The notes beneath the pieces were generated by a model that saw only the letters and a list, made by a program, of their open reading frames with translations, did no database searches and had not been told where the DNA came from. Shown here piece by piece: positions 1-64,000 of a stretch of DNA of 64,000 nt. Positions within the stretch are counted from its first letter, which is position 1, and each line of letters opens with the position of its first letter. Source of the stretch: Novosphingobium sp. CECT 9465. GTDB taxonomy: Bacteria > Pseudomonadota > Alphaproteobacteria > Sphingomonadales > Sphingomonadaceae. The translations under genes and the position numbers were made by a program. The stretch spans positions 124,001-188,000 of the forward strand of contig NZ_CAKLBX010000002.1 of NCBI RefSeq assembly GCF_920987055.1, written 5' to 3'.

Positions 1-288
1 GATCTCCTCGATGCGCTTGCGCAGCAATACTATGGCTATGCCTCGCGCGGGGTAGGGACCTTCCAGAACGCCAATGAGGAAGCTCTTTCGCAGTGGCGCG
101 ATCAGATCAATTCGGTGCGTGAGGTCCTCGACACATACTCGCAAGGCATGAAGCTGCGCCTCGACCGGACTCAGCATGTAGTTCAGCGCGCGGTGTTCCT
201 TGAGGGCACGCTCAGGAACAATCTGTCGCCGCAGATGTCGGCCGCGTTGTCATTCAGCACGTCGCTTTCGCGTCAGGGCATCCAGTAA
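1..288 (+). CDS. traH: F-type conjugal transfer protein TraH, C-terminal end (partial)
   Basis: The frame is open from the first base and ends with TAA at 286-288, giving 95 residues of a truncated C-terminus. The residues are rich in Gln, Ser and Leu and look alpha-helical. In F-type type IV secretion systems TraH is a periplasmic or outer-membrane-associated pilus assembly and mating-pair protein encoded directly before TraG, and the gene that follows here is a clear TraG. The assignment rests mainly on that gene order plus the helical C-terminal character. The stop overlaps the AAGGA ribosome binding site of traG, so the two are probably co-transcribed and coupled. Confidence 0.6.
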   Translation, partial: DLLDALAQQYYGYASRGVGTFQNANEEALSQWRDQINSVREVLDTYSQGMKLRLDRTQHVVQRAVFLEGTLRNNLSPQMSAALSFSTSLSRQGIQ

Positions 289-300
289 GGACCGCGTGCC

Positions 301-3087
301 ATGATGGAGATCTTCACGATCGGCGGGGGCGAATACATCGTCAATGTCTTCAACGCGGTATCCGCTTGGACAGGGGGAGGGGGTTTTCGCTCGCTGCTGC
401 GCGTCGTGATGGTCATGGGCTTGATCTACACGCTGATGGTGGTGGCGTTCAGCCTCAACTGGCGTGCCTGGTTCAACTGGTTTCTGGGGGCGACGCTCAT
501 GTATGGCGCCCTCATCGTGCCCACGATGACGGTGAGGGTCACCGACCGCCTCAATCCATCCCTGGCACCCGCAACGGTCGCAAACGTCCCTCTGGGGCTG
601 GCAATGATAGCCTCGGTCAGTTCGACTGCTGGTGATTGGCTCACGCGCACGGCTGAGACGGTTTTTGTGATGCCGGGTTCGCTGCAGATGTCGAGCAACG
701 GCATGATCTACGGCGCGCGCCTATGGGACCGCACTCAGGACTTCCGGATCCGCGATCCCCGCATCAGCGCCAATCTTGAAGAGTACATGAAGCAGTGCCT
801 TTTCTACGATATCCTGCTCGGCTTCAAATCCTTCGACACCATCGCTAATTCCAACGATATTCTGACGGAGATGGGGCCGGGCTCGCCTGCGCGAGGGATG
901 AAGTTCATCCCCGAAAGCGGCTCTCCCACAATCGTCACGTGTCAGGCGGGTTATACGGCGATCGGCACCGGCGTTACGACCTATTCCGACACGGCACTCG
1001 AAGAGGAAGGTCGCAAGATTTTCCCAGGGTTAACCCCAGCGCTGGCGCGCTCGAAGCTGATTGCGGACCTTCCGATTGTCGCCAACCATTTCCATGGCAG
1101 TTCGCAGACCGCACAGCAGATTTTTCAACAGCGCTCGCTCGTCAACGCCTTTCTGCAGGCGCGCGCCAACCTTGGCGCGGCAGATGGTGACACCTTTGCT
1201 GTCCTGCGTGCAGAGGAGCAGGCGCGCAACACCTATACGTCGATAGCGGAGCAGGCCATGACTTGGGTCCCGCTCCTCAACATCGTGCTGACGGTCGTCT
1301 TCTACGCGATGTTCCCAGTGATTTTCCCGCTCTTCCTCATCCCGCGCAGTGGCACGCCTGCGTTGAAGGGATACTTTACCGGCTTCTTCTACCTGGCCGC
1401 CTGGGGACCGCTTTACGTGGTCCTGCACATGTTTATCATGGACCGGACGGCTGATGCGATGAACGCGACCTCGCCGGGCGGGGTGACGATGGCCGGGATG
1501 GCAGGCATCGATGCCGTCAACACGGATACGGCAACGATTGCAGGCTTCCTGATGATGTCGATCCCGTTTCTGGCGGCAGGCATGGCCAAGGGCGCGATGG
1601 CGGTTTCGTCTCAGGCAACGTCGATGTTGGCGCCTGCCCAGTCTGCGGCCGAGGCTGCAGCGGTGGAGCGCACGACCGGGAATTATGCCTACGGCAACGA
1701 GAGCTATATGAATCTCTCGAGCTCCAACCGGCAGTCTGACCAGTGGAACACGGCGCCGTCTTTCTCGGGAGGCGCGCCGATCATGTCGAGCGTAGGTGCG
1801 AATGCCGCGATCACCCGAACAACATCAGATGGGTCTACGGTTTACGATACCTCACCTGCGATCAGCCGCCTCGCGTTTGCATCTTCTGTCAGCCAATTCG
1901 CGAATGCTGAGCGCCAGCAGACGTTGTCCGAACTGGAAACTGCACGCAATACGCTGAGCGAAGAGCGTTCCCGCGCGCTATCATTGGCTGATCGAACGTC
2001 GAGCCGGCAAACAACCGGCACCCGCAATTCCAGCGGTTCCGAGAGTTCTGCAGGGTTCCGGTCGGGCGAGAACCTGCAGCGGTTTGACAACCAGTCGCTT
2101 GATGCACGCGACACGGTCTCGGAGAGCGACCGTGTGAACTCCTCGCAGGGAGCCCAGCAAAGCAATACGGATCGTCTCGAAACAACTAGGGGCGGCTCGC
2201 TGAGCGTTGGTGGTTCAGCAGGACGCGGCGGGAAGCGCGCTGCGAATGGTGAAGGCGGCAGTGGCGCCAATGGTGCGATTGGTGGTAGTGTTCAAGCTGG
2301 CATTACTGGCGCTCGTGCGCGGCTAGATACGGTCACCCGAGGAACTGAAGCCAATCAGAGCCAGGGCTTCGACTCATCGACATCTGACAATCGTTCGAAT
2401 GGGTCCAACGCAACGCAGGACAGCGGCAGCTATGTGCAGAGTGGCAGCTTCAGCCGGAGTGAAGGCTATTCGGAGGCGGCCTTTTCTCGCGAACAGGCGC
2501 TTGAGGACGTTCGGCGGATTGATAAGCGCATTGCGGCGATCGACGAGGTCTCGAAATCCCTCAGTAGCAACACTTCGAGCAGGGATGGCTATGGGTCCAA
2601 TCTCTCCTTTGACCTAAGCCAGATTATCGCAAGCCGGTATCAGGAAAAGGCGGCTGAACTGGGGCTGACGGCACCGAGTCTGGCACGCACAGATCTCAGC
2701 CCCCAGGAGCAGGCGACTGCTGAAGTGGTCGCGCGGGCCATCATCGCCGACTACTATGATCAGCGCGTGGCGCCATTCAATGATCTGATCCCGCAGCCTG
2801 GTTCGCTCGTTGGCAATGTCTCGGGCCCGGGCGCATTCACGGAGACAGACTTACGCGGACAGGGACCTCGCCGTTCAGTCGGATCGCCGCGCAATCTTGT
2901 CGAGGGGTCGTCAGACAGCGCGATCAGCGATCGAATCGATGAAGGCGGTCAGTCTCTCGGACAGCGTTATGAGACCAATGTCACTCGATCCGGCCAGCGC
3001 CGTCAGGATTTTCAGCAGGATCGAAAAGGTGAGGGTGCCGCCGACGATCGCTTCAATGAGCGCTTCTATGACAAGGATCAGCGTTGA
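301..3087 (+). CDS. traG: F-type conjugal transfer mating-pair stabilisation protein TraG
   Basis: The protein has 928 residues, close to the 938 of F-plasmid TraG. The N-terminus matches the TraG_N pattern: an opening of the type 'Y-I-x-G-G', several hydrophobic helices between about residues 30 and 110, a 'NVPLGLAM' motif near residue 95, and more membrane segments at about 325-460. It is an inner-membrane, VirB6-like channel component whose C-terminal half is periplasmic. In F, TraG stabilises mating pairs and takes part in entry exclusion with TraS. Here the C-terminal 450 residues are low-complexity, rich in Ser, Asn, Gly, Gln and Arg. The start is chosen because AAGGA lies about nine bases upstream. 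The transfer operon appears to end here, because the next gene is on the other strand. Confidence 0.88.
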   Translation: MMEIFTIGGGEYIVNVFNAVSAWTGGGGFRSLLRVVMVMGLIYTLMVVAFSLNWRAWFNWFLGATLMYGALIVPTMTVRVTDRLNPSLAPATVANVPLGLAMIASVSSTAGDWLTRTAETVFVMPGSLQMSSNGMIYGARLWDRTQDFRIRDPRISANLEEYMKQCLFYDILLGFKSFDTIANSNDILTEMGPGSPARGMKFIPESGSPTIVTCQAGYTAIGTGVTTYSDTALEEEGRKIFPGLTPALARSKLIADLPIVANHFHGSSQTAQQIFQQRSLVNAFLQARANLGAADGDTFAVLRAEEQARNTYTSIAEQAMTWVPLLNIVLTVVFYAMFPVIFPLFLIPRSGTPALKGYFTGFFYLAAWGPLYVVLHMFIMDRTADAMNATSPGGVTMAGMAGIDAVNTDTATIAGFLMMSIPFLAAGMAKGAMAVSSQATSMLAPAQSAAEAAAVERTTGNYAYGNESYMNLSSSNRQSDQWNTAPSFSGGAPIMSSVGANAAITRTTSDGSTVYDTSPAISRLAFASSVSQFANAERQQTLSELETARNTLSEERSRALSLADRTSSRQTTGTRNSSGSESSAGFRSGENLQRFDNQSLDARDTVSESDRVNSSQGAQQSNTDRLETTRGGSLSVGGSAGRGGKRAANGEGGSGANGAIGGSVQAGITGARARLDTVTRGTEANQSQGFDSSTSDNRSNGSNATQDSGSYVQSGSFSRSEGYSEAAFSREQALEDVRRIDKRIAAIDEVSKSLSSNTSSRDGYGSNLSFDLSQIIASRYQEKAAELGLTAPSLARTDLSPQEQATAEVVARAIIADYYDQRVAPFNDLIPQPGSLVGNVSGPGAFTETDLRGQGPRRSVGSPRNLVEGSSDSAISDRIDEGGQSLGQRYETNVTRSGQRRQDFQQDRKGEGAADDRFNERFYDKDQR

Positions 3088-3116
3088 TTGTCTGAGCGCT
3101 CGATCATCCCAATAGG

Positions 3117-3341
3117 CTACCAGCTGAGAATAGCGACTACGAGAAAGGCAATCGACAGCACGAGGGCAAGGAGTGAGCCCGTACCCGTGTGTGTTCCGCT
3201 GTAGGTCAGATCTTTTGTGTCGTCCTCAAGACTGCCGTAGGTTCGTCCAAGGTCACTAACCGATGCTCCTCGGGAGGTATCGCCGGTCATCACAGCATAG
3301 GTAATCGGATCCATGCTCGATTTGTGGCTGAAATCGTCCAT
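3117..3341 (-). CDS. small single-span membrane protein (unknown)
   Basis: This encodes about 74 residues: a polar, Asp/Ser/Thr-rich N-terminal part and one C-terminal hydrophobic helix ending 'FLVVAILSW'. The protein would therefore be tail-anchored with its N-terminus probably cytoplasmic. The start is set by an AGGAG (3349-3353 on the minus strand) seven bases before ATG 3341. An in-frame ATG two codons upstream is too close to that site. It is convergent with traG. In F-type operons the gene after traG can encode the entry-exclusion protein TraS, a small membrane protein, but TraS is normally on the same strand, so that identity is not claimed. Confidence 0.5.
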   Translation of the reverse strand: MDDFSHKSSMDPITYAVMTGDTSRGASVSDLGRTYGSLEDDTKDLTYSGTHTGTGSLLALVLSIAFLVVAILSW

Positions 3342-3436
3342 CGGCATTCTCCTAGCCTTTCCGTAGCGTTTTTACGCCAAAAAGACAATCATAGGTTCAG
3401 CGCTGCGAGGGGTTAGGAGGCGATTGCCGATTCGAT

Positions 3437-4303
3437 TTGTATCAGCGATTGCGTGGGGTGCCGGAATCATACCAGAAGGGGAGCGGTTACGCTGAATTCA
3501 AGCGAGCCGTTGAGAGCATGTTATCGAAGACTGACGCGACATATCTCGATCTTCGAGAGCGCATTCTATTTGGCGAGCTCAAGGCTGGAGCGCCGTACTC
3601 TGCCCAAGACATGGCTGCGTACTACGGGCTTCATATCAATATGGCGCGCAGGCTGCTGGTCGCCTTGAAGGTCGGCGGCTATCTTACCCGCTCGGGCACT
3701 TCCTATGTCATCTCAACATTCTCGCAGAGCCAAGTTGAGGAATGGCGCCTTTCGCTAGGCGCAATCGTCGAGATCGGGGCAGTCCGGTTGGCGCAGTCTG
3801 GGGGCGGAACCCTGGGCCCACTCGCGGCATTCATCGACGAACGCATTCGAAACGTCCCTGTGAAACACGAGGACTTTTTTCTCGGTGCAATGGGGCTCAC
3901 GCATATCGTCCTGGGTGGCAAGGAAAGCACCCTTGCCAACCTTGTCTCGCAGTTCATCCCCCAGGCGTTTTTCCGCCTCCTTTGGATGGCAGACTCTTAT
4001 TCTGTCCGCACAGGATTTCTGGTGGAGGCTAGCGACCGGTTTCTGGATGCAGCCAGGACAGGCGACATTGCCGGCGTTCGCGCGGCTAGCCGGATCTTCT
4101 TCGATGGCATCGCCCCTTCGCTGCAAACGCTCATCGAAAAGATGGGCGAGGGCATCTATCCCGTCAACGACCGCCAGGATGGATTCCAGACTATCGAGGA
4201 CAACATCGCGGGCTATCCAACCTATGCAGGCAGTTCCCGCACATTCACGCCGATTATAGAGCCTCTGGAAGAGGTCGGTCAGGTAACGCTGCCCCTTTGC
4301 TGA
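3437..4303 (+). CDS. GntR-family (FCD-like) transcriptional regulator
   Basis: The longest frame is 288 residues from TTG 3437. The more conservative start is ATG 3518 (261 residues), because GntR winged-helix domains normally begin near the N-terminus. A winged helix is visible just after that Met: 'DLRERILFGELKAGAPYS' followed by a recognition helix and 'GGYLTRSGTSYVIS'. The remainder is helical, as in the FCD ligand-binding domain of FadR-type regulators. A GGAGG (3416-3420) lies about 16 bases before the TTG, which is too far to decide the start. Ligand and target are unknown. It is convergent with the next gene, which looks like a divergent relative. Confidence 0.6.
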   Translation: MYQRLRGVPESYQKGSGYAEFKRAVESMLSKTDATYLDLRERILFGELKAGAPYSAQDMAAYYGLHINMARRLLVALKVGGYLTRSGTSYVISTFSQSQVEEWRLSLGAIVEIGAVRLAQSGGGTLGPLAAFIDERIRNVPVKHEDFFLGAMGLTHIVLGGKESTLANLVSQFIPQAFFRLLWMADSYSVRTGFLVEASDRFLDAARTGDIAGVRAASRIFFDGIAPSLQTLIEKMGEGIYPVNDRQDGFQTIEDNIAGYPTYAGSSRTFTPIIEPLEEVGQVTLPLC

Positions 4304-4313
4304 GTGAGGCGTC

Positions 4314-4973
4314 CTACGCGTTCACGGGCTCTCTCGGGTGGAGGCGCATGGCGACCGCTTCGGCTGCGCAGTCCCGCGGTTCGGTCGTCCCGATGAGGTC
4401 CACAATAACATTAGCTGAACGTTTCATGCCCTCGAGGTCGGCAGCCTCAAGTCGAGCCGCAACTGCATAGGCGACCGCCACACTGGCATGTTTGACGTAA
4501 TCTTCCATGAGGCGAAGCTCGCCGGTGGCGCTGACGATCGCCAGCATCATCCTGTTGTGAGCCAGGCTCGTCGCAATCGTGTCCCCGCCATCCGCTTCTT
4601 CGAGGAAGTTCTCAACCAAGGCGCGGATAGCAGGTAGTGCCGGCGCGCAGTCCATGGACGACAGTCTGATGATTGCCGCGGCTTCGATTGCCGCTAGCTC
4701 GGCTATCTTATCATCGAGTTCCTTGCCGCTTGGCTGGTACCATTTGAAACGGGCCCAGTCCGTTTTGATGAAACCGGTGCTCCGCAGTTCCGCAAATGCG
4801 GCGGCACCCCAGTCTGCGTCCATTCCCACGATCGCGGCAAGTGCGGCTGGGTCAGTGCCCTCATATCCGAACTTGGAACTGATGCTGCAGCGCCGAATTT
4901 GCTCCATGCACGCGTCAGGGCTAATCGCCATACGCTTGGCAGCTTCCTGGTAGAGCTCAATCCGTTTCGCCAT
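4314..4973 (-). CDS. FCD/GntR-like regulator, divergent relative of its convergent neighbour
   Basis: It encodes 219 residues from 'MAKRIELYQEAAKR'; an ORF extension to 4997 adds only an implausible Cys/Tyr-rich leader. There is a winged-helix-like segment around residues 40-75 ('DPAALAAIVGMDADWGAA...LRSTGFI') and then an all-helical C-terminal domain with the spacing of FCD proteins ('AELAAIEAAAIIRLS', 'HNRMMLAIVSATGE'). No wing residues match the canonical GntR signature well, so this could be a non-DNA-binding relative. It ends 10 bases from the stop of the plus-strand regulator. A small gene lies just upstream on the same strand and may be co-transcribed. Confidence 0.5.
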   Translation of the reverse strand: MAKRIELYQEAAKRMAISPDACMEQIRRCSISSKFGYEGTDPAALAAIVGMDADWGAAAFAELRSTGFIKTDWARFKWYQPSGKELDDKIAELAAIEAAAIIRLSSMDCAPALPAIRALVENFLEEADGGDTIATSLAHNRMMLAIVSATGELRLMEDYVKHASVAVAYAVAARLEAADLEGMKRSANVIVDLIGTTEPRDCAAEAVAMRLHPREPVNA

Positions 4974-5003
4974 GCCGTAATAGTAGCATGACAGCAATTC
5001 TCA

Positions 5004-5213
5004 TCAATCGGCCTTTGGCCAATCGCCGCCGTGTACCTCACGCTCGTATTTCGAAATACGCTTCCATGCGATGGCGACTTCGTCAAACCCGTCGTCCGAG
5101 AACAACCGCTCGCAGAGGCGGTCGATTTCGTGCGGGTCGTCGGGCAAACTCTCGTCCTCACGGTACTTGGCCACCGCGTCCATTACTTTCAGGGCGTCGT
5201 CGTAGTTTGCCAT
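5004..5213 (-). CDS. small acidic hypothetical protein
   Basis: It encodes 69 residues, strongly acidic, starting 'MANYDDALKVMDAVAKY' and ending 'REVHGGDWPKAD'. There is no membrane segment and no recognised motif. A weak GAGAA precedes the ATG. It lies 30 bases upstream of the FCD-like gene on the same strand, so the two could form a short operon. The amino-acid composition is protein-like rather than that of a shadow frame. Function unknown. Confidence 0.4.
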   Translation of the reverse strand: MANYDDALKVMDAVAKYREDESLPDDPHEIDRLCERLFSDDGFDEVAIAWKRISKYEREVHGGDWPKAD

Positions 5214-5645
5214 TTGGTTCTCGTTTCGACCGCTTGTTCGGTCGCATTGCTACAGGCCCAGTGTCAAGACCGTATCAATGGGTACCAAGCGTCTTTGAGC
5301 CTTTGAATTCAAGCGATTTTGCCACATCGGCTGATCGTCCTCTGGCGCGTAGAGGGAGGGTTATGAGACGTGAGACGACCCTTCTGGTTATCGCATTGAA
5401 TCAAGCATTTGCGTCTGTGCGACATCGGCGAGGTTCGATCTCCCCGTACATCTCCGCGTATGCTTTGCCAAAAAGATCCAAACTGAGTTCGGAAGGAGGG
5501 CTCATAGAGCCGAAAGCCCTTCGATAATCGTATACACCAGCGTATCGAAAGCCGATGGCAGGCAGGTCGATGACCTGCAGTGCGATTGCTGATCGCCGCA
5601 AGCTTTGGCCGCTACAGACCTACGCCGGCCTGAACTGGACCCACA
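5214..5645. other. intergenic stretch without a convincing gene
   Basis: This 430-base gap separates the transfer-end genes from the defence island. It holds a minus-strand frame of 66 codons (5401-5601) whose last 34 codons, from ATG at 5505, have a GAAGGG-like site upstream and a plausible composition. Nothing else supports it. No repeat or RNA structure stood out. Confidence 0.3.
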
Positions 5646-6443
5646 ATGGCAATGACTATCGCCGAATTTTGTCGCACACCCTCGAACAGCGTGACGCGCG
5701 AGCGCATCTTCTTCCACAAGCTGTATTTCGACCTCAAGCTAGCCGCCGCGCGCCGCGGCTATGCGCTCACCCTGTTCGAGCGCGAGGTGGATCGAGATTC
5801 CTATGATGTGATGCTGGACGATGGCGACACCCAGCGGCGGGTCCAGCTCAAGACGGTGCTGAAGACGGCGAAGACCGCATCCTGGGCCAGCACCAAGCGG
5901 TTCATGCGCCTTGAGGAAGTCTATGGCGACAAGCTCGGCCTCGCGCCTGGTGATTGCGGCGTCGGCGGCGGCTTCGTGCTCATCGAGATCGACGACACCG
6001 ATGACGAGGGAAACGTCAGCTATCTCTACACCGACTATTACGTGATCCAGGCGCTGGCCGATCACCTCGTCAAGGAGAAGGCCTCGCGCCGTGCCTACAA
6101 GGCGTTCGGCCAGCCCGCAAAGGACCGGGCCGACTTCGCGGGCGACATCATGAAGGACCTGCACGGCGGCAGCTCGCGCGATCCGGTCAGCCTGTGCCGC
6201 AAGCACTTCCTCCGCGCGCGGGGCCCGGACCAGCTTCTTGCCCTGCTCGGACTGCACGCGATCGGCGACGTGCATGTTCCCTGCGACCGCGTGATGATGG
6301 CCGTTCAGAAGGGTTTCGCGGTCGACGATGCTGGCGTGCCACTTTCCCATGTCACCGCCGAAGCCCGGGCACTCGCCGAGCTGGCCGGGGAAGAGCTGCT
6401 CTCGCTTGTCGACGAACCCCTGCTGGTCAACTTCACGCGCTGA
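5646..6443 (+). CDS. putative PD-(D/E)XK-type nuclease, orphan
   Basis: The protein has 265 residues. Near residues 47-72 it carries 'VDRDSYDVMLDDG' followed by 'RRVQLKTVLK', so D54 and Q67-x-K69 fit the D...(E/Q)xK metal-binding core of restriction-endonuclease-fold proteins that recognise or cut nucleic acid. The preceding helix ('FHKLYFDLKLAAARRGYALT') is also typical of that fold. The C-terminal half (about 120-265) is unrecognised and probably alpha/beta. No methyltransferase sits beside it. It opens the defence-like island. ATG 5652 is an equally possible start. Activity is inferred; a structural, non-catalytic member of the fold is the alternative. Confidence 0.5.
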   Translation: MAMTIAEFCRTPSNSVTRERIFFHKLYFDLKLAAARRGYALTLFEREVDRDSYDVMLDDGDTQRRVQLKTVLKTAKTASWASTKRFMRLEEVYGDKLGLAPGDCGVGGGFVLIEIDDTDDEGNVSYLYTDYYVIQALADHLVKEKASRRAYKAFGQPAKDRADFAGDIMKDLHGGSSRDPVSLCRKHFLRARGPDQLLALLGLHAIGDVHVPCDRVMMAVQKGFAVDDAGVPLSHVTAEARALAELAGEELLSLVDEPLLVNFTR

Positions 6444-6488
6444 AAGGCTAGGGCTACGCCCGCACGGCTTCGCGGACACGCGCCGTCC

Positions 6489-7796
6489 TCACATCAAGCC
6501 TTTTTTCGGGTGCCAGGTTCGAATACCCGTCAGCTTCTGCGGCGGTGACCAGGCCAGCAGGGCGAGACCGTCGCGGAACAGCGCATAGTCGTAGTCCTCG
6601 CGCGTGCGTCGGCCGACTGGTTCCGCGCCGCCAGCGGCAAAGCCCGCAAGATCGTTCACCGGCAGTTCCAGGATTTCCGGTCGTTTCCGCGGACCGAAGC
6701 GAATCATGCCGGTCAATGCGTCGAGAAACGCGGTGCCGGCTTTCTCCTCGATGACAAACATATAGAGCGGCGGCAGGCCGCTCGCCCAGCGCCGCTCCAA
6801 GCGGTGACGCCAGAACGGATGGTCATGGAGATCGTCGAACGACAGATAGGGGGATCGATACGGCGCCAGCGCGTCGGTCGAGGCAAGGAACGACCGGCCC
6901 GCATAATCGAACGTGAGGAAGGTCACCGGCTCGGCGTCTTCCGGGAAATCGCGGTCCCCATTGAGCCAGTCGATCCAGCCGGCGACCGGCAGCGCATCCA
7001 TGAGGATGAAGTTCTAGCGGTGCGTCGCCAGTGCCATCGCCGCTGGCACGGGGTTCGACGCTCCTGACGCCGTCATCGGCGCGGCGATCTTTCCTGACTT
7101 GGGTTTGGATCGCAGCGTTTGCGACAGCCGCAGGAAGGCACCGGGCATCCCAGGACGCGCGCCGAACGCGATCGAGTAGCCGTGGATGACTTGGCCGTGA
7201 GGTGAGGCCGCGCCGATATAGGGGCGGACCTAACGCAGATATTTGCGCTGCGCCTCCGACGCCATCTTGGCGTCGCTGGCATTCGCGGCGAACGAACCGC
7301 GCGCCTCGGCCAGCACGACACCGTGACCGAGCGCGGTGCCACCATAATAGAGGAAATCGGCATGTGGCTCAAGCGATGACGAAAGACAGGCTGCATTGTC
7401 GCGCCAGCCATAGCCGAGCGCGTTCATATAGAGATCGATGATGCCTGCGCCCACCCGCGAGGCGAAATGGGTGCGTTCGTTATCGGCCAAGCAGGAAATC
7501 AGGTCCGACAGTTCGAAACCGGGGCCGTCGGCAAGCAGAACCTGCGCCTCGCTCAGCGCGCTGTCCTTCATGTGCGCGAGCAAGGCCGGTGGCGCGTTGC
7601 GAAGAGTCGCGGTGCGCGCGGTCGCTGCGGCCAGGGCGGTTGGTCCGAATCGGATCTGCGGTACCAGCACCGGCGCGGTGAAGGCCGGGGCCACCATTGC
7701 GCTCTTGTGGAGATGGCGGCGCTGACCGGTCAGCGCCACCGTCTTGTCGGCTGCCCAGAGTGCGAGCTTGCTCAAAGATCGTACCAGTCGAAGCAC
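6489..7796 (-). pseudogene. 436-codon frame of unknown function interrupted by two in-frame TAG codons
   Basis: One reading frame runs from ATG 7796 to the stop at 6489 with no frameshift, but contains TAG at codon 189 (7230-7232) and codon 261 (7014-7016). The protein sequence continues sensibly across both: '...QRKYLR|VRPYIGAAS...' and '...ALATHR|NFILMDALP...'. The frame overlaps the end of the upstream HEPN-like gene by 25 bases, as in an operon. The first third holds 'ADFLYYGGTALGHGVVLAEARGSF', loosely like a D...ExK nuclease core with Arg in place of Lys. That is only a suggestion. Reading it as a pseudogene is the default. The pieces 7796-7230 and 7001-6489 could also be made as separate proteins, or the ambers could be read through. 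Confidence 0.6.
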
Positions 7797-8356
7797 CCCG
7801 TTGCCGCGATGAAGCGCGCAAGGATACGATCCGAGGCGAACACTAGATCACGGTCACGGAAGCTCTGGGGCGACTTCTCGCCGTGGAAGAGATTGCATCG
7901 AACCTCGTAAATGGTCCGCAGCAGCTGCTCCCAGTTTGGATGGCTGCCGGCGACCCAGCCGGCGGGCTGTTGCTTGACATTCTCCGCAGCGCAGAGCGCC
8001 AGCAGCGCCGCGCGGTCGTGCTGGCGAAACGCGTCATAGCCGAGCTTCGCCCGTACGCTGCGCACGTTGAGCACAGGCCACAGGGCGGTGAACTCGGTGA
8101 CCATCTGCCCGAAATCGGGATCGCCGGCCATGAGCTGATCGAAAGCGTCGATCAGCCGCGGCGCAGCCACGAACGCATCGATCATCTCCCGGTCGGTGCC
8201 TTTCAGGGTCACCGCAGACATCCAGCCGTTGAAGGCCATCCACCGGTACATAAATGCCATGAAGGAAGGGGGCTGCCTTTGCGCGTTGGCGAGCAGTTCA
8301 ATTGCCACATCGCGTATTGCCGGATCGAGGCGGTGGAAGTTGCTGAAGTTGAGCAT
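7772..8356 (-). CDS. HEPN-like protein (R-x4-H motif), probable RNase toxin or effector
   Basis: It encodes 194 residues, mostly helical. Near the C-terminus 'EVRCNLFHGEKSP' places R153 and H158 in the R-x4-H arrangement of HEPN-domain ribonucleases. The rest of the sequence fits a helical bundle with a capping N-terminal part. HEPN proteins are common in toxin-antitoxin and abortive-infection modules, where they cut RNA. The downstream amber-interrupted frame starts inside this gene's 3' end, so the pair was probably one transcription unit. No MNT-type nucleotidyltransferase antitoxin is nearby, which makes the downstream protein the candidate partner or immunity factor. Function is inferred from motif and context. 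Confidence 0.55.
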   Translation of the reverse strand: MLNFSNFHRLDPAIRDVAIELLANAQRQPPSFMAFMYRWMAFNGWMSAVTLKGTDREMIDAFVAAPRLIDAFDQLMAGDPDFGQMVTEFTALWPVLNVRSVRAKLGYDAFRQHDRAALLALCAAENVKQQPAGWVAGSHPNWEQLLRTIYEVRCNLFHGEKSPQSFRDRDLVFASDRILARFIAATGCFDWYDL

Positions 8357-8589
8357 CTCTTATTCCTTCACTTCCACTTGCTAGCCGTACGACGAAGCTC
8401 CCTCTGGAGCGCAATCTCGGCCGAAACTGGTCGCCTGCTTGAGCGGCTCGATGATATTGTCGGTGCCATCGCATGGCTCGCCCGGCGCGGGACCGGAGCA
8501 AGGTGCTGCTGGTGTGAACGTGGCGCTTGCCACCACTGGTCTCACCGTCAATCGCGGGAGAGCGCCGATAGCCAATGCCAAGTGAAAAT

Positions 8590-10317
8590 TTACTTCAGCC
8601 AATGGCCAAAATCGTCGGAGACGCCCGCCGCATGCCAAGGGCTTTTCCAGATCTCGTAGTATCGAATGTCGTTCGACGACGGCTTTGGCGAGCATTCGGT
8701 GATGTATACGACGCACGGCATTGCAACCGCATCGCCGATGAGTAGCGCCTCGCCCTGCTCGAGTGCGGGCAACCCTGCGGTCAAATTGCCGAGCGTGTCG
8801 GGCAACAAGCGCCTCACATAGGCTTGGTCTTCCGGGTTCGTCAGGCGCATCGCAAGGAAATTGCTGCACTGTGAAAAGATCGTCTCCGAGATCTCCGATG
8901 GGCGTTGGCTTGAGATCATGAGGCTGACCCCGTATTTTCGCCCCTCCTTGGCAATTCGCTCGATCGAGTTCAGCGAAGCTTTAAAACGCGCGAGATCGCT
9001 GCGCGGCGCATATTTGTGGGCCTCCTCGTAGACGAGCAGGAACGGCGTCTCGCATTGGCCGGTCTGGCGCCGCGCGTGGTACGAAAAATCGAATAGGAGC
9101 CGCGTCACCAGCGATACTGTTATGCTGAGGACCTCAAACGGTATGCCGCTCAAATCAAGGATGGTGACGTTGGAGTTTGTGGTCTTTTCATAGCCGGTTA
9201 TCTGACGGATGACGTCTTCGAGCGTCGCGTCCGCAGCCTTTGGACCGAACATGAAATTGAGCCGCGAATTGTTAATCTTCGCTGATATCCGCCGGACGAA
9301 CTTGTCGATCGTGCCATCGGCATAGGGACCGTTGTTAATCTTGCCTGTGGCTTTGAAAGCGAAGTCCACCGGTTGAGTACAATAGGCGGTCAAACGCTCG
9401 CGATCGTCGGCATAGGTTACCGAATTCCCGTCCTTGGTCTTGATCGTGAGCGGATCGTTTGCATCCTTGGTCTCCCGCGAGAGATTGGCGAAACAAGTTT
9501 GTAGTTGGGCAATGTCGTACTTCAGGGGACTATCGAAATTGACTTTGGCGACCCCCGGATTGGCCATCTCCTTGCAATGGGTGATGATCGTCCTGAGCAA
9601 CGCTTCCTGATTGTAATTGTTGCTGTCGCCCGACTCGAGGAACATGTCGCCCATCTCGCCGTCGTTAAGCAGCCAATACGGGAGCACGATGTCGTCGGCG
9701 GATAGTAGCTTGGCCGCGGGAAAGGCGGATGCATATTCTCCGTGGATGTCGAAAATGACGATGTGCGAATTGTTGAGCCCGGCGTATCCGTGCGACTTCG
9801 CGGCCGTTGCCTCCTGCAGAATTCTGGACACGCTGGACGACTTTCCCGACCCTGTCGCGCCCACTACGGCGATGTGCTTATTGAAGAAACGGTCGCCGTG
9901 GACGGGAACCTTCACATCCCGTTGCCGTGTGAGCGAGGAGAAACAGCACCGTTGCTGTTCCTCGAAAGCATTGGCGTAGATCGCAGCAATTTCTTCGCGA
10001 GTCGCAGGTACGACCCGCTTGGGCGGAATTGCAAGTTCGTCGCCGCCGCGCCGGAAGATGTTTCCCTTGAGCGTTCCAAGTGGATAAGCATCGATCATGT
10101 AGACGCGCTCGTGGTCATCGCCCTTCGCCCGCATCTCGATTGAAAAGCTTTCGATGATGCAGATCAGCGATACATTATCGTTGTCGGAAATCTTTAGAAA
10201 TGATCCGACGCGCAGCGACTGCCCGGCGATCTCGAAGGACATGAGGTTATTGACGGCAATACGCACCTTGTTCGGAAAAACCGAGACAACCTCGGCATTG
10301 ATCTCGGTCTCTTCCAT
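8590..10317 (-). CDS. herA: HerA/FtsK-like DNA translocase ATPase
   Basis: The protein has 575 residues. An N-terminal beta-barrel-like segment (1-100) precedes Walker A 'GATGSGKS' (153-160), the DExx-like 'VIFDIHGEYA' near 187 and Walker B 'LLVYEEAH' (427-434). After these come the HerA-typical 'RIAKEGRKYGVSLMISSQRP' segment and 'TNPEDQAYVRRLLP'. HerA forms hexamers that pump DNA and normally works with a nuclease partner. Here the partner is the gene 12 bases upstream, a DUF4297-type nuclease, so the two form an operon. DUF4297-HerA pairs are known bacterial anti-phage modules. The start has an appropriate N-terminus and almost no gap to the upstream gene. Confidence 0.85.
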   Translation of the reverse strand: MEETEINAEVVSVFPNKVRIAVNNLMSFEIAGQSLRVGSFLKISDNDNVSLICIIESFSIEMRAKGDDHERVYMIDAYPLGTLKGNIFRRGGDELAIPPKRVVPATREEIAAIYANAFEEQQRCCFSSLTRQRDVKVPVHGDRFFNKHIAVVGATGSGKSSSVSRILQEATAAKSHGYAGLNNSHIVIFDIHGEYASAFPAAKLLSADDIVLPYWLLNDGEMGDMFLESGDSNNYNQEALLRTIITHCKEMANPGVAKVNFDSPLKYDIAQLQTCFANLSRETKDANDPLTIKTKDGNSVTYADDRERLTAYCTQPVDFAFKATGKINNGPYADGTIDKFVRRISAKINNSRLNFMFGPKAADATLEDVIRQITGYEKTTNSNVTILDLSGIPFEVLSITVSLVTRLLFDFSYHARRQTGQCETPFLLVYEEAHKYAPRSDLARFKASLNSIERIAKEGRKYGVSLMISSQRPSEISETIFSQCSNFLAMRLTNPEDQAYVRRLLPDTLGNLTAGLPALEQGEALLIGDAVAMPCVVYITECSPKPSSNDIRYYEIWKSPWHAAGVSDDFGHWLK

Positions 10318-10329
10318 CCCAAGCGCTCC

Positions 10330-11580
10330 CTATACGATTTTCATGGCCATCGCAGCACTGCGCACGGGCACAGAAATCTGCCGAAACTTCGCATCGATCG
10401 CCTGCGGTTTGCCGGCATGAAGCTGGACAACGAGTTTGCGGCGCACTGATGCATCGAGCGCGGCGGCTAACTGGGCGCTGTCACCGACGATGCGGGCCGC
10501 GATTGGCTCAAGCGCCGTCTGAGCGAGCAGAAGCTGCTGTGTAGTGAATGGCGCCCCAAAAAAGGCATAGCCGTCTGTGATCCGGTAACTTTCGCCGATC
10601 AGCTGGCTCTTTAGCTCAACGAGATCTGCGGGGTCGATACCGGGAAAAAAGAAGAAAGGCGCGTAGCGTTCTTTCGCCGGTTTGGACTTCGAGCTGTGAC
10701 TGCTCCATCCGTCGATGATGTGGCGCACTAGGGTGACCAGCATATCCAAGGTTTCGGTGTCGGGCAGGTCGATGATGAAGAAGCGGTCATGATTCTCGAC
10801 GTTAAGACGGGCAAAATGTGCTTCGCGGATCAACTTGCAGTAGGCCGCTTCGCTTTCCCTTCGGAGCGCCCAGGCCGAATAAACTGCGACATTGGGCTGG
10901 ATCTGCTGGAGGAAATCCTTGCGCGTCGTAGTCCGCGCGGCTTTCGACGAAGCGCTCGAGAGCGAAGCCATTGCTGAGAACGCCGACGGATAACTGTATA
11001 ATTTGGCTTCGTCCTCAGCCACGTCGAGCGCGGCGCGCAGCGCTTCGATGACACGTCCTCGGTGCAGGTCGAACGGTTCGCTAAGAACGACCGTAAACCG
11101 GTCGCAAAACACGGTCAGATCCTCGTCCGACGCTCCCAGACTGGTTTGTAGATTGATCGTAGTTTTGACGCGATTCCTAGTCGTGGGATCGACGGTATAC
11201 TGGGCGCGGACGAGCACGCGCTGCAAATCGGCAAGTTCATAGGATGTCGCTACGCCAGCCGAGTCTTTGAAGTAGCCGTAGAGGACATATTTTTTCCGGA
11301 GGCGAACGTCCGCGGGATAGCGGAGGAAACCCGTAATCATCGGCAAAATCGCGTCGCGCAAAGTCGAATCCGTGAGCTTTTGCGCTTCGTAGTACTTGAC
11401 CTGTCCATGCGTCTGGGCCTCGTCCGCAAGAACGTCGAAGTCTTCGACCCCCTCCACGGTGATCGACTCGGACTCCGTCGCGCCAAGCACGGCGAGAATG
11501 CTCGCGTCGAACTGATACATGTAGCCGCGGATCGTTGCCGTCGCTTCGCGCTGCGCTTCCTGAACTTCCGCCTGGTCCAT
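10330..11580 (-). CDS. DUF4297-type nuclease partner of HerA
   Basis: It encodes 416 residues from 'MDQAEVQEAQREATA'; the open frame extends to 11679 but that leader is Arg/Cys-rich and improbable. The N-terminal domain has 'RGYMYQFDASILAVL', then 'EGVEDFDVLADEAQTHGQVKYY', where E46/D47/D49 and Q60-x-K62 match the metal-binding core of DUF4297/Cap4-like endonucleases. The C-terminal 250 residues are unrecognised and presumably contact HerA or a trigger. The gene is followed immediately by herA. Role: DNA cleavage in an anti-phage complex, inferred from the pair. There is no clear Shine-Dalgarno site before 11580. Confidence 0.7.
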   Translation of the reverse strand: MDQAEVQEAQREATATIRGYMYQFDASILAVLGATESESITVEGVEDFDVLADEAQTHGQVKYYEAQKLTDSTLRDAILPMITGFLRYPADVRLRKKYVLYGYFKDSAGVATSYELADLQRVLVRAQYTVDPTTRNRVKTTINLQTSLGASDEDLTVFCDRFTVVLSEPFDLHRGRVIEALRAALDVAEDEAKLYSYPSAFSAMASLSSASSKAARTTTRKDFLQQIQPNVAVYSAWALRRESEAAYCKLIREAHFARLNVENHDRFFIIDLPDTETLDMLVTLVRHIIDGWSSHSSKSKPAKERYAPFFFFPGIDPADLVELKSQLIGESYRITDGYAFFGAPFTTQQLLLAQTALEPIAARIVGDSAQLAAALDASVRRKLVVQLHAGKPQAIDAKFRQISVPVRSAAMAMKIV

Positions 11581-11888
11581 ACCGCAGTCTCGGTTAGTGA
11601 GAGCCGTTTGGTCGGACCATGGCGGACTGCGCCTTAACCACGGGTCCCTGCTGAGCCTGCATAGACAGGCCTGCAACAACTGACGAAGCGACCAACACTA
11701 CCCACATTTTTTCATCCGACCCTCTCGCTTGTTAGCCAAGGACGATCAATCATGACTCTAGAAAAATCAATAGTTTTCTAAAGTTAGTTGCAAGGCGGCG
11801 CCCAACTGGATGATGATGCAAGGCGGTGACCATAGCCAACACAAATCTGGCTGATCGCGCAGGGATATGGAAGGGGGCGAGAATTAAC
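11581..11888. promoter_or_regulatory. divergent control region between nuclease-HerA and Mre11/Rad50-like operons
   Basis: The 308-base gap separates two divergent operons. It contains a perfect 7-bp inverted repeat, TAGAAAA at 11759-11765 and TTTTCTA at 11774-11780, with an 8-base AT-rich loop. This is suited to an operator, or to a hairpin at the 5' end of one of the transcripts. A short direct repeat GCAAGGCGG occurs at about 11799 and 11818. The two operons could be co-regulated from here; no regulator gene is adjacent. Confidence 0.4.
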
Positions 11889-12998
11889 ATGAGGCTTATT
11901 CATTCGGCGGATTGGCAATTGGGCAAGCCCTTCGGGCGGTTCGAACCCGATGTTCGCGCGGCACTTTACGAAGCTCGCTTCGACGCCATCGACACGCTCG
12001 GCCGGCTCGCCAGTGAGCATGGCGCCAGACATGTGCTGGTAGCGGGTGACGTCTTCGATACCGACGGGCCCGACGATCGCACAATGGTTCAGGCGGTTTC
12101 TCGAATGAGCCGCCATTCCTGCCGTTGGTGGTTGCTGCCGGGGAACCACGACTATGCGCGAAGTGGAGGGCTGTGGGACCGTGTCCGGAGCAGTGTCGGT
12201 CCCACCATCAATGTCCTAACGGAAGCAGAGCCCGTCGAGATGGAGGATGATATTTGGCTCCTGCCCGCGCCTTTGACATATCGGCACAATCTCGAGGACC
12301 CGACAGAAGCCTTTGGCGCTATGGAGACCCCCTGCGCACGGCTTCGGATTGGTCTTGCTCATGGCTCCATCCGGGATTTCGGATCGCGCGGGGAATCCAA
12401 GAACCAGATTGCTCCCGACCGTGCGACACGCTCGCGGCTCGATTACCTCGCCCTTGGGGACTGGCATGGCGCGTTGCAGGTCGATGCCCACACCTGGTAC
12501 TCCGGCACTCCCGAAACAGACAGCTTCCAGCGCGACGAGCCCGGCCAAGCGCTTCTTGTCGAGCTTGACCAAGGCAGCACACCCGTCGTCAAGCCTATTC
12601 GTACCGGCCGGTTTCAGTGGCTCATGCGGTCCTGGACCGTAAACGATCATGCTTCATTTGAGGCGGAATGCAGCCAATTGCTTGAAACCATCGATGCGCC
12701 ATCGACGTTGCTACAGCTCTCGCTTGCGGGGATTACGAGTCTGGGTGATCGGGTCGCGATGCTTCAGTCGTTGGAGACCGACATCATTCACCGCCTGCGC
12801 TTCCTCGATGTCCGGAGCGATGACCTTGTGGGCCGGCCCAGTGAGGAGGATCTCGCCGGACTGGCGGTCGAGGGCATTCTTGGTGTTGCGGCGGCCCGGC
12901 TCAATGAGCAGGCCGCGATTGGAGGAACCGAATCGGTTCTCGCCAAGCGCGCGCTCGAACGCCTCTTTGTCGAATACAGCCGGGGAGGGCAGCCATGA
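11889..12998 (+). CDS. Mre11/SbcD-like DNA repair exonuclease (metallophosphoesterase)
   Basis: The protein has 369 residues from 'MRLIHSADWQLGKPF'. The open frame extends to 11826 but this Met begins the domain and has AAGGGGG upstream. Calcineurin-type phosphoesterase motifs are in order: 'HSADWQLG' (motif I), 'VAGDVFD' (II), 'LLPGNHDY' (III) and 'LAHGS' (IV). It is predicted to be a Mn-dependent 3'-5' exonuclease/endonuclease that works with the ATPase encoded next. The ATPase start overlaps its stop by four bases (ATGA at 12995), so stoichiometric co-translation is likely. It resembles the YhaO/YhaN-type SbcCD relatives more than canonical SbcD. Confidence 0.8.
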   Translation: MRLIHSADWQLGKPFGRFEPDVRAALYEARFDAIDTLGRLASEHGARHVLVAGDVFDTDGPDDRTMVQAVSRMSRHSCRWWLLPGNHDYARSGGLWDRVRSSVGPTINVLTEAEPVEMEDDIWLLPAPLTYRHNLEDPTEAFGAMETPCARLRIGLAHGSIRDFGSRGESKNQIAPDRATRSRLDYLALGDWHGALQVDAHTWYSGTPETDSFQRDEPGQALLVELDQGSTPVVKPIRTGRFQWLMRSWTVNDHASFEAECSQLLETIDAPSTLLQLSLAGITSLGDRVAMLQSLETDIIHRLRFLDVRSDDLVGRPSEEDLAGLAVEGILGVAAARLNEQAAIGGTESVLAKRALERLFVEYSRGGQP

Positions 12999-15619
12999 GC
13001 CTTGTGATCCGTCGCATCGCCATCGAGAACTTCAGGAAGTTCCGTGATCCGTTCACGATCGACAATCTGACCGATGGCCTCAACATCATCATCGAGCCGA
13101 ACGAGACGGGCAAGTCGACCCTGATGGAGGCGCTGCGCGCGGCGTTTTTCGTGCGCCACAACACGCAGAACCAGCTCGCCAAGTCCTACGCACCGCGCGG
13201 AGATTCGGTTGCGCCACGGGTCGAGATCGATTTCCTCATCGACGGCGCAGAGTGGTCGCTCCGAAAGAGGTTTCTCAAATCAGCATCAATTGACGTTGAG
13301 GGGCCGCAGGGCAGGGCGCAGGGCGATGAAGCTGAAGCCCTGCTCAACACGCTGCTTGGCTCAGTGCGCGATACCAGCAGGGCAGGGGATGTTTCCACCT
13401 ATGGAGCGCTCGGCCTTTTGTGGGTGGCGCAAATGGACGCGCTCGAGATCCGTGCGCCGGGTGCCATCGTGCGCGACACGATTACCGCTTCGCTTGAAGC
13501 GGAAGTCGGATCGATCATGGGCGGCGAGGCCTACCGCAAGGTGCGAGAGCGCGTCGATGCGCAATACGAGCTCTACTGGACCCCAACGGGTGTGAAGAAG
13601 GGTCGTCAGGTCGAGGCGCTCCGTCGCTTGGAGGTCGCTGTGGCGGCCTCTGCCGAGGCTGATGACAAAGTCGCGCAGCTTGAGAAGAGCTTCGGCGAAC
13701 TTGATGTTTGCCGCCAGCGCTTGTCTGTTTTGCAGCGCGAAATGGCTGATCAGACCGATAGCCAGACACGCGCTGAACTTGTCTCATCGCTTGAGGTGGC
13801 GCGGATGGCTGCGCAGCTTCTGGCAACCCGGCAGGCAGAAAACGAGGTGGCAGCCGGGCGGCTCGCCAAACTCGAAGATATTCAGGGGCGGCATGAAGCC
13901 GCAGTGCTGGCGCGCGACAAGGCGGCGAGGGCTCTTCAGGATGCGCGTGACCTCCGAGCAACGTCTAGCGAGCGCGTTAAAGCCTCTCAGAGCAAGGTTG
14001 GCGATGCGCGTTTGGCGTTGCTTGAGGTGCAAGCGGCACATCAGCGGGCGGCTGATGCGTATGAAGAGGGGTTGGAGGCCCACAAAGAACAGCAGCTGCA
14101 GGATGCAACGGCAGAAGCGCGTCAGCGATATCGCGAGCTGATCGGCCTCGAAGCAGAACTCGAGGCGATGAAGCGCGTCGAGCTCGGTGCGATCCCCAAC
14201 GACAAGCTGGCCGCACTCGAGGGCAATGAGCGTGCTGTCGTCGAAGCGCGCGCCCGGGTCGATGCCGGCGCCGCGCATGTCACGCTGAGCGGAGATGCCG
14301 AAGGCGTCATGATCGATGGCGAGCCCATGGCACTTGGCACCCGAGCGCTGACACAAATGACGCGTATTCAGCTTGGCAGCGCCGAGCTTGCTATCACACC
14401 GCCAGCGTCAGCCGCCAGCGCCGAAGAGCTGCTGGCCGAGGCAGTCAGCAAACAGGAGGGTGCGCTCTTCGCTCTCGGCGTTGCCGATCTCGCGGCTGCG
14501 CGCGAACGAACAATTGCCGCGCGCGAGGCATCAGCTGAGATACGGACGCTCACGGCCCAAATTGCGGCAGCTTCGCCTGCAGACGACCGCATTGGCCTTG
14601 CCGCCGGGGCAGACGCGCTGAAGCTCTTTGTCTCCTCGCTGCCGGAGCCCGCAGCCGGGGTTCATCATGTCGCCGTAGACCTCAACGTGCTTAAGCAGCA
14701 GCTTGAGATCGATGCCACGGCGCTGGCGCGGGCTGAAGGCGTGGTTCAGAGCGCAATCGAAGATTTGCGCAAATGCGAGGCGGAGGAAGCGCCTCACGCG
14801 ACTGCCGAGGCGCTGGCCCAGAATGATCTGACTACCGCGCAGAGCGTCATTGCCAGCATTGAGGCCCATCCCGATTGGGAGGGGCTTGCCGAAGCGATAT
14901 CCAGTGCGCGCCAGCGCGCCGCCGAAGCTGCAATCCAGCTTGATGCCGCGTCACGCAACGCAACCGCGCACGATGTGGCGGACATCAACCGCAAGATTGC
15001 GACGATTGATGCGCGCGCGAGCGCCGCTGCGGGTCAGAAGACAGACCTTGAGAAGGACATTGCCCGGCTCGAAGCTACAATCGAGAGTGAAGGAGGGCGC
15101 GGGCTTGCTGAGCAGGCTGCCGCAGCTCGTGACGAACTTGATGCCTCCCGGGCAGCGCTTCAGCGGGTGACCGATGATGCCAACACCGTCATGCTTCTGC
15201 GCAACACGCTAGAGGCTGCCCGCAACGAGACCTCAGCGCGATTTGTTGGACCTGTCGCCCGCCGCGCCAAGGGCTATATTGAGCGTCTTCTACCAGGCTG
15301 CGAGCTCGCCTTCTCTGACAGCATGGCGCTCGAGAGCGTTATACGCGCCGGAAAGGAGGAGCAGTCGGACAGCCTTTCCCGCGGTACGCAGGAACAGCTT
15401 GCGATCCTGACCCCGATTGCGTTTGCCGACATGCTCCGCGACCAGGGCAAGCCGATTTCTCTGATCCTCGACGATCCGCTCGTCTATTCCGATGACGCCA
15501 GGCTCGACACAATGATCGACATCCTGACCGAAGCAGCCTCGCAGATGCAGGTTATTCTCCTCACCTGCCGTGACCGGGCATTCCGACACGTGGACGGCAA
15601 TCGTGTGCGGCTTGGGTGA
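12995..15619 (+). CDS. Rad50/SbcC/YhaN-like ATPase with coiled coils
   Basis: The protein has 874 residues. The N-terminal ABC half has 'IENFRKFRDPF' and Walker A 'EPNETGKST' (34-42). Long heptad-rich, Ala/Glu/Gln-rich stretches at about 190-420 and 560-760 are the coiled coil. A middle insertion near 420-460 ('GDAEGVMIDGEPMALG') is globular, and no Rad50 zinc-hook CxxC is visible. The C-terminal half has a signature-like 'SRGTQEQLAIL' near 794 and Walker B 'LILDDPLVYSD' near 822. It would bind DNA ends and gate the upstream nuclease. Missing hook and length match YhaN-like rather than SbcC proteins. Confidence 0.8.
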   Translation: MSLVIRRIAIENFRKFRDPFTIDNLTDGLNIIIEPNETGKSTLMEALRAAFFVRHNTQNQLAKSYAPRGDSVAPRVEIDFLIDGAEWSLRKRFLKSASIDVEGPQGRAQGDEAEALLNTLLGSVRDTSRAGDVSTYGALGLLWVAQMDALEIRAPGAIVRDTITASLEAEVGSIMGGEAYRKVRERVDAQYELYWTPTGVKKGRQVEALRRLEVAVAASAEADDKVAQLEKSFGELDVCRQRLSVLQREMADQTDSQTRAELVSSLEVARMAAQLLATRQAENEVAAGRLAKLEDIQGRHEAAVLARDKAARALQDARDLRATSSERVKASQSKVGDARLALLEVQAAHQRAADAYEEGLEAHKEQQLQDATAEARQRYRELIGLEAELEAMKRVELGAIPNDKLAALEGNERAVVEARARVDAGAAHVTLSGDAEGVMIDGEPMALGTRALTQMTRIQLGSAELAITPPASAASAEELLAEAVSKQEGALFALGVADLAAARERTIAAREASAEIRTLTAQIAAASPADDRIGLAAGADALKLFVSSLPEPAAGVHHVAVDLNVLKQQLEIDATALARAEGVVQSAIEDLRKCEAEEAPHATAEALAQNDLTTAQSVIASIEAHPDWEGLAEAISSARQRAAEAAIQLDAASRNATAHDVADINRKIATIDARASAAAGQKTDLEKDIARLEATIESEGGRGLAEQAAAARDELDASRAALQRVTDDANTVMLLRNTLEAARNETSARFVGPVARRAKGYIERLLPGCELAFSDSMALESVIRAGKEEQSDSLSRGTQEQLAILTPIAFADMLRDQGKPISLILDDPLVYSDDARLDTMIDILTEAASQMQVILLTCRDRAFRHVDGNRVRLG

Positions 15620-15750
15620 TTTGAGCTGCGAAGCGTTCGCCAATGGTCGAGGTCGGCGCACGCCGATCACCAGACAAACTTTTCTGACGGACAGCCTCCC
15701 ATAGGGCCGTCGTTTCAATCCAGCACGTCCGCCTTATCCACCGCGTTAGG

Positions 15751-15903
15751 CTAGCGGAACAAATGCAACACCCAACGATAAAGTCCAGAGAGCGCATCAG
15801 TTAATGCCAAAGCCAGCGTGCCGAGTAGCATAGCGCCGAGCATGAACCCCTCGGCCAAAAGCCACCTATCTTGCTTCTCCTTTGGCCCCATCTTGTGTTC
15901 CAT
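15751..15903 (-). CDS. 50-residue membrane protein, translationally coupled to SNase-like gene
   Basis: The start ATG at 15903 overlaps the stop of the upstream gene as TGATG, a classic reinitiation arrangement. The peptide begins 'MEHKMGPKEKQDRWLL' and has one hydrophobic helix 'GFMLGAMLLGTLALALTDAL', followed by a positively charged tail. It looks like a single-span inner-membrane micro-protein, possibly a partner of the secreted SNase-like protein. A longer in-frame start at 16005 would lie inside the neighbour and is less likely. The gene ends in TAG. Confidence 0.5.
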   Translation of the reverse strand: MEHKMGPKEKQDRWLLAEGFMLGAMLLGTLALALTDALSGLYRWVLHLFR

Positions 15904-16340
15904 CACGGGCACCGATGGTCTTGCCAGAAGCGGTCCCAGCGCGCTGCCCAACCGCCTCGCACCATAGCGCAGCTGATATCGCCGGACCGTGGCGAGACGC
16001 ACCAAGCGCCAGTACGATCCCCGCCAGCGCCGCCGGTAGAAGTGCAGCGCATGCTAGGCCCAGAAACCAGAATATGTCCATGAGGGCCAACGCCTGTTCT
16101 GGTGCCCAGCAAATTCACCAACGCATCGCGTGAAACGATGGGGTTGCTGTCAGGGCATGGGTGGCCGGGCGAGCAGGATCCGTCGAGCTCCCGGGCGGCG
16201 ATCCCAGACAGCCGCAGCCTCGGGCCCTCCGCACACCAAACCGGGCCATCACCATCCCAGACGTGGGTGGGCGTGCAGGTGAAGGTTTGCTCTGCCGGGA
16301 CAGCTGCCACCTGTAGGGCGAGGAGAAAAGAGCTCAACAT
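15903..16340 (-). CDS. SNase-like secreted protein (thermonuclease-fold relative)
   Basis: It encodes 145 residues with a hydrophobic N-terminal signal ('MLSSFLLALQVAAVPA'). Then come 'FTCTPTHVWDGDGPVWC' and 'RLRLSGIAARELDGSC', which are the V-x-D-G-D and R-L-x-G-I-x-A-x-E landmarks of the staphylococcal nuclease family. The segment 'GHPCP' and the C-terminal 'GDISCAMVRGGWAARWDRFW' are seen in a class of small alphaproteobacterial SNase relatives. The Cys residues suggest periplasmic disulphides. The full set of catalytic Arg/Glu residues is uncertain. A paralogue occurs at 62189-62572. Confidence 0.65.
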   Translation of the reverse strand: MLSSFLLALQVAAVPAEQTFTCTPTHVWDGDGPVWCAEGPRLRLSGIAARELDGSCSPGHPCPDSNPIVSRDALVNLLGTRTGVGPHGHILVSGPSMRCTSTGGAGGDRTGAWCVSPRSGDISCAMVRGGWAARWDRFWQDHRCP

Positions 16341-16678
16341 TATTGGCGGGTCCTACCTCGCTGAGCGCAATGGGCTGAAAGCTGTTTTGTAACCATGGCT
16401 TAGTCACCCAAACAGCAGTCTACGATCATTGCCCGTCGGATCAACAAACCTCAATGCCAAACCGCACCGACTGATATTCCACCGACAGGACGCCAACAGA
16501 GAAAGAAAGGCCCCTGCGAGGGGCAGTTTCGGGATGGCGTGAGATGACACCCGGAGACGGGCCCGAGGTCATCAGAGGTAAAGATGGGGCCCTTTCCTCG
16601 GGCGTCGCGGCCGATGGTCAATAGGATCTAATTTTGCACGTCCTGGTCAGGCTCCGCCAGATCGGTTAGCTCTCACCT
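16341..16678. other. intergenic region with two inverted repeats
   Basis: No gene is seen in these 338 bases. GCCCCT (16510-16515) and AGGGGC (16519-16524) form a tight 6-bp hairpin with a three-base loop and no T-tract. GCCCGAGG (16561-16568) and CCTCGGGC (16596-16603) form a perfect 8-bp stem around a 27-base loop about 75 bases before the DUF3883 gene. The second could be a leader structure or operator for that gene. Confidence 0.35.
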
Positions 16679-17509
16679 ATGGCGGAAGGTTGGACCGAAT
16701 TCGAAATTGACGCGGTTGTCGCCGACTATTTCGGAATGCTTGCCGACGAACTCGCAGGCCGTTCGTTCATTAAGCTTGCGCTCTATCGCAGCCTTGCTGA
16801 AAAAATCCCGAGAAACATCAAATCTATCGAGCGCAAGCACCAGAACATCAGCGCGATCATGATTGGTTTTGGTCAACCATGGGTCACAGGCCTCAAGCCG
16901 GCTAAGCATTATCAGAATGCGTTGGCAGACGGAGTCTTGCGGTGGCTGGACCAACGACCGGATTGGCTTGAGCCGAGAATTCAGGCGGATGAAGGCAATC
17001 CGGTTCGTAAAGTGTCGTCGCTACTGATTGGACCTCCACCCACGCATCAGAATGAACCGCCCTTGATAGATCCGGCTTTGATGGCCGCCATCGGCAAGAA
17101 ATATGATGTGGCTGAACGCGATGCGAGAAACCGCCGACTGGGCAAGGCTGGTGAAGAGTTGGTCCTGCATCACGAGCGCCAATCGCTTTTGCGAGCCGGC
17201 CGAGAGGAGCTTGCCCATAAGGTGCGTTGGACATCCGTACAGGACGGCGATGGCTATGGCTTCGACATTGCCAGTTTCGAGCCCGATGGCCGCGAACGGC
17301 TCATTGAGGTGAAGACGACCAATGGCTGGGAACGCACACCTTTTCACATCAGCAAGAATGAAGTTACGGTTGCTGAAACCCGGGATGATGATTGGCACCT
17401 CGTCAGGGTCTGGAACTTCGCGCGCCAACCAAGAGCATTTACCCTTCGGCCCCCGCTTTCGGCGCACGTCGAACTGACACCGACGAGCTTTCTCGCGGCG
17501 CTAAGATAG
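16679..17509 (+). CDS. DUF3883-domain nuclease-like protein
   Basis: The protein has 276 residues. The N-terminal domain (1-115: 'SIERKHQNISAIMIGFG', 'GLKPAKHYQNAL') is a conserved helical module often fused to nuclease domains in defence proteins. The C-terminal domain carries 'RRLGKAGEELVLHHE' (152-166), then D196 in 'GYGFDIASF' and E210-V-K212 in 'LIEVKTT'. This is the DUF3883 arrangement of a PD-(D/E)XK core with E160 as the helix residue. All catalytic positions are intact. The gene converges with the tandem-HNH gene, with 30 bases between stops. It is probably a modification- or phage-triggered DNase; target unknown. Confidence 0.65.
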   Translation: MAEGWTEFEIDAVVADYFGMLADELAGRSFIKLALYRSLAEKIPRNIKSIERKHQNISAIMIGFGQPWVTGLKPAKHYQNALADGVLRWLDQRPDWLEPRIQADEGNPVRKVSSLLIGPPPTHQNEPPLIDPALMAAIGKKYDVAERDARNRRLGKAGEELVLHHERQSLLRAGREELAHKVRWTSVQDGDGYGFDIASFEPDGRERLIEVKTTNGWERTPFHISKNEVTVAETRDDDWHLVRVWNFARQPRAFTLRPPLSAHVELTPTSFLAALR

Positions 17510-17539
17510 TGCAAGGCTCGGCGATGACCCCATCTACGG

Positions 17540-19033
17540 TTATGCCCCGAGGCGTCCTCGCTCCTGAATCAACCAATCGAAGGTCTCTTCGGCATTCCAA
17601 CTGGGAAGACTCCCAGATTGTGTCAAAGCTCTGATCGCATGCTGTCTGGCTTGGGCTACGGGCATGTTTCGACCGTCAGTGAAGTGCGCTAATTGGAGTG
17701 ATGCTTCAACAGCGTGGCTCCGGTGCGCCCAGAAATCTTCAGCGCCGCTTGACCATGCGCGGCTCAAATCGATTGCATCCCGTAAATGCTCGTCGCTCAC
17801 GTTGTGTCGCATATGCGGCTTTGCTTCTCCAACCAAGGACCGCAAAATCTCGGGCGATAGGCAGTGCTCGCCGCTTCGTCCGTCCGCTCGGAGCTTGGCG
17901 GCGTCGGTGAGCAAAAGTCGGCAATCCTGGCAAACGGTAGCCTTGGAGCACGACCGGAAGATCGGAATTTCGGTCCTATGGACCGAACGAAATGCCAAGG
18001 AGCGTTCATCTGTCTCTTCTTGGAAGTCGAATATCTCGTGAATCTGCCCCGTCCATTTTCCTTTGCCTGATAAACGCATGATCTCACGTTTCGAGCGCGC
18101 ACAACAAGCGCAGCGCCAATCGAAAGAGGCTTTGCTCCAAGGACCCGGCTTTTGCATCGCACGATTATGGTCTTGGAACTCTTGATTGGTTGGAACTCGA
18201 ATGTGTGCTGCCGCACCGTTTTTCTTTTTAGACTTGTGGCCATCACCCGCACAGGATCTTGCCCGAAACGCTTCCCATAAAGGCGGCAGTTGACCTCTCG
18301 CTCCAGCCTGTTGTTTCGCGAGACTTAGAAACATTCGTGCGTCTTGATCACCAGCGATTTTGTATGGATCGCTTTGCTGCTCGCGATCATGCAACCCTTG
18401 TCGCAATCGCGACCCGATCATTTCCACAAACTGAAGCCGGTTCTGAAAGTCTGCATCGGCCTTCGCCCAGACTTTAATGCCCCTGTCCAGACTACGTTCA
18501 TGCGGTTCATTTGGCCGGGCAACAATGAAGGCGCCAATTTCGCTTGGGCTGAAACTGAAGTCGCGATGGACGCGGCCTCCAAGATCCTTCTTCATTGCTG
18601 CATCGGCCGCGTTGCAATCCATGCAAACTAAGGTCTCAGCAAAGCGCTCGGCAAGGGGCAGGACCGCACCACAGGCACGCTTTCGCTGAGCAGAGAGGGT
18701 GTCCGGAATGCCCTGAAACGCGGTTTCCCGCAGGATCTTGGATGCCCAGTCTCCTAGATGGTCGTGATGACGCTCAAGCTGGCAGAGTATAATCCCACTG
18801 TCGGTCTTCCTCGCAATATCGATCTTCTGCCTCTCACATGCCGGGCATCGCCATGCTAGGGAAGTCATGGCCCATGCCTCATTCAAATGCATGAGCTCCG
18901 TCTCAAAGCGCTGCTTCAAATAGCTTGATAACGCGCTCCAGCGGCCATCGCGAAATCTGGCCAATGGGTGCTCACGCACCTCGTAGTCATTCATCGTGGC
19001 GAAATCAGGAACGTGAACTGTGATCTCGGGCAT
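17540..19033 (-). CDS. protein with two tandem HNH/treble-clef-like units
   Basis: The protein has 497 residues. Unit one has 'WRCPACERQKIDI' (C63-x2-C66), then 'ERHHDH' (H89-H92) and 'LVCMDCN' (137-141): an intact HNH zinc finger with a candidate catalytic His. Unit two repeats the opening as 'DWRCACCARSKREI' (C308-x2-C311), then 'IHEI' (331-334) and 'VCQDC' (368-371), but lacks the HHDH and final Asn, so it looks degenerate. The repeated WRC-x2-C-x-R/x-K pattern argues for internal duplication. An AGAGG precedes ATG 19033. It is convergent with the DUF3883 gene and tail-adjacent to the MmeI-like gene. Activity on DNA is inferred; I do not recognise the full architecture. Confidence 0.6.
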   Translation of the reverse strand: MPEITVHVPDFATMNDYEVREHPLARFRDGRWSALSSYLKQRFETELMHLNEAWAMTSLAWRCPACERQKIDIARKTDSGIILCQLERHHDHLGDWASKILRETAFQGIPDTLSAQRKRACGAVLPLAERFAETLVCMDCNAADAAMKKDLGGRVHRDFSFSPSEIGAFIVARPNEPHERSLDRGIKVWAKADADFQNRLQFVEMIGSRLRQGLHDREQQSDPYKIAGDQDARMFLSLAKQQAGARGQLPPLWEAFRARSCAGDGHKSKKKNGAAAHIRVPTNQEFQDHNRAMQKPGPWSKASFDWRCACCARSKREIMRLSGKGKWTGQIHEIFDFQEETDERSLAFRSVHRTEIPIFRSCSKATVCQDCRLLLTDAAKLRADGRSGEHCLSPEILRSLVGEAKPHMRHNVSDEHLRDAIDLSRAWSSGAEDFWAHRSHAVEASLQLAHFTDGRNMPVAQARQHAIRALTQSGSLPSWNAEETFDWLIQERGRLGA

Positions 19034-19181
19034 GCCTCTTCGTGATCGGAATCGCCGTCCAGATCAATGGTCGGACGCCAACTATAGGAACGCCGTTCCC
19101 CGCAATCTCTTGCGCGCCCAAGCGCCTGAGAGAGAACTGCGTTCGACTGCTGTACCGCGGCCCTATCCTATTCGCCATGGC

Positions 19182-22100
19182 TCACGCCGCGTATCGCCCG
19201 TCGTTGAGCCGCCTTGCCATCCCGATGCCGGCGAGCGCGTCCAGCACCGGGCGGACGGTGGCGGCGCGTTTGCCCTTAAACGCTCGGGCGACGTCTTGCG
19301 GGGCGAGCGGAGTCGCGGCGGCGGTGAGGATGGATTGGACCGCGCTGACCTGTTCGGGGAGCGAGCCGGGCCAGGGGATGACGTTGTCGGGCAGCGCGCC
19401 GTCGGTTTCGCCGAGGTCGAGCGTCTGGGTGACGGGGGCCTTGTAGTCGGGTGCCTGATATTCGGGGCGCAGCCAGCGGATCAAGCCGCGGGCTTCCTCG
19501 GCGGCGCGCTCCTTGTTGAGGGCGACGAGGCGCGTGAGAATTTCCTCGTCGGGCAGGTCAGCGGGCCAGCCATAGGCTTCTGCGACCAGCGCATCGATGG
19601 CGTCATGGTGCTGGCGGATCAGGGTGACGAGCCCGCGATCATGCATATCGCGCTCGGCATCGGTCAGCGCGCGGCCTTCCCGCAGGGCTTCGAGTACATT
19701 GTAGAGCTTGGTGAGGGTCAGGTCCTCATGGCTTTCGAGCACCCGCTTGCGCAACGCGTCGAACGCCTCGGCCTCGATTCGGATCTTGCCCTTCACCACA
19801 TCGGAAACATCTGCGGGAAATGGGAAAGGTTCGAAGCAAGTGGTATTGTTGTAAACCGGGTCGTTGCCTACGCCTTGTCGGCCACCTGCGGCGTCAGACC
19901 AAACGACATGTATGCGACTTGAAAGCACGCCGAGATAGAAGGCATCGTCGATTGCGACCCCACGGATCTTCTGATCGGGCAGAACGGTCGGCGATAGAAA
20001 TGTGAACCACCGGTGTTTCGAGGTTTCAGTCGTCGCAATGTAGCGTGATTGCCCTTTCAGCGCAGCACGCATACCCGGCCGCGGCTTAGCGAAGAGCCAC
20101 CATTCCGCTGCATATTGCTGGGAGTCTGCAGTGCCACCTGACCGTGCATCTCGACCATCTTTGACGCGATTCAGCACAAACTGAAAGAGTGGGGGTGAGG
20201 CCTCGCGGGCCTGAGCTTCATTTAGGCCGAAGTAGTCAACGATGAAACCGGGAGCCTTGTTGTCGGTCAGCTCATTGCCGACGAGATATGTACGAACGAC
20301 CGACGGGAGATCGGAAAGATCGTGACCGCATTCCTTCAGCTCCTCAGCGGAAATCCGAAACCCGGTTCCCGACGGGATCACGCCCATAAACGAGACCGTA
20401 TCGTTGCTCTTCAGCGGCCCACAATCAGTGATGTTGGCCCCGATGGTCAGGTTGCTGTGGATTTGACCGAGCTGTGAAACCAGCTCCACTACGTTCGGCT
20501 GACCCTTGACCTTTCGCTCCGATTGGATGGTTTCAAGGAAGCCCATCCGCCCGGTTTTCGCTGCTGCGGTCATCGAAATTCGTACTTGTGCGGTCGTTTC
20601 ATCATCCATCCACGGATGATCGGGAATGGCAAAACTAAGCTTTAGAGCAGGCCGGGTCTTCAGCCATTTCTCGATGACGGCGCGATTGGTGACCTGCTTA
20701 ATGCTATTGGTCGAGACCAGCCCAAATGCTCTCAATTGCCCCGACTGTGTTAGTTCTGCGCAGCGGTCCCACCAGTACATCACCAGATCGACACTTTTCG
20801 GCACCTTCGGCCAAGCGGCCCGCAAGGCCTTTGCGTAGTTTTCTCCAAGCCGCTTTCTCATCCGCTTATTGCCAATGAACGGCGGATTACCGACGATGAA
20901 ATCCGCCTTGGGCCACTTCGCGGCGCGTGGCTTTATGTAGCGGAAGACTTCGACCCGCGCAGTCTCGTCAGGCACCTTCTTGCCCGTAACGGGATGCACT
21001 TTCATCGTCTCGCCGTCCCAGCGGGAGACGGGGTCCCCGTTCTCGTCCAGCTCCGCAAGCTTCTTGTCCCACTCGATCAGGGCGTCGCGGTTTTCGATGG
21101 TCTTGACGTCGCGCAGGATCGGCTCGGGCGGGGTGCGATCCGCGCCGTTCACGCGGAAGTGCCACTGCAGATAGCCGATCCACAGCACCAGCTGCGCAAT
21201 TGCGGCCGCGCGTGGGTTGATCTCGATGCCGAGGAAGTTCTCGGGCGTAATGGTGTGGCCGGTGAGCTCTGCGACATACTGGTCGTCGCCCAGTTCGACC
21301 AGCAGATCGAGCACCTCGCCCTCCAGCTCCTTCATGCGCGCCATCGCGACATAGAGGAAGTTGCCGGTGCCACAGGCGGGATCGAGAACCTTGGTCTGGG
21401 CAAGCCGGGAATGGAACGCCTCGACGAAGGCCTTCGCCTCGTCCGCCTTGCCCTCTTCGATCAGGGTGGCAGCCGCGCCGCGCACACCGTCCCAATCGGC
21501 GCGCAGCGGTTCCATGATGGTCGGGCCGATCAGCCGCTCGACATAGGCGCGCGGCGTGTAATGGGCGCCGAGCTTGGCCCGCTCCTTGGGGTTGAGCGCG
21601 CGTTCGAGCAGGGTACCGAAGATCGCGGGTTCAACCTCGGTCCAGACATGTTCGGCGGCCTGGATCAGCACCTCAAGCTCCTCCGCATCTAGGGGCAGGG
21701 CGGTGCGCTCCTTGAAGAGGTAGCCGTTGAACTTCCTGAGCGGCACGCCGAGCGCAGGCGAGAACTCGCCCTTGTCCATCGCCACCCAAAGCGCGGAAAG
21801 CTGGTGTTCGAGATGCTCCGGATGGGCGCGCTGGTTCTTGAGGAGCTGGGTGAAGCTGCCCTCGGGGATCAGCTTGCTGTCCTCGGCGAACATCGTGAAC
21901 AACACGCGCATGAGGAAGCCGCTGGTAGTCTCGGCATCATAGCCGCGCTTTTCGAGGCGGCGGGCGACGGTGGCGAGCAGATCGGCGATGTCGCGGGTAA
22001 CGCGGGCGGCGCGGGCGGTGGGATCGAGGCTCTTGGGATCGGTCCAGATGGCGCGCAGGCGGTCGCGCACATCCTCGTCGCGCAGGTCCTCCAGCATGAT

Positions 22101-22658
22101 CCGGTAGCGCGCGCGGTCGGGGAACTGGGCGTAGGCTTTGCCGGTACCGGTGAAGTCGGCGTAGACTTCGATGCAATATCCGATGTCGGCGACGAGCAGG
22201 AACGGCGGCCATCCATGATCGATGGGGAGCGCCTTGGCGTAGCGTTCGGCCTGACCCTTGGCCTGAACCATTGCCTTGGCCCACCCCGGCGTGCCGCGCC
22301 GGGCGGTGCCACGGGCGACGCGGGTTTTGGCGGTCTGGCCGAAGATGTCGAGATCGTCCTCGCCCTTGTCGGCCGCCGCCCGGTCAGCCTCGCTGCCCTG
22401 CTTGGCCTCGAGGATGAAGCAGCCACGCTTGTAGCAGTCGATCCGGCCGAAACTGGAGGTGCCGTCGCCATTGTCCTGAAAGACGCGCCGCTCGAAGACG
22501 TAGTCGTTGGCGGTGTCGTCAGCCTTCGCGCCGCGCGGGGGATCGACGCCGAGCAGCCGGGCCAGGCCGTTGATGAAGGACTGGGTATTTGCAAGTTCGC
22601 TACCGCCGGTCCCGCGCCATTCGGCTATAAAGGTCTCGATATCAGAAGGTTCGGCCAT
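19182..22658 (-). CDS. MmeI-like single-chain restriction-modification enzyme (type IIG/IIL)
   Basis: The protein has 1158 residues from 'MAEPSDIETFIAEWR' (the open frame runs on to 23189, but that leader overlaps the divergent gene). The N-terminal nuclease core is 'GRIDCYKRGCFILEAKQG' with D74 and E84-x-K86. A helical linker follows. Then come methyltransferase motif I 'VLDPACGTGNF' near 422 and motif IV 'VGNPPFIG' near 588, an N6-adenine type. A target-recognition region with 'RHRWFTFLSPTVLPDQ'-like and 'GVLSSRIHVVW' motifs precedes a short C-terminal winged tail. Cutting and methylating activities are in one chain, so no separate subunits are needed. The only start signal is weak. Confidence 0.82.
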   Translation of the reverse strand: MAEPSDIETFIAEWRGTGGSELANTQSFINGLARLLGVDPPRGAKADDTANDYVFERRVFQDNGDGTSSFGRIDCYKRGCFILEAKQGSEADRAAADKGEDDLDIFGQTAKTRVARGTARRGTPGWAKAMVQAKGQAERYAKALPIDHGWPPFLLVADIGYCIEVYADFTGTGKAYAQFPDRARYRIMLEDLRDEDVRDRLRAIWTDPKSLDPTARAARVTRDIADLLATVARRLEKRGYDAETTSGFLMRVLFTMFAEDSKLIPEGSFTQLLKNQRAHPEHLEHQLSALWVAMDKGEFSPALGVPLRKFNGYLFKERTALPLDAEELEVLIQAAEHVWTEVEPAIFGTLLERALNPKERAKLGAHYTPRAYVERLIGPTIMEPLRADWDGVRGAAATLIEEGKADEAKAFVEAFHSRLAQTKVLDPACGTGNFLYVAMARMKELEGEVLDLLVELGDDQYVAELTGHTITPENFLGIEINPRAAAIAQLVLWIGYLQWHFRVNGADRTPPEPILRDVKTIENRDALIEWDKKLAELDENGDPVSRWDGETMKVHPVTGKKVPDETARVEVFRYIKPRAAKWPKADFIVGNPPFIGNKRMRKRLGENYAKALRAAWPKVPKSVDLVMYWWDRCAELTQSGQLRAFGLVSTNSIKQVTNRAVIEKWLKTRPALKLSFAIPDHPWMDDETTAQVRISMTAAAKTGRMGFLETIQSERKVKGQPNVVELVSQLGQIHSNLTIGANITDCGPLKSNDTVSFMGVIPSGTGFRISAEELKECGHDLSDLPSVVRTYLVGNELTDNKAPGFIVDYFGLNEAQAREASPPLFQFVLNRVKDGRDARSGGTADSQQYAAEWWLFAKPRPGMRAALKGQSRYIATTETSKHRWFTFLSPTVLPDQKIRGVAIDDAFYLGVLSSRIHVVWSDAAGGRQGVGNDPVYNNTTCFEPFPFPADVSDVVKGKIRIEAEAFDALRKRVLESHEDLTLTKLYNVLEALREGRALTDAERDMHDRGLVTLIRQHHDAIDALVAEAYGWPADLPDEEILTRLVALNKERAAEEARGLIRWLRPEYQAPDYKAPVTQTLDLGETDGALPDNVIPWPGSLPEQVSAVQSILTAAATPLAPQDVARAFKGKRAATVRPVLDALAGIGMARRLNDGRYAA

Positions 22659-22784
22659 ATGGCACGTTGTAGAGCACAGCTTATCCCTTTGGGCAATGAG
22701 TGTGGCTTGGCTTGGACCGCGTTCAGCGAGCGACGGTCGATCAGCTGGTTTACAAAATTGCCTCTGGTTGACAGATTCTATAAA

Positions 22785-23435
22785 ATGCCCATAAAGTGGG
22801 ATTGCATCTGCAAGTGGGGCACATCCGTGGCAAAAATCTATCCTTGGGAATACCATCCGGACCTTACAGACGACCGCCTTAAGGCGGTTGCTGCTATGCT
22901 CGTCGATGGGCGCCATGCCGCGCTCGACCGCTACGATGCAGAGGCTGGCGACAATGGTTGGACCCACGGGTGCCGGGCGTTCCAGTTTTGTCGCCATCGG
23001 GTAGTCCACGCGATCGATAGCGGCGATTATCCGTGGCTGACCGCGATCGATCGGTCGCTCCAACTCATCTTCAAGATCGGCGAGGTGCCGGTGCGGATCT
23101 ACAAGGGTGAGGCGGAAGACCCGACTGATCGGACTTTGAAGCAAAGCTTCGGTGAGAAGAGCCAGCTTGAAATGCTTTTCCCGGAGCACGATGAGGGTCG
23201 CGATCTAGCATATCGGTTTGCGGTTGAGACCGACATCGACGGCAGCGTGCTCGCGGTGAAGTTTGTCGGTCTACGCGGTGACGCAGCAGTGCTGATCTGG
23301 GAGGTGCCTCTCGAGGGGGTTTCTACCTTTACAGGGACGGTCGGCCGTGCGGCGACGGAGAGTGTCGAGTTGGCCGCTCCAAGTGTTGGGTTGCGCACTG
23401 AAGATGGCAGCGCAGATGGCAGCACCGGCGTTTGA
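22785..23435 (+). CDS. hypothetical protein divergent from the RM gene, upstream of XRE-ImmA
   Basis: It encodes 216 residues from ATG 22785, or 202 from GTG 22827. The latter is attractive because TTGACA (22768-22773) and ATAAAG (22791-22796), spaced 17 bases, look like a promoter that would overlap the ATG, and a GTGGGG site precedes the GTG. The mature sequence begins 'AKIYPWEYHPDLTDDRLKAV' and has a conserved-looking middle ('TLKQSFGEKSQLEMLFPEHDEGRDLAYRF'). No known motif is seen. It overlaps or abuts the XRE-ImmA gene, so the pair is probably one operon, divergent from the restriction enzyme. It could be a regulator, an antitoxin-like partner, or an ImmA substrate. That is inference. 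Confidence 0.5.
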   Translation: MPIKWDCICKWGTSVAKIYPWEYHPDLTDDRLKAVAAMLVDGRHAALDRYDAEAGDNGWTHGCRAFQFCRHRVVHAIDSGDYPWLTAIDRSLQLIFKIGEVPVRIYKGEAEDPTDRTLKQSFGEKSQLEMLFPEHDEGRDLAYRFAVETDIDGSVLAVKFVGLRGDAAVLIWEVPLEGVSTFTGTVGRAATESVELAAPSVGLRTEDGSADGSTGV

Positions 23436-23463
23436 CGCCGATAGGTTGAAACGGACTATTTCT

Positions 23464-24567
23464 ATGGTCGAACCGCACGTTTTCGACGGTGACCGCTTAC
23501 GGCTAGCGCGCGTAGCGAAGGGGTACACATTGGATGACCTCGGTGGGCGTGTCAGCGCGACCCGGCAGTATCTCAACCAACTAGAGCAAGGTACCAAGCT
23601 CCCAAGCGAAGAAATGATCGAGGCGCTTGCCGCCGCATTGGGAGTAACATCGCATTTTTTCTCCTTGAGTGCACGCGGCGGCGTTTCTGTTGAGCAGTGC
23701 CATTTCCGAAAGCAAAGGACTACGCCCGTGTCGGTTGTTAGTCAGGTGCTGGCGCGGGGGACGTTGCTGGATGGATTCGTCAGTCGCCTCGATCAAGCCC
23801 TCGAGCTGCCCGAAGTTTCGTTTCCCGACATACCAGTGACATGCACCAGTGACATCGAGATCGCGGCCAAACAGGCACGTGAACAATGGCAGCTCGGGAC
23901 CGGCCCGATTTCGAGTATGATGCGGGTCGTGGAGAATGCCGGAGCCGTTGTGAGCTTTTTCGCGGGCGTGTCGGAACGTGTCGATGCTCTTTCTATAGAT
24001 CGTCCCCGCCCGCTGATTATTCGGAGTGAAGCCAAGCCTGCCGCGTGTCGCTTACGCTTCGATTTAGCCCATGAATGCGGTCATTTGGTAATGCACAAGG
24101 GCATCGTGACCGGAGACAAGGCGACGGAAGATCAGGCCAATCGCTTTGCCAGTGCCTTCCTTTTACCGCGCTCTGCTTTCATCCACGAGTTCCCTCGCAG
24201 CCGCATGCTGAATTGGACTGCAATTTTCGAAATGAAACTTCGTTGGAAGGTGTCAGCATCGGCGATCCTTCGAAGGGCTTATGATCTGAAGATCTTGTCT
24301 GCCGATCAATATCGCACCGGATGCATTCACCTAAGCAAGACTGGCCAGCGCAAGTTCGAACGATTCGACGACGAAATTGCCCCTGAAATGCCTGAGCTAT
24401 TGCCGTCGGCATTGGTCGCACTGGAGCAGGCATATCCAGGAGCCGTGCGACGTATTGCTGACGATGCTGGCATCGAAGGCGACATGTTTGAATGCGTTGC
24501 CGGGCTTGGATTGCCGGAAAGACCGGACCACGATTTAACGAATATTATTCCTATTTCGGGACGCTAA
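23464..24567 (+). CDS. XRE-family regulator fused to ImmA/IrrE-type metalloprotease domain
   Basis: The protein has 367 residues from 'MVEPHVFDGDRLRLAR'; an in-frame start at 23404 would overlap the upstream gene. An N-terminal XRE helix-turn-helix (about 8-65: 'LDDLGGRVSATRQYLNQLEQG') precedes a peptidase M78 domain with zinc motif 'HECGH' at about 203-207 and a downstream 'ANRFASAFLLP'. Such proteins bind DNA and relieve repression by proteolysis, often in mobile elements and toxin-antitoxin loci. Next to a restriction-modification gene it is a candidate controller of that enzyme. The C-terminal 80 residues are helical and unrecognised. Confidence 0.75.
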   Translation: MVEPHVFDGDRLRLARVAKGYTLDDLGGRVSATRQYLNQLEQGTKLPSEEMIEALAAALGVTSHFFSLSARGGVSVEQCHFRKQRTTPVSVVSQVLARGTLLDGFVSRLDQALELPEVSFPDIPVTCTSDIEIAAKQAREQWQLGTGPISSMMRVVENAGAVVSFFAGVSERVDALSIDRPRPLIIRSEAKPAACRLRFDLAHECGHLVMHKGIVTGDKATEDQANRFASAFLLPRSAFIHEFPRSRMLNWTAIFEMKLRWKVSASAILRRAYDLKILSADQYRTGCIHLSKTGQRKFERFDDEIAPEMPELLPSALVALEQAYPGAVRRIADDAGIEGDMFECVAGLGLPERPDHDLTNIIPISGR

Positions 24568-24686
24568 GCTCCGTCTGAGGTTTTGCGACAGGTCACGGCC
24601 TCAAGTCTCGCCGAGATCGACCACAGCATCAGTGTCCAACAGCACGGCAGATGATGCAGGGTGCGGCGAGCCGATGATAACGCTTA

Positions 24687-24715
24687 TTGATTTGTTGGGA
24701 TATTCGGCCTATTTC
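24687..24715 (+). promoter_or_regulatory. candidate promoter for the RNA upstream of abiF
   Basis: TTGATT (24687-24692) and TATTTC (24710-24715) are separated by 17 bases. The predicted start, near 24722, falls just before the hairpin RNA described next. The surrounding 60 bases are more AT-rich than the neighbouring coding DNA. Each box has only partial consensus matches. Confidence 0.35.
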
Positions 24716-24721
24716 ACCCTC

Positions 24722-24781
24722 AATCGAACCCGCCCGGCCTCTGTCCGCAAGGATATGCACACTGGGCGGGTCTTTTGTTTT
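24722..24781 (+). ncRNA. structured small RNA preceding AbiF-family gene
   Basis: A perfect 8-bp GC-rich stem pairs ACCCGCCC (24728-24735) with GGGCGGGT (24764-24771) and is followed by CTTTTGTTTT, an intrinsic-terminator-like tract. Inside the 28-base loop, GTCC and GGAT close a GCAA tetraloop of the GNRA class, so the element is a compact nested hairpin of about 45-50 nucleotides. It has its own candidate promoter and ends about 30 bases before the AbiF start. AbiF-type Abi_2 genes are known to be preceded by a structured non-coding RNA (the abiF RNA motif), thought to act as an antitoxin or guide-like partner. Whether this RNA belongs to that motif needs a covariance search. Confidence 0.55.
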
Positions 24782-24810
24782 CAGGCCCTTGTCGCTAAGC
24801 ATTGGCGGGC

Positions 24811-25725
24811 ATGACGCGCGTTTTCAGCAAGCCCTCGCTCAGTCTCGATCAGCAGATCGCCCACCTGCGCGACAATGGTATGGCCATCCCTGATGAGGGG
24901 CGGGCCCGGTATTGGCTGACCCACGTCAGCTACTATCGGCTGAGTGCCTATTGGCTCTATCTCGAGCGCCCGAAGGATGAACCGGGACCGCGCTTCAATC
25001 CGGGCACCGACTTCGAGACAGTGACTGCGCTCTATGATTTTGACCGGGTCCTTCGGCGCCTTGTCATGCGCGGAACCGAGCACGTCGAGGTAGCTCTGCG
25101 CGGCAGTTGGGCCTACCAACTTGCGTCGCTCGATCATGGGCACAGCTACCTCGACGCGGGGCTCTATTCCGAGCGCAAGCAGTTCCACGACAATCTTGCG
25201 AAGCTGGCAAAGGACGTGGGGGAGTCCAACGAAACCTACATCGATCACTATCGGAAGACTTATCGCGCCCCGGCGCTGCCGCCAGTGTGGATGGTCGCCG
25301 AGATGATGTCGTTCGGTCAGCTGTCTCGATGGTATTCGAGCCTCGCGGACCGATCGCTCCGCAACCGGATCGCAGTTCCCCTCGGGCTGACCGAGACGGT
25401 TCTGGTGCCTTTCGTCCGCCACCTCGTCGATGTCCGCAACATCTGCGCACATCATGGGCGGCTCTGGAACCGGGGTTTTTTGATTTGCCCGCGTCTGCCC
25501 AGCAAACCGAGAGATCTGCAGCTTTCGCTGGACCACTCGGCCGGTGAGCGACCGCCGGCGAAGCTCTACAACACGATCACCATGATCAATGGGGTGATGG
25601 GAACCGTAGCCCCTGAGTCTCAGTGGGCATGCGACGTGAAGGCGCACATCCTGACCCATCCGACCGGCGATCTGGCCGCAATGGGTTTCCCGGAAGATTG
25701 GGAAGAGAAGCCATTATGGCGATGA
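24811..25725 (+). CDS. AbiF/AbiD-family (Abi_2) HEPN abortive-infection protein
   Basis: It encodes 304 residues from ATG 24811 (a TTG three codons upstream is an alternative). The sequence follows the Abi_2 pattern: 'SLDQQIAHLRDNGM' at the N-terminus, 'YWLTHVSYYRLSAYWLYL', 'ALYDFDRVLRRLV', 'HVEVALR', and the HEPN R-x4-H motif 'RNICAHHGRLWN' with R209 and H214. These proteins are RNases that arrest infected cells. The structured RNA directly upstream is the likely antidote or cofactor. The gene stands alone between the XRE-ImmA gene and a serine recombinase, at the edge of the island. Confidence 0.85.
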   Translation: MTRVFSKPSLSLDQQIAHLRDNGMAIPDEGRARYWLTHVSYYRLSAYWLYLERPKDEPGPRFNPGTDFETVTALYDFDRVLRRLVMRGTEHVEVALRGSWAYQLASLDHGHSYLDAGLYSERKQFHDNLAKLAKDVGESNETYIDHYRKTYRAPALPPVWMVAEMMSFGQLSRWYSSLADRSLRNRIAVPLGLTETVLVPFVRHLVDVRNICAHHGRLWNRGFLICPRLPSKPRDLQLSLDHSAGERPPAKLYNTITMINGVMGTVAPESQWACDVKAHILTHPTGDLAAMGFPEDWEEKPLWR

Positions 25726-25777
25726 TCAGTTTCGTCGGTTAGCCCACCCATCTGCTGCAAGCACGATCAGTCAACGG

Positions 25778-26359
25778 CTATGAAGCCGCTTCGCCCCGCC
25801 GGATCGTCCGATACACCGTCGGCCGAGAGACCTTGAACAGCTTGCCGAGGTCGCTGATCGAGTATTCGCCGGTGGCGTGCATCTTGAGCAGTTCGCGCTG
25901 CTGGAGGTCGGACAGCTTGGGCGGCTTGCCGCGCAGCTTGCCCTTGTCCCGGGCGATCTTCATCCCCTCGCGGGTGCGCAGGCGAATGAGGTCGCTTTCG
26001 AACTCGGCGAAGGTGGCAAGGATATTGAAGAACATCCGCCCCATCGGATCATTGGGATCGTAGACCTGCTTGCCAAGCGCAAGGCTGACGCCGCGCTTCT
26101 CCAGCTCATCGGCGATGGCCCGCGCGTCCGGCACAGAACGGGCGAGGCGATCCAGCTTCGGCACGACCAGCGTCTCGCCGGCGCGGACTGCGGCCAGTGC
26201 CTGAGCGAGACCGGGGCGATCGCGGTTGCGGCCGGTCAGGCCGTGGTCGGTGTAGATGCGGTCCTCGGGCACTCCGAGTTCGATCAGCGCGCGGCGCTGC
26301 GCGGTGAGATCCTGCTTGTCGGTCGAGCAGCGGGCATATCCGATGAGGGTCTTGGTCAT
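25778..26359 (-). CDS. serine recombinase (resolvase/invertase family)
   Basis: The protein has 193 residues. The catalytic serine lies in 'YARCSTDKQDL' (S12), with the conserved 'LVVPKLDRLARS' and 'MGRMFFNILATFAEFE' segments, and a C-terminal Hin-type helix-turn-helix ('YSISDLGKLFKVSRPTVYRTIRRG'). It catalyses site-specific strand exchange, either resolving transposition cointegrates or inverting DNA. No transposase of the Tn3 type is beside it and no crossover site was recognised. Its position between the defence genes and a VapBC module suggests it mobilised, or is a remnant of what delivered, part of the island. Confidence 0.88.
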   Translation of the reverse strand: MTKTLIGYARCSTDKQDLTAQRRALIELGVPEDRIYTDHGLTGRNRDRPGLAQALAAVRAGETLVVPKLDRLARSVPDARAIADELEKRGVSLALGKQVYDPNDPMGRMFFNILATFAEFESDLIRLRTREGMKIARDKGKLRGKPPKLSDLQQRELLKMHATGEYSISDLGKLFKVSRPTVYRTIRRGEAAS

Positions 26360-26584
26360 TTGTAACGGATGAGGCCCCTGTGTGAGAAAATAAAGCGTAC
26401 CACCTTAATGAGAGAGCAGGCAAGCCGGATTTGCGGAGGGCAGGGGGGTCTGACCTCTGGCGCCTGGAAAGTGTCCGGTGAACGATCCGCTGCGGTCGCA
26501 CGAGCTTCTCTCATTTCCGATGTATCGGCTTGTGCTTGATACAGGGTTCCGAAGAGTGTACTGACCCATCGACTATACAGTGAG

Positions 26585-26842
26585 GTGCCTTATGTGAACG
26601 TGCAACGAGGAAAACTTGTTTCGGGGGGAAGGCTGCAATTGCCGGTCGAGATCCGGCGTGCGCTCTCTCTATCCGATGGTGACACCGTGCTCCTCGAAGT
26701 GGTCAATGGCGAGATCCACGTGCGACCCTATCGCGACGCTGTGGCTCGCGTTCAGGCAAAGTTGCGCAAGTACGTCGAGCCAGGTCGCAGCTTATCCGAC
26801 GAATTGATGGCTGAGCGCCGGACTGCCGCAGAAAATGAGTGA
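26585..26842 (+). CDS. vapB: AbrB/VapB-type antitoxin
   Basis: It encodes 85 residues starting at GTG 26585; a second GTG at 26594 is possible. The N-terminal swapped-hairpin AbrB fold is visible in 'LVSGGRLQLPVEIRRALSLSDGDTVLLEV'. The C-terminal charged tail ('RSLSDELMAERRTAAENE') would neutralise the toxin. The stop overlaps the PIN toxin start by eight bases, so the pair is coupled and autoregulated as usual for VapBC. Confidence 0.8.
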   Translation: MPYVNVQRGKLVSGGRLQLPVEIRRALSLSDGDTVLLEVVNGEIHVRPYRDAVARVQAKLRKYVEPGRSLSDELMAERRTAAENE

Positions 26843-27224
26843 TTCGCGCTACATGCTGGATGCTTCGGCCGTGCTCGCGATGATGCTCGGCGAGGACGGC
26901 GGCGATCAGGTCAGAGAGCGGCTTGCTGCCAGCCAGATCAGCGCCGTGAACCTTTCTGAGGTTGTTGCCAAACTCCAAGAAAGCGGCGTGCCCGATGAGG
27001 TCATTACGTCCAGTCTTGCGGAACTGAAATTCGACGTGCTCGCGTTCGATCAGAGTCAGGCAGTACGTGCCGGACTGTTGCGTACGGCAACGCGAAGCAT
27101 CGGGTTGTCATTGGGGGATCGAGCGTGTCTTGGCGCAGCCGAGTCGTGCAATGCCGTTGCGGTGACCACCGATCGAGCATGGAGTAAACTCGAGGTCAAT
27201 GTCGCCATCGAAGTTCTTCGCTAA
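26835..27224 (+). CDS. vapC: VapC-type PIN-domain ribonuclease toxin
   Basis: The protein has 129 residues. The acidic PIN residues are present: D9 in 'MLDASAVLAM', the Glu of 'VNLSEVVAKL', the Asp of 'GLSLGDRACLG' and the Asp of 'VTTDRAW'. This makes it a Mg-dependent RNase. It is the first of two VapBC modules in the window; the second (34957-35588) has the same layout and sizes but clearly different sequence. The module may stabilise the neighbouring accessory DNA. Confidence 0.82.
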   Translation: MSDSRYMLDASAVLAMMLGEDGGDQVRERLAASQISAVNLSEVVAKLQESGVPDEVITSSLAELKFDVLAFDQSQAVRAGLLRTATRSIGLSLGDRACLGAAESCNAVAVTTDRAWSKLEVNVAIEVLR

Positions 27225-27241
27225 GTTCCGCCGTCGACCCA

Positions 27242-27268
27242 AACTTAGTCGTTCATGAAGGCTAAGTT
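27242..27268. terminator. hairpin after vapC
   Basis: AACTTAG (27242-27248) and CTAAGTT (27262-27268) form a perfect 7-bp stem with a 13-base loop, between the convergent vapC and LysR 3' ends. There is no clear T-tract on either strand, so termination is only probable. Confidence 0.35.
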
Positions 27269-27843
27269 GTAGGTCCGCCTTCGCCCGAAACTGCCATCCG
27301 GTCGATCAGAGATCCCCGGCGCACTCTCGCGCCAGTTTGATGAATGCCTTAAATGCGGCAGATGGATTGCGCCGGCTGGGATAATAAAGGGCGAGAGGCG
27401 ACAGCGGTGGCGTCCAATCTGCCAGAACCCGTATCAAACGCCCCGAAGCAAGATCGTCCCGAACATCGGATTCCATGAAGAAGCCAATCCCAATGCTGTC
27501 CAATATGGCCATGCGGGAAAGACTCGCTTCGTCGAGGGTGATGGGGCCATCGACATCAACCTGAACGGGCTGCCCATTCTTCTCGAAATGCCACCGGTAG
27601 AGCGCGCCATTGGGTAGCCTGACGCGAAGGCATCGGTGGGCATGCAGATCCGTCGGAACTTGCGGTTCGCCATATTTCTCGAGATAGTCCGGTGTGGCTA
27701 CGACTGCGAAATGTCTGGGACTGCCCAGAGAAACAGCGATCATATCACCGGGAACGAGGTCGGCAGACCGGACGCCGAGATCGAAGCCCTCGTCAACGAC
27801 ATCAACTAGTCGTCCCTCCGTGACCAGATCAATGTGAACCTGA

Positions 27844-27852
27844 GGATAGAGC
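27844..27852. repeat. target-site duplication, left copy
   Basis: GGATAGAGC directly precedes the TGT terminus of the insertion sequence. The identical nine bases follow the other terminus. One extra base over the usual 4-8 bp of this family may be chance identity. Confidence 0.85.
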
Positions 27853-27964
27853 TGTGGACCGGCGTGCAAAAGGGACCCCGTTAGCGGGGTGATCGGCGTC
27901 TAAAAGGGACCCCTCATTCTGATGGTGTAGCAGGCTGCCTGGTTTTCCAGGTGGCGAGATCGGG

Positions 27965-29491
27965 ATGTTGGTGGTGGAGACAGTTGTTCGGATTCGGCGC
28001 GAGCACGCCAGTGGGAAGGCGATCAAGGCGATAGCGCGGGATCTGCGGCTGTCGCGCAAGGTGGTGCGCAAGGCGATCCGGGCGCCGGAGGGGGCATTCG
28101 ATTACCACCGCACGGTTCAGCCGCTGCCTCGGCTTGGGCCGTTCCAGGAGCGGCTCGATACGCTGCTGACGGAGAATGAGGCCCGGCATCGGCGCGATCG
28201 GCTGCGGATGACGCGGATTCATGACTTGTTGTGCCGGGAAGGCTTCGAGGGATCCTACGACGCGGTCCGGCGCTACGCCCGGCGCTGGACGGAAGCGCGG
28301 CGCAAAGATGCTGGCGCCAATGGCAATGGGGGCACCCCGGCCTTCATCCCGCTGCTGTTCCAGCCTGGCGAGGCCTATCAGTTCGACTGGAGCCACGAGG
28401 ACGTGGAGATCGCCGGCAAGCCGATGCGGGTGAAGGTGGCCCACATGCGGCTGTGCGCGTCTCGGGCGGTCTACGTCCGGGCTTACCCGCGCGAGACGCA
28501 GGAGATGGTGTTCGATGCCCATGCCCGGGGATTTGCCTTCTTCGGCGGCGTTCCGCTGCGTGGAATCTACGACAATATGAAGACCGCGGTGACCTCAGTC
28601 TTCGTCGGCAAGGAGCGTGTGTTCAACCGCCGCTTTCTGGTCATGGCCGATCATTACATGGTCGAGCCCACGGCCTGCTCGCCGGCGGCGGGATGGGAGA
28701 AGGGTCAGGTCGAGAACCAGGTCCAGACCATCCGGGGCCGTTTCTTCCAGCCTCGCCTGCGCTTTGCCAGCATCGAGGAGCTCAACGGATGGCTGGAAGC
28801 CGAGTGCCTGCGCTGGGCCGCATTGCATCCGCATCCCGAGCAGAAGGAACTGACCGTTGCCGAGGCGCTCGATCTCGAACGGCCGGCATTGCAGCCGATG
28901 CTGGCGCCTTTCGATGGCTTCCACGAGACCGCCCATGCCGTGACTGGCACCTGCCTTATCAGCTTCGACCGCAACCGCTATTCTGTAATGGCCAAGGCCG
29001 CGCGGCGTGCCGTCCAGGTCCGTGCCTATGCCGATCGGATTGTCGTCCGCCTCGGCGATGAGGTTATCGCCGAGCATGCCCGGTACTTTGGCCGTGACCG
29101 GACGATCTACGATCCCTGGCATTATCTCCCCGTCCTCGCCAACAAGCCCGGCGCCTGGCGCAACGGCGCCCCCTTCCATGGCTGGAACCTGCCGCCGGCA
29201 CTGACGCGGCTGCGCCGCAAGCTGGGGAGCGGTGACGAGGCCGACCGGCGCTTCGTGCGCGTCCTGGCCGCTGTACTGACCGATGGCCTGGAAGCGGTCG
29301 AGGCTGCGATCCGTGAGGCGCTCGATGCCGGTGCCGCCAGCGACGAGGTGATCCTCAACATCCTGGCGCGATACCGCGAGCCAGCAACCGACCGGCCCCT
29401 CGACTTGGTCGTCGACCTCAAGCTCAACCATCCGCCGATCGCGGACTGCGCCCGCTACGACACAGTGCGAGGCCTCGATGCAGCGGCATGA
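27965..29491 (+). CDS. istA: IS21-family transposase IstA
   Basis: The protein has 508 residues. An N-terminal helix-turn-helix ('[20 protein letters not shown]') is followed by an RNase-H-fold DDE core: first Asp in '[14 protein letters not shown]', second Asp in '[10 protein letters not shown]' and Glu in '[11 protein letters not shown]'. The C-terminal beta-rich domain ('[20 protein letters not shown]') is typical of IstA. It cuts and joins the element ends and needs IstB for target choice. Its 3' end overlaps istB by 14 bases. Confidence 0.93.
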
Positions 29492-30206
29492 GATGATCGA
29501 GGCGATGCGCGGGCTTGGCCTCAGGGGTATGGCCGGCGCGTTCGACGAGGCCGTCACTACGGGGCTGCAACGCAAGCGCACGACCCACGAGATCCTGACC
29601 GACCTGCTGCGTGCCGAAGCTGCGCATCGGCATGCTGCATCGATCCGCTACCGCATGACCGCAGCCAAGCTGCCGGTGGTCAAGGATCTCGATGCCTTCG
29701 TGTTCGAGGGCACCCCGATCAACGAGGGCTTGGTCCGCTCCCTCCACTCTGGCTCATTCATCCCAGCGCATCGCAACATCGTGCTCATCGGTGGCACGGG
29801 CACCGGCAAGACTCACCTCGCCACCGCGATCACCGCCAGCGTCGTTCGTGCCGGCGCCCGCGGGCGCTACTTCAACACGGTCGACCTCGTCACCCGGCTC
29901 GAGGAGGAGGCCCGTATCGGCAAGGCCGGCGCCATGGCCGCCCAGCTCAGTCGGCTCGACGTCGTGGTCCTCGACGAACTGGGCTACCTGCCGTTCGCCC
30001 GCTCAGGCGGACAACTGCTGTTCCACCTGATCAGCAAGCTCTACGAGAAGACCTCGGTCATCATCACCACCAACCTGGCCTTCGGCGAATGGCCTACCGT
30101 CTTCGGCGATCCCAAGATGACCACCGCGCTGCTCGACCGCATCACGCATCATTGCGATATCGTCGAGACCGGCAACGACAGCTGGCGCTTCAAACACCGC
30201 AGCTGA
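29478..30206 (+). CDS. istB: IS21-family helper ATPase IstB
   Basis: The protein has 242 residues, the usual size. Walker A '[13 protein letters not shown]' and Walker B '[11 protein letters not shown]' are intact, with the sensor-like '[19 protein letters not shown]' and a C-terminal '[16 protein letters not shown]' typical of IstB. It is an AAA+ protein related to DnaC that assembles on target DNA and recruits IstA. Translation is coupled to istA by overlap. Confidence 0.93.
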
Positions 30207-30223
30207 CCACCTCGAAAATCGCC

Positions 30224-30282
30224 TTCGCGCTGCTGCCGCCTCCGGTCGGGCTACGCCCTCCCTACGCCGCCAGCAGCGCGAA
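30224..30282. terminator. long-stem hairpin downstream of istB inside the IS
   Basis: TTCGCGCTGCTG (30224-30235) and CAGCAGCGCGAA (30271-30282) form a perfect 12-bp stem enclosing 35 bases. It lies 18 bases after the istB stop. It could end the istAB transcript or shield it from read-through. No T-tract follows, so an alternative role as a structural DNA element is open. Confidence 0.45.
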
Positions 30283-30371
30283 AACTGCGCCCAGCTTCAA
30301 TCGATCAACGCGACGCCGAGGGGGTCCCTTTTGCGCGCCGATAGGGGGGCCCGATTGGACGCCGATTGACA

Positions 30372-30380
30372 GGATAGAGC
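30372..30380. repeat. target-site duplication, right copy
   Basis: GGATAGAGC directly follows the ACA terminus of the insertion sequence and matches the left copy at 27844-27852 exactly. Confidence 0.85.
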
Positions 30381-30870
30381 CGCAGGAACTGTAGGATGAG
30401 CGGCGTCATGATCTCGCGAGCGGCCGTTGGAAAAGCGTTGATGCGCAAGGTTCCAGAAGGCACTTCCTGCTGCGATCGCACAGTCTCCATTGCCTCGTGA
30501 ATGTCCTGCAGCGCAGGCCCTACCCGGTCGACGAAGCTTCGGCCCGCATCCGTAAGTGAGACGCTTCGGGTGGTACGGTTGAATAGGCGCACGCCAAGCT
30601 GGCGCTCGAGCTTGGCAATGGCATTGCTCAGTGCGGTGGTAGACACGCCCAGATGAGTTGCCGCGGCACGGAATGACCCCTTGCGCATGATGGCAATCAC
30701 TGCGTCGAGTTCGATCAGGCTATGTCTCTTCATCGTTCCGCCAATCGCAATGTTTCATCCCGCTTTATCCCGATTATCGCGCCGCCGCTAAGCGCTAAAT
30801 TAGCCCCATCGTCGAACCAAAGATGGATGACCGCACCGGCCATCCGGTTTCTGACAGGATGGAGGAAATT

Positions 30871-31200
30871 ATGGCCATCAATCTGCCTGAGGCTATCGTC
30901 GGCTACTTTGCTGCCGACGAGACGAAGAACCCTCAGAGCGTTGCACAGTGTTTCACCGAAACCGCTGTCGTGACGGACGAAGGGCAAACCCATAGCGGGC
31001 GGGATGCGATCGCGGCTTGGAAGGCCTCCTCCTCGGTGAAATACAGCTATTCGGTCGAGCCGATCTCCATCGCACCAGACGGCGACCGCCTGATTGTGAC
31101 CAGCCATCTGGAAGGCGACTTCCCCGGCAGCCCAATCGACCTGCGGTACATCTTCGCACTGGATGGCGAGAAGATCGCGGCGCTGGAGATCGTCCTGTGA
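30871..31200 (+). CDS. SnoaL/NTF2-like small protein
   Basis: It encodes 109 residues from ATG 30871, fixed by GGAGG at 30861-30865 five bases upstream. The sequence has the NTF2-like cone pattern: '[21 protein letters not shown]', '[20 protein letters not shown]', then alternating strands. It could be a small hydrolase, isomerase or binding protein. It is the first gene of a cluster divergent from the split LysR gene and overlaps the SDR start by four bases (GTGA), so it was very likely controlled by that LysR protein. Confidence 0.7.
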
Positions 31201-31976
31201 GTTCGTTTCTCACTCTGCAGGGCAAGCGAGCCCTGATCACCTCGGGCACCCGTGGTGCGGGGGCGGCGACGGTCAGTCTATTTCGTGAGCTTGGGGCCCA
31301 GATACTGACCACTGCGCGAACCCAGCCAGATGGTATTTCGAACAAAGAGTTTGTCGCCGCTGATCTGACTACTCTCGAGGGTTGCGCGGTAGTGGCGGCA
31401 GCGGTTCAGGAGCGCATGGCCGGGGTGGACGTGATTGTCCATATGCTGGGCGGCTCGTCGTCTCCTGCAGGAGGCTTTGCCGCTCTTGGCGATGCGGACT
31501 GGCAGAGGGAGCTCAACCTCAATCTCATGCCTGCTATCCGGCTTGATCGGGAGCTCGTGCCAGACATGCTCTCACGCGGAAGCGGCGTCGTAATCCATGT
31601 GACCTCCATTCAGCGCGAACTGCCCCTGCCGGAAGCGACCACCGCCTACGCTGCTGCCAAAGCGGCACTATCGACCTACAGCAAGGCGCTTTCAAAAGAG
31701 ACCTCGCCCAATGGCGTTCGGGTGGTGCGCGTGTCGCCCGGCTGGATCGAGACCGAAGCTTCGATCGAACTGGCCACCCGGCTCGCGGCCGAGCATGGCG
31801 GCGACATCGAGCGCGGCAAGAAGATGATCATGGATTCTCTTGGAGGCATCCCGATCGGTCGGCCGGCGAAGCCGGATGAAGTCGCCAGTCTGATCGCGTT
31901 CCTCGCTTCCGATCGCGCCGGGTCAATTACCGGCACCGAATATGTCATCGACGGCGGAACCGTGCCGACGGCCTGA
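31197..31976 (+). CDS. short-chain dehydrogenase/reductase
   Basis: It encodes 259 residues starting with GTG 31197, which overlaps the upstream stop. The Rossmann nucleotide motif is 'TSGTRGAG' (15-22). The catalytic Tyr151 and Lys155 lie in 'AYAAAKAAL', with the Ser in '[10 protein letters not shown]'. C-terminal '[13 protein letters not shown]' is standard for classical SDRs. It probably reduces or oxidises a small alcohol or ketone with NAD(P)H. The substrate is unknown; the cluster with a hydrolase and a GMC oxidoreductase suggests catabolism or detoxification of one compound. Confidence 0.88.
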
Positions 31977-32045
31977 TCGGCCGTCTTAAACTGCACGATT
32001 TAGCCAGACCGCAAACATCGCAATCATTCATTGAAGGAGACTATC

Positions 32046-32837
32046 ATGGACCGAGTGCTCCCATTCATGGTCCTGTCCGCTGCAGCCGTAATGGCCGTCA
32101 CCTCGCCAGCCATTGCGCAACCCACCGGTTCAACTGATAGCGCTGCTGTCAGAAATGTCGTGCTGGTGCATGGCGCGTTTGCCGATGGGTCAGGTTGGCG
32201 CAGAGTACATCAGAACCTCACCGCACGTGGGTATCGCGTTACCATTGTCCAGAACCCGCTGACCTCTCTCGCCGATGACGTTGCGGCCACGCGGCGCGTA
32301 CTGGACCGGCAAGACGGTCCCGTCATTCTGGTGGGTCACAGTTGGGGTGGGACGGTGATCACCGAAGCTGGCGTTCACGCCAAGGTCCGGGGCTTGGTCT
32401 ACGTTTCGGCCCTTTCACCGGATGCGGGCGAAACCACCGCCCAGCAATATGAGGGATATATGACGCCCCCGGAGTTCGTGATCGAGGCCGGGCAGGACGG
32501 ATTTGGGTTCATCAAAGGCGACAGCTTCTTTGCCGGCTTTGCCGCCGACGCATCGCGGGAAGACGCAGATTTCCTCAATGCTGCGCAGGTACCGATCAAC
32601 ATGGCTAGCTTTTCGGTCAGGTTGGAAAATGCAGCATGGCGGATGAAGCCGAGCTGGGCAGTGATCGCGACCCAAGACAAAGCCTTTGATCAGCGGATGC
32701 TCCACGACATGGCTAAGCGCATTGGTGCCAAGGTGACCACAGTTGCCGCCAGCCATGCCGTCTATTTCACGCAGCCTGGGCTTGTTTCGGACGTGATCGA
32801 CGAAGCTGCCCGGCAGTCAGCCACTATCGCGCGATAA
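32046..32837 (+). CDS. secreted alpha/beta hydrolase
   Basis: It encodes 263 residues from ATG 32046, preceded by AAGGAG; an upstream in-frame ATG at 32031 is less likely. The N-terminus is a signal peptide ('LPFMVLSAAAVMAVTSPAIAQP'). The oxyanion 'VLVHGAFADGSGW', nucleophile elbow 'VGHSWGG' and catalytic His in 'VAASHAVYFTQPG' are visible. It resembles the esterase/hydroxynitrile-lyase-like group. It acts in the periplasm and belongs to the divergent cluster. Confidence 0.85.
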   Translation: MDRVLPFMVLSAAAVMAVTSPAIAQPTGSTDSAAVRNVVLVHGAFADGSGWRRVHQNLTARGYRVTIVQNPLTSLADDVAATRRVLDRQDGPVILVGHSWGGTVITEAGVHAKVRGLVYVSALSPDAGETTAQQYEGYMTPPEFVIEAGQDGFGFIKGDSFFAGFAADASREDADFLNAAQVPINMASFSVRLENAAWRMKPSWAVIATQDKAFDQRMLHDMAKRIGAKVTTVAASHAVYFTQPGLVSDVIDEAARQSATIAR

Positions 32838-32894
32838 GCGCTTACGCTGGCCGCTGCCACAGCGAGCCGGCACATCTCATAGAAAGTTCGGATA

Positions 32895-34508
32895 ATGACA
32901 TACTCCCTCTCCGGTGACACCGGGGACTTTGATCGGCGCGTTCGCGAGAATCAGGCTCAGCGAAGGGCAACACTCAAGTCTGTCTATGACATCATCGTGT
33001 GCGGTGCCGGCTCCTCGGGGTCAGTCATCGCGCGGCGACTAGCTGAGAACCCCGACTGTCACGTGCTGCTGATCGAAGCTGGTGCCAACGATGACGAAGA
33101 GGCGGTCATGGATCCGGCGGCTTGGCCGACGAACCTTGGTAGCCGCCGAGACTGGGGTTTCACTGCCGAGCCCAATCCGCATCTGGACGGGCGATCTTTG
33201 TCCATGTCGATGGGCAAAGGGCTGGGTGGTGGTTCCAGTGTGAACGTCATGGTCTGGGCAAGAGGCCACCGGAGCGACTGGGACTATTTCGCCGAGAAAA
33301 CGGGCGATGCGGGTTGGGGGCACCATGCTGTTCTCGATATCTATCGCCGCATCGAGAACTGGCGAGGTGTCCCCGATCCTCAATATCGCGGTACATCTGG
33401 GCCTGTCTGGGTTCAGCCCCCCAAGGATCCCAGCCCCATCGCTGGCGCTCTGCTGAATGCTGCCGAAGCAATCGGCATTCCGAAATTCGACAGTCCCAAT
33501 GGTAGTATGATGGAGAGCGCGGGCGGCGTTGCCTATTCCGACATGCTGGTACGTGAGGGACGACGCCATTCGCTCTACAGAGCTTATGTTCACCCCTGGG
33601 CCGACCGCCCAAACCTGACCATCCTGACCGAGACATCCGTTCGGCGGATTCTATTTGACGGCATCCGGGCAACTGGCGTCGAGATCGAGCGATCGGGGGA
33701 GATCCTTCAGATCACGGCCGGGACGGAAGTCGTGCTTTCGACCGGCGCGATCAATACGCCTAAATTGCTCATGCTGTCCGGTTTAGGGGATCGATCCGAG
33801 CTGGAGCGTCATGGCATTCCGCTACTGCGGCACTTGCCGGGTGTCGGCCAGAACCTGCAGGACCATGTCTCATTCGGATGTACGTGGGAATATCGTGAGC
33901 CGATGCCGCCGCAAAACAGCGGGAGCGAAGCGACTTTGTACTGGAAGAGCCGCTCGGATCTTGACGCACCGGATCTCCTCTTCTGTCAGGTTGAGTTCCC
34001 CGTCCCCAGTGAGAGAACTGCCTTGCTTGGTGTTCCGATGCACGGCTGGACCATGTTTGCTGGCTTGGCGCGGCCACACAGTCGTGGCCAAGTGAAATTG
34101 CGATCCGCAGACCCAGCAGAGGCGCCAATCATCGAGGCGAACATGATGTCGGACCCTCGGGACATGGAGGCTGCGCACGCCTGCGTTAAGCTCGCTCGTG
34201 AACTTGGTAATAACGCGGCGTTCGCTCCATATGTTTGTCGTGAAGCGATCCCTGGCGATCGAAGGAATATTGATGACAGATTCATCCGCGACGCGGCGGT
34301 GACCTACTGGCATCAATGCGGGACTGCCAGGATGGGGTTGGACGACATGTCGGTGGTCGATGCCTCACTGGCTGTCCATGGAATTGAGCGTCTCCGCATC
34401 GCTGACGGGTCTTGTCTCCCCCGGGTCACAACAGGAAATACGCAGGCCCCATGCACGATCATTGGTGAGCGTGCCGCCGAAATTATGCGGATACAACACG
34501 GCATCTGA
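32895..34508 (+). CDS. GMC-family FAD oxidoreductase (choline dehydrogenase-like)
   Basis: The protein has 537 residues. The FAD-binding motif is 'IIVCGAGSSGSVIARRLAE' (about 33-51), and GMC signature 1 is in 'GKGLGGGSSVNVMVWARG'. Signature 2 'LSTGAINTPKLLMLSG' and C-terminal 'YWHQCGTARMG' and 'TGNTQAPCTIIGERAAEI' hold the catalytic His pair region. It oxidises an alcohol group with FAD. A 30-residue polar extension precedes the Rossmann fold. It is the last gene of the cluster that begins with the NTF2-like protein. Confidence 0.88.
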   Translation: MTYSLSGDTGDFDRRVRENQAQRRATLKSVYDIIVCGAGSSGSVIARRLAENPDCHVLLIEAGANDDEEAVMDPAAWPTNLGSRRDWGFTAEPNPHLDGRSLSMSMGKGLGGGSSVNVMVWARGHRSDWDYFAEKTGDAGWGHHAVLDIYRRIENWRGVPDPQYRGTSGPVWVQPPKDPSPIAGALLNAAEAIGIPKFDSPNGSMMESAGGVAYSDMLVREGRRHSLYRAYVHPWADRPNLTILTETSVRRILFDGIRATGVEIERSGEILQITAGTEVVLSTGAINTPKLLMLSGLGDRSELERHGIPLLRHLPGVGQNLQDHVSFGCTWEYREPMPPQNSGSEATLYWKSRSDLDAPDLLFCQVEFPVPSERTALLGVPMHGWTMFAGLARPHSRGQVKLRSADPAEAPIIEANMMSDPRDMEAAHACVKLARELGNNAAFAPYVCREAIPGDRRNIDDRFIRDAAVTYWHQCGTARMGLDDMSVVDASLAVHGIERLRIADGSCLPRVTTGNTQAPCTIIGERAAEIMRIQHGI

Positions 34509-34956
34509 TCCTGTGGCCTGCCCGATCTACCCAGTCTGGTTGAGTAGGGTACCGGAAGCCTCTGTATGTCCGCTCTTGCCTAAAGTCGACGCTCGCTGCA
34601 ACAGTCAGCAAAGGCAGCTTTGTCCCAATCCAAGCCATTCCCAGCTCGTATTTAAGTGCGCTCGGAGCGCCCCGCCGGGCAGCATTTGATCCCTGCATTA
34701 GGAACGCGCCGTTGGCCTCAAGAAGTGTCCGGAGAGCGATCCCTTTCGGACAAGCAGCGGCAAGGTGCCATCGCTGTTACGAGGGGCGGGCGCACTAGCA
34801 GCAACGTATCGTTGAGATGCTTTTATACGACTGTGACACGCAGGCCTTTATGTGGCCCATATTATGATTTGTGCCTCAGTTTGCATCTTGTTGAATTTCG
34901 GGAGGACGTCGGCTAGAGTATGCTCTTCGGCCAACATAGCAGCAGTCGGAGCGAAC
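34509..34956. other. intergenic stretch before the second vapBC
   Basis: No gene is supported in these 448 bases. Around 34721-34742 it contains AAGTGTCCGGAGAGCGATCC, which nearly repeats AAGTGTCCGGTGAACGATCC found upstream of the first vapBC near 26469-26488. The segment near 34610-34635 ('AAAGGCAGCTTTGTCCCAATCC') loosely resembles the dispersed repeat family described at 35.6-42.8 kb. No terminator was identified after the GMC gene. Confidence 0.35.
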
Positions 34957-35202
34957 ATGACAGTCCAAGTCAACATCACGCCCAATGGTCGGATGAGTCT
35001 CCCGGCTGACATCCGCAAGCGGCTCGGGCTCGTCGGCGGCGGCGCGGTCTATCTGGATGAGACGCCTGATGGTGTCGTGCTACGAACAGCCGCACAGGCC
35101 GTAGCCCGCGCTCAGGCTTTGGCGAAGCAGTACACCGAAGGGAACCCAGACGCGTCGGTCGAGGCTTTCCTGGCCAAGCGCCGCGAGGATAGCGGAGAGT
35201 GA
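34957..35202 (+). CDS. vapB: AbrB/VapB-type antitoxin (second module)
   Basis: It encodes 81 residues from ATG 34957, with GGAGC upstream; longer in-frame starts encode an unlikely leader. The AbrB hairpin is seen in 'ITPNGRMSLPADIRKRLGLVGGGAVYLDE', followed by an Ala/Glu-rich tail ending 'KRREDSGE'. Its stop overlaps the toxin's GTG start by four bases. Confidence 0.8.
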   Translation: MTVQVNITPNGRMSLPADIRKRLGLVGGGAVYLDETPDGVVLRTAAQAVARAQALAKQYTEGNPDASVEAFLAKRREDSGE

Positions 35203-35588
35203 GCGAGATCGTACTGGACGCCTCCGCCCTCATTGCAATGCTGAAAGGGGAGAAGGGCGCTAATAAAGTTGCCGCTGCGATAGCAGACGCTCGGATCTGC
35301 ACGATCAACTATGCCGAGGTGGTCGCCCACTTCATCCATCTCGGTATGCCTGAGCGTGAGGTCGACGCGATGCTTGATCCGCTGCCGATGACGATCGTGC
35401 CGACCGACAAGGCGCTGGCCCAAATGGCCGGGCGGCTGCGCGCCGTCACAGCTGGTCACGGGCTATCGCTTGGCGACCGTTTCTGTCTTGCGCTGGCGCA
35501 GCGTGACGGTCTTCCGGCATGGACCAGTGATCATAGCTGGAAGGCGGTCGCCGATGCCGTCAAAACCAAGGTCGTGGATATTCGATGA
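35199..35588 (+). CDS. vapC: VapC-type PIN-domain toxin (second module)
   Basis: It encodes 129 residues starting at GTG 35199. PIN acidic residues are visible in 'VLDASALIAMLKGE', 'INYAEVVAHF', 'GLSLGDRFCLALA' and 'TSDHSW'. The length and gene layout are the same as in the first module at 26585-27224, but the sequences differ enough to be independent acquisitions. Together the two modules bracket the IS-split regulator and its redox cluster. Confidence 0.82.
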   Translation: MSEIVLDASALIAMLKGEKGANKVAAAIADARICTINYAEVVAHFIHLGMPEREVDAMLDPLPMTIVPTDKALAQMAGRLRAVTAGHGLSLGDRFCLALAQRDGLPAWTSDHSWKAVADAVKTKVVDIR

Positions 35589-35640
35589 TGCTCAGCCGGC
35601 GGGGTAGGGCGGTTGCCCTCTCGATGGTGTTGCGCTGCCA

Positions 35641-35706
35641 CAATCCTGCCTGACAGCTTCAACGAGTTTCTCGCCAAAAGCGGAAATTCGCAAATCGACC
35701 CCATAG
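35641..35706. repeat. dispersed intergenic repeat, copy 1
   Basis: This copy shares 'CTGACAGCTTC..CGAGTTTCTCGCC' with copy 4, and its end 'CGACCCCATAG' is identical to the end of copy 5. It sits between vapC and the araC-type gene. Confidence 0.5.
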
Positions 35707-35826
35707 CCGTAATTCAATAACTCGTCCGCAGCCACCAAATGTCATAATCGGACGAGTCATTAAAAGTGGAACCGCAAGATCGGTCGAGCGGCGCATACTG
35801 CCACGCGCCTAAATGGTTTCGCCACG

Positions 35827-36720
35827 ATGGAGCGGACAGTGACGACAGCACTTCAAAACTACCATGACAGGATGAAGCGGGCGCTCGATCATATCGATCG
35901 GCATCTCGACGATCAGCTTGATCTGGAAGCAGTAAGCGCTGTCGCGGCATTCTCGAAGTTCCATTTCCACCGGCAATTCACGGCGATCTTTGGGCTCTCT
36001 GTGCATCGCTACGTTCAGCTTTCTCGAATGAAGCGCGCTTCGTTCCGCTTGGCTTATCGTGACGATCAGACCGTCATACAGATCGCGATGGATGCCGGTT
36101 ATGACGCACCCGACGCCTTCGCCCGCGCTTTTCGCCAGCGGTTCGGACAATCGCCATCGTCATTCCGGAAATCTCCCGACTGGGAGCCGTGGCTTGCGGC
36201 CTTCGGGCCTCTCACCGACGCGAGGAGCAAACTCATGCAACAGACTTTCAATGCAAGCGACGTAACAATTCAAGAGGTATCGCCCATCCCGGTGGCGATC
36301 ATGGAGCACCGCGGACCACCGGCCAAAGTCGGCGAAACCATCCAGCAGTTCATTGCCTGGCGAAAGGCGAACGGGCTTTCTCCCCGCACGAGCGAGACAT
36401 TCAACGTCTTCCATTGCGACCCGAGAACCACCGACCCGAGCGATTATCGGCTAGACTTGTGTGCTGGAACAGAACGGACCTTCGATGCAGATGATCAAGG
36501 TGTGGTCTCCGGTATCATTCCGGGCGGCCGGTGCGCAGTCTTGCGAATAGTGGGTAATACCGACGATCTGGAACCCGCCGCGCTCTATCTCTACCGCGAC
36601 TGGCTTCCCAAAAGCGGCGAGGAAGCGCGAGATTTCCCGCTTTACTGCCAGCGCGTCTCATTCTTCCCCGAAGTGCCTGAACATGAGGCAGTGGCGGACC
36701 TGTTTTTGCCGCTAAAATAA
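35827..36720 (+). CDS. AraC-family regulator with GyrI/SbmC-like effector domain
   Basis: The protein has 297 residues. The N-terminal AraC double helix-turn-helix runs from about 10 to 115 ('LEAVSAVAAFSKFHFHRQF', 'VIQIAMDAGYDAPDAFARAFRQRFG', 'SPSSFRK'). The C-terminal part (about 140-297: 'EVSPIPVAIMEHRGP', 'RCAVLRIVGNTDDL') is a GyrI-like small-molecule-binding fold, as in Rob and SbmC. Such regulators sense drugs or toxic organics and usually activate efflux or detoxification genes. No obvious target is adjacent. The ATG at 35827 lies shortly after a stop and no better start exists. Confidence 0.85.
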   Translation: MERTVTTALQNYHDRMKRALDHIDRHLDDQLDLEAVSAVAAFSKFHFHRQFTAIFGLSVHRYVQLSRMKRASFRLAYRDDQTVIQIAMDAGYDAPDAFARAFRQRFGQSPSSFRKSPDWEPWLAAFGPLTDARSKLMQQTFNASDVTIQEVSPIPVAIMEHRGPPAKVGETIQQFIAWRKANGLSPRTSETFNVFHCDPRTTDPSDYRLDLCAGTERTFDADDQGVVSGIIPGGRCAVLRIVGNTDDLEPAALYLYRDWLPKSGEEARDFPLYCQRVSFFPEVPEHEAVADLFLPLK

Positions 36721-36810
36721 CTTTTGACGATGGCCGCTTGTCCACTTGCCCCCTGCCAGAAGCGGACAAGCGGCTCCCCACCCACGACCGGCCAAAACTC
36801 AGGTCGAGGC

Positions 36811-36886
36811 GCGATCCCGAAAGCCGCATGGCGGCTTTGCCTCGATCCTGAAAAACTCCTGCCATTCAGCAAGCGACCCCGAAGCA
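36811..36886. repeat. dispersed intergenic repeat, copy 2
   Basis: It begins GCGATCCCGAAAGCCGC. A hairpin AAAGCCG-CATGG-CGGCTTT follows, then CTGAAAAACTCCTGCC and GCGACCCCGAAGC. It lies in the 262-base gap between the convergent araC-type and DJ-1/PfpI genes, where nothing else is seen. Confidence 0.65.
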
Positions 36887-36982
36887 GACCTTGAATACTG
36901 CCGTCCCGCGAAAGGCTCGGGACGGCGGTCTTCGAAAAAAGCCCTGATGCACATTCCCGCGAAAGGAGCGCCTGGCTGACAA

Positions 36983-37789
36983 TCAGGCCGGGCCTTTGCC
37001 GAGCGCCTCCATGACTAGCGCTGCCGTGCGTGCCGCCGAGGCCGGATTTTGTCCCGTGACCAGCATCCCGTCGCGCACGGCGAATGGGGCGAAATCGGGT
37101 GCGCTCTCATGAAGCGCACCAAGCTCCCTCAGGCGCCCCTCGAGCAGGAAGGGCACCGCCCGATCAAGGCCGACGGCTCGCTCTTCGCTGTCGGTGAACG
37201 CAGTGACACGGCGTCCCGCCACAAAAGGCGTCCCGTCGGGCTGCAGGGCCGAAACGAGACCGGCCGGGCCGTGGCATACGGCGGCAACTACTTTGCCAGA
37301 GCGATCAAAGCGTTCAACTAGCCGTGCGAGCGCCTCGCTTGCGGGATAGTCAAACATGGTCCCGTGCCCGCCCGGCAGAAACAGCGCATCGTAGCTGTCC
37401 GCGTCAAGCACCGTGAAGGGGGGCGTGGCAGCGACATCTGCCTTGAGAGCGGCATCGGAGAGATAGCGCTCGACCGAAGCGTCGTTCTGGCCGGCGGGCC
37501 CGACGCTGCGCGCATCAATCGGGACTGGGCCGCCGGCCATCGAGGCGATCGTCACCTCGGCGCCGGCATCCCGGAAGGCGTAATAGGGGGTGGTCAACTC
37601 CTCGAGCCAGAGGCCGGTCGGCTCGTCGCCCGGCGTCATGCGATCGGCGGAGGTGGTGATCATCAGGATCTTCGGCATGGACGCATTTCCTTTTTGTGAA
37701 AACAGTTTCCCGACGCTGCCGGGCGCCCGCGTAGAGGCGAGGCTCCCGAGCAGAGCGAGGCCTTGCAGGACGTGACGGCGGCTGCGCAT
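36983..37789 (-). CDS. DJ-1/PfpI-superfamily glutamine amidotransferase-like protein, possible Tat signal
   Basis: It encodes 268 residues from ATG 37789, which has AAGGAG eight bases upstream. The N-terminus 'MRSRRHVLQGLALLGSLAS' resembles a twin-arginine signal. An internal Met ('MPKILMITTSADRMTPGDEP') with AAGGA upstream is a possible cytoplasmic start. The Hsp31-like core has 'LFLPGGHGTMFDYP' and the nucleophile elbow 'AAVCHGPAGLV' with the conserved Cys. Family members are chaperone/deglycase-type or unknown hydrolases. It is divergent from a LysR gene (102-base gap) that probably controls it. Confidence 0.8.
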   Translation of the reverse strand: MRSRRHVLQGLALLGSLASTRAPGSVGKLFSQKGNASMPKILMITTSADRMTPGDEPTGLWLEELTTPYYAFRDAGAEVTIASMAGGPVPIDARSVGPAGQNDASVERYLSDAALKADVAATPPFTVLDADSYDALFLPGGHGTMFDYPASEALARLVERFDRSGKVVAAVCHGPAGLVSALQPDGTPFVAGRRVTAFTDSEERAVGLDRAVPFLLEGRLRELGALHESAPDFAPFAVRDGMLVTGQNPASAARTAALVMEALGKGPA

Positions 37790-37890
37790 CGGCGGTGCTC
37801 CTTGGCTTGCGCGGGAAAGATAGATGGCCGAGGAGATCACACAATCGAAGCTCTCTAGCGATCTTCCATAAGAATTCTTATATCCAAACG

Positions 37891-38769
37891 ATGTCACTTC
37901 TTCTCCTTCGCAGTTTCGTCGAGGTCTATCGCCACTGCTCGCTGAGCGATGCAGCCCGGAGCCTCGGCCTGACCCAGCCTGCGGTCTCGCAGCACATCGC
38001 CGCGCTCGAGGTGCAGGTCGGCCTGCCGCTGTTCGCCCGGCACTCGCGCGGGGTACGTCCGACTGCGATCGCCGACGATCTCGCCGCCACGATCGGCACC
38101 AGCCTCGATACAGCGGAAAGCGCGCTAGCGCAGGTTCGGGCGCGATCCCATCTCGTGACCGGGACGGTACACATCGCGGCCCCGGCGGATATGCTGGCCG
38201 ATTACGTTCTGCCGCGTCTCGCTCCGTTGCTCGATGCCGGGCTTGACCTGCGCCTGCATGTCGGCGGCCGATCGGCGCTCTACGCGCTGCTGCTCGAGGA
38301 CCGCGTGCACCTCGGCCTCACCGCCTCGCGGCCCGAGAACCCGCGGCTCGATTGCGTCACTGTAGGCGGAGAGGTGCCGATCGCGGTTGCGGGGCGGGAG
38401 ATGGCGCGGAGGATCGCGGTATTGCCGCTGGCTGAGGCGCTCCAACGCGAGCCCCATCTTGCCTATGACCTCGAACGGCCGCTTATGCGATCATGGCTCG
38501 AGACGAATCGGATTGTGCTGAACAGGTTGCCGGTGCTGACGGCGCCCGATCTCAGGGCCCTGAGGAATGCGGTGGCTGCGGGCTTGGGGTGGAGCGTGCT
38601 GCCCGATTACCTTGCGCGCTCCGCCGTCGAAAGGGGAGAACTGGTGCGGATCGAGACGCCTCACGACGCCCCGCGCAATGACTTCAATCTCGTATGGGCT
38701 CGCAATTCGCTTCGTCACCCTCGTGTTGCGCGCGCGCGCGAGCTGCTGCACGCGGCCCTTTCGGAGTAA
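37891..38769 (+). CDS. LysR-family regulator
   Basis: It encodes 292 residues from ATG 37891 (the open frame extends upstream into the promoter region). The helix-turn-helix 'CSLSDAARSLGLTQPAVSQHIAALE' is at about 16-40. The effector domain follows with 'GTVHIAAPADMLADYVLPRL' and 'AVAAGLGWSVLPDYLA'. It is divergent from the DJ-1/PfpI gene, the standard arrangement for a LysR regulator and its target. The AT-rich segment AAGAATTCTTATATCC at 37870-37885 lies just before the start and includes the palindrome AAGAATTCTT. Confidence 0.88.
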   Translation: MSLLLLRSFVEVYRHCSLSDAARSLGLTQPAVSQHIAALEVQVGLPLFARHSRGVRPTAIADDLAATIGTSLDTAESALAQVRARSHLVTGTVHIAAPADMLADYVLPRLAPLLDAGLDLRLHVGGRSALYALLLEDRVHLGLTASRPENPRLDCVTVGGEVPIAVAGREMARRIAVLPLAEALQREPHLAYDLERPLMRSWLETNRIVLNRLPVLTAPDLRALRNAVAAGLGWSVLPDYLARSAVERGELVRIETPHDAPRNDFNLVWARNSLRHPRVARARELLHAALSE

Positions 38770-38878
38770 CCATCGGAGTGACGGTAAGCGATCAGTTTGT
38801 CACCAATTTGAACGCGTGGCGAGCACAAGCCGCCATTCGCCTATCCACCCATCGACGGTCATAAGCGGCGCCCCGGCT

Positions 38879-38949
38879 CGATCCCAAAAGCGGCTTAGCG
38901 GCTTTGTCTCGCTTCTGAAAAATTCCTGCCGTTCGGCAATCGACCCCGA
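38879..38949. repeat. dispersed intergenic repeat, copy 3
   Basis: CGATCCCAAAAGCGGC is followed by GCGGCTTTG, TTCTGAAAAATTCCTGCC and CGACCCCGATGCGGACG. It closely matches copy 2 and lies between the LysR gene and the convergent small membrane protein. Confidence 0.65.
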
Positions 38950-38958
38950 TGCGGACGC

Positions 38959-39369
38959 CTAGGCGGCCTTGGTTCCAGCAGAATCTGGCTCCCATAGCCG
39001 GGAGAAAACCTGACGGTAGTGCCACACCAAGATTACGTACCAAATCGGCCAGATGCTTCCCCAGACATAGCTGTGGGTCAGGAACCAATGAAAGCCGGCA
39101 ATCACGAAAATCGGGGCTCCGAGAAGGATCAGACCGATTGGCGCTGACCGGTTGAAAAGCATAGCTGCTCCACCGATCAGAAACGTGACAATAAGGGCAG
39201 GGTTCATGAAGCCGGATGCGTTCAGAGCCTGAGTAAAACGGTTAGCTTCGGGATCAACTTCCACTGGATGCTGGCCGCCCGATAGCAGCACAATCGCAAT
39301 CGTAGAAAGAATGAAAAACAGCCCGAATAGTACTCGGAATACTGCGATGCCGATCTGTCGATATCTCAT
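38959..39369 (-). CDS. small four-helix membrane protein
   Basis: It encodes 136 residues from 'MRYRQIGIAVFRVLFGLFF'; the frame extends upstream but this Met starts the first helix. Four hydrophobic segments are evident (about 8-28, 55-72, 78-98, 103-122). The layout resembles DoxX-like proteins, though no signature residue confirms it. It is flanked on both sides by copies of the dispersed repeat. Confidence 0.55.
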   Translation of the reverse strand: MRYRQIGIAVFRVLFGLFFILSTIAIVLLSGGQHPVEVDPEANRFTQALNASGFMNPALIVTFLIGGAAMLFNRSAPIGLILLGAPIFVIAGFHWFLTHSYVWGSIWPIWYVILVWHYRQVFSRLWEPDSAGTKAA

Positions 39370-39470
39370 GGTCCAGAGGCTACGGACGCGCCTCCCGAAG
39401 GTCAACCTACATGCAGTTTGCTGACTGGCGGGTTTCCACCCATGAGCAGTCATGCGCCGGGGCAGTGCGC

Positions 39471-39535
39471 GATCCCGAAATCTGCCGGACAGCTTCAGAC
39501 AGTTTCTCGCCGGGAGCCGAATTTCTCAACGCGAC
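39471..39535. repeat. dispersed intergenic repeat, copy 4
   Basis: GCGATCCCGAAATCTGCCGGACAGCTTC is followed by AGTTTCTCGCC and GCGACC. The opening matches copies 2 and 3, and the middle matches copy 1. Confidence 0.5.
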
Positions 39536-39557
39536 CTCAATGTCGCCGTTCTCACTT

Positions 39558-39815
39558 TTATTGCAATGACGATGGAGAAAATGAGCCGAACGGACGTTGC
39601 TGTGCGGGATCGACGGAGATAGGGGTGGCATGTCGATCAGTCATTGGCTTATCGTTGCAATCGTCCTTCTGGTGCTCTTCGGGTGAGGCCGAACCTCCGA
39701 GACGATGGCTGAGTTCGGCAAAGGCATCCGCAGCTTCAGATGCGGAATGAGCGAAGAAGATCAGACCGGCCAACGCGCAGACGAACCAGTCCCAAATCCT
39801 CAGCTTGATCAACAA
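39558..39815 (-). CDS. possible small membrane protein
   Basis: A frame of 85 codons starting at TTG 39815 has one hydrophobic stretch near the N-terminus ('WFVCALAGLIFFAHSAS') and then a polar, His/Pro-rich tail. There is no ATG start and only a weak ribosome site. It fills most of the 546-base gap before the TerC gene. Composition is unconvincing in the C-terminal half, so it may be chance. Confidence 0.25.
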   Translation of the reverse strand: MLIKLRIWDWFVCALAGLIFFAHSASEAADAFAELSHRLGGSASPEEHQKDDCNDKPMTDRHATPISVDPAQQRPFGSFSPSSLQ

Positions 39816-39915
39816 ATCGAGAAGCCCGGACCTTCCAATCCTTGGCTGGTGATGAAGCGGATCGCTTTACTGCCGGTCCTTGCATCCGAACTGGGCTTGT
39901 TTCAGAGGCAATCTC

Positions 39916-40719
39916 ATGGAACTCGTCGCTCTTCTGTCTGACCCGGCCGCTTGGCTCGCCCTGCTGACACTGATTGCACTTGAGGTCGTGCTTGGGGTCG
40001 ACAATCTCATTTTCATTGCGATCCTGTCAAACAAGCTGCCCGTGCACCAGCAAGAGCGCGCGCGCAGGCTTGGCCTAATGCTCGCGTTGGGGATGCGGAT
40101 CGGGCTATTGATGCTGATCGGTTGGATCGTGACGCTTCAGCAGCCGCTGTTCGATCTCGGTATCGTAGGACCGCCGGTCGAGGGCACCAACAAGGCAAGC
40201 TTTGAGACCGCCTTTTCAGGGCGCGACCTTATCTTGCTGGCGGGCGGACTGTTCCTTCTGTGGAAGGCTACCAAGGAAATCCATCACTCGATGGAGCCGA
40301 ATGACCCATCCGGCGATTTGCTCGACAAGACACCCGGCGTCGCGGCTGCGGCCACGGCCAGCTTTGGCGCGGTGATCGTGCAGATCATCGCCATCGATCT
40401 GGTGTTCTCGGTGGATTCGATCCTTACGGCGGTGGGTATGACCGACGACATCCCAATCATGGTTGCAGCGGTGGTGATCACTGTCGGCATCATGCTGTTC
40501 GCCGCCACGCCGTTGGCGCGCTTCATCGAGACAAATCCGACGCTGGTTATGCTGGCGCTCGCTTTCCTCGTGATGATCGGGCTGGTGCTGATTGCCGACG
40601 GCTTCGGTTTCCACGTGCCCAAGGGCTATATCTACGCGGCGATGGGCTTTTCGGTGGGGGTCGAACTGCTCAACATCGTGCAGCGCAACAGGCGCCGCCG
40701 GATTGCAGGGCTCGGCTAG
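39916..40719 (+). CDS. TerC-family integral membrane protein
   Basis: It encodes 267 residues from ATG 39916 with AGAGG seven bases upstream. The TerC signature acidic motifs are present: '[16 protein letters not shown]' near residue 20, and '[21 protein letters not shown]' near 155, each in a membrane helix. Seven to eight helices are seen. TerC proteins are implicated in metal (Mn/Ca) handling and metallation of exported enzymes, and in tellurite resistance loci. No other ter genes are nearby, so a housekeeping manganese-export role is more likely. It ends in TAG. Confidence 0.85.
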
Positions 40720-40853
40720 AACCACGCCGAGACGCCGGCATAGCTCTGCGCGCCCGCGCGGACGTCGAATGAACCACTTGGCGAAGCGGATTTTGGTTCG
40801 CCATCAGAGCGTAATGCCGTTAGTGGGCCGTCCCTCCTGTTCTGGCGCAAACA

Positions 40854-41597
40854 TTGACCACCAAATATCTTACCGGGCTGCTCGCAAAGGATCTCTCGCA
40901 CGCAGGTCCCGCTACGCGGACCATGGGCGAAAAGGTGTTCCAGCTGGGCTTTGCTTTGGTGCAATGGCCCTGGCTGCTCAAAAGCCTTTATGGCGGAACC
41001 AAGGCGCAAAAGGCAGCCTTGCTGCAGCGCGTTGGGCTGGATAGCGATGCTTTGCCGCATCTGGGGAGCTGGAAAGCCGATACCTATCTGCTGCACCGGA
41101 TCGTTGACGAAATCGAAGCCCGCCAGCCACAGGTTGTGGTGGAATTGGGTTCGGGGGCAACCTCGCTGGTCATCGCCAAGGCATTGTCGCTGCATGGAGG
41201 CGGCGCTCTGTATAGCTACGACCAGCACGAACCATTTGTGCGGCAAATGGGAGAATGGTTGACGGAGCACGAATTGGCGGCGCGGTTCCATCATGCCCCG
41301 CTCGGGCAGCGTGATCCGGCATGGCCGGGGCTCTGGTATGAGCTGCCCGAGATACCCGCGACAATCGATATGCTGATTATCGACGGCCCGCCGTGGGCGG
41401 TGCATCCCTTTGCCAGAGGGATGGCGGAGCGCCTGTTCGAACGAGTTGCGCCAAGGGGCGTCATTTTACTCGACGATGCGGCGCGGCCGGGTGAGCGGAT
41501 CGTAGCGCGGCGATGGCGCAGGAAGTGGAGAGATTTAGACTTCACCTTCGAAGGTGGAGGAACCAAGGGGCTATTGATCGGACGAAAGGGGCGTTGA
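40854..41597 (+). CDS. class I SAM-dependent methyltransferase-like protein
   Basis: It encodes 247 residues from TTG 40854; ATG 40923 ('MGEKVFQLGF') is a good alternative. Motif I is 'VVVELGSGATSLVIAKAL', with 'LYSYDQHEPF' as the acidic motif II and 'IDMLIIDGPPW' as motif IV. This is the layout of the Methyltransf_24-like group acting on small molecules or glycans. Its TGA overlaps the ATG of the CorA-like gene (TGATG at 41595-41599), so the two are translationally coupled. Confidence 0.75.
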   Translation: MTTKYLTGLLAKDLSHAGPATRTMGEKVFQLGFALVQWPWLLKSLYGGTKAQKAALLQRVGLDSDALPHLGSWKADTYLLHRIVDEIEARQPQVVVELGSGATSLVIAKALSLHGGGALYSYDQHEPFVRQMGEWLTEHELAARFHHAPLGQRDPAWPGLWYELPEIPATIDMLIIDGPPWAVHPFARGMAERLFERVAPRGVILLDDAARPGERIVARRWRRKWRDLDFTFEGGGTKGLLIGRKGR

Positions 41598-42571
41598 TGG
41601 CTATCATTGCAGCACGCGACTATCGCGAGGGCCGAGTCGTCGGCGAGCCGCTTGCGCAGGGTAAAGTGGACGGCCACGAACGACAATCTCCCGACGCGTT
41701 CGCGTGGGTCGGCCTGCTCGACCCTACCTCTGAAGAAATGTCCGCCTGTGCCAAGCGTTTTGGCCTCCATCCGCTTGCCGTGGAGGACGCGCTCCACGCG
41801 CATCAGCTTCCCAAGCTGGAAATCTATGGCGACCAGCTCTTTGTCGTTGCGCGCACTGCCAAGATGGAGGCCGGGCACATCAGCTATGGTGAGACCGCCT
41901 TGTTCGTCGGGCGCAACCATATCGTCACCGTCCGGCACGGGTCCGACCAGGGCCACTCGGCACTACGAGAGAAACTCGAGACACGGCCTGCGCTGCTGGC
42001 GCACGGAGTGGACTATGTCCTCCATGCTCTGCTCGATATGATTGCCGACAACTACTTTCCGGTCATCGATGCGGCGGGCGAGATCGTCCAGCGGCTCGAA
42101 CAGAGTGCGCTCGATTCCACACTTACCCGCGCCGAGATGCGCGAACTCTTCAACCTGCGGCGGGACCTGCTTTTGCTGCAGCGAATGCTGATCCCCATGG
42201 AAGAGGTCTGCGCGAAGCTGGCCAGCCTCGATTTGCCCAATATCGACCCCGAAGTGCGCCCCTATTTCCGCGACGTGCTCGACCACGTCCGGCGTGTTTC
42301 ATCGCTGGCGGCGCTGCACCGCGAAATGCTGAATTCGGTGATGGAGACAAGCGCGTTGATCGTAGCCCAGCGCCAGGGCGAGATTACCCGCAAGCTGGCC
42401 GCTTGGGCGGCGATCCTCGCAGTTCCGACTGCGATCGCTGGAATTTATGGGATGAACTTCGAGAACATGCCCGAATTGCGAATGGAATATGCCTATTTCG
42501 GTGTGCTGGGGACTATCGCGTTCATATGTGTGATGCTTTTCCTGCGCTTTAGGAAATTGGGCTGGCTATAA
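41597..42571 (+). CDS. CorA-family divalent cation transporter (first)
   Basis: It encodes 324 residues from ATG 41597. A large soluble N-terminal funnel domain with 'LHPLAVEDALHAHQLPKLEIYGDQLFVV' precedes two C-terminal transmembrane helices. The pore-mouth signature 'YGMNFENMPEL' follows the first helix. It is predicted to import Mg2+ or a similar ion as a pentamer. It is coupled to the methyltransferase gene upstream. A second, distinct CorA protein is encoded at 43536-44504 on the other strand. Confidence 0.9.
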   Translation: MAIIAARDYREGRVVGEPLAQGKVDGHERQSPDAFAWVGLLDPTSEEMSACAKRFGLHPLAVEDALHAHQLPKLEIYGDQLFVVARTAKMEAGHISYGETALFVGRNHIVTVRHGSDQGHSALREKLETRPALLAHGVDYVLHALLDMIADNYFPVIDAAGEIVQRLEQSALDSTLTRAEMRELFNLRRDLLLLQRMLIPMEEVCAKLASLDLPNIDPEVRPYFRDVLDHVRRVSSLAALHREMLNSVMETSALIVAQRQGEITRKLAAWAAILAVPTAIAGIYGMNFENMPELRMEYAYFGVLGTIAFICVMLFLRFRKLGWL

Positions 42572-42728
42572 CTCGTCTAGAAATACGCCCATGCCCGCTG
42601 TCAATGGGAGATGCCTGCCAATTGGGCGATGCCGCGGTCCGCGAAGCGCTGGGTGTTCGACAAGGTCAGGGCGGGCAAAGCAGATTTTCGCCTTTCTACC
42701 CATCCCCGGACATGAGCGGGACTGGTGC

Positions 42729-42801
42729 GCGATCCCCAAAGCGGCACCGCAGCTTTACCCCGTTCGCGAAAATGCCTGCCCTTCGGCGAGCGACCCCATA
42801 G
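42729..42801. repeat. dispersed intergenic repeat, copy 5
   Basis: GCGATCCCCAAAGCGGC-ACC-GCAGCTTTACCCC is followed by GCGAAAATGCCTGCCCTTCGGC and CGAGCGACCCCATAG. It lies between the convergent corA-like and outer-membrane protein genes. Confidence 0.6.
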
Positions 42802-42833
42802 ACGTCATGCGGGCGCCGAGTGCGCCGTTGCCA

Positions 42834-43529
42834 TCATCGGCGGATCGTCAGGCCCAGCGTCACAGACGAGGCGGCGGTACCGTCGATGCGGTGGCCTGCC
42901 AGCAGGTCCACGTCGATCCGTCCCCGGTCGGTCACCCAGCGCAGCCCCGCCTGACCGCCCGGCGCCCCACGATCTGTGCCGAATACCTCTCCCATCAGAA
43001 CAACGTCGGGCACGAGCTCAAACTCGGCCTGAGCGCCCCAGAACAGTGCGTTGCGATCCGCTTCGCCGGGCGCGTTGATCCAGCCCAGATTGCCATGAAG
43101 CACAAGCCGTTCATTGACCCTCGCGGAAACCGGGACTGTCATACCCATGCTCTCGATCCGGTTGTCACGCGGGTTCCATGTGGCCGTCGCCGAGACCGCC
43201 ACGCCAACGGGTGCCTCTTCGAACGAACGCAGGTTGAGCTTCAGTGCCGGTGCGATCCTGGTGGCGACATCATCGCCAAAGGTGCGCTGCACGGCACCAG
43301 CGATTTCAAGGCGCGGCAGGCCTTTGAGCGTGCAGGCGGGACTAGCGATCGCAAGGCCGCCCCCCTCGCTAGGCAAGTTCAACCAGCTTTCGACATGGCA
43401 AACCCCGGCAGGCAAGGTCGCATCGTCATCGACAATGTGTGCGCCTCCACCCGCACGAGCCGGGTCAGCCAGCCAAAGCGCAAAGCTGGCGGCGGCAAGC
43501 CGCAGCACACAGGCAGGCCCTCGAAGCAT
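42834..43529 (-). CDS. outer-membrane-type protein, paralogue of 58416-59150
   Basis: The protein has 231 residues with a signal peptide ending 'LWLADPARAGGG'. The mature part begins 'AHIVDDDATLPAGVCHVESW' and consists of alternating amphipathic strands ending 'HRIDGTAASSVTLGLTIRR', consistent with a small beta-barrel. Two Cys residues ('GVCHVE', 'PACTL') could form a disulphide. It starts six bases after the second corA-like gene on the same strand, so the two are probably one operon and the barrel may supply the outer-membrane step of the same uptake. The family is unnamed to me. Confidence 0.65.
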   Translation of the reverse strand: MLRGPACVLRLAAASFALWLADPARAGGGAHIVDDDATLPAGVCHVESWLNLPSEGGGLAIASPACTLKGLPRLEIAGAVQRTFGDDVATRIAPALKLNLRSFEEAPVGVAVSATATWNPRDNRIESMGMTVPVSARVNERLVLHGNLGWINAPGEADRNALFWGAQAEFELVPDVVLMGEVFGTDRGAPGGQAGLRWVTDRGRIDVDLLAGHRIDGTAASSVTLGLTIRR

Positions 43530-43535
43530 CGCCTC

Positions 43536-44504
43536 TCACAGCCACCCGCGCCGCTTGAAATAGAGGTAGGGCAGCAACATCGAGATCACCATCAGCCCCA
43601 GCGCGAAAGGGTAACCATAGGGCCATTGCAGCTCGGGCATGAATTCAAAGTTCATCCCGTAAATCGAGGCCACCAGCGTTGGCGGCAGGAACACCACGGC
43701 CGCAACCGAGAAGATCTTGATGATTCCGTTCTGTTCAATGCTGATCATGCCGAGCGTAGCATCAAGCAGAAAGTTGATCTTCTGTGAAAGGAATGCATCG
43801 TGATCGGACAAGGAACGAACATCACGTGCAACAGTCTTTAGCCGCTCGCGCAGTTCCTTGCGGCTCTTGCGCTGGAGCAGCAGGGTTGTCGCAAAGGTCG
43901 CCAGGCGTTCGAGCGACACGAGGCTGTCACGAATATTGGAAAGCTCATTGGCCTGCCTGCCGAGGTCGGACAGCACCTTGCCGAAATCGGTCTGGGACCG
44001 GGCCTTGATGTCGGTCTTGGCAAAGACGGTCTTGGCCACCGTCTCGATTTCCCGGCCATAGCGTTCGAGCACGTCAGCGAGACGATCGACAATCGCTTCG
44101 AGCAATTGCACGAACACATCTTCGCCATCGATTGCACCGGCAAGTCCGCGATCGGCGCGCTGGCTCATCAGGGCAAAGACCCGCGGCTCGTGATGGCGCA
44201 AAGTCACCAGTGATGTTGGAGTGAGAACGAATGTGACCGGAGCCATCTCGGGCTCGTCGCCATCACCGAACGCGGGCAGGATCGCGGTCATAAAGGCAGT
44301 CGAACCCTCGATGTAGAGGCGTGAGGAGATCTCAATCTCCTCCATCTCCTCGCGATCAGGGATTTCAACGCCCAGCCAGCTATTGACCTGCTCTTCGTCC
44401 TCGGGAGTGGGACGCAACAGATCGATCCAAATCGCGTTGGTAGATTGGGCAAGTGGCTGGGTAACAAACTGAAGTCTGCCGTCACATGTATCATAGATGC
44501 GCAT
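43536..44504 (-). CDS. CorA-family divalent cation transporter (second)
   Basis: It encodes 322 residues from 'MRIYDTCDGRLQFV' (an extra Met lies one codon upstream). The soluble domain ends in a long helix ('SLSDHDAFLSQKINFLLDATLGMISIEQN'), followed by helix one 'IFSVAAVVFLPPTLVASI', the signature 'YGMNFEFMPEL' and helix two. The C-terminus 'KRRGWL' is characteristic. It differs substantially from the first CorA protein, so this is not a recent duplication. It is followed by the barrel-like gene. Confidence 0.9.
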   Translation of the reverse strand: MRIYDTCDGRLQFVTQPLAQSTNAIWIDLLRPTPEDEEQVNSWLGVEIPDREEMEEIEISSRLYIEGSTAFMTAILPAFGDGDEPEMAPVTFVLTPTSLVTLRHHEPRVFALMSQRADRGLAGAIDGEDVFVQLLEAIVDRLADVLERYGREIETVAKTVFAKTDIKARSQTDFGKVLSDLGRQANELSNIRDSLVSLERLATFATTLLLQRKSRKELRERLKTVARDVRSLSDHDAFLSQKINFLLDATLGMISIEQNGIIKIFSVAAVVFLPPTLVASIYGMNFEFMPELQWPYGYPFALGLMVISMLLPYLYFKRRGWL

Positions 44505-44812
44505 CATCGGTCTGCCGGTTTGTAGCGGTCGGAATTGATTGTGAAGCCCTATAGGCAGGCCAAATCATCGATCCAAGGCGCCGCGTAGAGGAAAGAGCTG
44601 CCCTTCAGCTTGCCACCCAGCTGCGGTTATGAGGGGAATCAATGCGGGTTCGCTAAAACTGCCCGGCAGCTTCTTCAGGGTCGGTGCCAAATCCCGTGAT
44701 CAAGTTTCCGTCAAGCAGCACACCCACTAACAGGCCGGTCCTTGCCCTTCACGATCTGGCACGGGAGAAACCGCGCGTCCGCTTAAACTCTGAGAATGAG
44801 GCGCACTACGCG
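44505..44812. other. intergenic region upstream of the second corA-like gene
   Basis: These 308 bases should carry the promoter of the corA-like operon. The segment near 44656-44690 (CTGCCCGGCAGCTTCTTCAG) recalls part of dispersed-repeat copies 1 and 4 but is not clear enough to call. No gene is seen. Confidence 0.3.
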
Positions 44813-45684
44813 CTAAATGACCCTGCCTCCCAGCACGCGGGCCCCGTTACGGCTTGCCTCGACCGATTGGCGATTGCTCAGGTGCAGCGTCATGCGTCCT
44901 GATCCGGCAGGTTCGGCCCGGTCGAGGTGACGCAGGTTGACGATCACCGAACGTTGGATGCCACGAATTCATCGGCGGGCAGGCGCTGCTCGAACTCGCC
45001 CAGCGACAGCCGCACCAGATGCCGCCGCTGAGTGATCGTGGTGACCTCGGCATAATCCTGCGCGCCTGTGATCGTCACGATATCGCCGACAGCAATCGGC
45101 ACCAGTTCGTCGCCCTGCCGCGTCAGATAGCGCTGCATCGGCCCCGAAGCGACGATCTGCACCGCAGCGGACTGCCGCCCGCCGCGCAAGGCATAGGCAC
45201 AGGCAGCAACCAGCGCATAAAGCACAACGCCCTGAAACAGCTGCCACACCAGCGCGACGCCCGAGAACGTCCCGAGCTGCATCTCGCCGCGCCCGATTGC
45301 ACGCAGCAGCATCAGGCTCACCAGCACCAGCGCATACCAGCTCGGCGCGGATACCGGCGCGAGCACGATGTGCCACGCCCCTTGCGCGATCACCGAACGC
45401 GGGAGCACCGCGCTGTGGAGGATCAGGTAGAACCCTGCCGCAAGCCCCGCGAGCGGCACGACATTGGCAATTGCGGTACTGAGTGCGCTTGCCTAGCCTT
45501 CATCCAGCGTAACCGCGAAAACTATGGTGTAGAGCGCCAGCAGCAACGCGGCGCCCATGGCATAGACCGCCCCGACCGAAGGGAGGCGGTCGCCTGCGCG
45601 CAACGCTGGGGGGCGATCAGCAGCCTCCGCAGCACGCGCCGACCGCATGGGCTGATCTTTCGCCGGTTTTGCCATGTCATTCAT
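44813..45684 (-). pseudogene. LytTR-type membrane regulator, broken by an amber codon and a 1-base deletion
   Basis: From ATG 45684 the frame encodes a first membrane helix ending '...FAVTLDEG', then TAG at 45493-45495, then continues in the same frame ('ASALSTAIANVVPLAG...') through three more helices into a LytTR DNA-binding domain ('VGDIVTITGAQDYAEVTT', 'EFEQRLPADEF'). Near 44962 one base is missing: read in the shifted frame the domain finishes correctly with 'RSVIVNLRHLDRAEP' and ends at 44813. Both lesions together make it non-functional by the default reading. It lies 96 bases from the divergent acyl-thioesterase gene, which it probably once regulated. Confidence 0.8.
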
Positions 45685-45780
45685 CGCTGCAAACGTCCGT
45701 TCACGGCTTTTTGGCAGAGGCCGGGCGGCGCAGCGGCAAGGCAGGGCGTGACCCGATCAATCAGCCGGAGATTGCGAATC

Positions 45781-47115
45781 ATGCGCACCGCCTCGTTTCT
45801 TTCCTGTGCCGTCATGCTGCTTGAGGCCGCTGTGGCCGTGCCTATTTATGCCCAGCAACTGGACCTGCTGCAAACACTTACCGGTGCCGAGCCCGTGACG
45901 GTCGGCCTGCGCGGCTTCACTCCGGGGGAGCAGGTCGAGATCGAGGCTGTGCGCCGAAATGCCGATGGCACCTATCGCAGCGCTGCCATCTTTGTTGTCG
46001 GCCCGGACGGAGCAATTGACCTCGCGCGTGATCCCGCGATTGCCGGAAGCTATCAGGGCGTTGATCCGGCAGGACTGTTCTGGTCGATGCGGCCCACCCC
46101 TCCGGGCGCAGCTGAGCCGGCAGGCATCACCGTGCGGGCGCTCGGCAACTGTCAGGAAGTGTCCCGCGACGCAGCGGCACTTGCCGACCTGCCCGATGGC
46201 ATCGTGATGCGCCCGGTGGCCGAATTTGTCGGCGCTCGGCTTTATCGCCCCGCAGGCACGGATAGGCTTGGCGTAATCATCGTGCTGGGCGGATCTGAGG
46301 GAGGCTCAGGCTTCGGGCGCAGTATGGGGCCGGTCTTTGCTGCGCAGGGCTATGCCGTGCTTGCGCTGCCGTATTATGCGCCGAGCTGGGGGAGTGAAGA
46401 ATTGTCCGGACCGCCAGGCGCCTTCACCGACATTCCGGTTGATCGGCTTGAGGACGTGCGGCGCTGGATCTTGACGCAGCCCGATATCGACCCGGCGCGC
46501 ATCGGGCTTCACGGCATATCGAAGGGCGGCGAGTTCGCGCTGATTGCAGCTACGAGGATGCCCTGGCTTCGGGCCGTTTCGGCCATCGTGCCGAGAGACG
46601 TGGTGTGGGAGGGGAGGGGCAGTGATGCGCCCCCGGGCACGGCATCGTCCTTTTCATGGGACGGACAGCCTCTGCCCTTTGTCCCCTACCGCGGGATGGA
46701 GGAAGCCATCGCCGCGCTCGCGCGCGGGGAGCGGCGCGCGCTTACTGTGCCGCATCTCGAAGGCCGCCGTGCCAATCCGGACAAGGCGGCGGCAGCCCGG
46801 ATCCCCGTCGAAGAATACAAAGGACCCTTATTGATTGCCGGCGGTGATCGCGATGCCACATGGCCATCGGGCGAGATGGTGCGCGCGGTAGCGGAACGGC
46901 GGGCCGGGGAGGGCCTGCCGACGGTAGCGCTTAGCTTTGCCGAAGCGGGGCATTCCTTGGGCGGGACCGGATGGACACCGATGGATTATGAGGGCCGCCC
47001 GGTTCCCGCGAGCATCGACGTCGCCGCGCAGAGGATCGTCCATGCCGCCGTTATCGACTTCTTTTCCCGAGAACTTGGCCGTTTGTCGTCGGAACCAACG
47101 CAAGCTGATCGCTGA
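45781..47115 (+). CDS. acyl-CoA thioesterase/BAAT-type hydrolase, exported
   Basis: It encodes 444 residues from ATG 45781; the open frame runs further upstream but through the divergent pseudogene. It has a signal peptide ('LSCAVMLLEAAVAVPIYAQQ') and an N-terminal immunoglobulin-like domain of the acyl-CoA thioester hydrolase/BAAT family ('TVGLRGFTPGEQVEIEAVR'). The alpha/beta-hydrolase C-terminal domain has nucleophile elbow 'GLHGISKGGEFAL', 'LLIAGGDRDATWPS' for the Asp and 'EAGHSLGG' for the His. It would cleave an acyl-thioester or ester in the periplasm. Confidence 0.82.
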   Translation: MRTASFLSCAVMLLEAAVAVPIYAQQLDLLQTLTGAEPVTVGLRGFTPGEQVEIEAVRRNADGTYRSAAIFVVGPDGAIDLARDPAIAGSYQGVDPAGLFWSMRPTPPGAAEPAGITVRALGNCQEVSRDAAALADLPDGIVMRPVAEFVGARLYRPAGTDRLGVIIVLGGSEGGSGFGRSMGPVFAAQGYAVLALPYYAPSWGSEELSGPPGAFTDIPVDRLEDVRRWILTQPDIDPARIGLHGISKGGEFALIAATRMPWLRAVSAIVPRDVVWEGRGSDAPPGTASSFSWDGQPLPFVPYRGMEEAIAALARGERRALTVPHLEGRRANPDKAAAARIPVEEYKGPLLIAGGDRDATWPSGEMVRAVAERRAGEGLPTVALSFAEAGHSLGGTGWTPMDYEGRPVPASIDVAAQRIVHAAVIDFFSRELGRLSSEPTQADR

Positions 47116-47187
47116 CGGTTGCGTTTGGCCGGTTCCAGCGAGTTTCTACTGGCGTCGTAGCTTGGCCGCCAGGAATGGGCTGCTGCG

Positions 47188-48153
47188 TTATTTGCCGCTC
47201 AGCATGAAGCTAGCGATGGCAGCTGCCACGCCCGCGGACAGCGGCAGATCGGTAGCGCGGTAGACGGCGATGTTGTCGGCCATGCTATCGCCTGCCACGT
47301 CCTTCAGCACATGGTTCATGCCGGGCACGACCAGCAGCGTGGCACGGGGCTGTGCGGCCTTCAGCCGTTCGCCATCCCCGGTGGGCACCTGAATATCCTT
47401 GCCGCCCTGCACAATGAGCATCGGCAACGCTGTGTCTGTCGCCAGACTGGCGGGATCACGCGCCATCGCGCTGATGAGATAGCCTTGTACCGCCGGATGA
47501 AACACTTGGAGGAGCGGCCCGGGTAGGGCATCGGCGGCGACCCTGCGCCCGGCAGTGAGTTCGTCGATCGCGCGCTCGCCTGCTGCGAGCAACGGGGCGT
47601 TCGCGGGGTTGGCGCGCAGCTGTTGCCGGATCACTTCGCCAAAAGGGCGTCCGCCCGCCGAAAGCAGAACGAGGCCGCACAAGTCATCGACCGCACCGGC
47701 CGATGCCAGCGCCACCAGCCCGCCCTCGCTATGGCCGATCAGCCATACGCAAGGCGCGCCGGTCTGCGCACGGATGGTGGAGACCCATGCGGCGATGTCG
47801 GCGACATAATCCGGGATCGTGACTGCATTGGGATCGGCCACTGCCGCGCGGCTGCCGAACATCCCGCGCTTGTCGATCCGCACGCTGGCGATGCCTTTGT
47901 CAGCCAGCGCTTCTGCCAGCAGGCGGTAGGTCGCGGCATTGCCGATCAGCGGATTGTTGCCATCGCGATCAGTGGGTCCGGAACCGGGAATGATGAGCGC
48001 CATGGCCCTCTGCGGGCCTGCGGCGCTGCGCAGGGTGCCCGACAGCGGAGCGTCAGGGCCGGGCGCGGCGATCGGTGTCTCAGCAGGTTCGCCGCCAAGG
48101 GCAGGGGACGCCAGCATCATGGCACAGGCGAGAAACAAGGTGGATTTCGGCAT
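47188..48153 (-). CDS. secreted alpha/beta hydrolase
   Basis: It encodes 321 residues from 'MPKSTLFLACAMMLASPALG', a signal peptide; GGAG lies nine bases upstream. The hydrolase core shows 'ALIIPGSGPTDRDGNNP' (oxyanion), 'VWLIGHSEGGLVALA' (nucleophile) and 'VVPGMNHVLKDV' (His). Similar proteins are annotated as serine aminopeptidase S33 or dienelactone-hydrolase relatives. It follows sdpI by 23 bases on the same strand, so the sdpR-sdpI-hydrolase genes look like an operon. Confidence 0.83.
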   Translation of the reverse strand: MPKSTLFLACAMMLASPALGGEPAETPIAAPGPDAPLSGTLRSAAGPQRAMALIIPGSGPTDRDGNNPLIGNAATYRLLAEALADKGIASVRIDKRGMFGSRAAVADPNAVTIPDYVADIAAWVSTIRAQTGAPCVWLIGHSEGGLVALASAGAVDDLCGLVLLSAGGRPFGEVIRQQLRANPANAPLLAAGERAIDELTAGRRVAADALPGPLLQVFHPAVQGYLISAMARDPASLATDTALPMLIVQGGKDIQVPTGDGERLKAAQPRATLLVVPGMNHVLKDVAGDSMADNIAVYRATDLPLSAGVAAAIASFMLSGK

Positions 48154-48176
48154 TCTGGTCTTCTCCCGGGTTCGTA

Positions 48177-48830
48177 TCAGGTGGTATGCCTGCGCGCCAG
48201 CCACCAGCTGTAGATCACCGGCACCAGTGCAGCGCAGGTCACCAGCGCGGTGATGATGATCATCCGCACGCCGGACCGTAGCGGCGCAATGGTCGCCAGC
48301 ACGATCAGCCCGCCCGCCACCATCATCAGCTTGCCCCCCAACCGGTGCGTGGCGATCCAGTTGTCGGTATTGTTCAATGTCCACGGCGTGCGGATGCCCA
48401 CCAGTAAGCCGGGTCGGGATTTGGGCAGCGCATCGCCCACCATCACCAGCAGCACGCCCATGCCTACCAGCAGCAGATCCGGCCCGAGCGTCCAGCCAAG
48501 CGCGGGCGCGGCAATCGTCATCTGGACATAGACCATTAGCAGCAGCGAGCCGATCCAGACCGCGCGCAGCACCGGCGCCGAGGCTTCCAGCTGCGGCTGA
48601 AGCGGCTCAAGGCGCGGGATCGCTACGAACAGGAGGCAGAGCATGATCGCCATAACCGCCGGCATCGCGAGCGCGACCAGCGCAGGCGCCGTGCGATCCG
48701 CCTCACCCGCCAGGTTCCAGTGAACTGGCAACTGCGCGCCCGACTTCAGCCCGGCAGCGACCCACAATCCAAACCCCAACATCGCCAGCGCCAGCCCAAG
48801 CGACGCGGTCAGCAAACCGCGCACGCTCAT
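48177..48830 (-). CDS. sdpI: SdpI-family membrane protein
   Basis: The protein has 217 residues with about six membrane helices. The N-terminal 'LPVHWNLAGEADR' (DUF1648-type) and the SdpI-box-like 'PGLLVGIRTPWTLNNTDNWIATHRLGGKLM' motif are diagnostic. In Bacillus, SdpI gives immunity to the SdpC toxin and sequesters the repressor SdpR. Proteobacterial relatives lack the toxin and probably act in envelope stress. The start overlaps the stop of the ArsR/SdpR gene by four bases (ATGA at 48827-48830). Confidence 0.88.
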   Translation of the reverse strand: MSVRGLLTASLGLALAMLGFGLWVAAGLKSGAQLPVHWNLAGEADRTAPALVALAMPAVMAIMLCLLFVAIPRLEPLQPQLEASAPVLRAVWIGSLLLMVYVQMTIAAPALGWTLGPDLLLVGMGVLLVMVGDALPKSRPGLLVGIRTPWTLNNTDNWIATHRLGGKLMMVAGGLIVLATIAPLRSGVRMIIITALVTCAALVPVIYSWWLARRHTT

Positions 48831-49129
48831 GCTTGTTCCCCTATATCCCGCGCAGCGCCTAACCGGTCCTCGCCGATCCCGACCCGCCCCATGAAGCCCA
48901 GCAGCGCTTCTTCCAAGGTTGAAAGGTTGAGCGTGTAGATGATCGATCCGCCGCGGTTTTCGCCCCGTATCAGCCCGGCCGCCTTTAGCTTGGCGAAGTG
49001 GCCCGACATGGTTGGCTTGGAGACCGGAAACCGATCCGCAATCTCGCCCGCACTCATCCCGCCGCGTTTGAGCAGCTCCAGCACCTCGCGCCGGATGGGG
49101 TGGGACAGGACCTCGAACACTTCATTCAT
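48827..49129 (-). CDS. sdpR: ArsR/SdpR-family autorepressor
   Basis: The protein has 100 residues. The winged helix is clear: 'MNEVFEVLSHPIRREVLELL', 'GGMSAGEIADRFPVSKPTMSGHFAKLKAAGLI' and the wing 'GENRGGSIIYTLN'. No metal-binding Cys set is present, so it is the SdpR type rather than a metal sensor. SdpR represses its own operon until SdpI captures it at the membrane. An AT-rich promoter segment with 'GCTATTTCGCTAAATTACGAAATA' (an inverted repeat of TTTCG/CGAAA) sits directly upstream at 49131-49154. Confidence 0.87.
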   Translation of the reverse strand: MNEVFEVLSHPIRREVLELLKRGGMSAGEIADRFPVSKPTMSGHFAKLKAAGLIRGENRGGSIIYTLNLSTLEEALLGFMGRVGIGEDRLGAARDIGEQA

Positions 49130-49555
49130 AGCTATTTCGCTAAATTACGAAATAAATCATGTCAACTCTTGCGAGGCAGGACATTGATGATTCCGAGTTC
49201 CGCACCACAGTCGTCCAGAAGAGCCGAGCGCCCCACGCACAATTGAAGCTTAGGCACTAGGCGCAAGATCACCGCGATCTTCGACATGACCTCGCTAGCC
49301 CGTTCGTTATCAATGTCGCTTCAAAAGATGCGACGATAAAGAAACCCATCTGAGCGCATAGCTATGCACTACAGGCAATCGAAATAGCTCAAAAGGGTCA
49401 ATGTCGGAAGGCTCGGTGAATTGAGCGCCTCTGCCGATCTGATCTGATTGGGGACCCGACCAGCGCTAAGGACAAAGTGCTGCAATAACTGACGGATCAC
49501 TCAACAAAATCGCAATTGCGAAAATCTATGTGACGCAACGCCTTGGAGAAATTCG
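49130..49555. other. intergenic region between sdpR and the amber-interrupted small gene
   Basis: Apart from the sdpR promoter (inverted repeat TTTCGctaaattaCGAAA at about 49135-49152), these 426 bases show no gene. Base composition drops in GC toward the right, in common with the next gene, which suggests acquired DNA. Confidence 0.35.
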
Positions 49556-49951
49556 ATGAAGCATCAAAAATTTCGGCTTGTAATAAAACCTGGCTTTGAG
49601 GGTGCCGTCCGTTTGGCCTAGTTGTGCAACTACGCAGATAATCTCAGAACCGATCAGTCGGCTTTGATTGCCTCCGCACTATTGAACTACATCAGCAACC
49701 GCTTCTCTGATCTCGATCCTTCTATAATCATCGCTAATATACTTGAAAATCAGTTAAACGGTTGGCGCATAGAACCGAATTCTCAGCAAGATCACGATCG
49801 CCTTATGATAGCGACCGAAGGTTCGGGCATCAGCCTCGCGAACTTGGTGGAATTAATTGAAACATTCTTGCCGGAAGCGCTCGGCCAACGAATGGTCTAT
49901 GAGCCTCTTGTAAATCGACGGCCATCTGAATTCGATTTTTATCTGCACTGA
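49556..49951 (+). pseudogene. 131-codon unknown gene with an in-frame amber at codon 22
   Basis: ATG 49556 has an ideal GGAG seven bases upstream. The frame reads 'MKHQKFRLVIKPGFEGAVRLA', then TAG (49619-49621), then continues in phase 'LCNYADNLRTDQSALIASAL...' to a stop at 49951. The downstream part is soluble and helical, AT-rich compared with neighbours, and unrecognised. Either the gene was inactivated by one nonsense change, or the ribosome restarts at the TTG directly after the TAG, or the amber is read through. It looks horizontally acquired. Confidence 0.5.
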
Positions 49952-49989
49952 GGCAGAAGCATTCCGCCGGGATAGTGTCCATCAATGGC

Positions 49990-50889
49990 CTAGGACAGCG
50001 CGGGACCTACATATCTCGGGCAATCGCTGCGACACACCCCGTCATGGGACCATTCGGGAGGGCGCCAGAGATAGGCGAGCTTATCCCGCCAGCGCGGCGC
50101 TGTGTCCATCCGGTCCTTCAGCTGCTCGAGCCCCACAAACTGCGCCGTCAGCGGGTTGTAATCATGGGTAGGCTTGACGAGGCCGGCATTCGGCTCTTCG
50201 CCGATCACGGCATATGTGCCGAACAACCGGTCCCATACGATCAGCACCTGGGCATAATTGCGGTCGATATATTGCGGCTGATTGGCGTGGTGCACCTTGT
50301 GGATCATTGGCGTGGCGAGCCAGCGATCCAGCCATCCAAGCCGGCCGATGTAGCTGGCATGGTTCCAAATGCCAAAGGCGTTCTTCACCACGCTCACCGC
50401 GATGAACACGACCGGCGGCACGCCAAGCAGCGCCGCCACCGTATCGAACAGTGGCCGGGGCAGGCCATCAAGGAAAAATCCGCGGGCGGCGGTGGAATGA
50501 TTGAATTCGTTGGAGGAATGGTGAATCGCATGAAACGCCCACAGGAGCCCGACACGGTGGCCAAGCCGACGCTCCCAGTAGTAGCTCAGATCATGCACGA
50601 TGAAAGCGACCGGGACGGCAACGAGCAGCGGCAGCCCATCGATCAGCCGCCAATTGTCATACACCAGCACATAGACAGCGAGCGGCAACACCACGCCGAT
50701 CACCAGATTGATAATGCTCGACAGCAGATTGAGCCCGATCGAGCACAGCGCGCCCTTGTTGTTGTAATCGGGATTACCGCGGATCGCCCAGACCCGTTCA
50801 AGGACCACGCTAACGAAACACACCCCCGCCAGCAACCAGATGGCCGCTGGCCCGCCAATTAAGTCGATAGCTGCTGCAAGGTTTTCCAT
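49990..50889 (-). CDS. sterol desaturase/fatty-acid hydroxylase-family membrane enzyme
   Basis: The protein has 299 residues. The di-iron histidine boxes are visible: 'HDLSYYWERRLGHR', 'HAIHHSS' and 'HKVHHANQPQYIDRNY'. About four membrane helices surround them. The family hydroxylates or desaturates lipids, carotenoids or alkylglycerols using O2; the substrate here is unknown. The C-terminus ends in a Cys-containing tail ('HDGVCRSDCPRYVG'), which is unusual for the family. It is followed on the same strand by nothing close. Confidence 0.85.
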   Translation of the reverse strand: MENLAAAIDLIGGPAAIWLLAGVCFVSVVLERVWAIRGNPDYNNKGALCSIGLNLLSSIINLVIGVVLPLAVYVLVYDNWRLIDGLPLLVAVPVAFIVHDLSYYWERRLGHRVGLLWAFHAIHHSSNEFNHSTAARGFFLDGLPRPLFDTVAALLGVPPVVFIAVSVVKNAFGIWNHASYIGRLGWLDRWLATPMIHKVHHANQPQYIDRNYAQVLIVWDRLFGTYAVIGEEPNAGLVKPTHDYNPLTAQFVGLEQLKDRMDTAPRWRDKLAYLWRPPEWSHDGVCRSDCPRYVGPALS

Positions 50890-50920
50890 GACAAAGAAGC
50901 TATCAGCTTGGCGGCGCAGA

Positions 50921-51400
50921 TCAATCGGCTTTGCCGCGCGTCGGCCATGTTGCTGCCACGGCGACCGGATCGTCGGTTTCGGCAGGGATCAGCACGTCGG
51001 GCGCGATACCCTTGCGACGACCGGATCATGCGGCAGCCGCAGCGACCGGGTGGTTGCCCATGCCAGCTGGAACCGGCCTGATGGGGCGGGGGCGGTCATC
51101 ATCTCGCCAAAGTCGATCACGCCTGCAGAATTGGCCTGCCCCATCAGCGTGCCCTTGCGGCTCTGGCGGGCGTCTATAATGAAGTTCCCCGCCGACGTTC
51201 CGATTCCATCACTCAGGAACGCGACCCGCGCGGAGTTGGGAAGGGACCCGTCTAATAACACGATCTCAAAATTCGCGCCGCAGGTGATAAACGGCTCTGT
51301 GGCGGACTACATTCGGTCACCCTCGTCGCGCTGGGTCTGGGCGACGTCAGGTGAAGTTGTGGCAAGTTGATCGGCGACGCAGCGCCGGAGCTACATGTTG
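50921..51400 (-). pseudogene. S41-family (tail-specific protease-like) peptidase, C-terminal remnant
   Basis: The frame reads '...TQRDEGDRM', TAG (51307-51309), 'SATEPFITCGANFEIVLLDG', then 'AFLSDGIGTSAGNFI' and 'LRLPHDPVVA'. After a 1-base shift near 51015 it ends 'GIAPDVLIPAETDDP...' with a stop at 50921. The pattern of a late Gly-rich strand, 'LRLPxDxVVxxGIxPDVxIP' and a short tail matches the C-terminus of S41 peptidases. The N-terminal and catalytic parts are missing upstream. Nonsense, frameshift and truncation together indicate an old pseudogene. Confidence 0.55.
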
Positions 51401-51499
51401 AGTGGGCTCACCCGGACTTCCACGCCGATGCGCCAGATCGCGCGGGTGGCAATCCACCGCAGCAAAGGGTCATAGACAAAGTCCGAACCACAGCCGTTA

Positions 51500-52105
51500 T
51501 TGCGCACGTCGATATTGGCCGAAGAGTTGAGCGGAAAGGTCGCGTGGCACGCGCTTGATGTAGCCAATGCAGACAGCTTCGATGCCTTCGCAGCGGCCGT
51601 CGAAGCGCGCTTTGCCCGGATCGATGCCCTCTTCAACAATGCCGGCGTGATGCCGCCCGCCCCGCTTGCGGCCCTCAAGCGCGACGAATGGAAGCGGATG
51701 ATCGATGTCAACATCCACGGGGTGCTCAACGGAATGGCATCGGTGATTCCGCGCTTTATCGCCCAAGGCGGCGGGCACGTCATGAATGTTGCCTCCATTG
51801 CCGGCCACTTGGTGGTGCCGACAGCGGCGGTCTATTGCGGCACCAAGCACGCCATGCGCGCCATCACCGAAAGCCTGCGACTGGAACATGACAAAATCCG
51901 CGCCACTCTGATCTCACCCGGAGTGGTGGCGACCGAACTGGGCCATGACATCACCGATCCTGCGGTAGCCGAAGCCCTGATCACATGGCGCAGGCAATCG
52001 CTCACACCTGATGCGATCGCTCGCGCCGTTCGCTTCGCGCTCGAACAGCCTGCGGGTGTCGACATCAACGAGATTATCGTGCGGCCGACATCGGCGGGGA
52101 TGTAA
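51500..52105 (+). pseudogene. short-chain dehydrogenase lacking its N-terminal nucleotide-binding motif
   Basis: The frame (201 codons from TTG 51500) has the middle and end of a classical SDR: 'LDVANADSFDAFAAAV', 'IDALFNNAGVMPPAPL', the Ser of 'MNVASIAGH', the Y-x3-K in 'AVYCGTKHAMRAI' and 'RATLISPGVVATEL'. The first ~45 residues with the TGxxxGIG motif are absent, and a TAG lies in frame just upstream. It cannot bind NAD(P) normally, so it is probably a 5'-deleted gene. It sits next to the S41 remnant, which suggests one deletion event between them. Confidence 0.6.
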
Positions 52106-52420
52106 GAAGCTGCGGCGATGTTGGCATTAAATCAAAGAATATCGAGGTCCTGTGCGTTTAGCCCATGCTATTGTACCAGGCCTTCCGGCTAATCATCGCC
52201 CTGACATTCGACCAGCCCCAAAGTGCAGTTTTGCACTTTAGGAGCATCGACTCAGCTTCAAGCGCTGCGATGTCGATTTTGGTCACCGGCATCATCGCAG
52301 TCTGCGCCCAGTCAGCGGCGTCACGGTCGGGACCGCGGAGCATATTGCAACGCCTTCGCCCATGCTCGCCGACTGTGCTTTCGGTCAGGGCAAGCGAGCC
52401 GGGCTCTTCGGCTTTTCATC
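52106..52420. other. intergenic region with a perfect hairpin
   Basis: AAAGTGCA (52220-52227) and TGCACTTT (52232-52239) form an 8-bp stem with a GTTT loop, between the convergent SDR remnant and response regulator. This could be a bidirectional terminator. A 61-codon minus-strand frame crosses it (52158-52343), but spanning a hairpin argues against that frame being a gene. Confidence 0.4.
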
Positions 52421-52858
52421 TCAATGGTGGGACGATCGTGCCTGTAAATGCTCAAAGATCATGCGCAGTTCGATCAGATTCGCCACCCTCAATGCGAATT
52501 CGAACACGTCGAAGGGCTTGGTCACAATATCGCGCGCGCCGAGCGCCAGCGCGCGGCGCTTGGCTTCTATCGAGGTGTCCGCTGTCAGCACCATGATGGG
52601 GACGAGATCGCCCTCACCGGTAAGCCGCCCGAGGCTGCCGAGCAGGGCATAGCCGTCAATGCTCGGCATCATCAGATCAAGCAGTACAAGGTCAGGTTTG
52701 AAGGCGAGGTAGCGTTCGGCTGCGAGGCGCGGTTCGGTCAGCGCCTCGAAGTGCTGATAGCCCTCGCGCGCCAGCACCGCTTGGACTAAAGCGAGGTTCG
52801 CCGGTTCGTCGTCGATCGCAAGGATGCGTACATCGGTCGGCTTGCGGGGCGTGATCAT
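52421..52858 (-). CDS. single-domain response regulator
   Basis: The protein has 145 residues, one receiver domain. The acidic pair is in 'LAIDDEPAN', the phospho-acceptor Asp in 'PDLVLLDLMMP', the Thr in 'IMVLTADTS' and the Lys in 'IVTKPFDVFE'. A short helical tail follows with no output domain. The start overlaps the hybrid kinase stop (ATGA at 52855-52858), so it is the last gene of the operon and probably a phosphate sink or diffusible partner of the kinase. Confidence 0.87.
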   Translation of the reverse strand: MITPRKPTDVRILAIDDEPANLALVQAVLAREGYQHFEALTEPRLAAERYLAFKPDLVLLDLMMPSIDGYALLGSLGRLTGEGDLVPIMVLTADTSIEAKRRALALGARDIVTKPFDVFEFALRVANLIELRMIFEHLQARSSHH

Positions 52859-55197
52859 GACGTTCGCTCCATGAGGGCCAGTTCGACCACCTCGAGGAGG
52901 GAAGGAACGTCGATTGGCTTGGTCAGCACGGCCGCAGCCCCGCGCGAAGTCCAGTCGGCCTGCGCGGCGAGAGCATCCGCGGTGAGCAGGATTACCGGCA
53001 GATCGGGGAAGGACGCGCCGAGTTCGCGCAGTACCCAGTCTCCGTCCCGGTCAGGCAGGTGCAGGTCGAGCAGCACCAGATCGGGGCTATGGCGCAACGC
53101 CAGATCGAGCCCGAGCCGGGCCTGCATGGCATGAAGAATCCGCGCCTCGGGCCAATGACGCGCTGCGACCGCCTCGATCAGCTGCGCGTTGGCGAGATTG
53201 TCCTCGACGACCAGAATAGTCAGGGGACGGGGAGCAGTGTGGTTCGGCAGCGGGGGTCGGGCGGGCAGCAGATCGGGTATCTTCGATTGAGCGGTCAACG
53301 GCAGCTCGAACCAGAAGCACGCCCCGTCGCGGCCGTCGGCGCGCGGCGCATGGCCGATCGACCCGTCCATTGCTTCGATCAGCGCGCGAGATAGCGACAG
53401 GCCCAGACCTGTGCCTTCGGTGCGAGCCGCGCCAGCAGCGAGCCGGGTAAAGGGCTGGAACAGTTCGCCGGCCTGGCCCGGATCGACGCCGATGCCGGTA
53501 TCGATGACCTCGACCCGTACCCGTTCACCTGCGACCTCCGCCGTGATCACCACTTCGCCGCAGGGCCGGTTGTACTTGATCGCGTTGCTCAGCAGGTTGA
53601 GCAGTACTTGCAACAAGCGCCGCCGATCCGCCGCGACAGGAGCGAGGGGGGCTGTTTCGTGCCTGATCGCGATATGGTGACTTTCCGCCTCGGGCAGCGA
53701 CAGCCCGACCGCCTCGCTAATTGTATCGCAAAGCGCTACCGGCACGATCTCCATGCCTAACTTGCCGGCCTCGATCCGCGCGATGTCGAGCACCTCGTCG
53801 ATCAGCGCCAGCAGATGGCGGCCGGCCCGCAAGATCTGGTCGATGCTGGCAGCGTCGGTCTTCCCGCGCCCGGAATGATCGAGCTCCAGCAGCTGCGCAA
53901 ACCCAAGGATGGCATTCAGCGGCGTGCGTAACTCGTGGCTCATGCGCGAAAGGAACAGGCTTTTGGCGCTGCTCGCCTGCTCTGCCTCTTGCCGGGAGTG
54001 CTCAAGCGCCTCCTGCGCGCGGCGGCGTTCGGTGATGTCGCGGGTCACCTTGGAAAAGCCGCGCAGCTCGCCCGCTTCGTCGCGCAGGGCAGTGATGACG
54101 ACATTGGCCCAGAACAGCGTGCCGTCCTTCCTGATCCGCCATCCTTCATCCTCCATCCTGCCATCGCGTACTGCCTCGGCCAGATTGCGCATCGATCGAT
54201 CATACGCGTCGTCGCCGGGATAGAAGGTCGAGAAATGGCGGCCGAGTATTTCGCCGCTCGTCCAGCCTTTGATGCGCTCGGCTCCGGTGTTCCAGCTTAC
54301 CACGTTGCCCTGCGCATCGAGTGCGAAGATGCCGTAGTCGCGGACGCCCTCGATGACCAATCGGAAGCGTTCCTCGCCCTCACGCAAGGCCTGTTCGCGG
54401 GCCCTCAGCAGGGCGCTTGCCTCGGTCATCCGCACGGCAAGCAGTCCAATCTCGTCGCGCCCGGCCTCCCGTTGTTCAAGCGCCTCGCCTTGGGCAAGCA
54501 ACACCGCATCGCGTTCAAGCCGCTGCACCCGGCGCACGATCCCGCTTGAGAACAGGAATACCGCAAACAGGCTTCCCACCAGCCCTGCCAATGTGAGCAG
54601 GCCGGTGATGACAAGGCCGTTGAAGCGCACCCGATCAAGCCGGTCCTGACGCGCCGCGAGCAGCTCGCGCTCGCGTTCCTGCATACCCTCAATCTCGCCG
54701 CGCAAGGCGTCGAGCACCTGCTTGTTGGCAGCAAGACCCGCAGTGATCGTGGGATCGCTGACAACGTCCGCCCCTGTTCGCCTGCGCGCCGCCACCAGCT
54801 GCGATAGCCCCTCACGCTTCTGGCTGGCCAGTGCCTCGATCCGGGCGAGATGGACCGATGCCTCGGCATCGCGGATCGACCCGCGCAGGCGCTGCGTGAC
54901 TTGCGGGACCAGTTGCTCGGCCCGGTCATAGGGTTCGAGAAACCGCGGTTCGCCGGTCAGCAGATAGCCGCGTACCCCGCTCGAAGCCTCGGCCAGCAAG
55001 GCGTGCACTTCGTTCACATCGTTCTGGATCGCGATGGTAAGGCGCACGTCCTGCTCTGCACGCGATTCCATCCTGCTGATCGTGTAGAGCGCGGCGACCG
55101 AGCCGAGAAAGATCAGCAGCGGGACAGCGACGACCACCAGCCCCTTGGTGGCTAGGGGCCGATTGGCCCACCAGTTCGACACGGACCGCACCATCAC
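52855..55197 (-). CDS. hybrid sensor histidine kinase (CHASE3-HAMP-PAS-HisKA-HATPase-receiver)
   Basis: The protein has 780 residues. Helix one is at about 19-40, a periplasmic CHASE3-like domain at 41-190 ('SSGVRGYLLTGEPRFLEPY') and helix two at about 193-215. HAMP follows, then PAS at about 280-395 ('DYGIFALDAQGNVVSWNTGAERIKGW'). HisKA has 'FLSRMSHELRTPLNAILGF' with His near 421. ATPase boxes are 'LLSNAIKYN', 'DTGIGVDPG' and 'EGTGLGLSLSRA'. A C-terminal receiver has 'VVEDNLANA' and 'PDLVLLDLHLPDRDG'. It is a complete phosphorelay kinase; the signal is unknown. It overlaps both neighbours by four bases. Confidence 0.9.
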   Translation of the reverse strand: MMVRSVSNWWANRPLATKGLVVVAVPLLIFLGSVAALYTISRMESRAEQDVRLTIAIQNDVNEVHALLAEASSGVRGYLLTGEPRFLEPYDRAEQLVPQVTQRLRGSIRDAEASVHLARIEALASQKREGLSQLVAARRRTGADVVSDPTITAGLAANKQVLDALRGEIEGMQERERELLAARQDRLDRVRFNGLVITGLLTLAGLVGSLFAVFLFSSGIVRRVQRLERDAVLLAQGEALEQREAGRDEIGLLAVRMTEASALLRAREQALREGEERFRLVIEGVRDYGIFALDAQGNVVSWNTGAERIKGWTSGEILGRHFSTFYPGDDAYDRSMRNLAEAVRDGRMEDEGWRIRKDGTLFWANVVITALRDEAGELRGFSKVTRDITERRRAQEALEHSRQEAEQASSAKSLFLSRMSHELRTPLNAILGFAQLLELDHSGRGKTDAASIDQILRAGRHLLALIDEVLDIARIEAGKLGMEIVPVALCDTISEAVGLSLPEAESHHIAIRHETAPLAPVAADRRRLLQVLLNLLSNAIKYNRPCGEVVITAEVAGERVRVEVIDTGIGVDPGQAGELFQPFTRLAAGAARTEGTGLGLSLSRALIEAMDGSIGHAPRADGRDGACFWFELPLTAQSKIPDLLPARPPLPNHTAPRPLTILVVEDNLANAQLIEAVAARHWPEARILHAMQARLGLDLALRHSPDLVLLDLHLPDRDGDWVLRELGASFPDLPVILLTADALAAQADWTSRGAAAVLTKPIDVPSLLEVVELALMERTS

Positions 55198-55856
55198 GCT
55201 CCCCGCCCGATGCCGTGGCGCGTTGCAAGGATCGCGGCCTGGGTCCGGTCGCGCACGCCGAGTTTACCGATCAGGCGCTCTACATGCGTCTTGACGGTGC
55301 CCGGCGTAATGCTGAGCGCAATGGCGATTTCCTTGTTGGTGCTGCCACCAGCCAGCGCAGTGAGCACTTCGCGCTCACGCGGGGTCAGGCGTTTGATGGC
55401 TGCAAGCACGGGACCAGCCTGATCTTCAGAGACGGCCCGGCGCATCAGGGCGGGCGGGAAGGCGACACCGCCGGCCGCGACCTGCGCGAGCGCGGCGAGT
55501 ACCTCGGCCCGGGCAGCGTCCTTGGCCAAAAACCCGCGCGCTCCGGCTGCAATTGCGGCCCGCAGATAGTCGGCGCTGTCGTGCATGGTGATCAGCACGA
55601 CGCCAAGAGTTGGCATGGTGTCTGCCAAGCGCCGCGCAACCTCCAGCCCGTCGATCCCTCCGCCGGCATAGCGGATGTCGAGCAGCGCCAGATCGGGACT
55701 GTGCTCGGCGGCAAGGGCGAGGGCTTCCTCGCCGGTGCTTGCTTCTGCCGCGATCAGATAGCCCCCAGTGCGTTCGAGCAGCGCGCGCAGGCCTTCACGC
55801 GCGAGATCGTGGTCGTCGGCGATCAACACGCGGGTTAGGCTGCTGCCGCCGATCAT
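55194..55856 (-). CDS. NarL/FixJ-family response regulator
   Basis: The protein has 220 residues. The receiver has 'LIADDHDLAREGLRALL' and phospho-Asp in 'PDLALLDIRYAGGG'. The LuxR-type helix-turn-helix is 'LTPREREVLTALAGGSTNKEIAIALSITPGTVKTHVERLIGKLGV'-like at about 155-205 (positions given; motif split here). It pairs with the NarX-like kinase encoded just upstream. Start and stop overlap the adjacent genes by four bases each, so all four genes are one tightly coupled operon. Confidence 0.9.
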   Translation of the reverse strand: MIGGSSLTRVLIADDHDLAREGLRALLERTGGYLIAAEASTGEEALALAAEHSPDLALLDIRYAGGGIDGLEVARRLADTMPTLGVVLITMHDSADYLRAAIAAGARGFLAKDAARAEVLAALAQVAAGGVAFPPALMRRAVSEDQAGPVLAAIKRLTPREREVLTALAGGSTNKEIAIALSITPGTVKTHVERLIGKLGVRDRTQAAILATRHGIGRGA

Positions 55857-56935
55857 CGGGCAGGGATCTCCGCAATGATCCGGCAGCCCTGGCCGGGCGC
55901 GCTGGAGATAACGAGCGTGCCTCCGAGGCGGTTGATTCGCTCGCGCATGTAGGACAGGCCTAGCCCGCGCCCGGTGGTGCTCGCGAGGCGTGACCGTGGA
56001 TCGAAGCCCGCGCCGTTATCGCGGATTTCAACGCGGTAGTGGCCCTCAGTCTCGCTAACGCGGATGGTCACGTGCGCACCCGCACCTGCGTGCGCCCGGG
56101 CATTGTTCAAACCTTCCTGCACAATGCGGAACATCGCCGTTTCAACCAGCGTCGGCGGACGGGCACCAAGCTTCACATCAAACGTTACATCCTGCGCTGC
56201 CCCGGCGTCTTCGATCAGCTGGCGCAGGGCTGCTGCTAGTCCCAGATCATCCAGCACCGGGGGGCGCATACCTGAAATCACCTGCCGCAATTCGCGCACC
56301 AAGCCGCGTGCCTGCCGAGCTGCCAAGACGAGGTCCTCCGGATCGCCATCGGTCGCAAGGTCAAGCCGCCGCGCCAATGCGGCAGCGGTCTGTGCGACCC
56401 CATCGTGGAGTTCATGCGCGACCCTGCTGCGTTCAGCCTCCTGTGCGCCGAGCAATTCTGCCAACAGCGTGGCGAGCCGCGCTTCGCGGGCGTGAGCTGC
56501 CAGCGCCCCGCCGACCAGCTGACCCAGTATCCCGAGCGCCTCGCGATCATCTGCCGTGTGCGATCCCACACGCTGTTCGAGTACCAACATGCCCACATGG
56601 TCCCGTCCGCTCCCCGGTGCTTCAAGCGGAATGACAAGGCTGTCCTCGCCAAGCTCGCCGGACCGGGGCAAATTATCGGTGCTCGCAATGGCGCCTTGCG
56701 CATAACCGGCCAAGTGCGCAGCCTGGTCAGCGATTGTCTGTGCGGCAGCATCGAGTTCGCCAGGAGCGCTCGCAGCAAGCGTCCTGCTCGCCTCGACGAG
56801 CACCCGCAACCGCGCCGCGCGCGCTTCTGAAGCGCGGTAGAGCGCGCGCAGATCGGATGCTGTTTCGGTGGGTGGTGCAGGAGAAGGGAGAGGCAACATA
56901 GCCGCAACGCTAAACCCTGGCGAAGGCTTTGTCAT
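55853..56935 (-). CDS. NarX-like sensor histidine kinase with GAF domain (soluble)
   Basis: It encodes about 360 residues from 'MTKPSPGFSVAAML' (ATG 56935; ATG 56899 is also possible, and the frame runs up to 57046). A short coiled coil ('ALYRASEARAARLRVLVEASR') precedes a GAF-like domain (about 60-165). HisKA_3 has 'AQEAERSRVAHELHDGVAQT', where the His is the phosphorylation site, and the HATPase has 'NARAHAGAGAHVTIRV' and 'GRGLGLSYMRERI'. No membrane helix is seen, so it senses a cytoplasmic signal. It is first in the operon and divergent from the secreted NTF2-like gene 110 bases away. Confidence 0.88.
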   Translation of the reverse strand: MTKPSPGFSVAAMLPLPSPAPPTETASDLRALYRASEARAARLRVLVEASRTLAASAPGELDAAAQTIADQAAHLAGYAQGAIASTDNLPRSGELGEDSLVIPLEAPGSGRDHVGMLVLEQRVGSHTADDREALGILGQLVGGALAAHAREARLATLLAELLGAQEAERSRVAHELHDGVAQTAAALARRLDLATDGDPEDLVLAARQARGLVRELRQVISGMRPPVLDDLGLAAALRQLIEDAGAAQDVTFDVKLGARPPTLVETAMFRIVQEGLNNARAHAGAGAHVTIRVSETEGHYRVEIRDNGAGFDPRSRLASTTGRGLGLSYMRERINRLGGTLVISSAPGQGCRIIAEIPAR

Positions 56936-57045
56936 ATGCCGAACGGCATAGGTCAATCGGCCTGCCATCCGGCGGACGCCGCGCGGTGCGAGGCATGCGA
57001 AATCTCCATTCATCGCAATCATGCCATGTAGACATGGAGACACCA

Positions 57046-57633
57046 ATGAAAACCGGACCTCTTTCCCTTGTTACAGCCGCACTTCTGGCCGCCGCGTGCA
57101 CCCCCGGCTATGCCAAAGAGCGTCCGCGCGCCGCCGCTGCGCCTGCCGAGCAGACCGTCAATTGCATCACCGAAAAGGAAGTCGTCGCTGCGCAGAAGGC
57201 GTGGGGCGAGGGCATCGTCAAAATCGGCAAGGTCTATCAGGACGGCGGCGACTACTCGGCTGCCGCTGCCGCGCATATCGACCAATTCTATGCCTATGAT
57301 CTGAGCCTTGTGCTGTTCAAGCCGACGCTGGCGTCGGTCGATCAGTTCCGCACTTCGTTCGATTCGGCGCTGTCCTACTTCGTTGGCGGCAACCCGACCT
57401 ATCCCGAAGACAAGGGCTTCGCGATCAAGCCGTGGAGCAAGGTGCGCTGGAAGAATGTCGGCATTACCAACAATGCGTGCACGATGGCCGTGGCGATGGG
57501 GAATTACTTCTTTACGCCCGTTGGCGCGACGGATGAAACCAAGGTCGAATACACCTTCGGCTATATTCGCGGGCCGGGTGGTGAACTGAAGATTGTCGTC
57601 CACCAGTCGTCTGTTCCCTACAACGGGGCGTAA
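57046..57633 (+). CDS. exported NTF2-like protein (often labelled phosphoribosyl-AMP cyclohydrolase)
   Basis: It encodes 195 residues from ATG 57046 with GGAG six bases upstream. The signal sequence 'LSLVTAALLAAACTPGYA' contains a Cys that could be lipidated, though the box is imperfect. The mature part has 'KIGKVYQDGGDYSAAAAAHI', 'FKPTLASVDQFR', 'ALSYFVGGN', 'AMGNYFFTP' and 'KVEYTFGYIR', a conserved set in proteins that databases often call phosphoribosyl-AMP cyclohydrolase. It lacks the true HisI metal motifs, and the fold looks like a SnoaL/NTF2 cone. Real function unknown. It is divergent from the kinase operon and could be its target. Confidence 0.65.
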   Translation: MKTGPLSLVTAALLAAACTPGYAKERPRAAAAPAEQTVNCITEKEVVAAQKAWGEGIVKIGKVYQDGGDYSAAAAAHIDQFYAYDLSLVLFKPTLASVDQFRTSFDSALSYFVGGNPTYPEDKGFAIKPWSKVRWKNVGITNNACTMAVAMGNYFFTPVGATDETKVEYTFGYIRGPGGELKIVVHQSSVPYNGA

Positions 57634-57733
57634 TTCTCCCCCCTTTACCCCCAACTCCTGTAGGGACGGAGCGCGGGCCCGACGCGACAGGGTCGCAGGG
57701 TCCGCGCTTTCTACATTTCAAAAGCGAGTGATC

Positions 57734-58402
57734 ATGAATTTGCGCCTCATCGCCGCCGCCGCCATGTTCATCACGGCAGCCCCCGCCACGGCCACCGAAG
57801 AGGATGGCAACATCTGGCTCGGCCAATTTGCGACCATCAACGCCAGCGACAAGGTGTTCGTGAGGCTTGAGGCACAGGAGCGCTTCACCAACGATGCGGA
57901 ACGCCTTGGGCAATTGTTGCTGCGCTCCTATGTCGGCTACCGCATAAACAAGGACGTCAACATTGGCGGAGGCTACGCCTTTGTATTGACCGATCCCGTG
58001 GGACCGGTCGAACTGAACGAGCACCGTTTCTACCAGGAACTGAACGTCCGCCTGCTGACCACGCCGGGGGGCACCACGCTGGATTCGCGCACGCGGCTTG
58101 AACAGCGCACCTTCGAGGAGAGGGAAGACACCCAGTGGCGCCTACGCCAGTTCGTGCAACTGCGCGTCCCGATCAGCGACAAGGGGCACCGGATCGTTGC
58201 CTACACCGAGCCCTTTGTCGACCTTGACGAAGGCAGTGTGCAGCGCGGCGGCCTATCAATCTGGCGCAACTTCGTCGGGGTCTCAATCCCGGTCGCCAAG
58301 GGCATCGAAGTAGTGCCGGGCTATCTCAACCAACATGTTTTCCGCGACGGACAGGACCGGTCGGATCATACGGCGAACGTCAATCTGTTCATGACGTTCT
58401 GA
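57734..58402 (+). CDS. DUF2490-type outer-membrane protein
   Basis: It encodes 222 residues from ATG 57734; the frame extends into the previous gene. The signal peptide is 'LIAAAAMFITAAPATAT'. The mature strands include 'IWLGQFATINASDKVFVRLEAQERF', 'YRINKDVNIGGGYAFV' and the typical 'RTRLEQRTFEE...WRLRQFVQLRVPI', ending in 'NLFMTF' with the C-terminal Phe recognised by the BAM machinery. It is a 10-12-strand barrel of unknown function. It shares orientation with the NTF2-like gene and a 100-base gap that contains a GC-rich imperfect palindrome. Confidence 0.8.
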   Translation: MNLRLIAAAAMFITAAPATATEEDGNIWLGQFATINASDKVFVRLEAQERFTNDAERLGQLLLRSYVGYRINKDVNIGGGYAFVLTDPVGPVELNEHRFYQELNVRLLTTPGGTTLDSRTRLEQRTFEEREDTQWRLRQFVQLRVPISDKGHRIVAYTEPFVDLDEGSVQRGGLSIWRNFVGVSIPVAKGIEVVPGYLNQHVFRDGQDRSDHTANVNLFMTF

Positions 58403-58415
58403 CCGCCGGCACGCG

Positions 58416-59150
58416 CTACCGTCTGATTGTCACGCCGAATGTCAGCGTGTTGCCCGAAGCTCCGTTGATGCGGTGGCCGGCCAGCAGATCCACGTCGATC
58501 CGCCCGCGATCCGTCACCCAGCGCAGCCCCGCCTGTCCGCCGGGCGCGCCGCGATCAGATCCGAATACCTCGCCCATCAGTGCCAGCTCGCGCGCCACCG
58601 TCAACTCCGCTTGGGCGCCCCAGAACAGGGCATGACGGTCGCCGCTGCCTGTCTGCCCGATCCAACCAAGGTTGGCGTGCACGACCAGCTTTTCCTTGAT
58701 CCGGTGAGACACCGGAACGTTGAGAGCGAAGGACTTGATTTGCCCATCCGCCGGGTTCCACACTGCGTTGGCTGAGACAGCCACGCCGACCGGAACCTCC
58801 TCAAAGGATCGCAGGTTGAGCTTGAGTGCAGGGGCGATTGTGGTCGCCGCGTCTTCTCCCCACTCGCGCTGCACCGCCGCCGCAATTTCGAGCCGGGGCA
58901 GGGCTGCAAGCGTACAGGCCGGCGTCGCGACCGCGAGACCGCCGCCGTGTCCGGCCAAGGTCAGCCAGGTTTCGACATGGCAGACCCCGGCGGGCAGGGC
59001 GGCATCATCATCGACGATATGCGCGCCGCCGCCTGCCAGCGCAGGACTCGCGAACATCGCCGCAAGCACGGCGGCGCCGGTTAGATTGACGGCAGGTACG
59101 TGGGACCGAAGCGTGGCACGATGCTTGGTAAAGGGGAAGACTGCAAGCAT
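58416..59150 (-). CDS. outer-membrane-type protein, paralogue of 42834-43529
   Basis: The protein has 244 residues with a signal peptide ending 'AMFASPALAGGG'. The mature part starts 'AHIVDDDAALPAGVCHVETW' and ends 'HRINGASGNTLTFGVTIRR'. By eye most positions match the 42.8-kb paralogue, and the block around 'TDRGAPGGQAGLRWVTDRGR' is almost identical, as is its DNA. Beta-strand spacing suggests a small barrel. This copy is not next to a corA-like gene but between DUF2490 and OmpW-like genes, so it is a single gene convergent with DUF2490. Confidence 0.65.
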   Translation of the reverse strand: MLAVFPFTKHRATLRSHVPAVNLTGAAVLAAMFASPALAGGGAHIVDDDAALPAGVCHVETWLTLAGHGGGLAVATPACTLAALPRLEIAAAVQREWGEDAATTIAPALKLNLRSFEEVPVGVAVSANAVWNPADGQIKSFALNVPVSHRIKEKLVVHANLGWIGQTGSGDRHALFWGAQAELTVARELALMGEVFGSDRGAPGGQAGLRWVTDRGRIDVDLLAGHRINGASGNTLTFGVTIRR

Positions 59151-59284
59151 TGCTGCCGGGCTCTGGCTGATCGGGTAGCGAATAGCGAGGACCTCTTTAG
59201 CAAATGATGGCCCGTGCCGGGTGGGGCACGAGCCGTCATATCAAGAAAAGCTTCCCCGCGCTGATTCTACGGGGGCAAGGCAGA

Positions 59285-59959
59285 TCAGAACCGGTAAGCC
59301 AGGCCCGTACTCAAGACCCACGGGTCAAGATCGTGATGACTGCGTAGCGCTACGCTGTCCCCGGCGTTGAAGGTCGCTGTGGTGCCAACGAAATAGCGCT
59401 TGGCATCAAGCGACAGCCCGAGGCCCCGATCGTTGATCGGGATGTCGACTCCTGCCTGAAGGACAAAGCCGAGCTCGTCGGACAGGTCCACTTCGGTCGC
59501 ACCGAGCGCGGCCGCATCCGCGCCGACATCCTCGCCGAAGATCATGAAGTAGGTCGGGCCTGCGCCGAGGTAGGGCTTTATGCCTCCGCCCAGGTCGAAG
59601 TGATACTTGGCAGTGACGGTGGCCGGCAGGATGATCGCGTTGTCGATCAGTTCGGCACCTGCCAGGGCGCCTGCACCGCGAACATCGTGCGGCGTCACGC
59701 AGCAGATTGTCTCGATCGAGAACCTGGGTGAAACGAAGAATTCAGCGGCGATTGTTGGAACGACCGAGTCTGTCGCGCGGGTCTGAGAGCCGTCCGGCAA
59801 GCCGATGTTGTCGGCTTCGACATCACTGATTGCGCCATCGGGCAGGACGGCGGTGACGAAGCCCTTGATCTGGATAGAGCCACTTTCGTCCTGCGCCGCT
59901 GCGGGCGCGGCGATCAGGATGGCGAGGGCGGCAAATGGGAGGGTCAATCTGGACGACAT
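59285..59959 (-). CDS. ompW: OmpW-family outer-membrane protein
   Basis: It encodes 224 residues from 'MSSRLTLPFAALAILIAAPA', with AAGAGA a few bases upstream; a Met five codons earlier is less likely. The mature protein has the OmpW landmarks 'IQIKGFVTAVLPDG', 'AAEFFVSPRFSIETICCVTPHDV', 'LPATVTAKYHF', 'KPYLGAGPTYF' and ends 'VLSTGLAYRF' with terminal Phe. It forms an 8-strand barrel for small hydrophobic molecules. It is often regulated by stress or iron. It is monocistronic here. Confidence 0.88.
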   Translation of the reverse strand: MSSRLTLPFAALAILIAAPAAAQDESGSIQIKGFVTAVLPDGAISDVEADNIGLPDGSQTRATDSVVPTIAAEFFVSPRFSIETICCVTPHDVRGAGALAGAELIDNAIILPATVTAKYHFDLGGGIKPYLGAGPTYFMIFGEDVGADAAALGATEVDLSDELGFVLQAGVDIPINDRGLGLSLDAKRYFVGTTATFNAGDSVALRSHHDLDPWVLSTGLAYRF

Positions 59960-60329
59960 GTTGGTCTCTTTCATAGGACTGGAGGGCGAGGCACAGCTGC
60001 CACCTGTCTGACGCCATGCTGAAAAGCCGGAGGCCGACGGGATTGACGGAGTGCATAGGACACGGCACCGCTCAAGCTCGTGCCGGGCCAGAGCGCAGCA
60101 CCGCGGGCCAGTCGGAATACCGAAGGCGGGATGCGGGCTGCGACCATTGCAAACGTCTAATCGTGCGGCGTAGTGACGCCGTCTGCCAATTGGCATGCCG
60201 ATTGGGTTAGGCCATCCGGCCAGTGCGACTTCGCAGTCGAAGGCACCCTGGTATGCGCCGATGTGAACCGCCAGCATGCGACCACATAGCTCTAGGCAAC
60301 CACCGCAAGATCCCGGTGGCAGGGTGTGA
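59960..60329. other. intergenic region between ompW and the HtrA-like gene
   Basis: No gene is supported in these 370 bases, although minus-strand frames run through. It must hold the ompW promoter and the end of the protease gene. No strong hairpin with a T-tract was found. Confidence 0.3.
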
Positions 60330-61811
60330 TCATTTATCGATGGGTAAGGCCAGCCACACGATGTCTCGGCCATGTAGAACGGTTATCAGCAGATTACGCC
60401 GGCCTAGTGTGCGGGCTGCGCTGACAGCTTCGGAAAATTGCTGTGGCGATAGAAGCTGCTGGCCGCTGACGGCAACGATGATGTCGCCAACCGCCATACC
60501 TCGTGCCTCGCCGGGGCTGTTTGGCGCAACAGCCACAACAATCAAACCTTGCGCGAGTTCATTTTGCCCCGCAACTTCGTTCAGATTCCTTGTCGTTCCA
60601 GTGAGTTGAAGGCCTGAGATCGCAATGAACGAGTCCGACGGAGCCTCGGCGGCGAGTTTATTGGCGCGGTCTGCAGCGTCGGGTTTGGCGAGAGGCAGCA
60701 GTTGGACGCTGAGGGGCCTGCCATCGCGCCACAAATCGAACCGGGCGCCGCGGTTTGCCCTGAAAGTTGCCACTTCGGCGGAAAGAGCCCCTAAACTGCT
60801 GACGGCATGGCCATTCACGGACAACACGACATCTGAAGCACGCAGGCCGGCGCGCTCAGCTGGGCTATCCGGCGCAACGCCAGTGACCAGCACTCCGTTG
60901 CCTGACGAAAGCCCAAGCGCTTCTGCAATGTCTCCAGTCAGGTTTTCAACCGCCAACCCCAGCTGGGTCCGGCTCACTCTGCCCTGCGTCTGAAGCTCGG
61001 CGATAACCCGCTGTGCCATTTCGGCCGGTAGAGCAAACCCGATACCGATATTGCCGCCAGCAGGGGCAAGAATCGCTGTATTGATCCCGACAACGTTGCC
61101 GCCGCTGTCCAGCAACGGGCCTCCGCTGTTACCTTGATTGATCGCCGCATCGATCTGAAGGAAATCATGGTAGGGTCCGGGACCGACGGTACGCCCACGC
61201 CCGGAGATGATGCCTGCGGAGACCGAGCCGCCAAGACCGAACGGCGAGCCAACGGCCGTAATATCTTCGCCTGTGCGAATATTATCACTGTCTCCCCACG
61301 TCAGCGCCGGATAACAGCTTGCCAAGGCCTCCATGCGCAAGAGCGCAATGTCTGTGCGTTCGTCGCTACCGATTAGTGTGGCGCCGCGAACGCTGCCGTC
61401 GGCGAGGCGTATAATGATTTGGGTTGCCTGCGCGACCACGTGCTCGTTGGTAACCACCAGACCATCGCCTGATATAATGAACCCGCTGCCAAGCGATTGC
61501 CGATTACTGGCCTGTGTCTCGCGCAACGCATCGCCAAGTGCCCCCTCGTAGCTTTCGTTGGTATCAGGGCCAAAGCGTGCCTGAACCTGGACGACTGCCG
61601 GCAGGACGGCTTTAACGATTTGCGCCCGCCCTGATCCCTGCGGCGGAAGCTTGAGAGGGGCACATTCGGCCATCGCTGCGGAGGGTGGCATCAAGACGAG
61701 CGCGGCAGCAAAACACAGATATTTCGTCAATTTCCTTGATCCCGCTCTTCTGACTTTGCCACGGCGCAAGATGAAGCCGTAGGCTGCAATGACTTCTCTT
61801 GGAAGCAGCAT
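60330..61811 (-). CDS. HtrA/DegP-family periplasmic serine protease with two PDZ domains
   Basis: The longest frame is 493 residues. The hydrophobic core of the signal ('YLCFAAALVLMPPSAAMAEC') lies about 30 residues in, so TTG 61730 may be the real start. The catalytic triad is intact: His in 'VVTNEHVVAQ', Asp in 'ERTDIALLRM', Ser in 'NQGNSGGPLL'. PDZ1 runs from about 270 ('RTQLGLAVENLTGDIAEALG') and PDZ2 from about 400 to the end ('ISGLQLTGTT', 'GMAVGDIIVAVSG'). It degrades or refolds misfolded envelope proteins. It lies beside several outer-membrane protein genes. Codon choice is more AT-rich than upstream genes. Confidence 0.9.
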   Translation of the reverse strand: MLLPREVIAAYGFILRRGKVRRAGSRKLTKYLCFAAALVLMPPSAAMAECAPLKLPPQGSGRAQIVKAVLPAVVQVQARFGPDTNESYEGALGDALRETQASNRQSLGSGFIISGDGLVVTNEHVVAQATQIIIRLADGSVRGATLIGSDERTDIALLRMEALASCYPALTWGDSDNIRTGEDITAVGSPFGLGGSVSAGIISGRGRTVGPGPYHDFLQIDAAINQGNSGGPLLDSGGNVVGINTAILAPAGGNIGIGFALPAEMAQRVIAELQTQGRVSRTQLGLAVENLTGDIAEALGLSSGNGVLVTGVAPDSPAERAGLRASDVVLSVNGHAVSSLGALSAEVATFRANRGARFDLWRDGRPLSVQLLPLAKPDAADRANKLAAEAPSDSFIAISGLQLTGTTRNLNEVAGQNELAQGLIVVAVAPNSPGEARGMAVGDIIVAVSGQQLLSPQQFSEAVSAARTLGRRNLLITVLHGRDIVWLALPIDK

Positions 61812-62188
61812 TTGCGTTCAATGGAGACCGCCATCATCATCCAATACCGCCCATGACCGGCGACTGCCGGGCATATCGATGCGCGAAGCCGTAAAAGGCG
61901 TCGTGGTGAAGTAAGTGGAGTCGGTGTCTGAGATTGTTGGAAAACACCTCTGGCAGCAAGCATTCGAACATCATACACGCCGCAGAAATTTAGCCAGTAC
62001 GGTGTCGCTATTTACATAATGTTTATTATCAATCTTCCGACTTGTCTCTGCAATTTAGACAGGACACTATTTCCGCTAGATTGAAATGTCACTGTCTAAT
62101 GTAGTGGGGGCTGCATCAATAACAGTGTTGGCCACGAACCACACTAGGTCTTTAGGGAACCCGGCGGCGTCGACTAACCTACGCCGGC
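61812..62188. promoter_or_regulatory. AT-rich intergenic region with an inverted repeat
   Basis: This 377-base gap is markedly AT-rich at 61990-62100. TAGACAG (62056-62062) pairs with CTGTCTA (62092-62098), and the next four bases GACA/TGTC extend the stem across a one-base bulge. It may be an operator or hairpin at an island boundary. No gene is seen. Confidence 0.35.
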
Positions 62189-62572
62189 TCAACGCCAACG
62201 CACAACAGTGCCGGTACGCAGCATTGCATCGCCCAGATCGCGGCGATCGCTCAGCCTGCAAGAGGCAACAACCCGACCGTAGCTTTGATGCGAAGCCCGG
62301 CAGCGCATTGGCGGTGCAGAAACCTTTACGTGGCCAGAAGAAAGCCTTCCCTTGGCTCCGCCCAGAAGAGCCACCAGCGCATCACGAGCCTCGACCCCTG
62401 AGGCCCGCGGGCAAGGGTGACCTGCCCGGCAACTGCCATCCAATTCGCGCGCAGCAATGTTGCCCAGGCGGATCTTAGGCCCTTCCGCGCACCAGATCGG
62501 ACCATCTCCATCCCAGACAGCAACCGGCGTGCAGAGGAACGCTCCACTGGCGGCCAGCATCAAAACACTCAT
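62189..62572 (-). CDS. SNase-like secreted protein (second copy)
   Basis: It encodes 127 residues from ATG 62572, with GGAAGG eight bases upstream. It has a short signal, then 'FLCTPVAVWDGDGPIWCAEGP', split by family landmarks V-x-D-G-D, and 'IRLGNIAARELDGSC', 'GHPCPRAS' and 'DAMLRTGTVVRW'. It is clearly related to the protein at 15903-16340 but shorter at the C-terminus, ending right after the Arg-Trp motif. Catalytic competence is uncertain. It follows the helicase gene on the same strand by 170 bases. Confidence 0.62.
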   Translation of the reverse strand: MSVLMLAASGAFLCTPVAVWDGDGPIWCAEGPKIRLGNIAARELDGSCRAGHPCPRASGVEARDALVALLGGAKGRLSSGHVKVSAPPMRCRASHQSYGRVVASCRLSDRRDLGDAMLRTGTVVRWR

Positions 62573-62743
62573 TCTGTGGGCCTTCCTATTTCGCCCCGCT
62601 GCAGCATCTTGAAGTGCCTCGGGCCTCCCGACCTCCCATAGCGCCGCTGATACAGAAATCAGTGCATTCCGACCCCAAAGCAAGGGCATACTGCGCATAT
62701 CTGTTCTTTGGCTCACGATCAGGATCACATCAGAGGTATCGCA

Positions 62744-64000
62744 TTATGCCTGGAGTGAGGAAGGTTGGGACACAGCATTGGGGCGCTTCCTGAGAAGGTG
62801 CTCGAACCTGCTTCGCACCTGCTCATCAAACTTGGCGTTTCGGCGCGGTATGTATGGGTTGAGGAGAGCACGCTCTGCTGAACCCTTTGGCGGCAACTCC
62901 CGGCAAACCAACACTTGCTCTACGACTTCCAGCATTCGCGCCTGTTTCTCGAGTGGTATGGAGGCCGGTTGCAATGCGCCACATTTGATCATCCGCTCGC
63001 GCACTTCCGGACGAAAGCAGACGCAGGTTGGATTGTAATACTTGTCCAACCACCGATAGTCCGGATGCTTGCTACTCCAGCGCACTTCTCCGCTCTCGAT
63101 CCCGAATAATAGCTCCTCCAGCTTTGCTCTTGCTGCCTCATAACGGGCAGCGCGTGGCTTCAAATGACCGGACGCGATCAGGCGGGCGCGCAAATCGGGG
63201 CGGTGTCCAGGAAAGCTGGGGGACAGGAGATTTCTCAGCCTGTCCTCTGCAAGGTTTAGCTTGCCATACAGCCGCAATTTGGCGCGACCCTGGATGATCT
63301 CGTCGACGAGAGTTTCAGCCTGGAGCGTCGAATTCCCTTTGCTGAAGCTCGAGAGTTCGATGCGCGAATGCTGTATCGAGCCGGCCGCAAATTCCACATC
63401 AAAAAGGGGCACCCGCTCTGCAGGGATATCGATGCCCCCAAGCCTGATAGCCGTGCGCTTAGGAGCGGTGGTGCTGAACTGGCCGTCGGGACTGATGTTG
63501 GTCTTCAACATGGCCACGTCCGCAAGAGTATCGTGTGAGAACGTCAGCTCATCCTCGGCAGCGTAAACCTCTCGCATGGGGTCCAAAAATGATCGGTAGT
63601 ATTGCCGCGAGCGGGAGACCGCGACACTCAGAGCATCGACAGCATAATAGTATGTGCTGCCCGGCTTCTGATCCGCCTTTCTGATCAGGCGTCCGATCTT
63701 CTGGATGGCATTGCGGTAATTGTAGGGGTTCCAGGCGCAGTCGAAGCCAAGATGAAGCTCAGGGTAATCGAAACCTTCGCGAAGTCGATAGACAACGCAG
63801 GCAATTTTGGTGTGGCCTTGCGGATCGCGCCAAGCCTGGAGCTGTGGATCGATTTCGTCGGCGCCTTGCCCCGATCTGCCCTCGCCCAAAATGGCGGTCG
63901 CATAGTTTTGCGTGCCGAAAATCGTGTTTATATATTGCGCGCAGGCCCGCGCATGCGCCTTGTTGGGTAGCCAGAAAATCGCTTTCGAGCCGCTGTGATT
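62744..64000 (-). CDS. superfamily 2 DEAD/DEAH-box helicase, C-terminal part (runs off window)
   Basis: The frame is open from the window edge (64000) and ends at 62744, giving about 418 residues of the C-terminus. Helicase domain 2 is clear: 'SKAIFWLPNKAHARACAQY' (motif IV region), 'VYRLREGFDYPELHLG' (motif V) and 'AIQKIGRLIRKA' (motif VI). About 250 further residues form a C-terminal extension with alpha-helical, Arg-rich segments ('RPDLRARLIASGHLKPRAARYEA', broken here by position) and a Cys pair 'TCVCF'. It resembles helicases of defence or restriction systems rather than a housekeeping RecG/RecQ type. The N-terminal ATPase half lies beyond the window. Confidence 0.72.
   Translation of the reverse strand, partial: NHSGSKAIFWLPNKAHARACAQYINTIFGTQNYATAILGEGRSGQGADEIDPQLQAWRDPQGHTKIACVVYRLREGFDYPELHLGFDCAWNPYNYRNAIQKIGRLIRKADQKPGSTYYYAVDALSVAVSRSRQYYRSFLDPMREVYAAEDELTFSHDTLADVAMLKTNISPDGQFSTTAPKRTAIRLGGIDIPAERVPLFDVEFAAGSIQHSRIELSSFSKGNSTLQAETLVDEIIQGRAKLRLYGKLNLAEDRLRNLLSPSFPGHRPDLRARLIASGHLKPRAARYEAARAKLEELLFGIESGEVRWSSKHPDYRWLDKYYNPTCVCFRPEVRERMIKCGALQPASIPLEKQARMLEVVEQVLVCRELPPKGSAERALLNPYIPRRNAKFDEQVRSRFEHLLRKRPNAVSQPSSLQA

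Follow-up and report, generated by a model that had tools for sequence, protein, structure and literature searches.

We analysed a window of 64,000 nt from Novosphingobium sp. CECT 9465 (assembly GCF_920987055.1, contig NZ_CAKLBX010000002.1, positions 124,001-188,000, forward strand); coordinates given below are those of the window. Its positive strand contains a cassette formed by a putative promoter, a small structured RNA and an AbiF (Abi_2) HEPN gene, with a total extent of 24663..25725 as judged from DNA similarity to other loci. The gene (24811..25725, ATG start, 304 aa) was assigned through matches to PF07751, PADLOC and 8vz6. An earlier note had described a -35/-10 pair spaced by 17 bases and, about 30 bases before AbiF, a nested hairpin (8-bp stem, GCAA inner loop) ending in a T-rich tract, and direct reading of the sequence confirmed both. 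The -35-like hexamer TTGATT (24687..24692, +) and the -10-like hexamer TATTTC (24710..24715, +) are separated by a 17-nt spacer and match the sigma-70 consensus weakly, at 7 of 12 positions by manual count. The promoter scan did not list the pair 24687-24715, and a second -35/-10 pair in the same upstream stretch had an equal consensus score. A loose form of the spaced pair was present in 21 of the 25 distinct upstream regions with the same RNA variant (type A), whose -10 boxes read TATCTC, TATGTG, TATCTT and similar. The predicted transcript is a type A abiF-type RNA of ~55-60 nt (24722..24781, +), recognised by homologue conservation and a match to our RNA model R1 (see below), its start at 24722 being inferred from the position of the -10 box. 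From the end of the T tract (24781) to the ATG (24811) the gap is 29 nt; an in-frame TTG lies ahead of the ATG at 24802, and the start residue at 24811 was the same in close homologues such as L050-L057.

The genes around AbiF are of defence or mobile type and encode a type IIG restriction enzyme, an HTH/M78 protein, a resolvase and a MazE/PIN pair. The restriction enzyme (19182-23189; PADLOC, 1481 bits) and the HTH/M78 protein, which matches PADLOC RmrA, form a small defence island upstream of AbiF (19182-24567), and a gene pair for a MazE-type antitoxin and a PIN-domain toxin (26585-27224) stands behind the AbiF/resolvase region. Farther downstream, a LysR regulator gene (27306-27869 and 30305-30733, negative strand) is apparently split by an IS21-type element carrying IstA-like (27965-29491) and IstB (29478-30206) genes, with the substrate domain on one side and the HTH on the other. 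DNA similarity to the loci that have a 5' side started at 24663-24721 and mostly stopped within or at the gene end; three loci, L006 and the 3' fragments L031 and L034, stayed similar beyond the gene and across the resolvase as far as 26487-26488, and L019 gave a separate match to the restriction gene. The promoter-RNA-gene cassette is shared as a unit among differing surroundings. One RNA-AbiF cassette (L427, CP113227.1) was located inside an apparent type I restriction-modification operon, between the methyltransferase and specificity genes, and another (L104) had a similar setting.

The protein belongs to the AbiF family of HEPN proteins, as the earlier note had claimed: it matched PF07751 (Abi_2) with an E value of 7e-51 and 173.5 bits versus a curated cut-off of 25.6, and its RNICAH aligned with RNSCCH (residues 210-215) of 8vz6, the HEPN RxxxxH motif. 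The PADLOC profile named it AbiD (E 6.6e-63). Its only PDB relative at E <=0.001 was 8vz6 ('Abi family protein'; E 2.5e-42, residues 5-304), and the likeness to the PbAbiF-AbiFr system (8VZ6) lies at the protein level, in nearly full-length homology and RxxxxH. The window genome gave one Abi_2 match. 8VZ6 is described as PbAbiF with its RNA, one RNA being bound per monomer (PMC12737573), and the R210A+H215A variant of PbAbiF is reported as inactive (PMC12373285). By analogy with the studied AbiF systems, RNase activity, toxicity and an anti-phage effect are predicted for the window AbiF. AbiF has also been proposed as an ancestor of Cas13 (PMC12165695, PMC12737573).

The RNA is organised around an outer stem of 8 bp in which ACCCGCCC (24728..24735, +) pairs with GGGCGGGT (24764..24771, +), with 100% of cells paired in 21 sequences. 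Within it we placed, by homology to the helix of the Rfam abiF RNA RF03085 (AGC/GCU or CGC/GCG), an inner GC helix (24737..24738 with 24757-24758), followed by the apical hairpin GUCC-GCAA-GGAU (24743..24754; arms 24743-24746 and 24751-24754, 4 bp), which marks the type A variant and is lengthened by the pair U24742-A24755. The 3' side of the inner helix and the 3' bulge make up the conserved AUGCACACU (24755..24763), in which GCACACU was invariant in 21/21 rows. The T-rich tract CTTTTGTTTT (24772..24781), whose CTTT was invariant in the same 21-row alignment, is likely an intrinsic terminator together with the outer stem; the terminator scan, which accepts loops of 3-8 only, did not list this hairpin. 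Compared with 200 shuffles, the fold of the 58-nt element had a z of -3.1 (1/200 as good) and that of a 71-nt element a z of -3.0 (0/200), while the whole 115-nt stretch was weaker (z -1.7, 10/200).

Covariation was evaluated on 21 distinct type A sequences, in which 99.0% of the stem cells pair and pairing fell to 24-46% when the partner was slid by 1-3 columns. Two-sided changes occurred in 22 cells versus a shuffle mean of 7.3 (0/500 shuffles as high), and the covariation score was 0.303 versus 0.188 (sd 0.017) in shuffles and <=0.087 with the partner slid. Two of the five measures showed no excess, namely the number of type A pairs with a two-sided change (4 vs 2.9; 126/500 shuffles as high) and that of further pair types (10 vs 11.0; 497/500). 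Outer pair 1 was A-U in 18 rows and G-C in 3, outer pair 8 A-U in 14 and C-G in 7, and apical pair 24-33 was divided between C-G (12 rows) and U-A (9 rows); in the apical hairpin 96.4% of cells were paired, with two-sided changes at two pairs. The earlier note had counted a lack of stem covariation among homologous upstream regions as evidence against its RNA; the stems do covary, and this rules out a chance hairpin. The inner GC helix was invariant across the 21 rows and RNAalifold favours an alternative in which G24736-G24737 lengthen the outer stem, so the inner helix is placed by homology alone.

RF03085 is a 37-nt model with consensus CCCGCCAAGCCUCUCAACGAUGCUCAAAUCGGCGGGU. The Rfam covariance-model search suggested in the earlier note returned nothing: RF03085 had no match up to E 5 in 22000-28000 or up to E 10 in 24680-24820 (141 bases), the window RNA being below the 37-bit cut-off, and no Rfam family matches the RNA region. 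Two relatives, L002 and L035, did have a match to the model ahead of the gene; it gave no match in L008, L014 and L028 or in nine loci with type A or A-like RNAs. Both RNAs share the position upstream of abiF, the outer stem (CCCGCC/GGCGGG), the GCCUCU ... AUGC core and the 3' bulge. Aligned by eye, the window RNA retains the outer stem, the inner-helix GC, CUCU and AUGC of RF03085, whereas the CAACG apical loop becomes a 12-nt hairpin, the outer stem has 8 bp instead of 6 and the 3' bulge is shorter. RF03085 misses the window RNA because the short apical loop has been drawn out into a hairpin, and since the standard model misses a covarying RNA variant, AbiF-RNA pairs are under-counted. By position, core sequence and covariation the window RNA is an abiF-type RNA, a related variant and not a member by the Rfam model; the idea of an AbiF gene with its own structured RNA is supported. 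The description of this RNA as a simple version did not hold: the variant is derived, its apical part being longer than in the Rfam type. The window contains a real, single-copy RNA-AbiF pair with a variant RNA missed by Rfam.

A search of genome contigs yielded 44 loci, of which 26 close ones (L006-L030, L033; 56-97% identity, nearly all sphingomonads by title) hold the gene start and upstream DNA. All 26 presented the RNA in the same place upstream of AbiF; L031, L032 and L034, without the 5' end, were left out of this count. The other 15 loci are distant (<=35% identity except partial L049), and by eye several had a different hairpin and T tract there and others none visible (L048 and L049 left out). 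Model R1 was built from the type A RNAs of the close loci. On its own genome it matched 24722-24776 with 85 bits (E 2.7e-22), the next best match having 20.7 bits. Over 396 genomes of the order, R1 matched in 30, 16 of them at >=35 bits; 13 of these 16 strong matches were directly ahead of an AbiF gene (broken in G411), and no AbiF was found beside the match in the remaining three (G116, G254, G289). Low-scoring matches (L123, L125-L130, L132, L133, L135-L137) looked by eye like plain terminators or chance. RF03085, run with stricter filters over 385 genomes of the class, gave four matches at E <=0.01, one of them above the cut-off, and three of the four were directly upstream of AbiF. The RNA accompanies the toxin in the sampled alphaproteobacterial genomes and is mostly toxin-less in phage records (see below).

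In a midpoint-rooted tree of 75 AbiF proteins, with RNA types assigned by pattern and 30 of the 75 rows untyped, the 27 type A rows and the truncated gene L100 formed one clade (100/100 support) nested among rows with the Rfam-like type B RNA, which suggests that the apical hairpin was probably drawn out within the lineage of the window AbiF. The L100 match (Croceicoccus plasmid NZ_CP011771.1) lacks the first 35 residues of AbiF, and an IS110 gene stands between it and its matching RNA, at a distance of ~4.5 kb. Six phage records (L153, L158, L168, L169, L152 and L162) also had an A-like RNA ahead of AbiF. These phage AbiF systems look Bacillota-like by eye. Their AbiF proteins, absent from the tree, are 27-29% identical to the window protein, and the drawn-out apical hairpin of their RNAs may have arisen independently, by convergence. 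No viral contig was confirmed to carry a close relative of the window AbiF.

We consider it very probable, by analogy with studied systems, that the locus is a self-contained AbiF abortive-infection or type III-like toxin-antitoxin unit in which a single ~55-nt RNA serves as both terminator and antitoxin. The promoter at 24687-24715 would produce mainly a short RNA ending at the outer stem and T tract, and a minority of transcripts would read through into abiF. The short RNA would also act in trans, its conserved core GGCCUCU...AUGCACACU, seated on the inner GC helix with the 3' bulge, binding the AbiF dimer and blocking the HEPN RNase site. When infection or stress lowered the RNA relative to AbiF, the protein would cut RNA and the cell would stop. 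Termination and read-through, RNA binding, toxicity and neutralisation are modelled here on two studied AbiF systems; infection or stress as the trigger is a guess, as is a role of the elongated apical hairpin in stability or specificity. Support for this reading comes from the Abi_2 gene with its HEPN motif, the RNA at all 26 close loci, the covariation, the RF03085 matches in L002 and L035, the nested type A clade, the 13 strong R1 matches ahead of AbiF, the shared cassette and the published AbiF systems. Weighing against it are the weak promoter consensus, the lack of any RF03085 score, the invariant inner helix with its alternative fold, the two covariation measures without excess and the three strong R1 matches that have no AbiF beside them.

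A close functional parallel is the AbiF system of C. difficile, where the RNA RCd22 is reported to terminate ahead of abiF, to bind AbiF and to neutralise it in cis and trans, stem-breaking mutations abolishing binding and neutralisation (PMC12373285). The order promoter, small RNA, terminator, abiF is shared with AbiF-RCd22 (PMC12373285), and the role of the window RNA as an antitoxin in cis and trans is proposed by this analogy. RCd22 is composed of two abiF motifs and a separate terminator, whereas the window RNA has one motif and its outer stem is likely the terminator. Direct RNA-protein binding as the means of neutralisation is likewise taken from homologues, and from the bulge contacts described for PbAbiF (PMC12737573) the 3' bulge region 24755-24763 would be expected to contact the protein. 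How the RNA binds the toxin, which the earlier note had hoped such a locus would reveal, is no longer a blank, the PbAbiF-RNA structure 8VZ6 having already been published (PMC12737573, PMC12373285). The layout is that of a type III system, with the RNA gene directly upstream of the toxin gene and a terminator between them (terminator and RNase function being predicted). Tandem antitoxin repeats, given as a key type III feature in PMC12373285, were not found at this locus, where the RNA is single copy with one strong R1 match in the genome; for this reason we call it 'type III-like'.

An outer stem and T tract directly ahead of the gene could also be explained by a hairpin that, as terminator or leader, sets abiF expression in cis and has no role in trans. 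This we regard as unlikely: a terminator needs neither the invariant GGCCUCU/GCACACU core nor the covarying apical hairpin, the same kind of RNA occurs in phage records where no Abi_2 was found, and in C. difficile the homologous RNA works in trans (PMC12373285). That the RNA might lead AbiF to target RNAs, as crRNA does Cas13, is scarcely credible even though the HEPN domains of Cas13an group with AbiD/F (PMC12165695), since there is no variable spacer, the RNA is nearly invariant outside its stems and a review describes AbiF as without RNA-targeting specificity (PMC12948488).

Apart from the RNA-AbiF pairs, the R1 search revealed RNAs beside phage genes. The copy in G116 (L118) adjoins an endolysin/virion-protein gene and keeps the core, and its outer stem is wholly different yet fully paired; two weak matches were located beside a transglycosylase-type phage gene (L124, 30.4 bits) and between head-assembly and major head genes (L134, 23.3 bits). 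On the basis of these three matches IMG/VR was scanned with four patterns. Class A (GGCCTCT..ATGCACACT) gave 29 loci, 11 with an outer stem >=5 bp by script; R1 produced 17 matches at E <=1 among them and the remainder were taken as chance. Abi_2 was present in 6 of 26 whole class A records and absent from L143, L145, L159, L165 and L166, among others. Class B (ACGCCTCT..ATGCGCACC) gave at least 120 loci, with an outer stem >=5 bp in 106 of the 120 listed and AbiF by profile near one locus among the 120 matches listed. Class E (ATGCCTCT..ATGCACACT) also gave at least 120 loci; 98 of the 120 listed had an outer stem >=6 bp, and no AbiF was found for the 120 matches listed. Class C (GCCTCT..AAGCACACT), with at least 120 loci, showed an outer stem >=5 bp in 13 of the 120 listed (12/105 and 1/15) and no AbiF by profile near the 120 matches listed; with so few structured matches this pattern was judged to be mostly chance. 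All class counts refer to records, many of them near-copies, and not to independent phages.

Counted on distinct flanks, stems >=6 bp occurred among the class B matches listed in 61 of 73, versus a mean of 13.0 (max 22 in 1000) when the 3' arms were dealt among loci and of 0.84 (max 4) when the 3'-arm letters were shuffled. The corresponding values were 47/65 versus a control of 9.3 (max 17) among the class E matches listed, 8/22 versus 1.3 (max 5) for class A, and 10/86 (of 105 loci listed) versus 2.4 (max 7) for class C. Covariation was also scored among the class B matches listed, on 68 distinct sequences whose loop is 5 nt long, chosen regardless of stem: pairing was seen in 90.6% of cells, and the score was 0.390 versus 0.146 (sd 0.012) in shuffles and <=0.201 when slid; pairs with two-sided changes showed no excess (8 vs 7.0). 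The class B search pattern had placed no constraint on the stems, and yet the outer stems covary. The first and last loop bases, also left free by the pattern, were complementary in 68/68 class B sequences listed (C-G 36, U-A 29, A-U 2, G-C 1) and in 54/54 class E sequences listed with a 5-nt loop. The structure line of RF03085 leaves this apical pair unpaired, whereas it covaries in the viral class B and E RNAs. Of 20 viral loci from classes B and E, chosen because their DNA stretch was short, 15 exceeded the RF03085 gathering score. By a crude ORF set, 55 of 92 solo RNAs among the matches listed were intergenic, versus 13.4% of random places.

Abi_2 was searched in three sets of whole phage records and found in 0/50, 0/50 and 0/44. 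The choice of records was not random, most being taken for their length or to complete a set, and eight of them are named phages; 5 of the 144 (four of the 42 viral records in the last set, and phage RW) are without a 6-bp stem, and L143 and L165 had also been counted in the class A search. Because many viral records are fragments, the absence of Abi_2 from any one of them proves little. The solo phage abiF-type RNAs are conserved structured RNAs in records without Abi_2. When one neighbour protein of each of 20 solo RNAs was compared with PHROGs, 13 matched, and for 12 of these the role is known; the roles include major head, terminase, portal, tail, helicase loader and endolysin. In blastn searches the window RNA gave one chance-level match in 50,697 phage records and the L118 RNA nine, all partial and at E >=2, and two further phage RNAs returned only already known records or one more.

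A blastn search with a class B RNA brought up the named phages; it gave 339 records at E <=10, most of them short chance matches; the named-phage records are given as complete genomes, except CGphi29 ('genomic sequence'). Six named phage loci were scanned with RF03085, and three exceeded its gathering score, those of Synechococcus phage S-SZBM1 (55.7 bits, within a tRNA cluster), Aeromonas phage PZL-Ah8 (50.1 bits, between the connector and capsid-assembly genes) and Salicola phage CGphi29 (50.1 bits). The PZL-Ah8 RNA directly follows GACTATAGGGATA, which we take to resemble a T7-type promoter. Rhizobium phage Pasto and Brevundimonas phage Bajun were below the RF03085 gathering score, and the abiF-type fold was present in Aeromonas phage PT2, Pasto and Bajun, the Bajun stem being judged by folding only. 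Caulobacter phage RW was rejected, since it has the core and no outer stem. In S-CREM1 an annotated abiF RNA lies in a tRNA cluster; PMC9964418 gives it 51.6 bits, mentions three phages in the Rfam set and sees a high possibility of function, and PMC12197685 describes the role of the phage abiF RNA as unconfirmed. Between S-CREM1 and S-SZBM1 (both with host CB0101) an inner pair is swapped (U-A/A-U), the apical loop and outer stem being identical. PZL-Ah8 and PT2, themselves related, show a compensated change at an outer pair. An RNA just ahead of AbiF on the gammaproteobacterial plasmid pT75-VIM shares 89.8% identity with the PZL-Ah8 RNA (49 nt, E 2e-9); the best plasmid match of the S-SZBM1 RNA had no annotated AbiF beside it and IS6 transposases instead.

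Antitoxin-type RNAs in phages without the toxin gene are what a phage RNA antitoxin mimic would look like, and it seems reasonably probable that solo abiF RNAs are a widespread phage counter-defence, in which toxin-less RNAs would occupy host AbiF dimers and block abortive infection. The decoys would come in classes with CGC/GCG, UGC/GCA and AGC/GCU inner pairs as well as the GGC...GCA of the window, and their expression would come from phage promoters, from tRNA clusters or from junctions between structural genes. A precedent for such a mechanism is the pseudo-ToxI of phage PhiTE, also an antitoxin-like RNA in a phage, which defeats an RNase toxin-antitoxin system (PMC3475682); pseudo-ToxI targets ToxIN and its tandem repeats are expanded in escape phages, whereas for abiF the effect is proposed from the RNAs themselves. 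Several results speak against decoys: the scores of Pasto and Bajun below the gathering threshold, the absence of the RNA from RW, and the plasmid match of the S-SZBM1 RNA with no annotated AbiF at its side. We also found no host with evidence for a matching AbiF together with a susceptible phage. In the literature covered, nothing was said of phage abiF RNAs counteracting AbiF; two papers beyond that scope, the one that founded the abiF RNA family (Weinberg 2017) and the AbiF-Cas13 paper of Zilberzwige-Tal, may mention phage copies.

The phage copies might instead be relics of lost AbiF modules, or ordinary terminators or processing sites, with no effect on host AbiF. In favour of this, a U tail follows 61 of 87 distinct solo RNAs (classes A-C, among the matches listed), versus 7.8% of random places and 22/125 unstructured matches; -10-like boxes precede them in no more than slight excess (18/123 vs 8.2, among the matches listed); some phages carry AbiF systems, from which the toxin could have been lost; and L117 looks decayed by eye. 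Relics should decay, yet the loop ends are complementary in all class B sequences listed with a 5-nt loop and the stems covary, and the compensated pair of PZL-Ah8/PT2 and the swapped inner pair of S-CREM1/S-SZBM1 also argue against this explanation. A plain terminator would not need the GCCUCU...AUGC core, although this core was fixed in the pattern scans and its conservation in phages is seen only via the R1 and blastn matches. On balance we find the relic or terminator explanation rather doubtful. If the decoy reading is true, the diversity of RNA classes, including the drawn-out hairpin of the window, would be the outcome of an arms race, with AbiF shifting to a new RNA key and phages imitating it. 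RNA mimicry against AbiF would then be a common strategy, with natural pairs for testing in the two cyanophages of one host and the two Aeromonas phages.

Phage tRNA or tmRNA genes were often observed near the solo copies. Such a gene was present in 8 of the 20 viral loci scanned with a solo RNA, and in three named phages the RNA is in a tRNA cluster; the solo-RNA loci near tRNA/tmRNA genes are L420, L426, L419, L145, L474, L495, L466, L201, L278, L446, L430 and L463, of which L145 also carries a ROOL RNA. Two viral contigs each have two solo RNAs that differ in class: in L232 those of B and C adjoin each other, and in L467 those of E and F are 0.7 kb apart.
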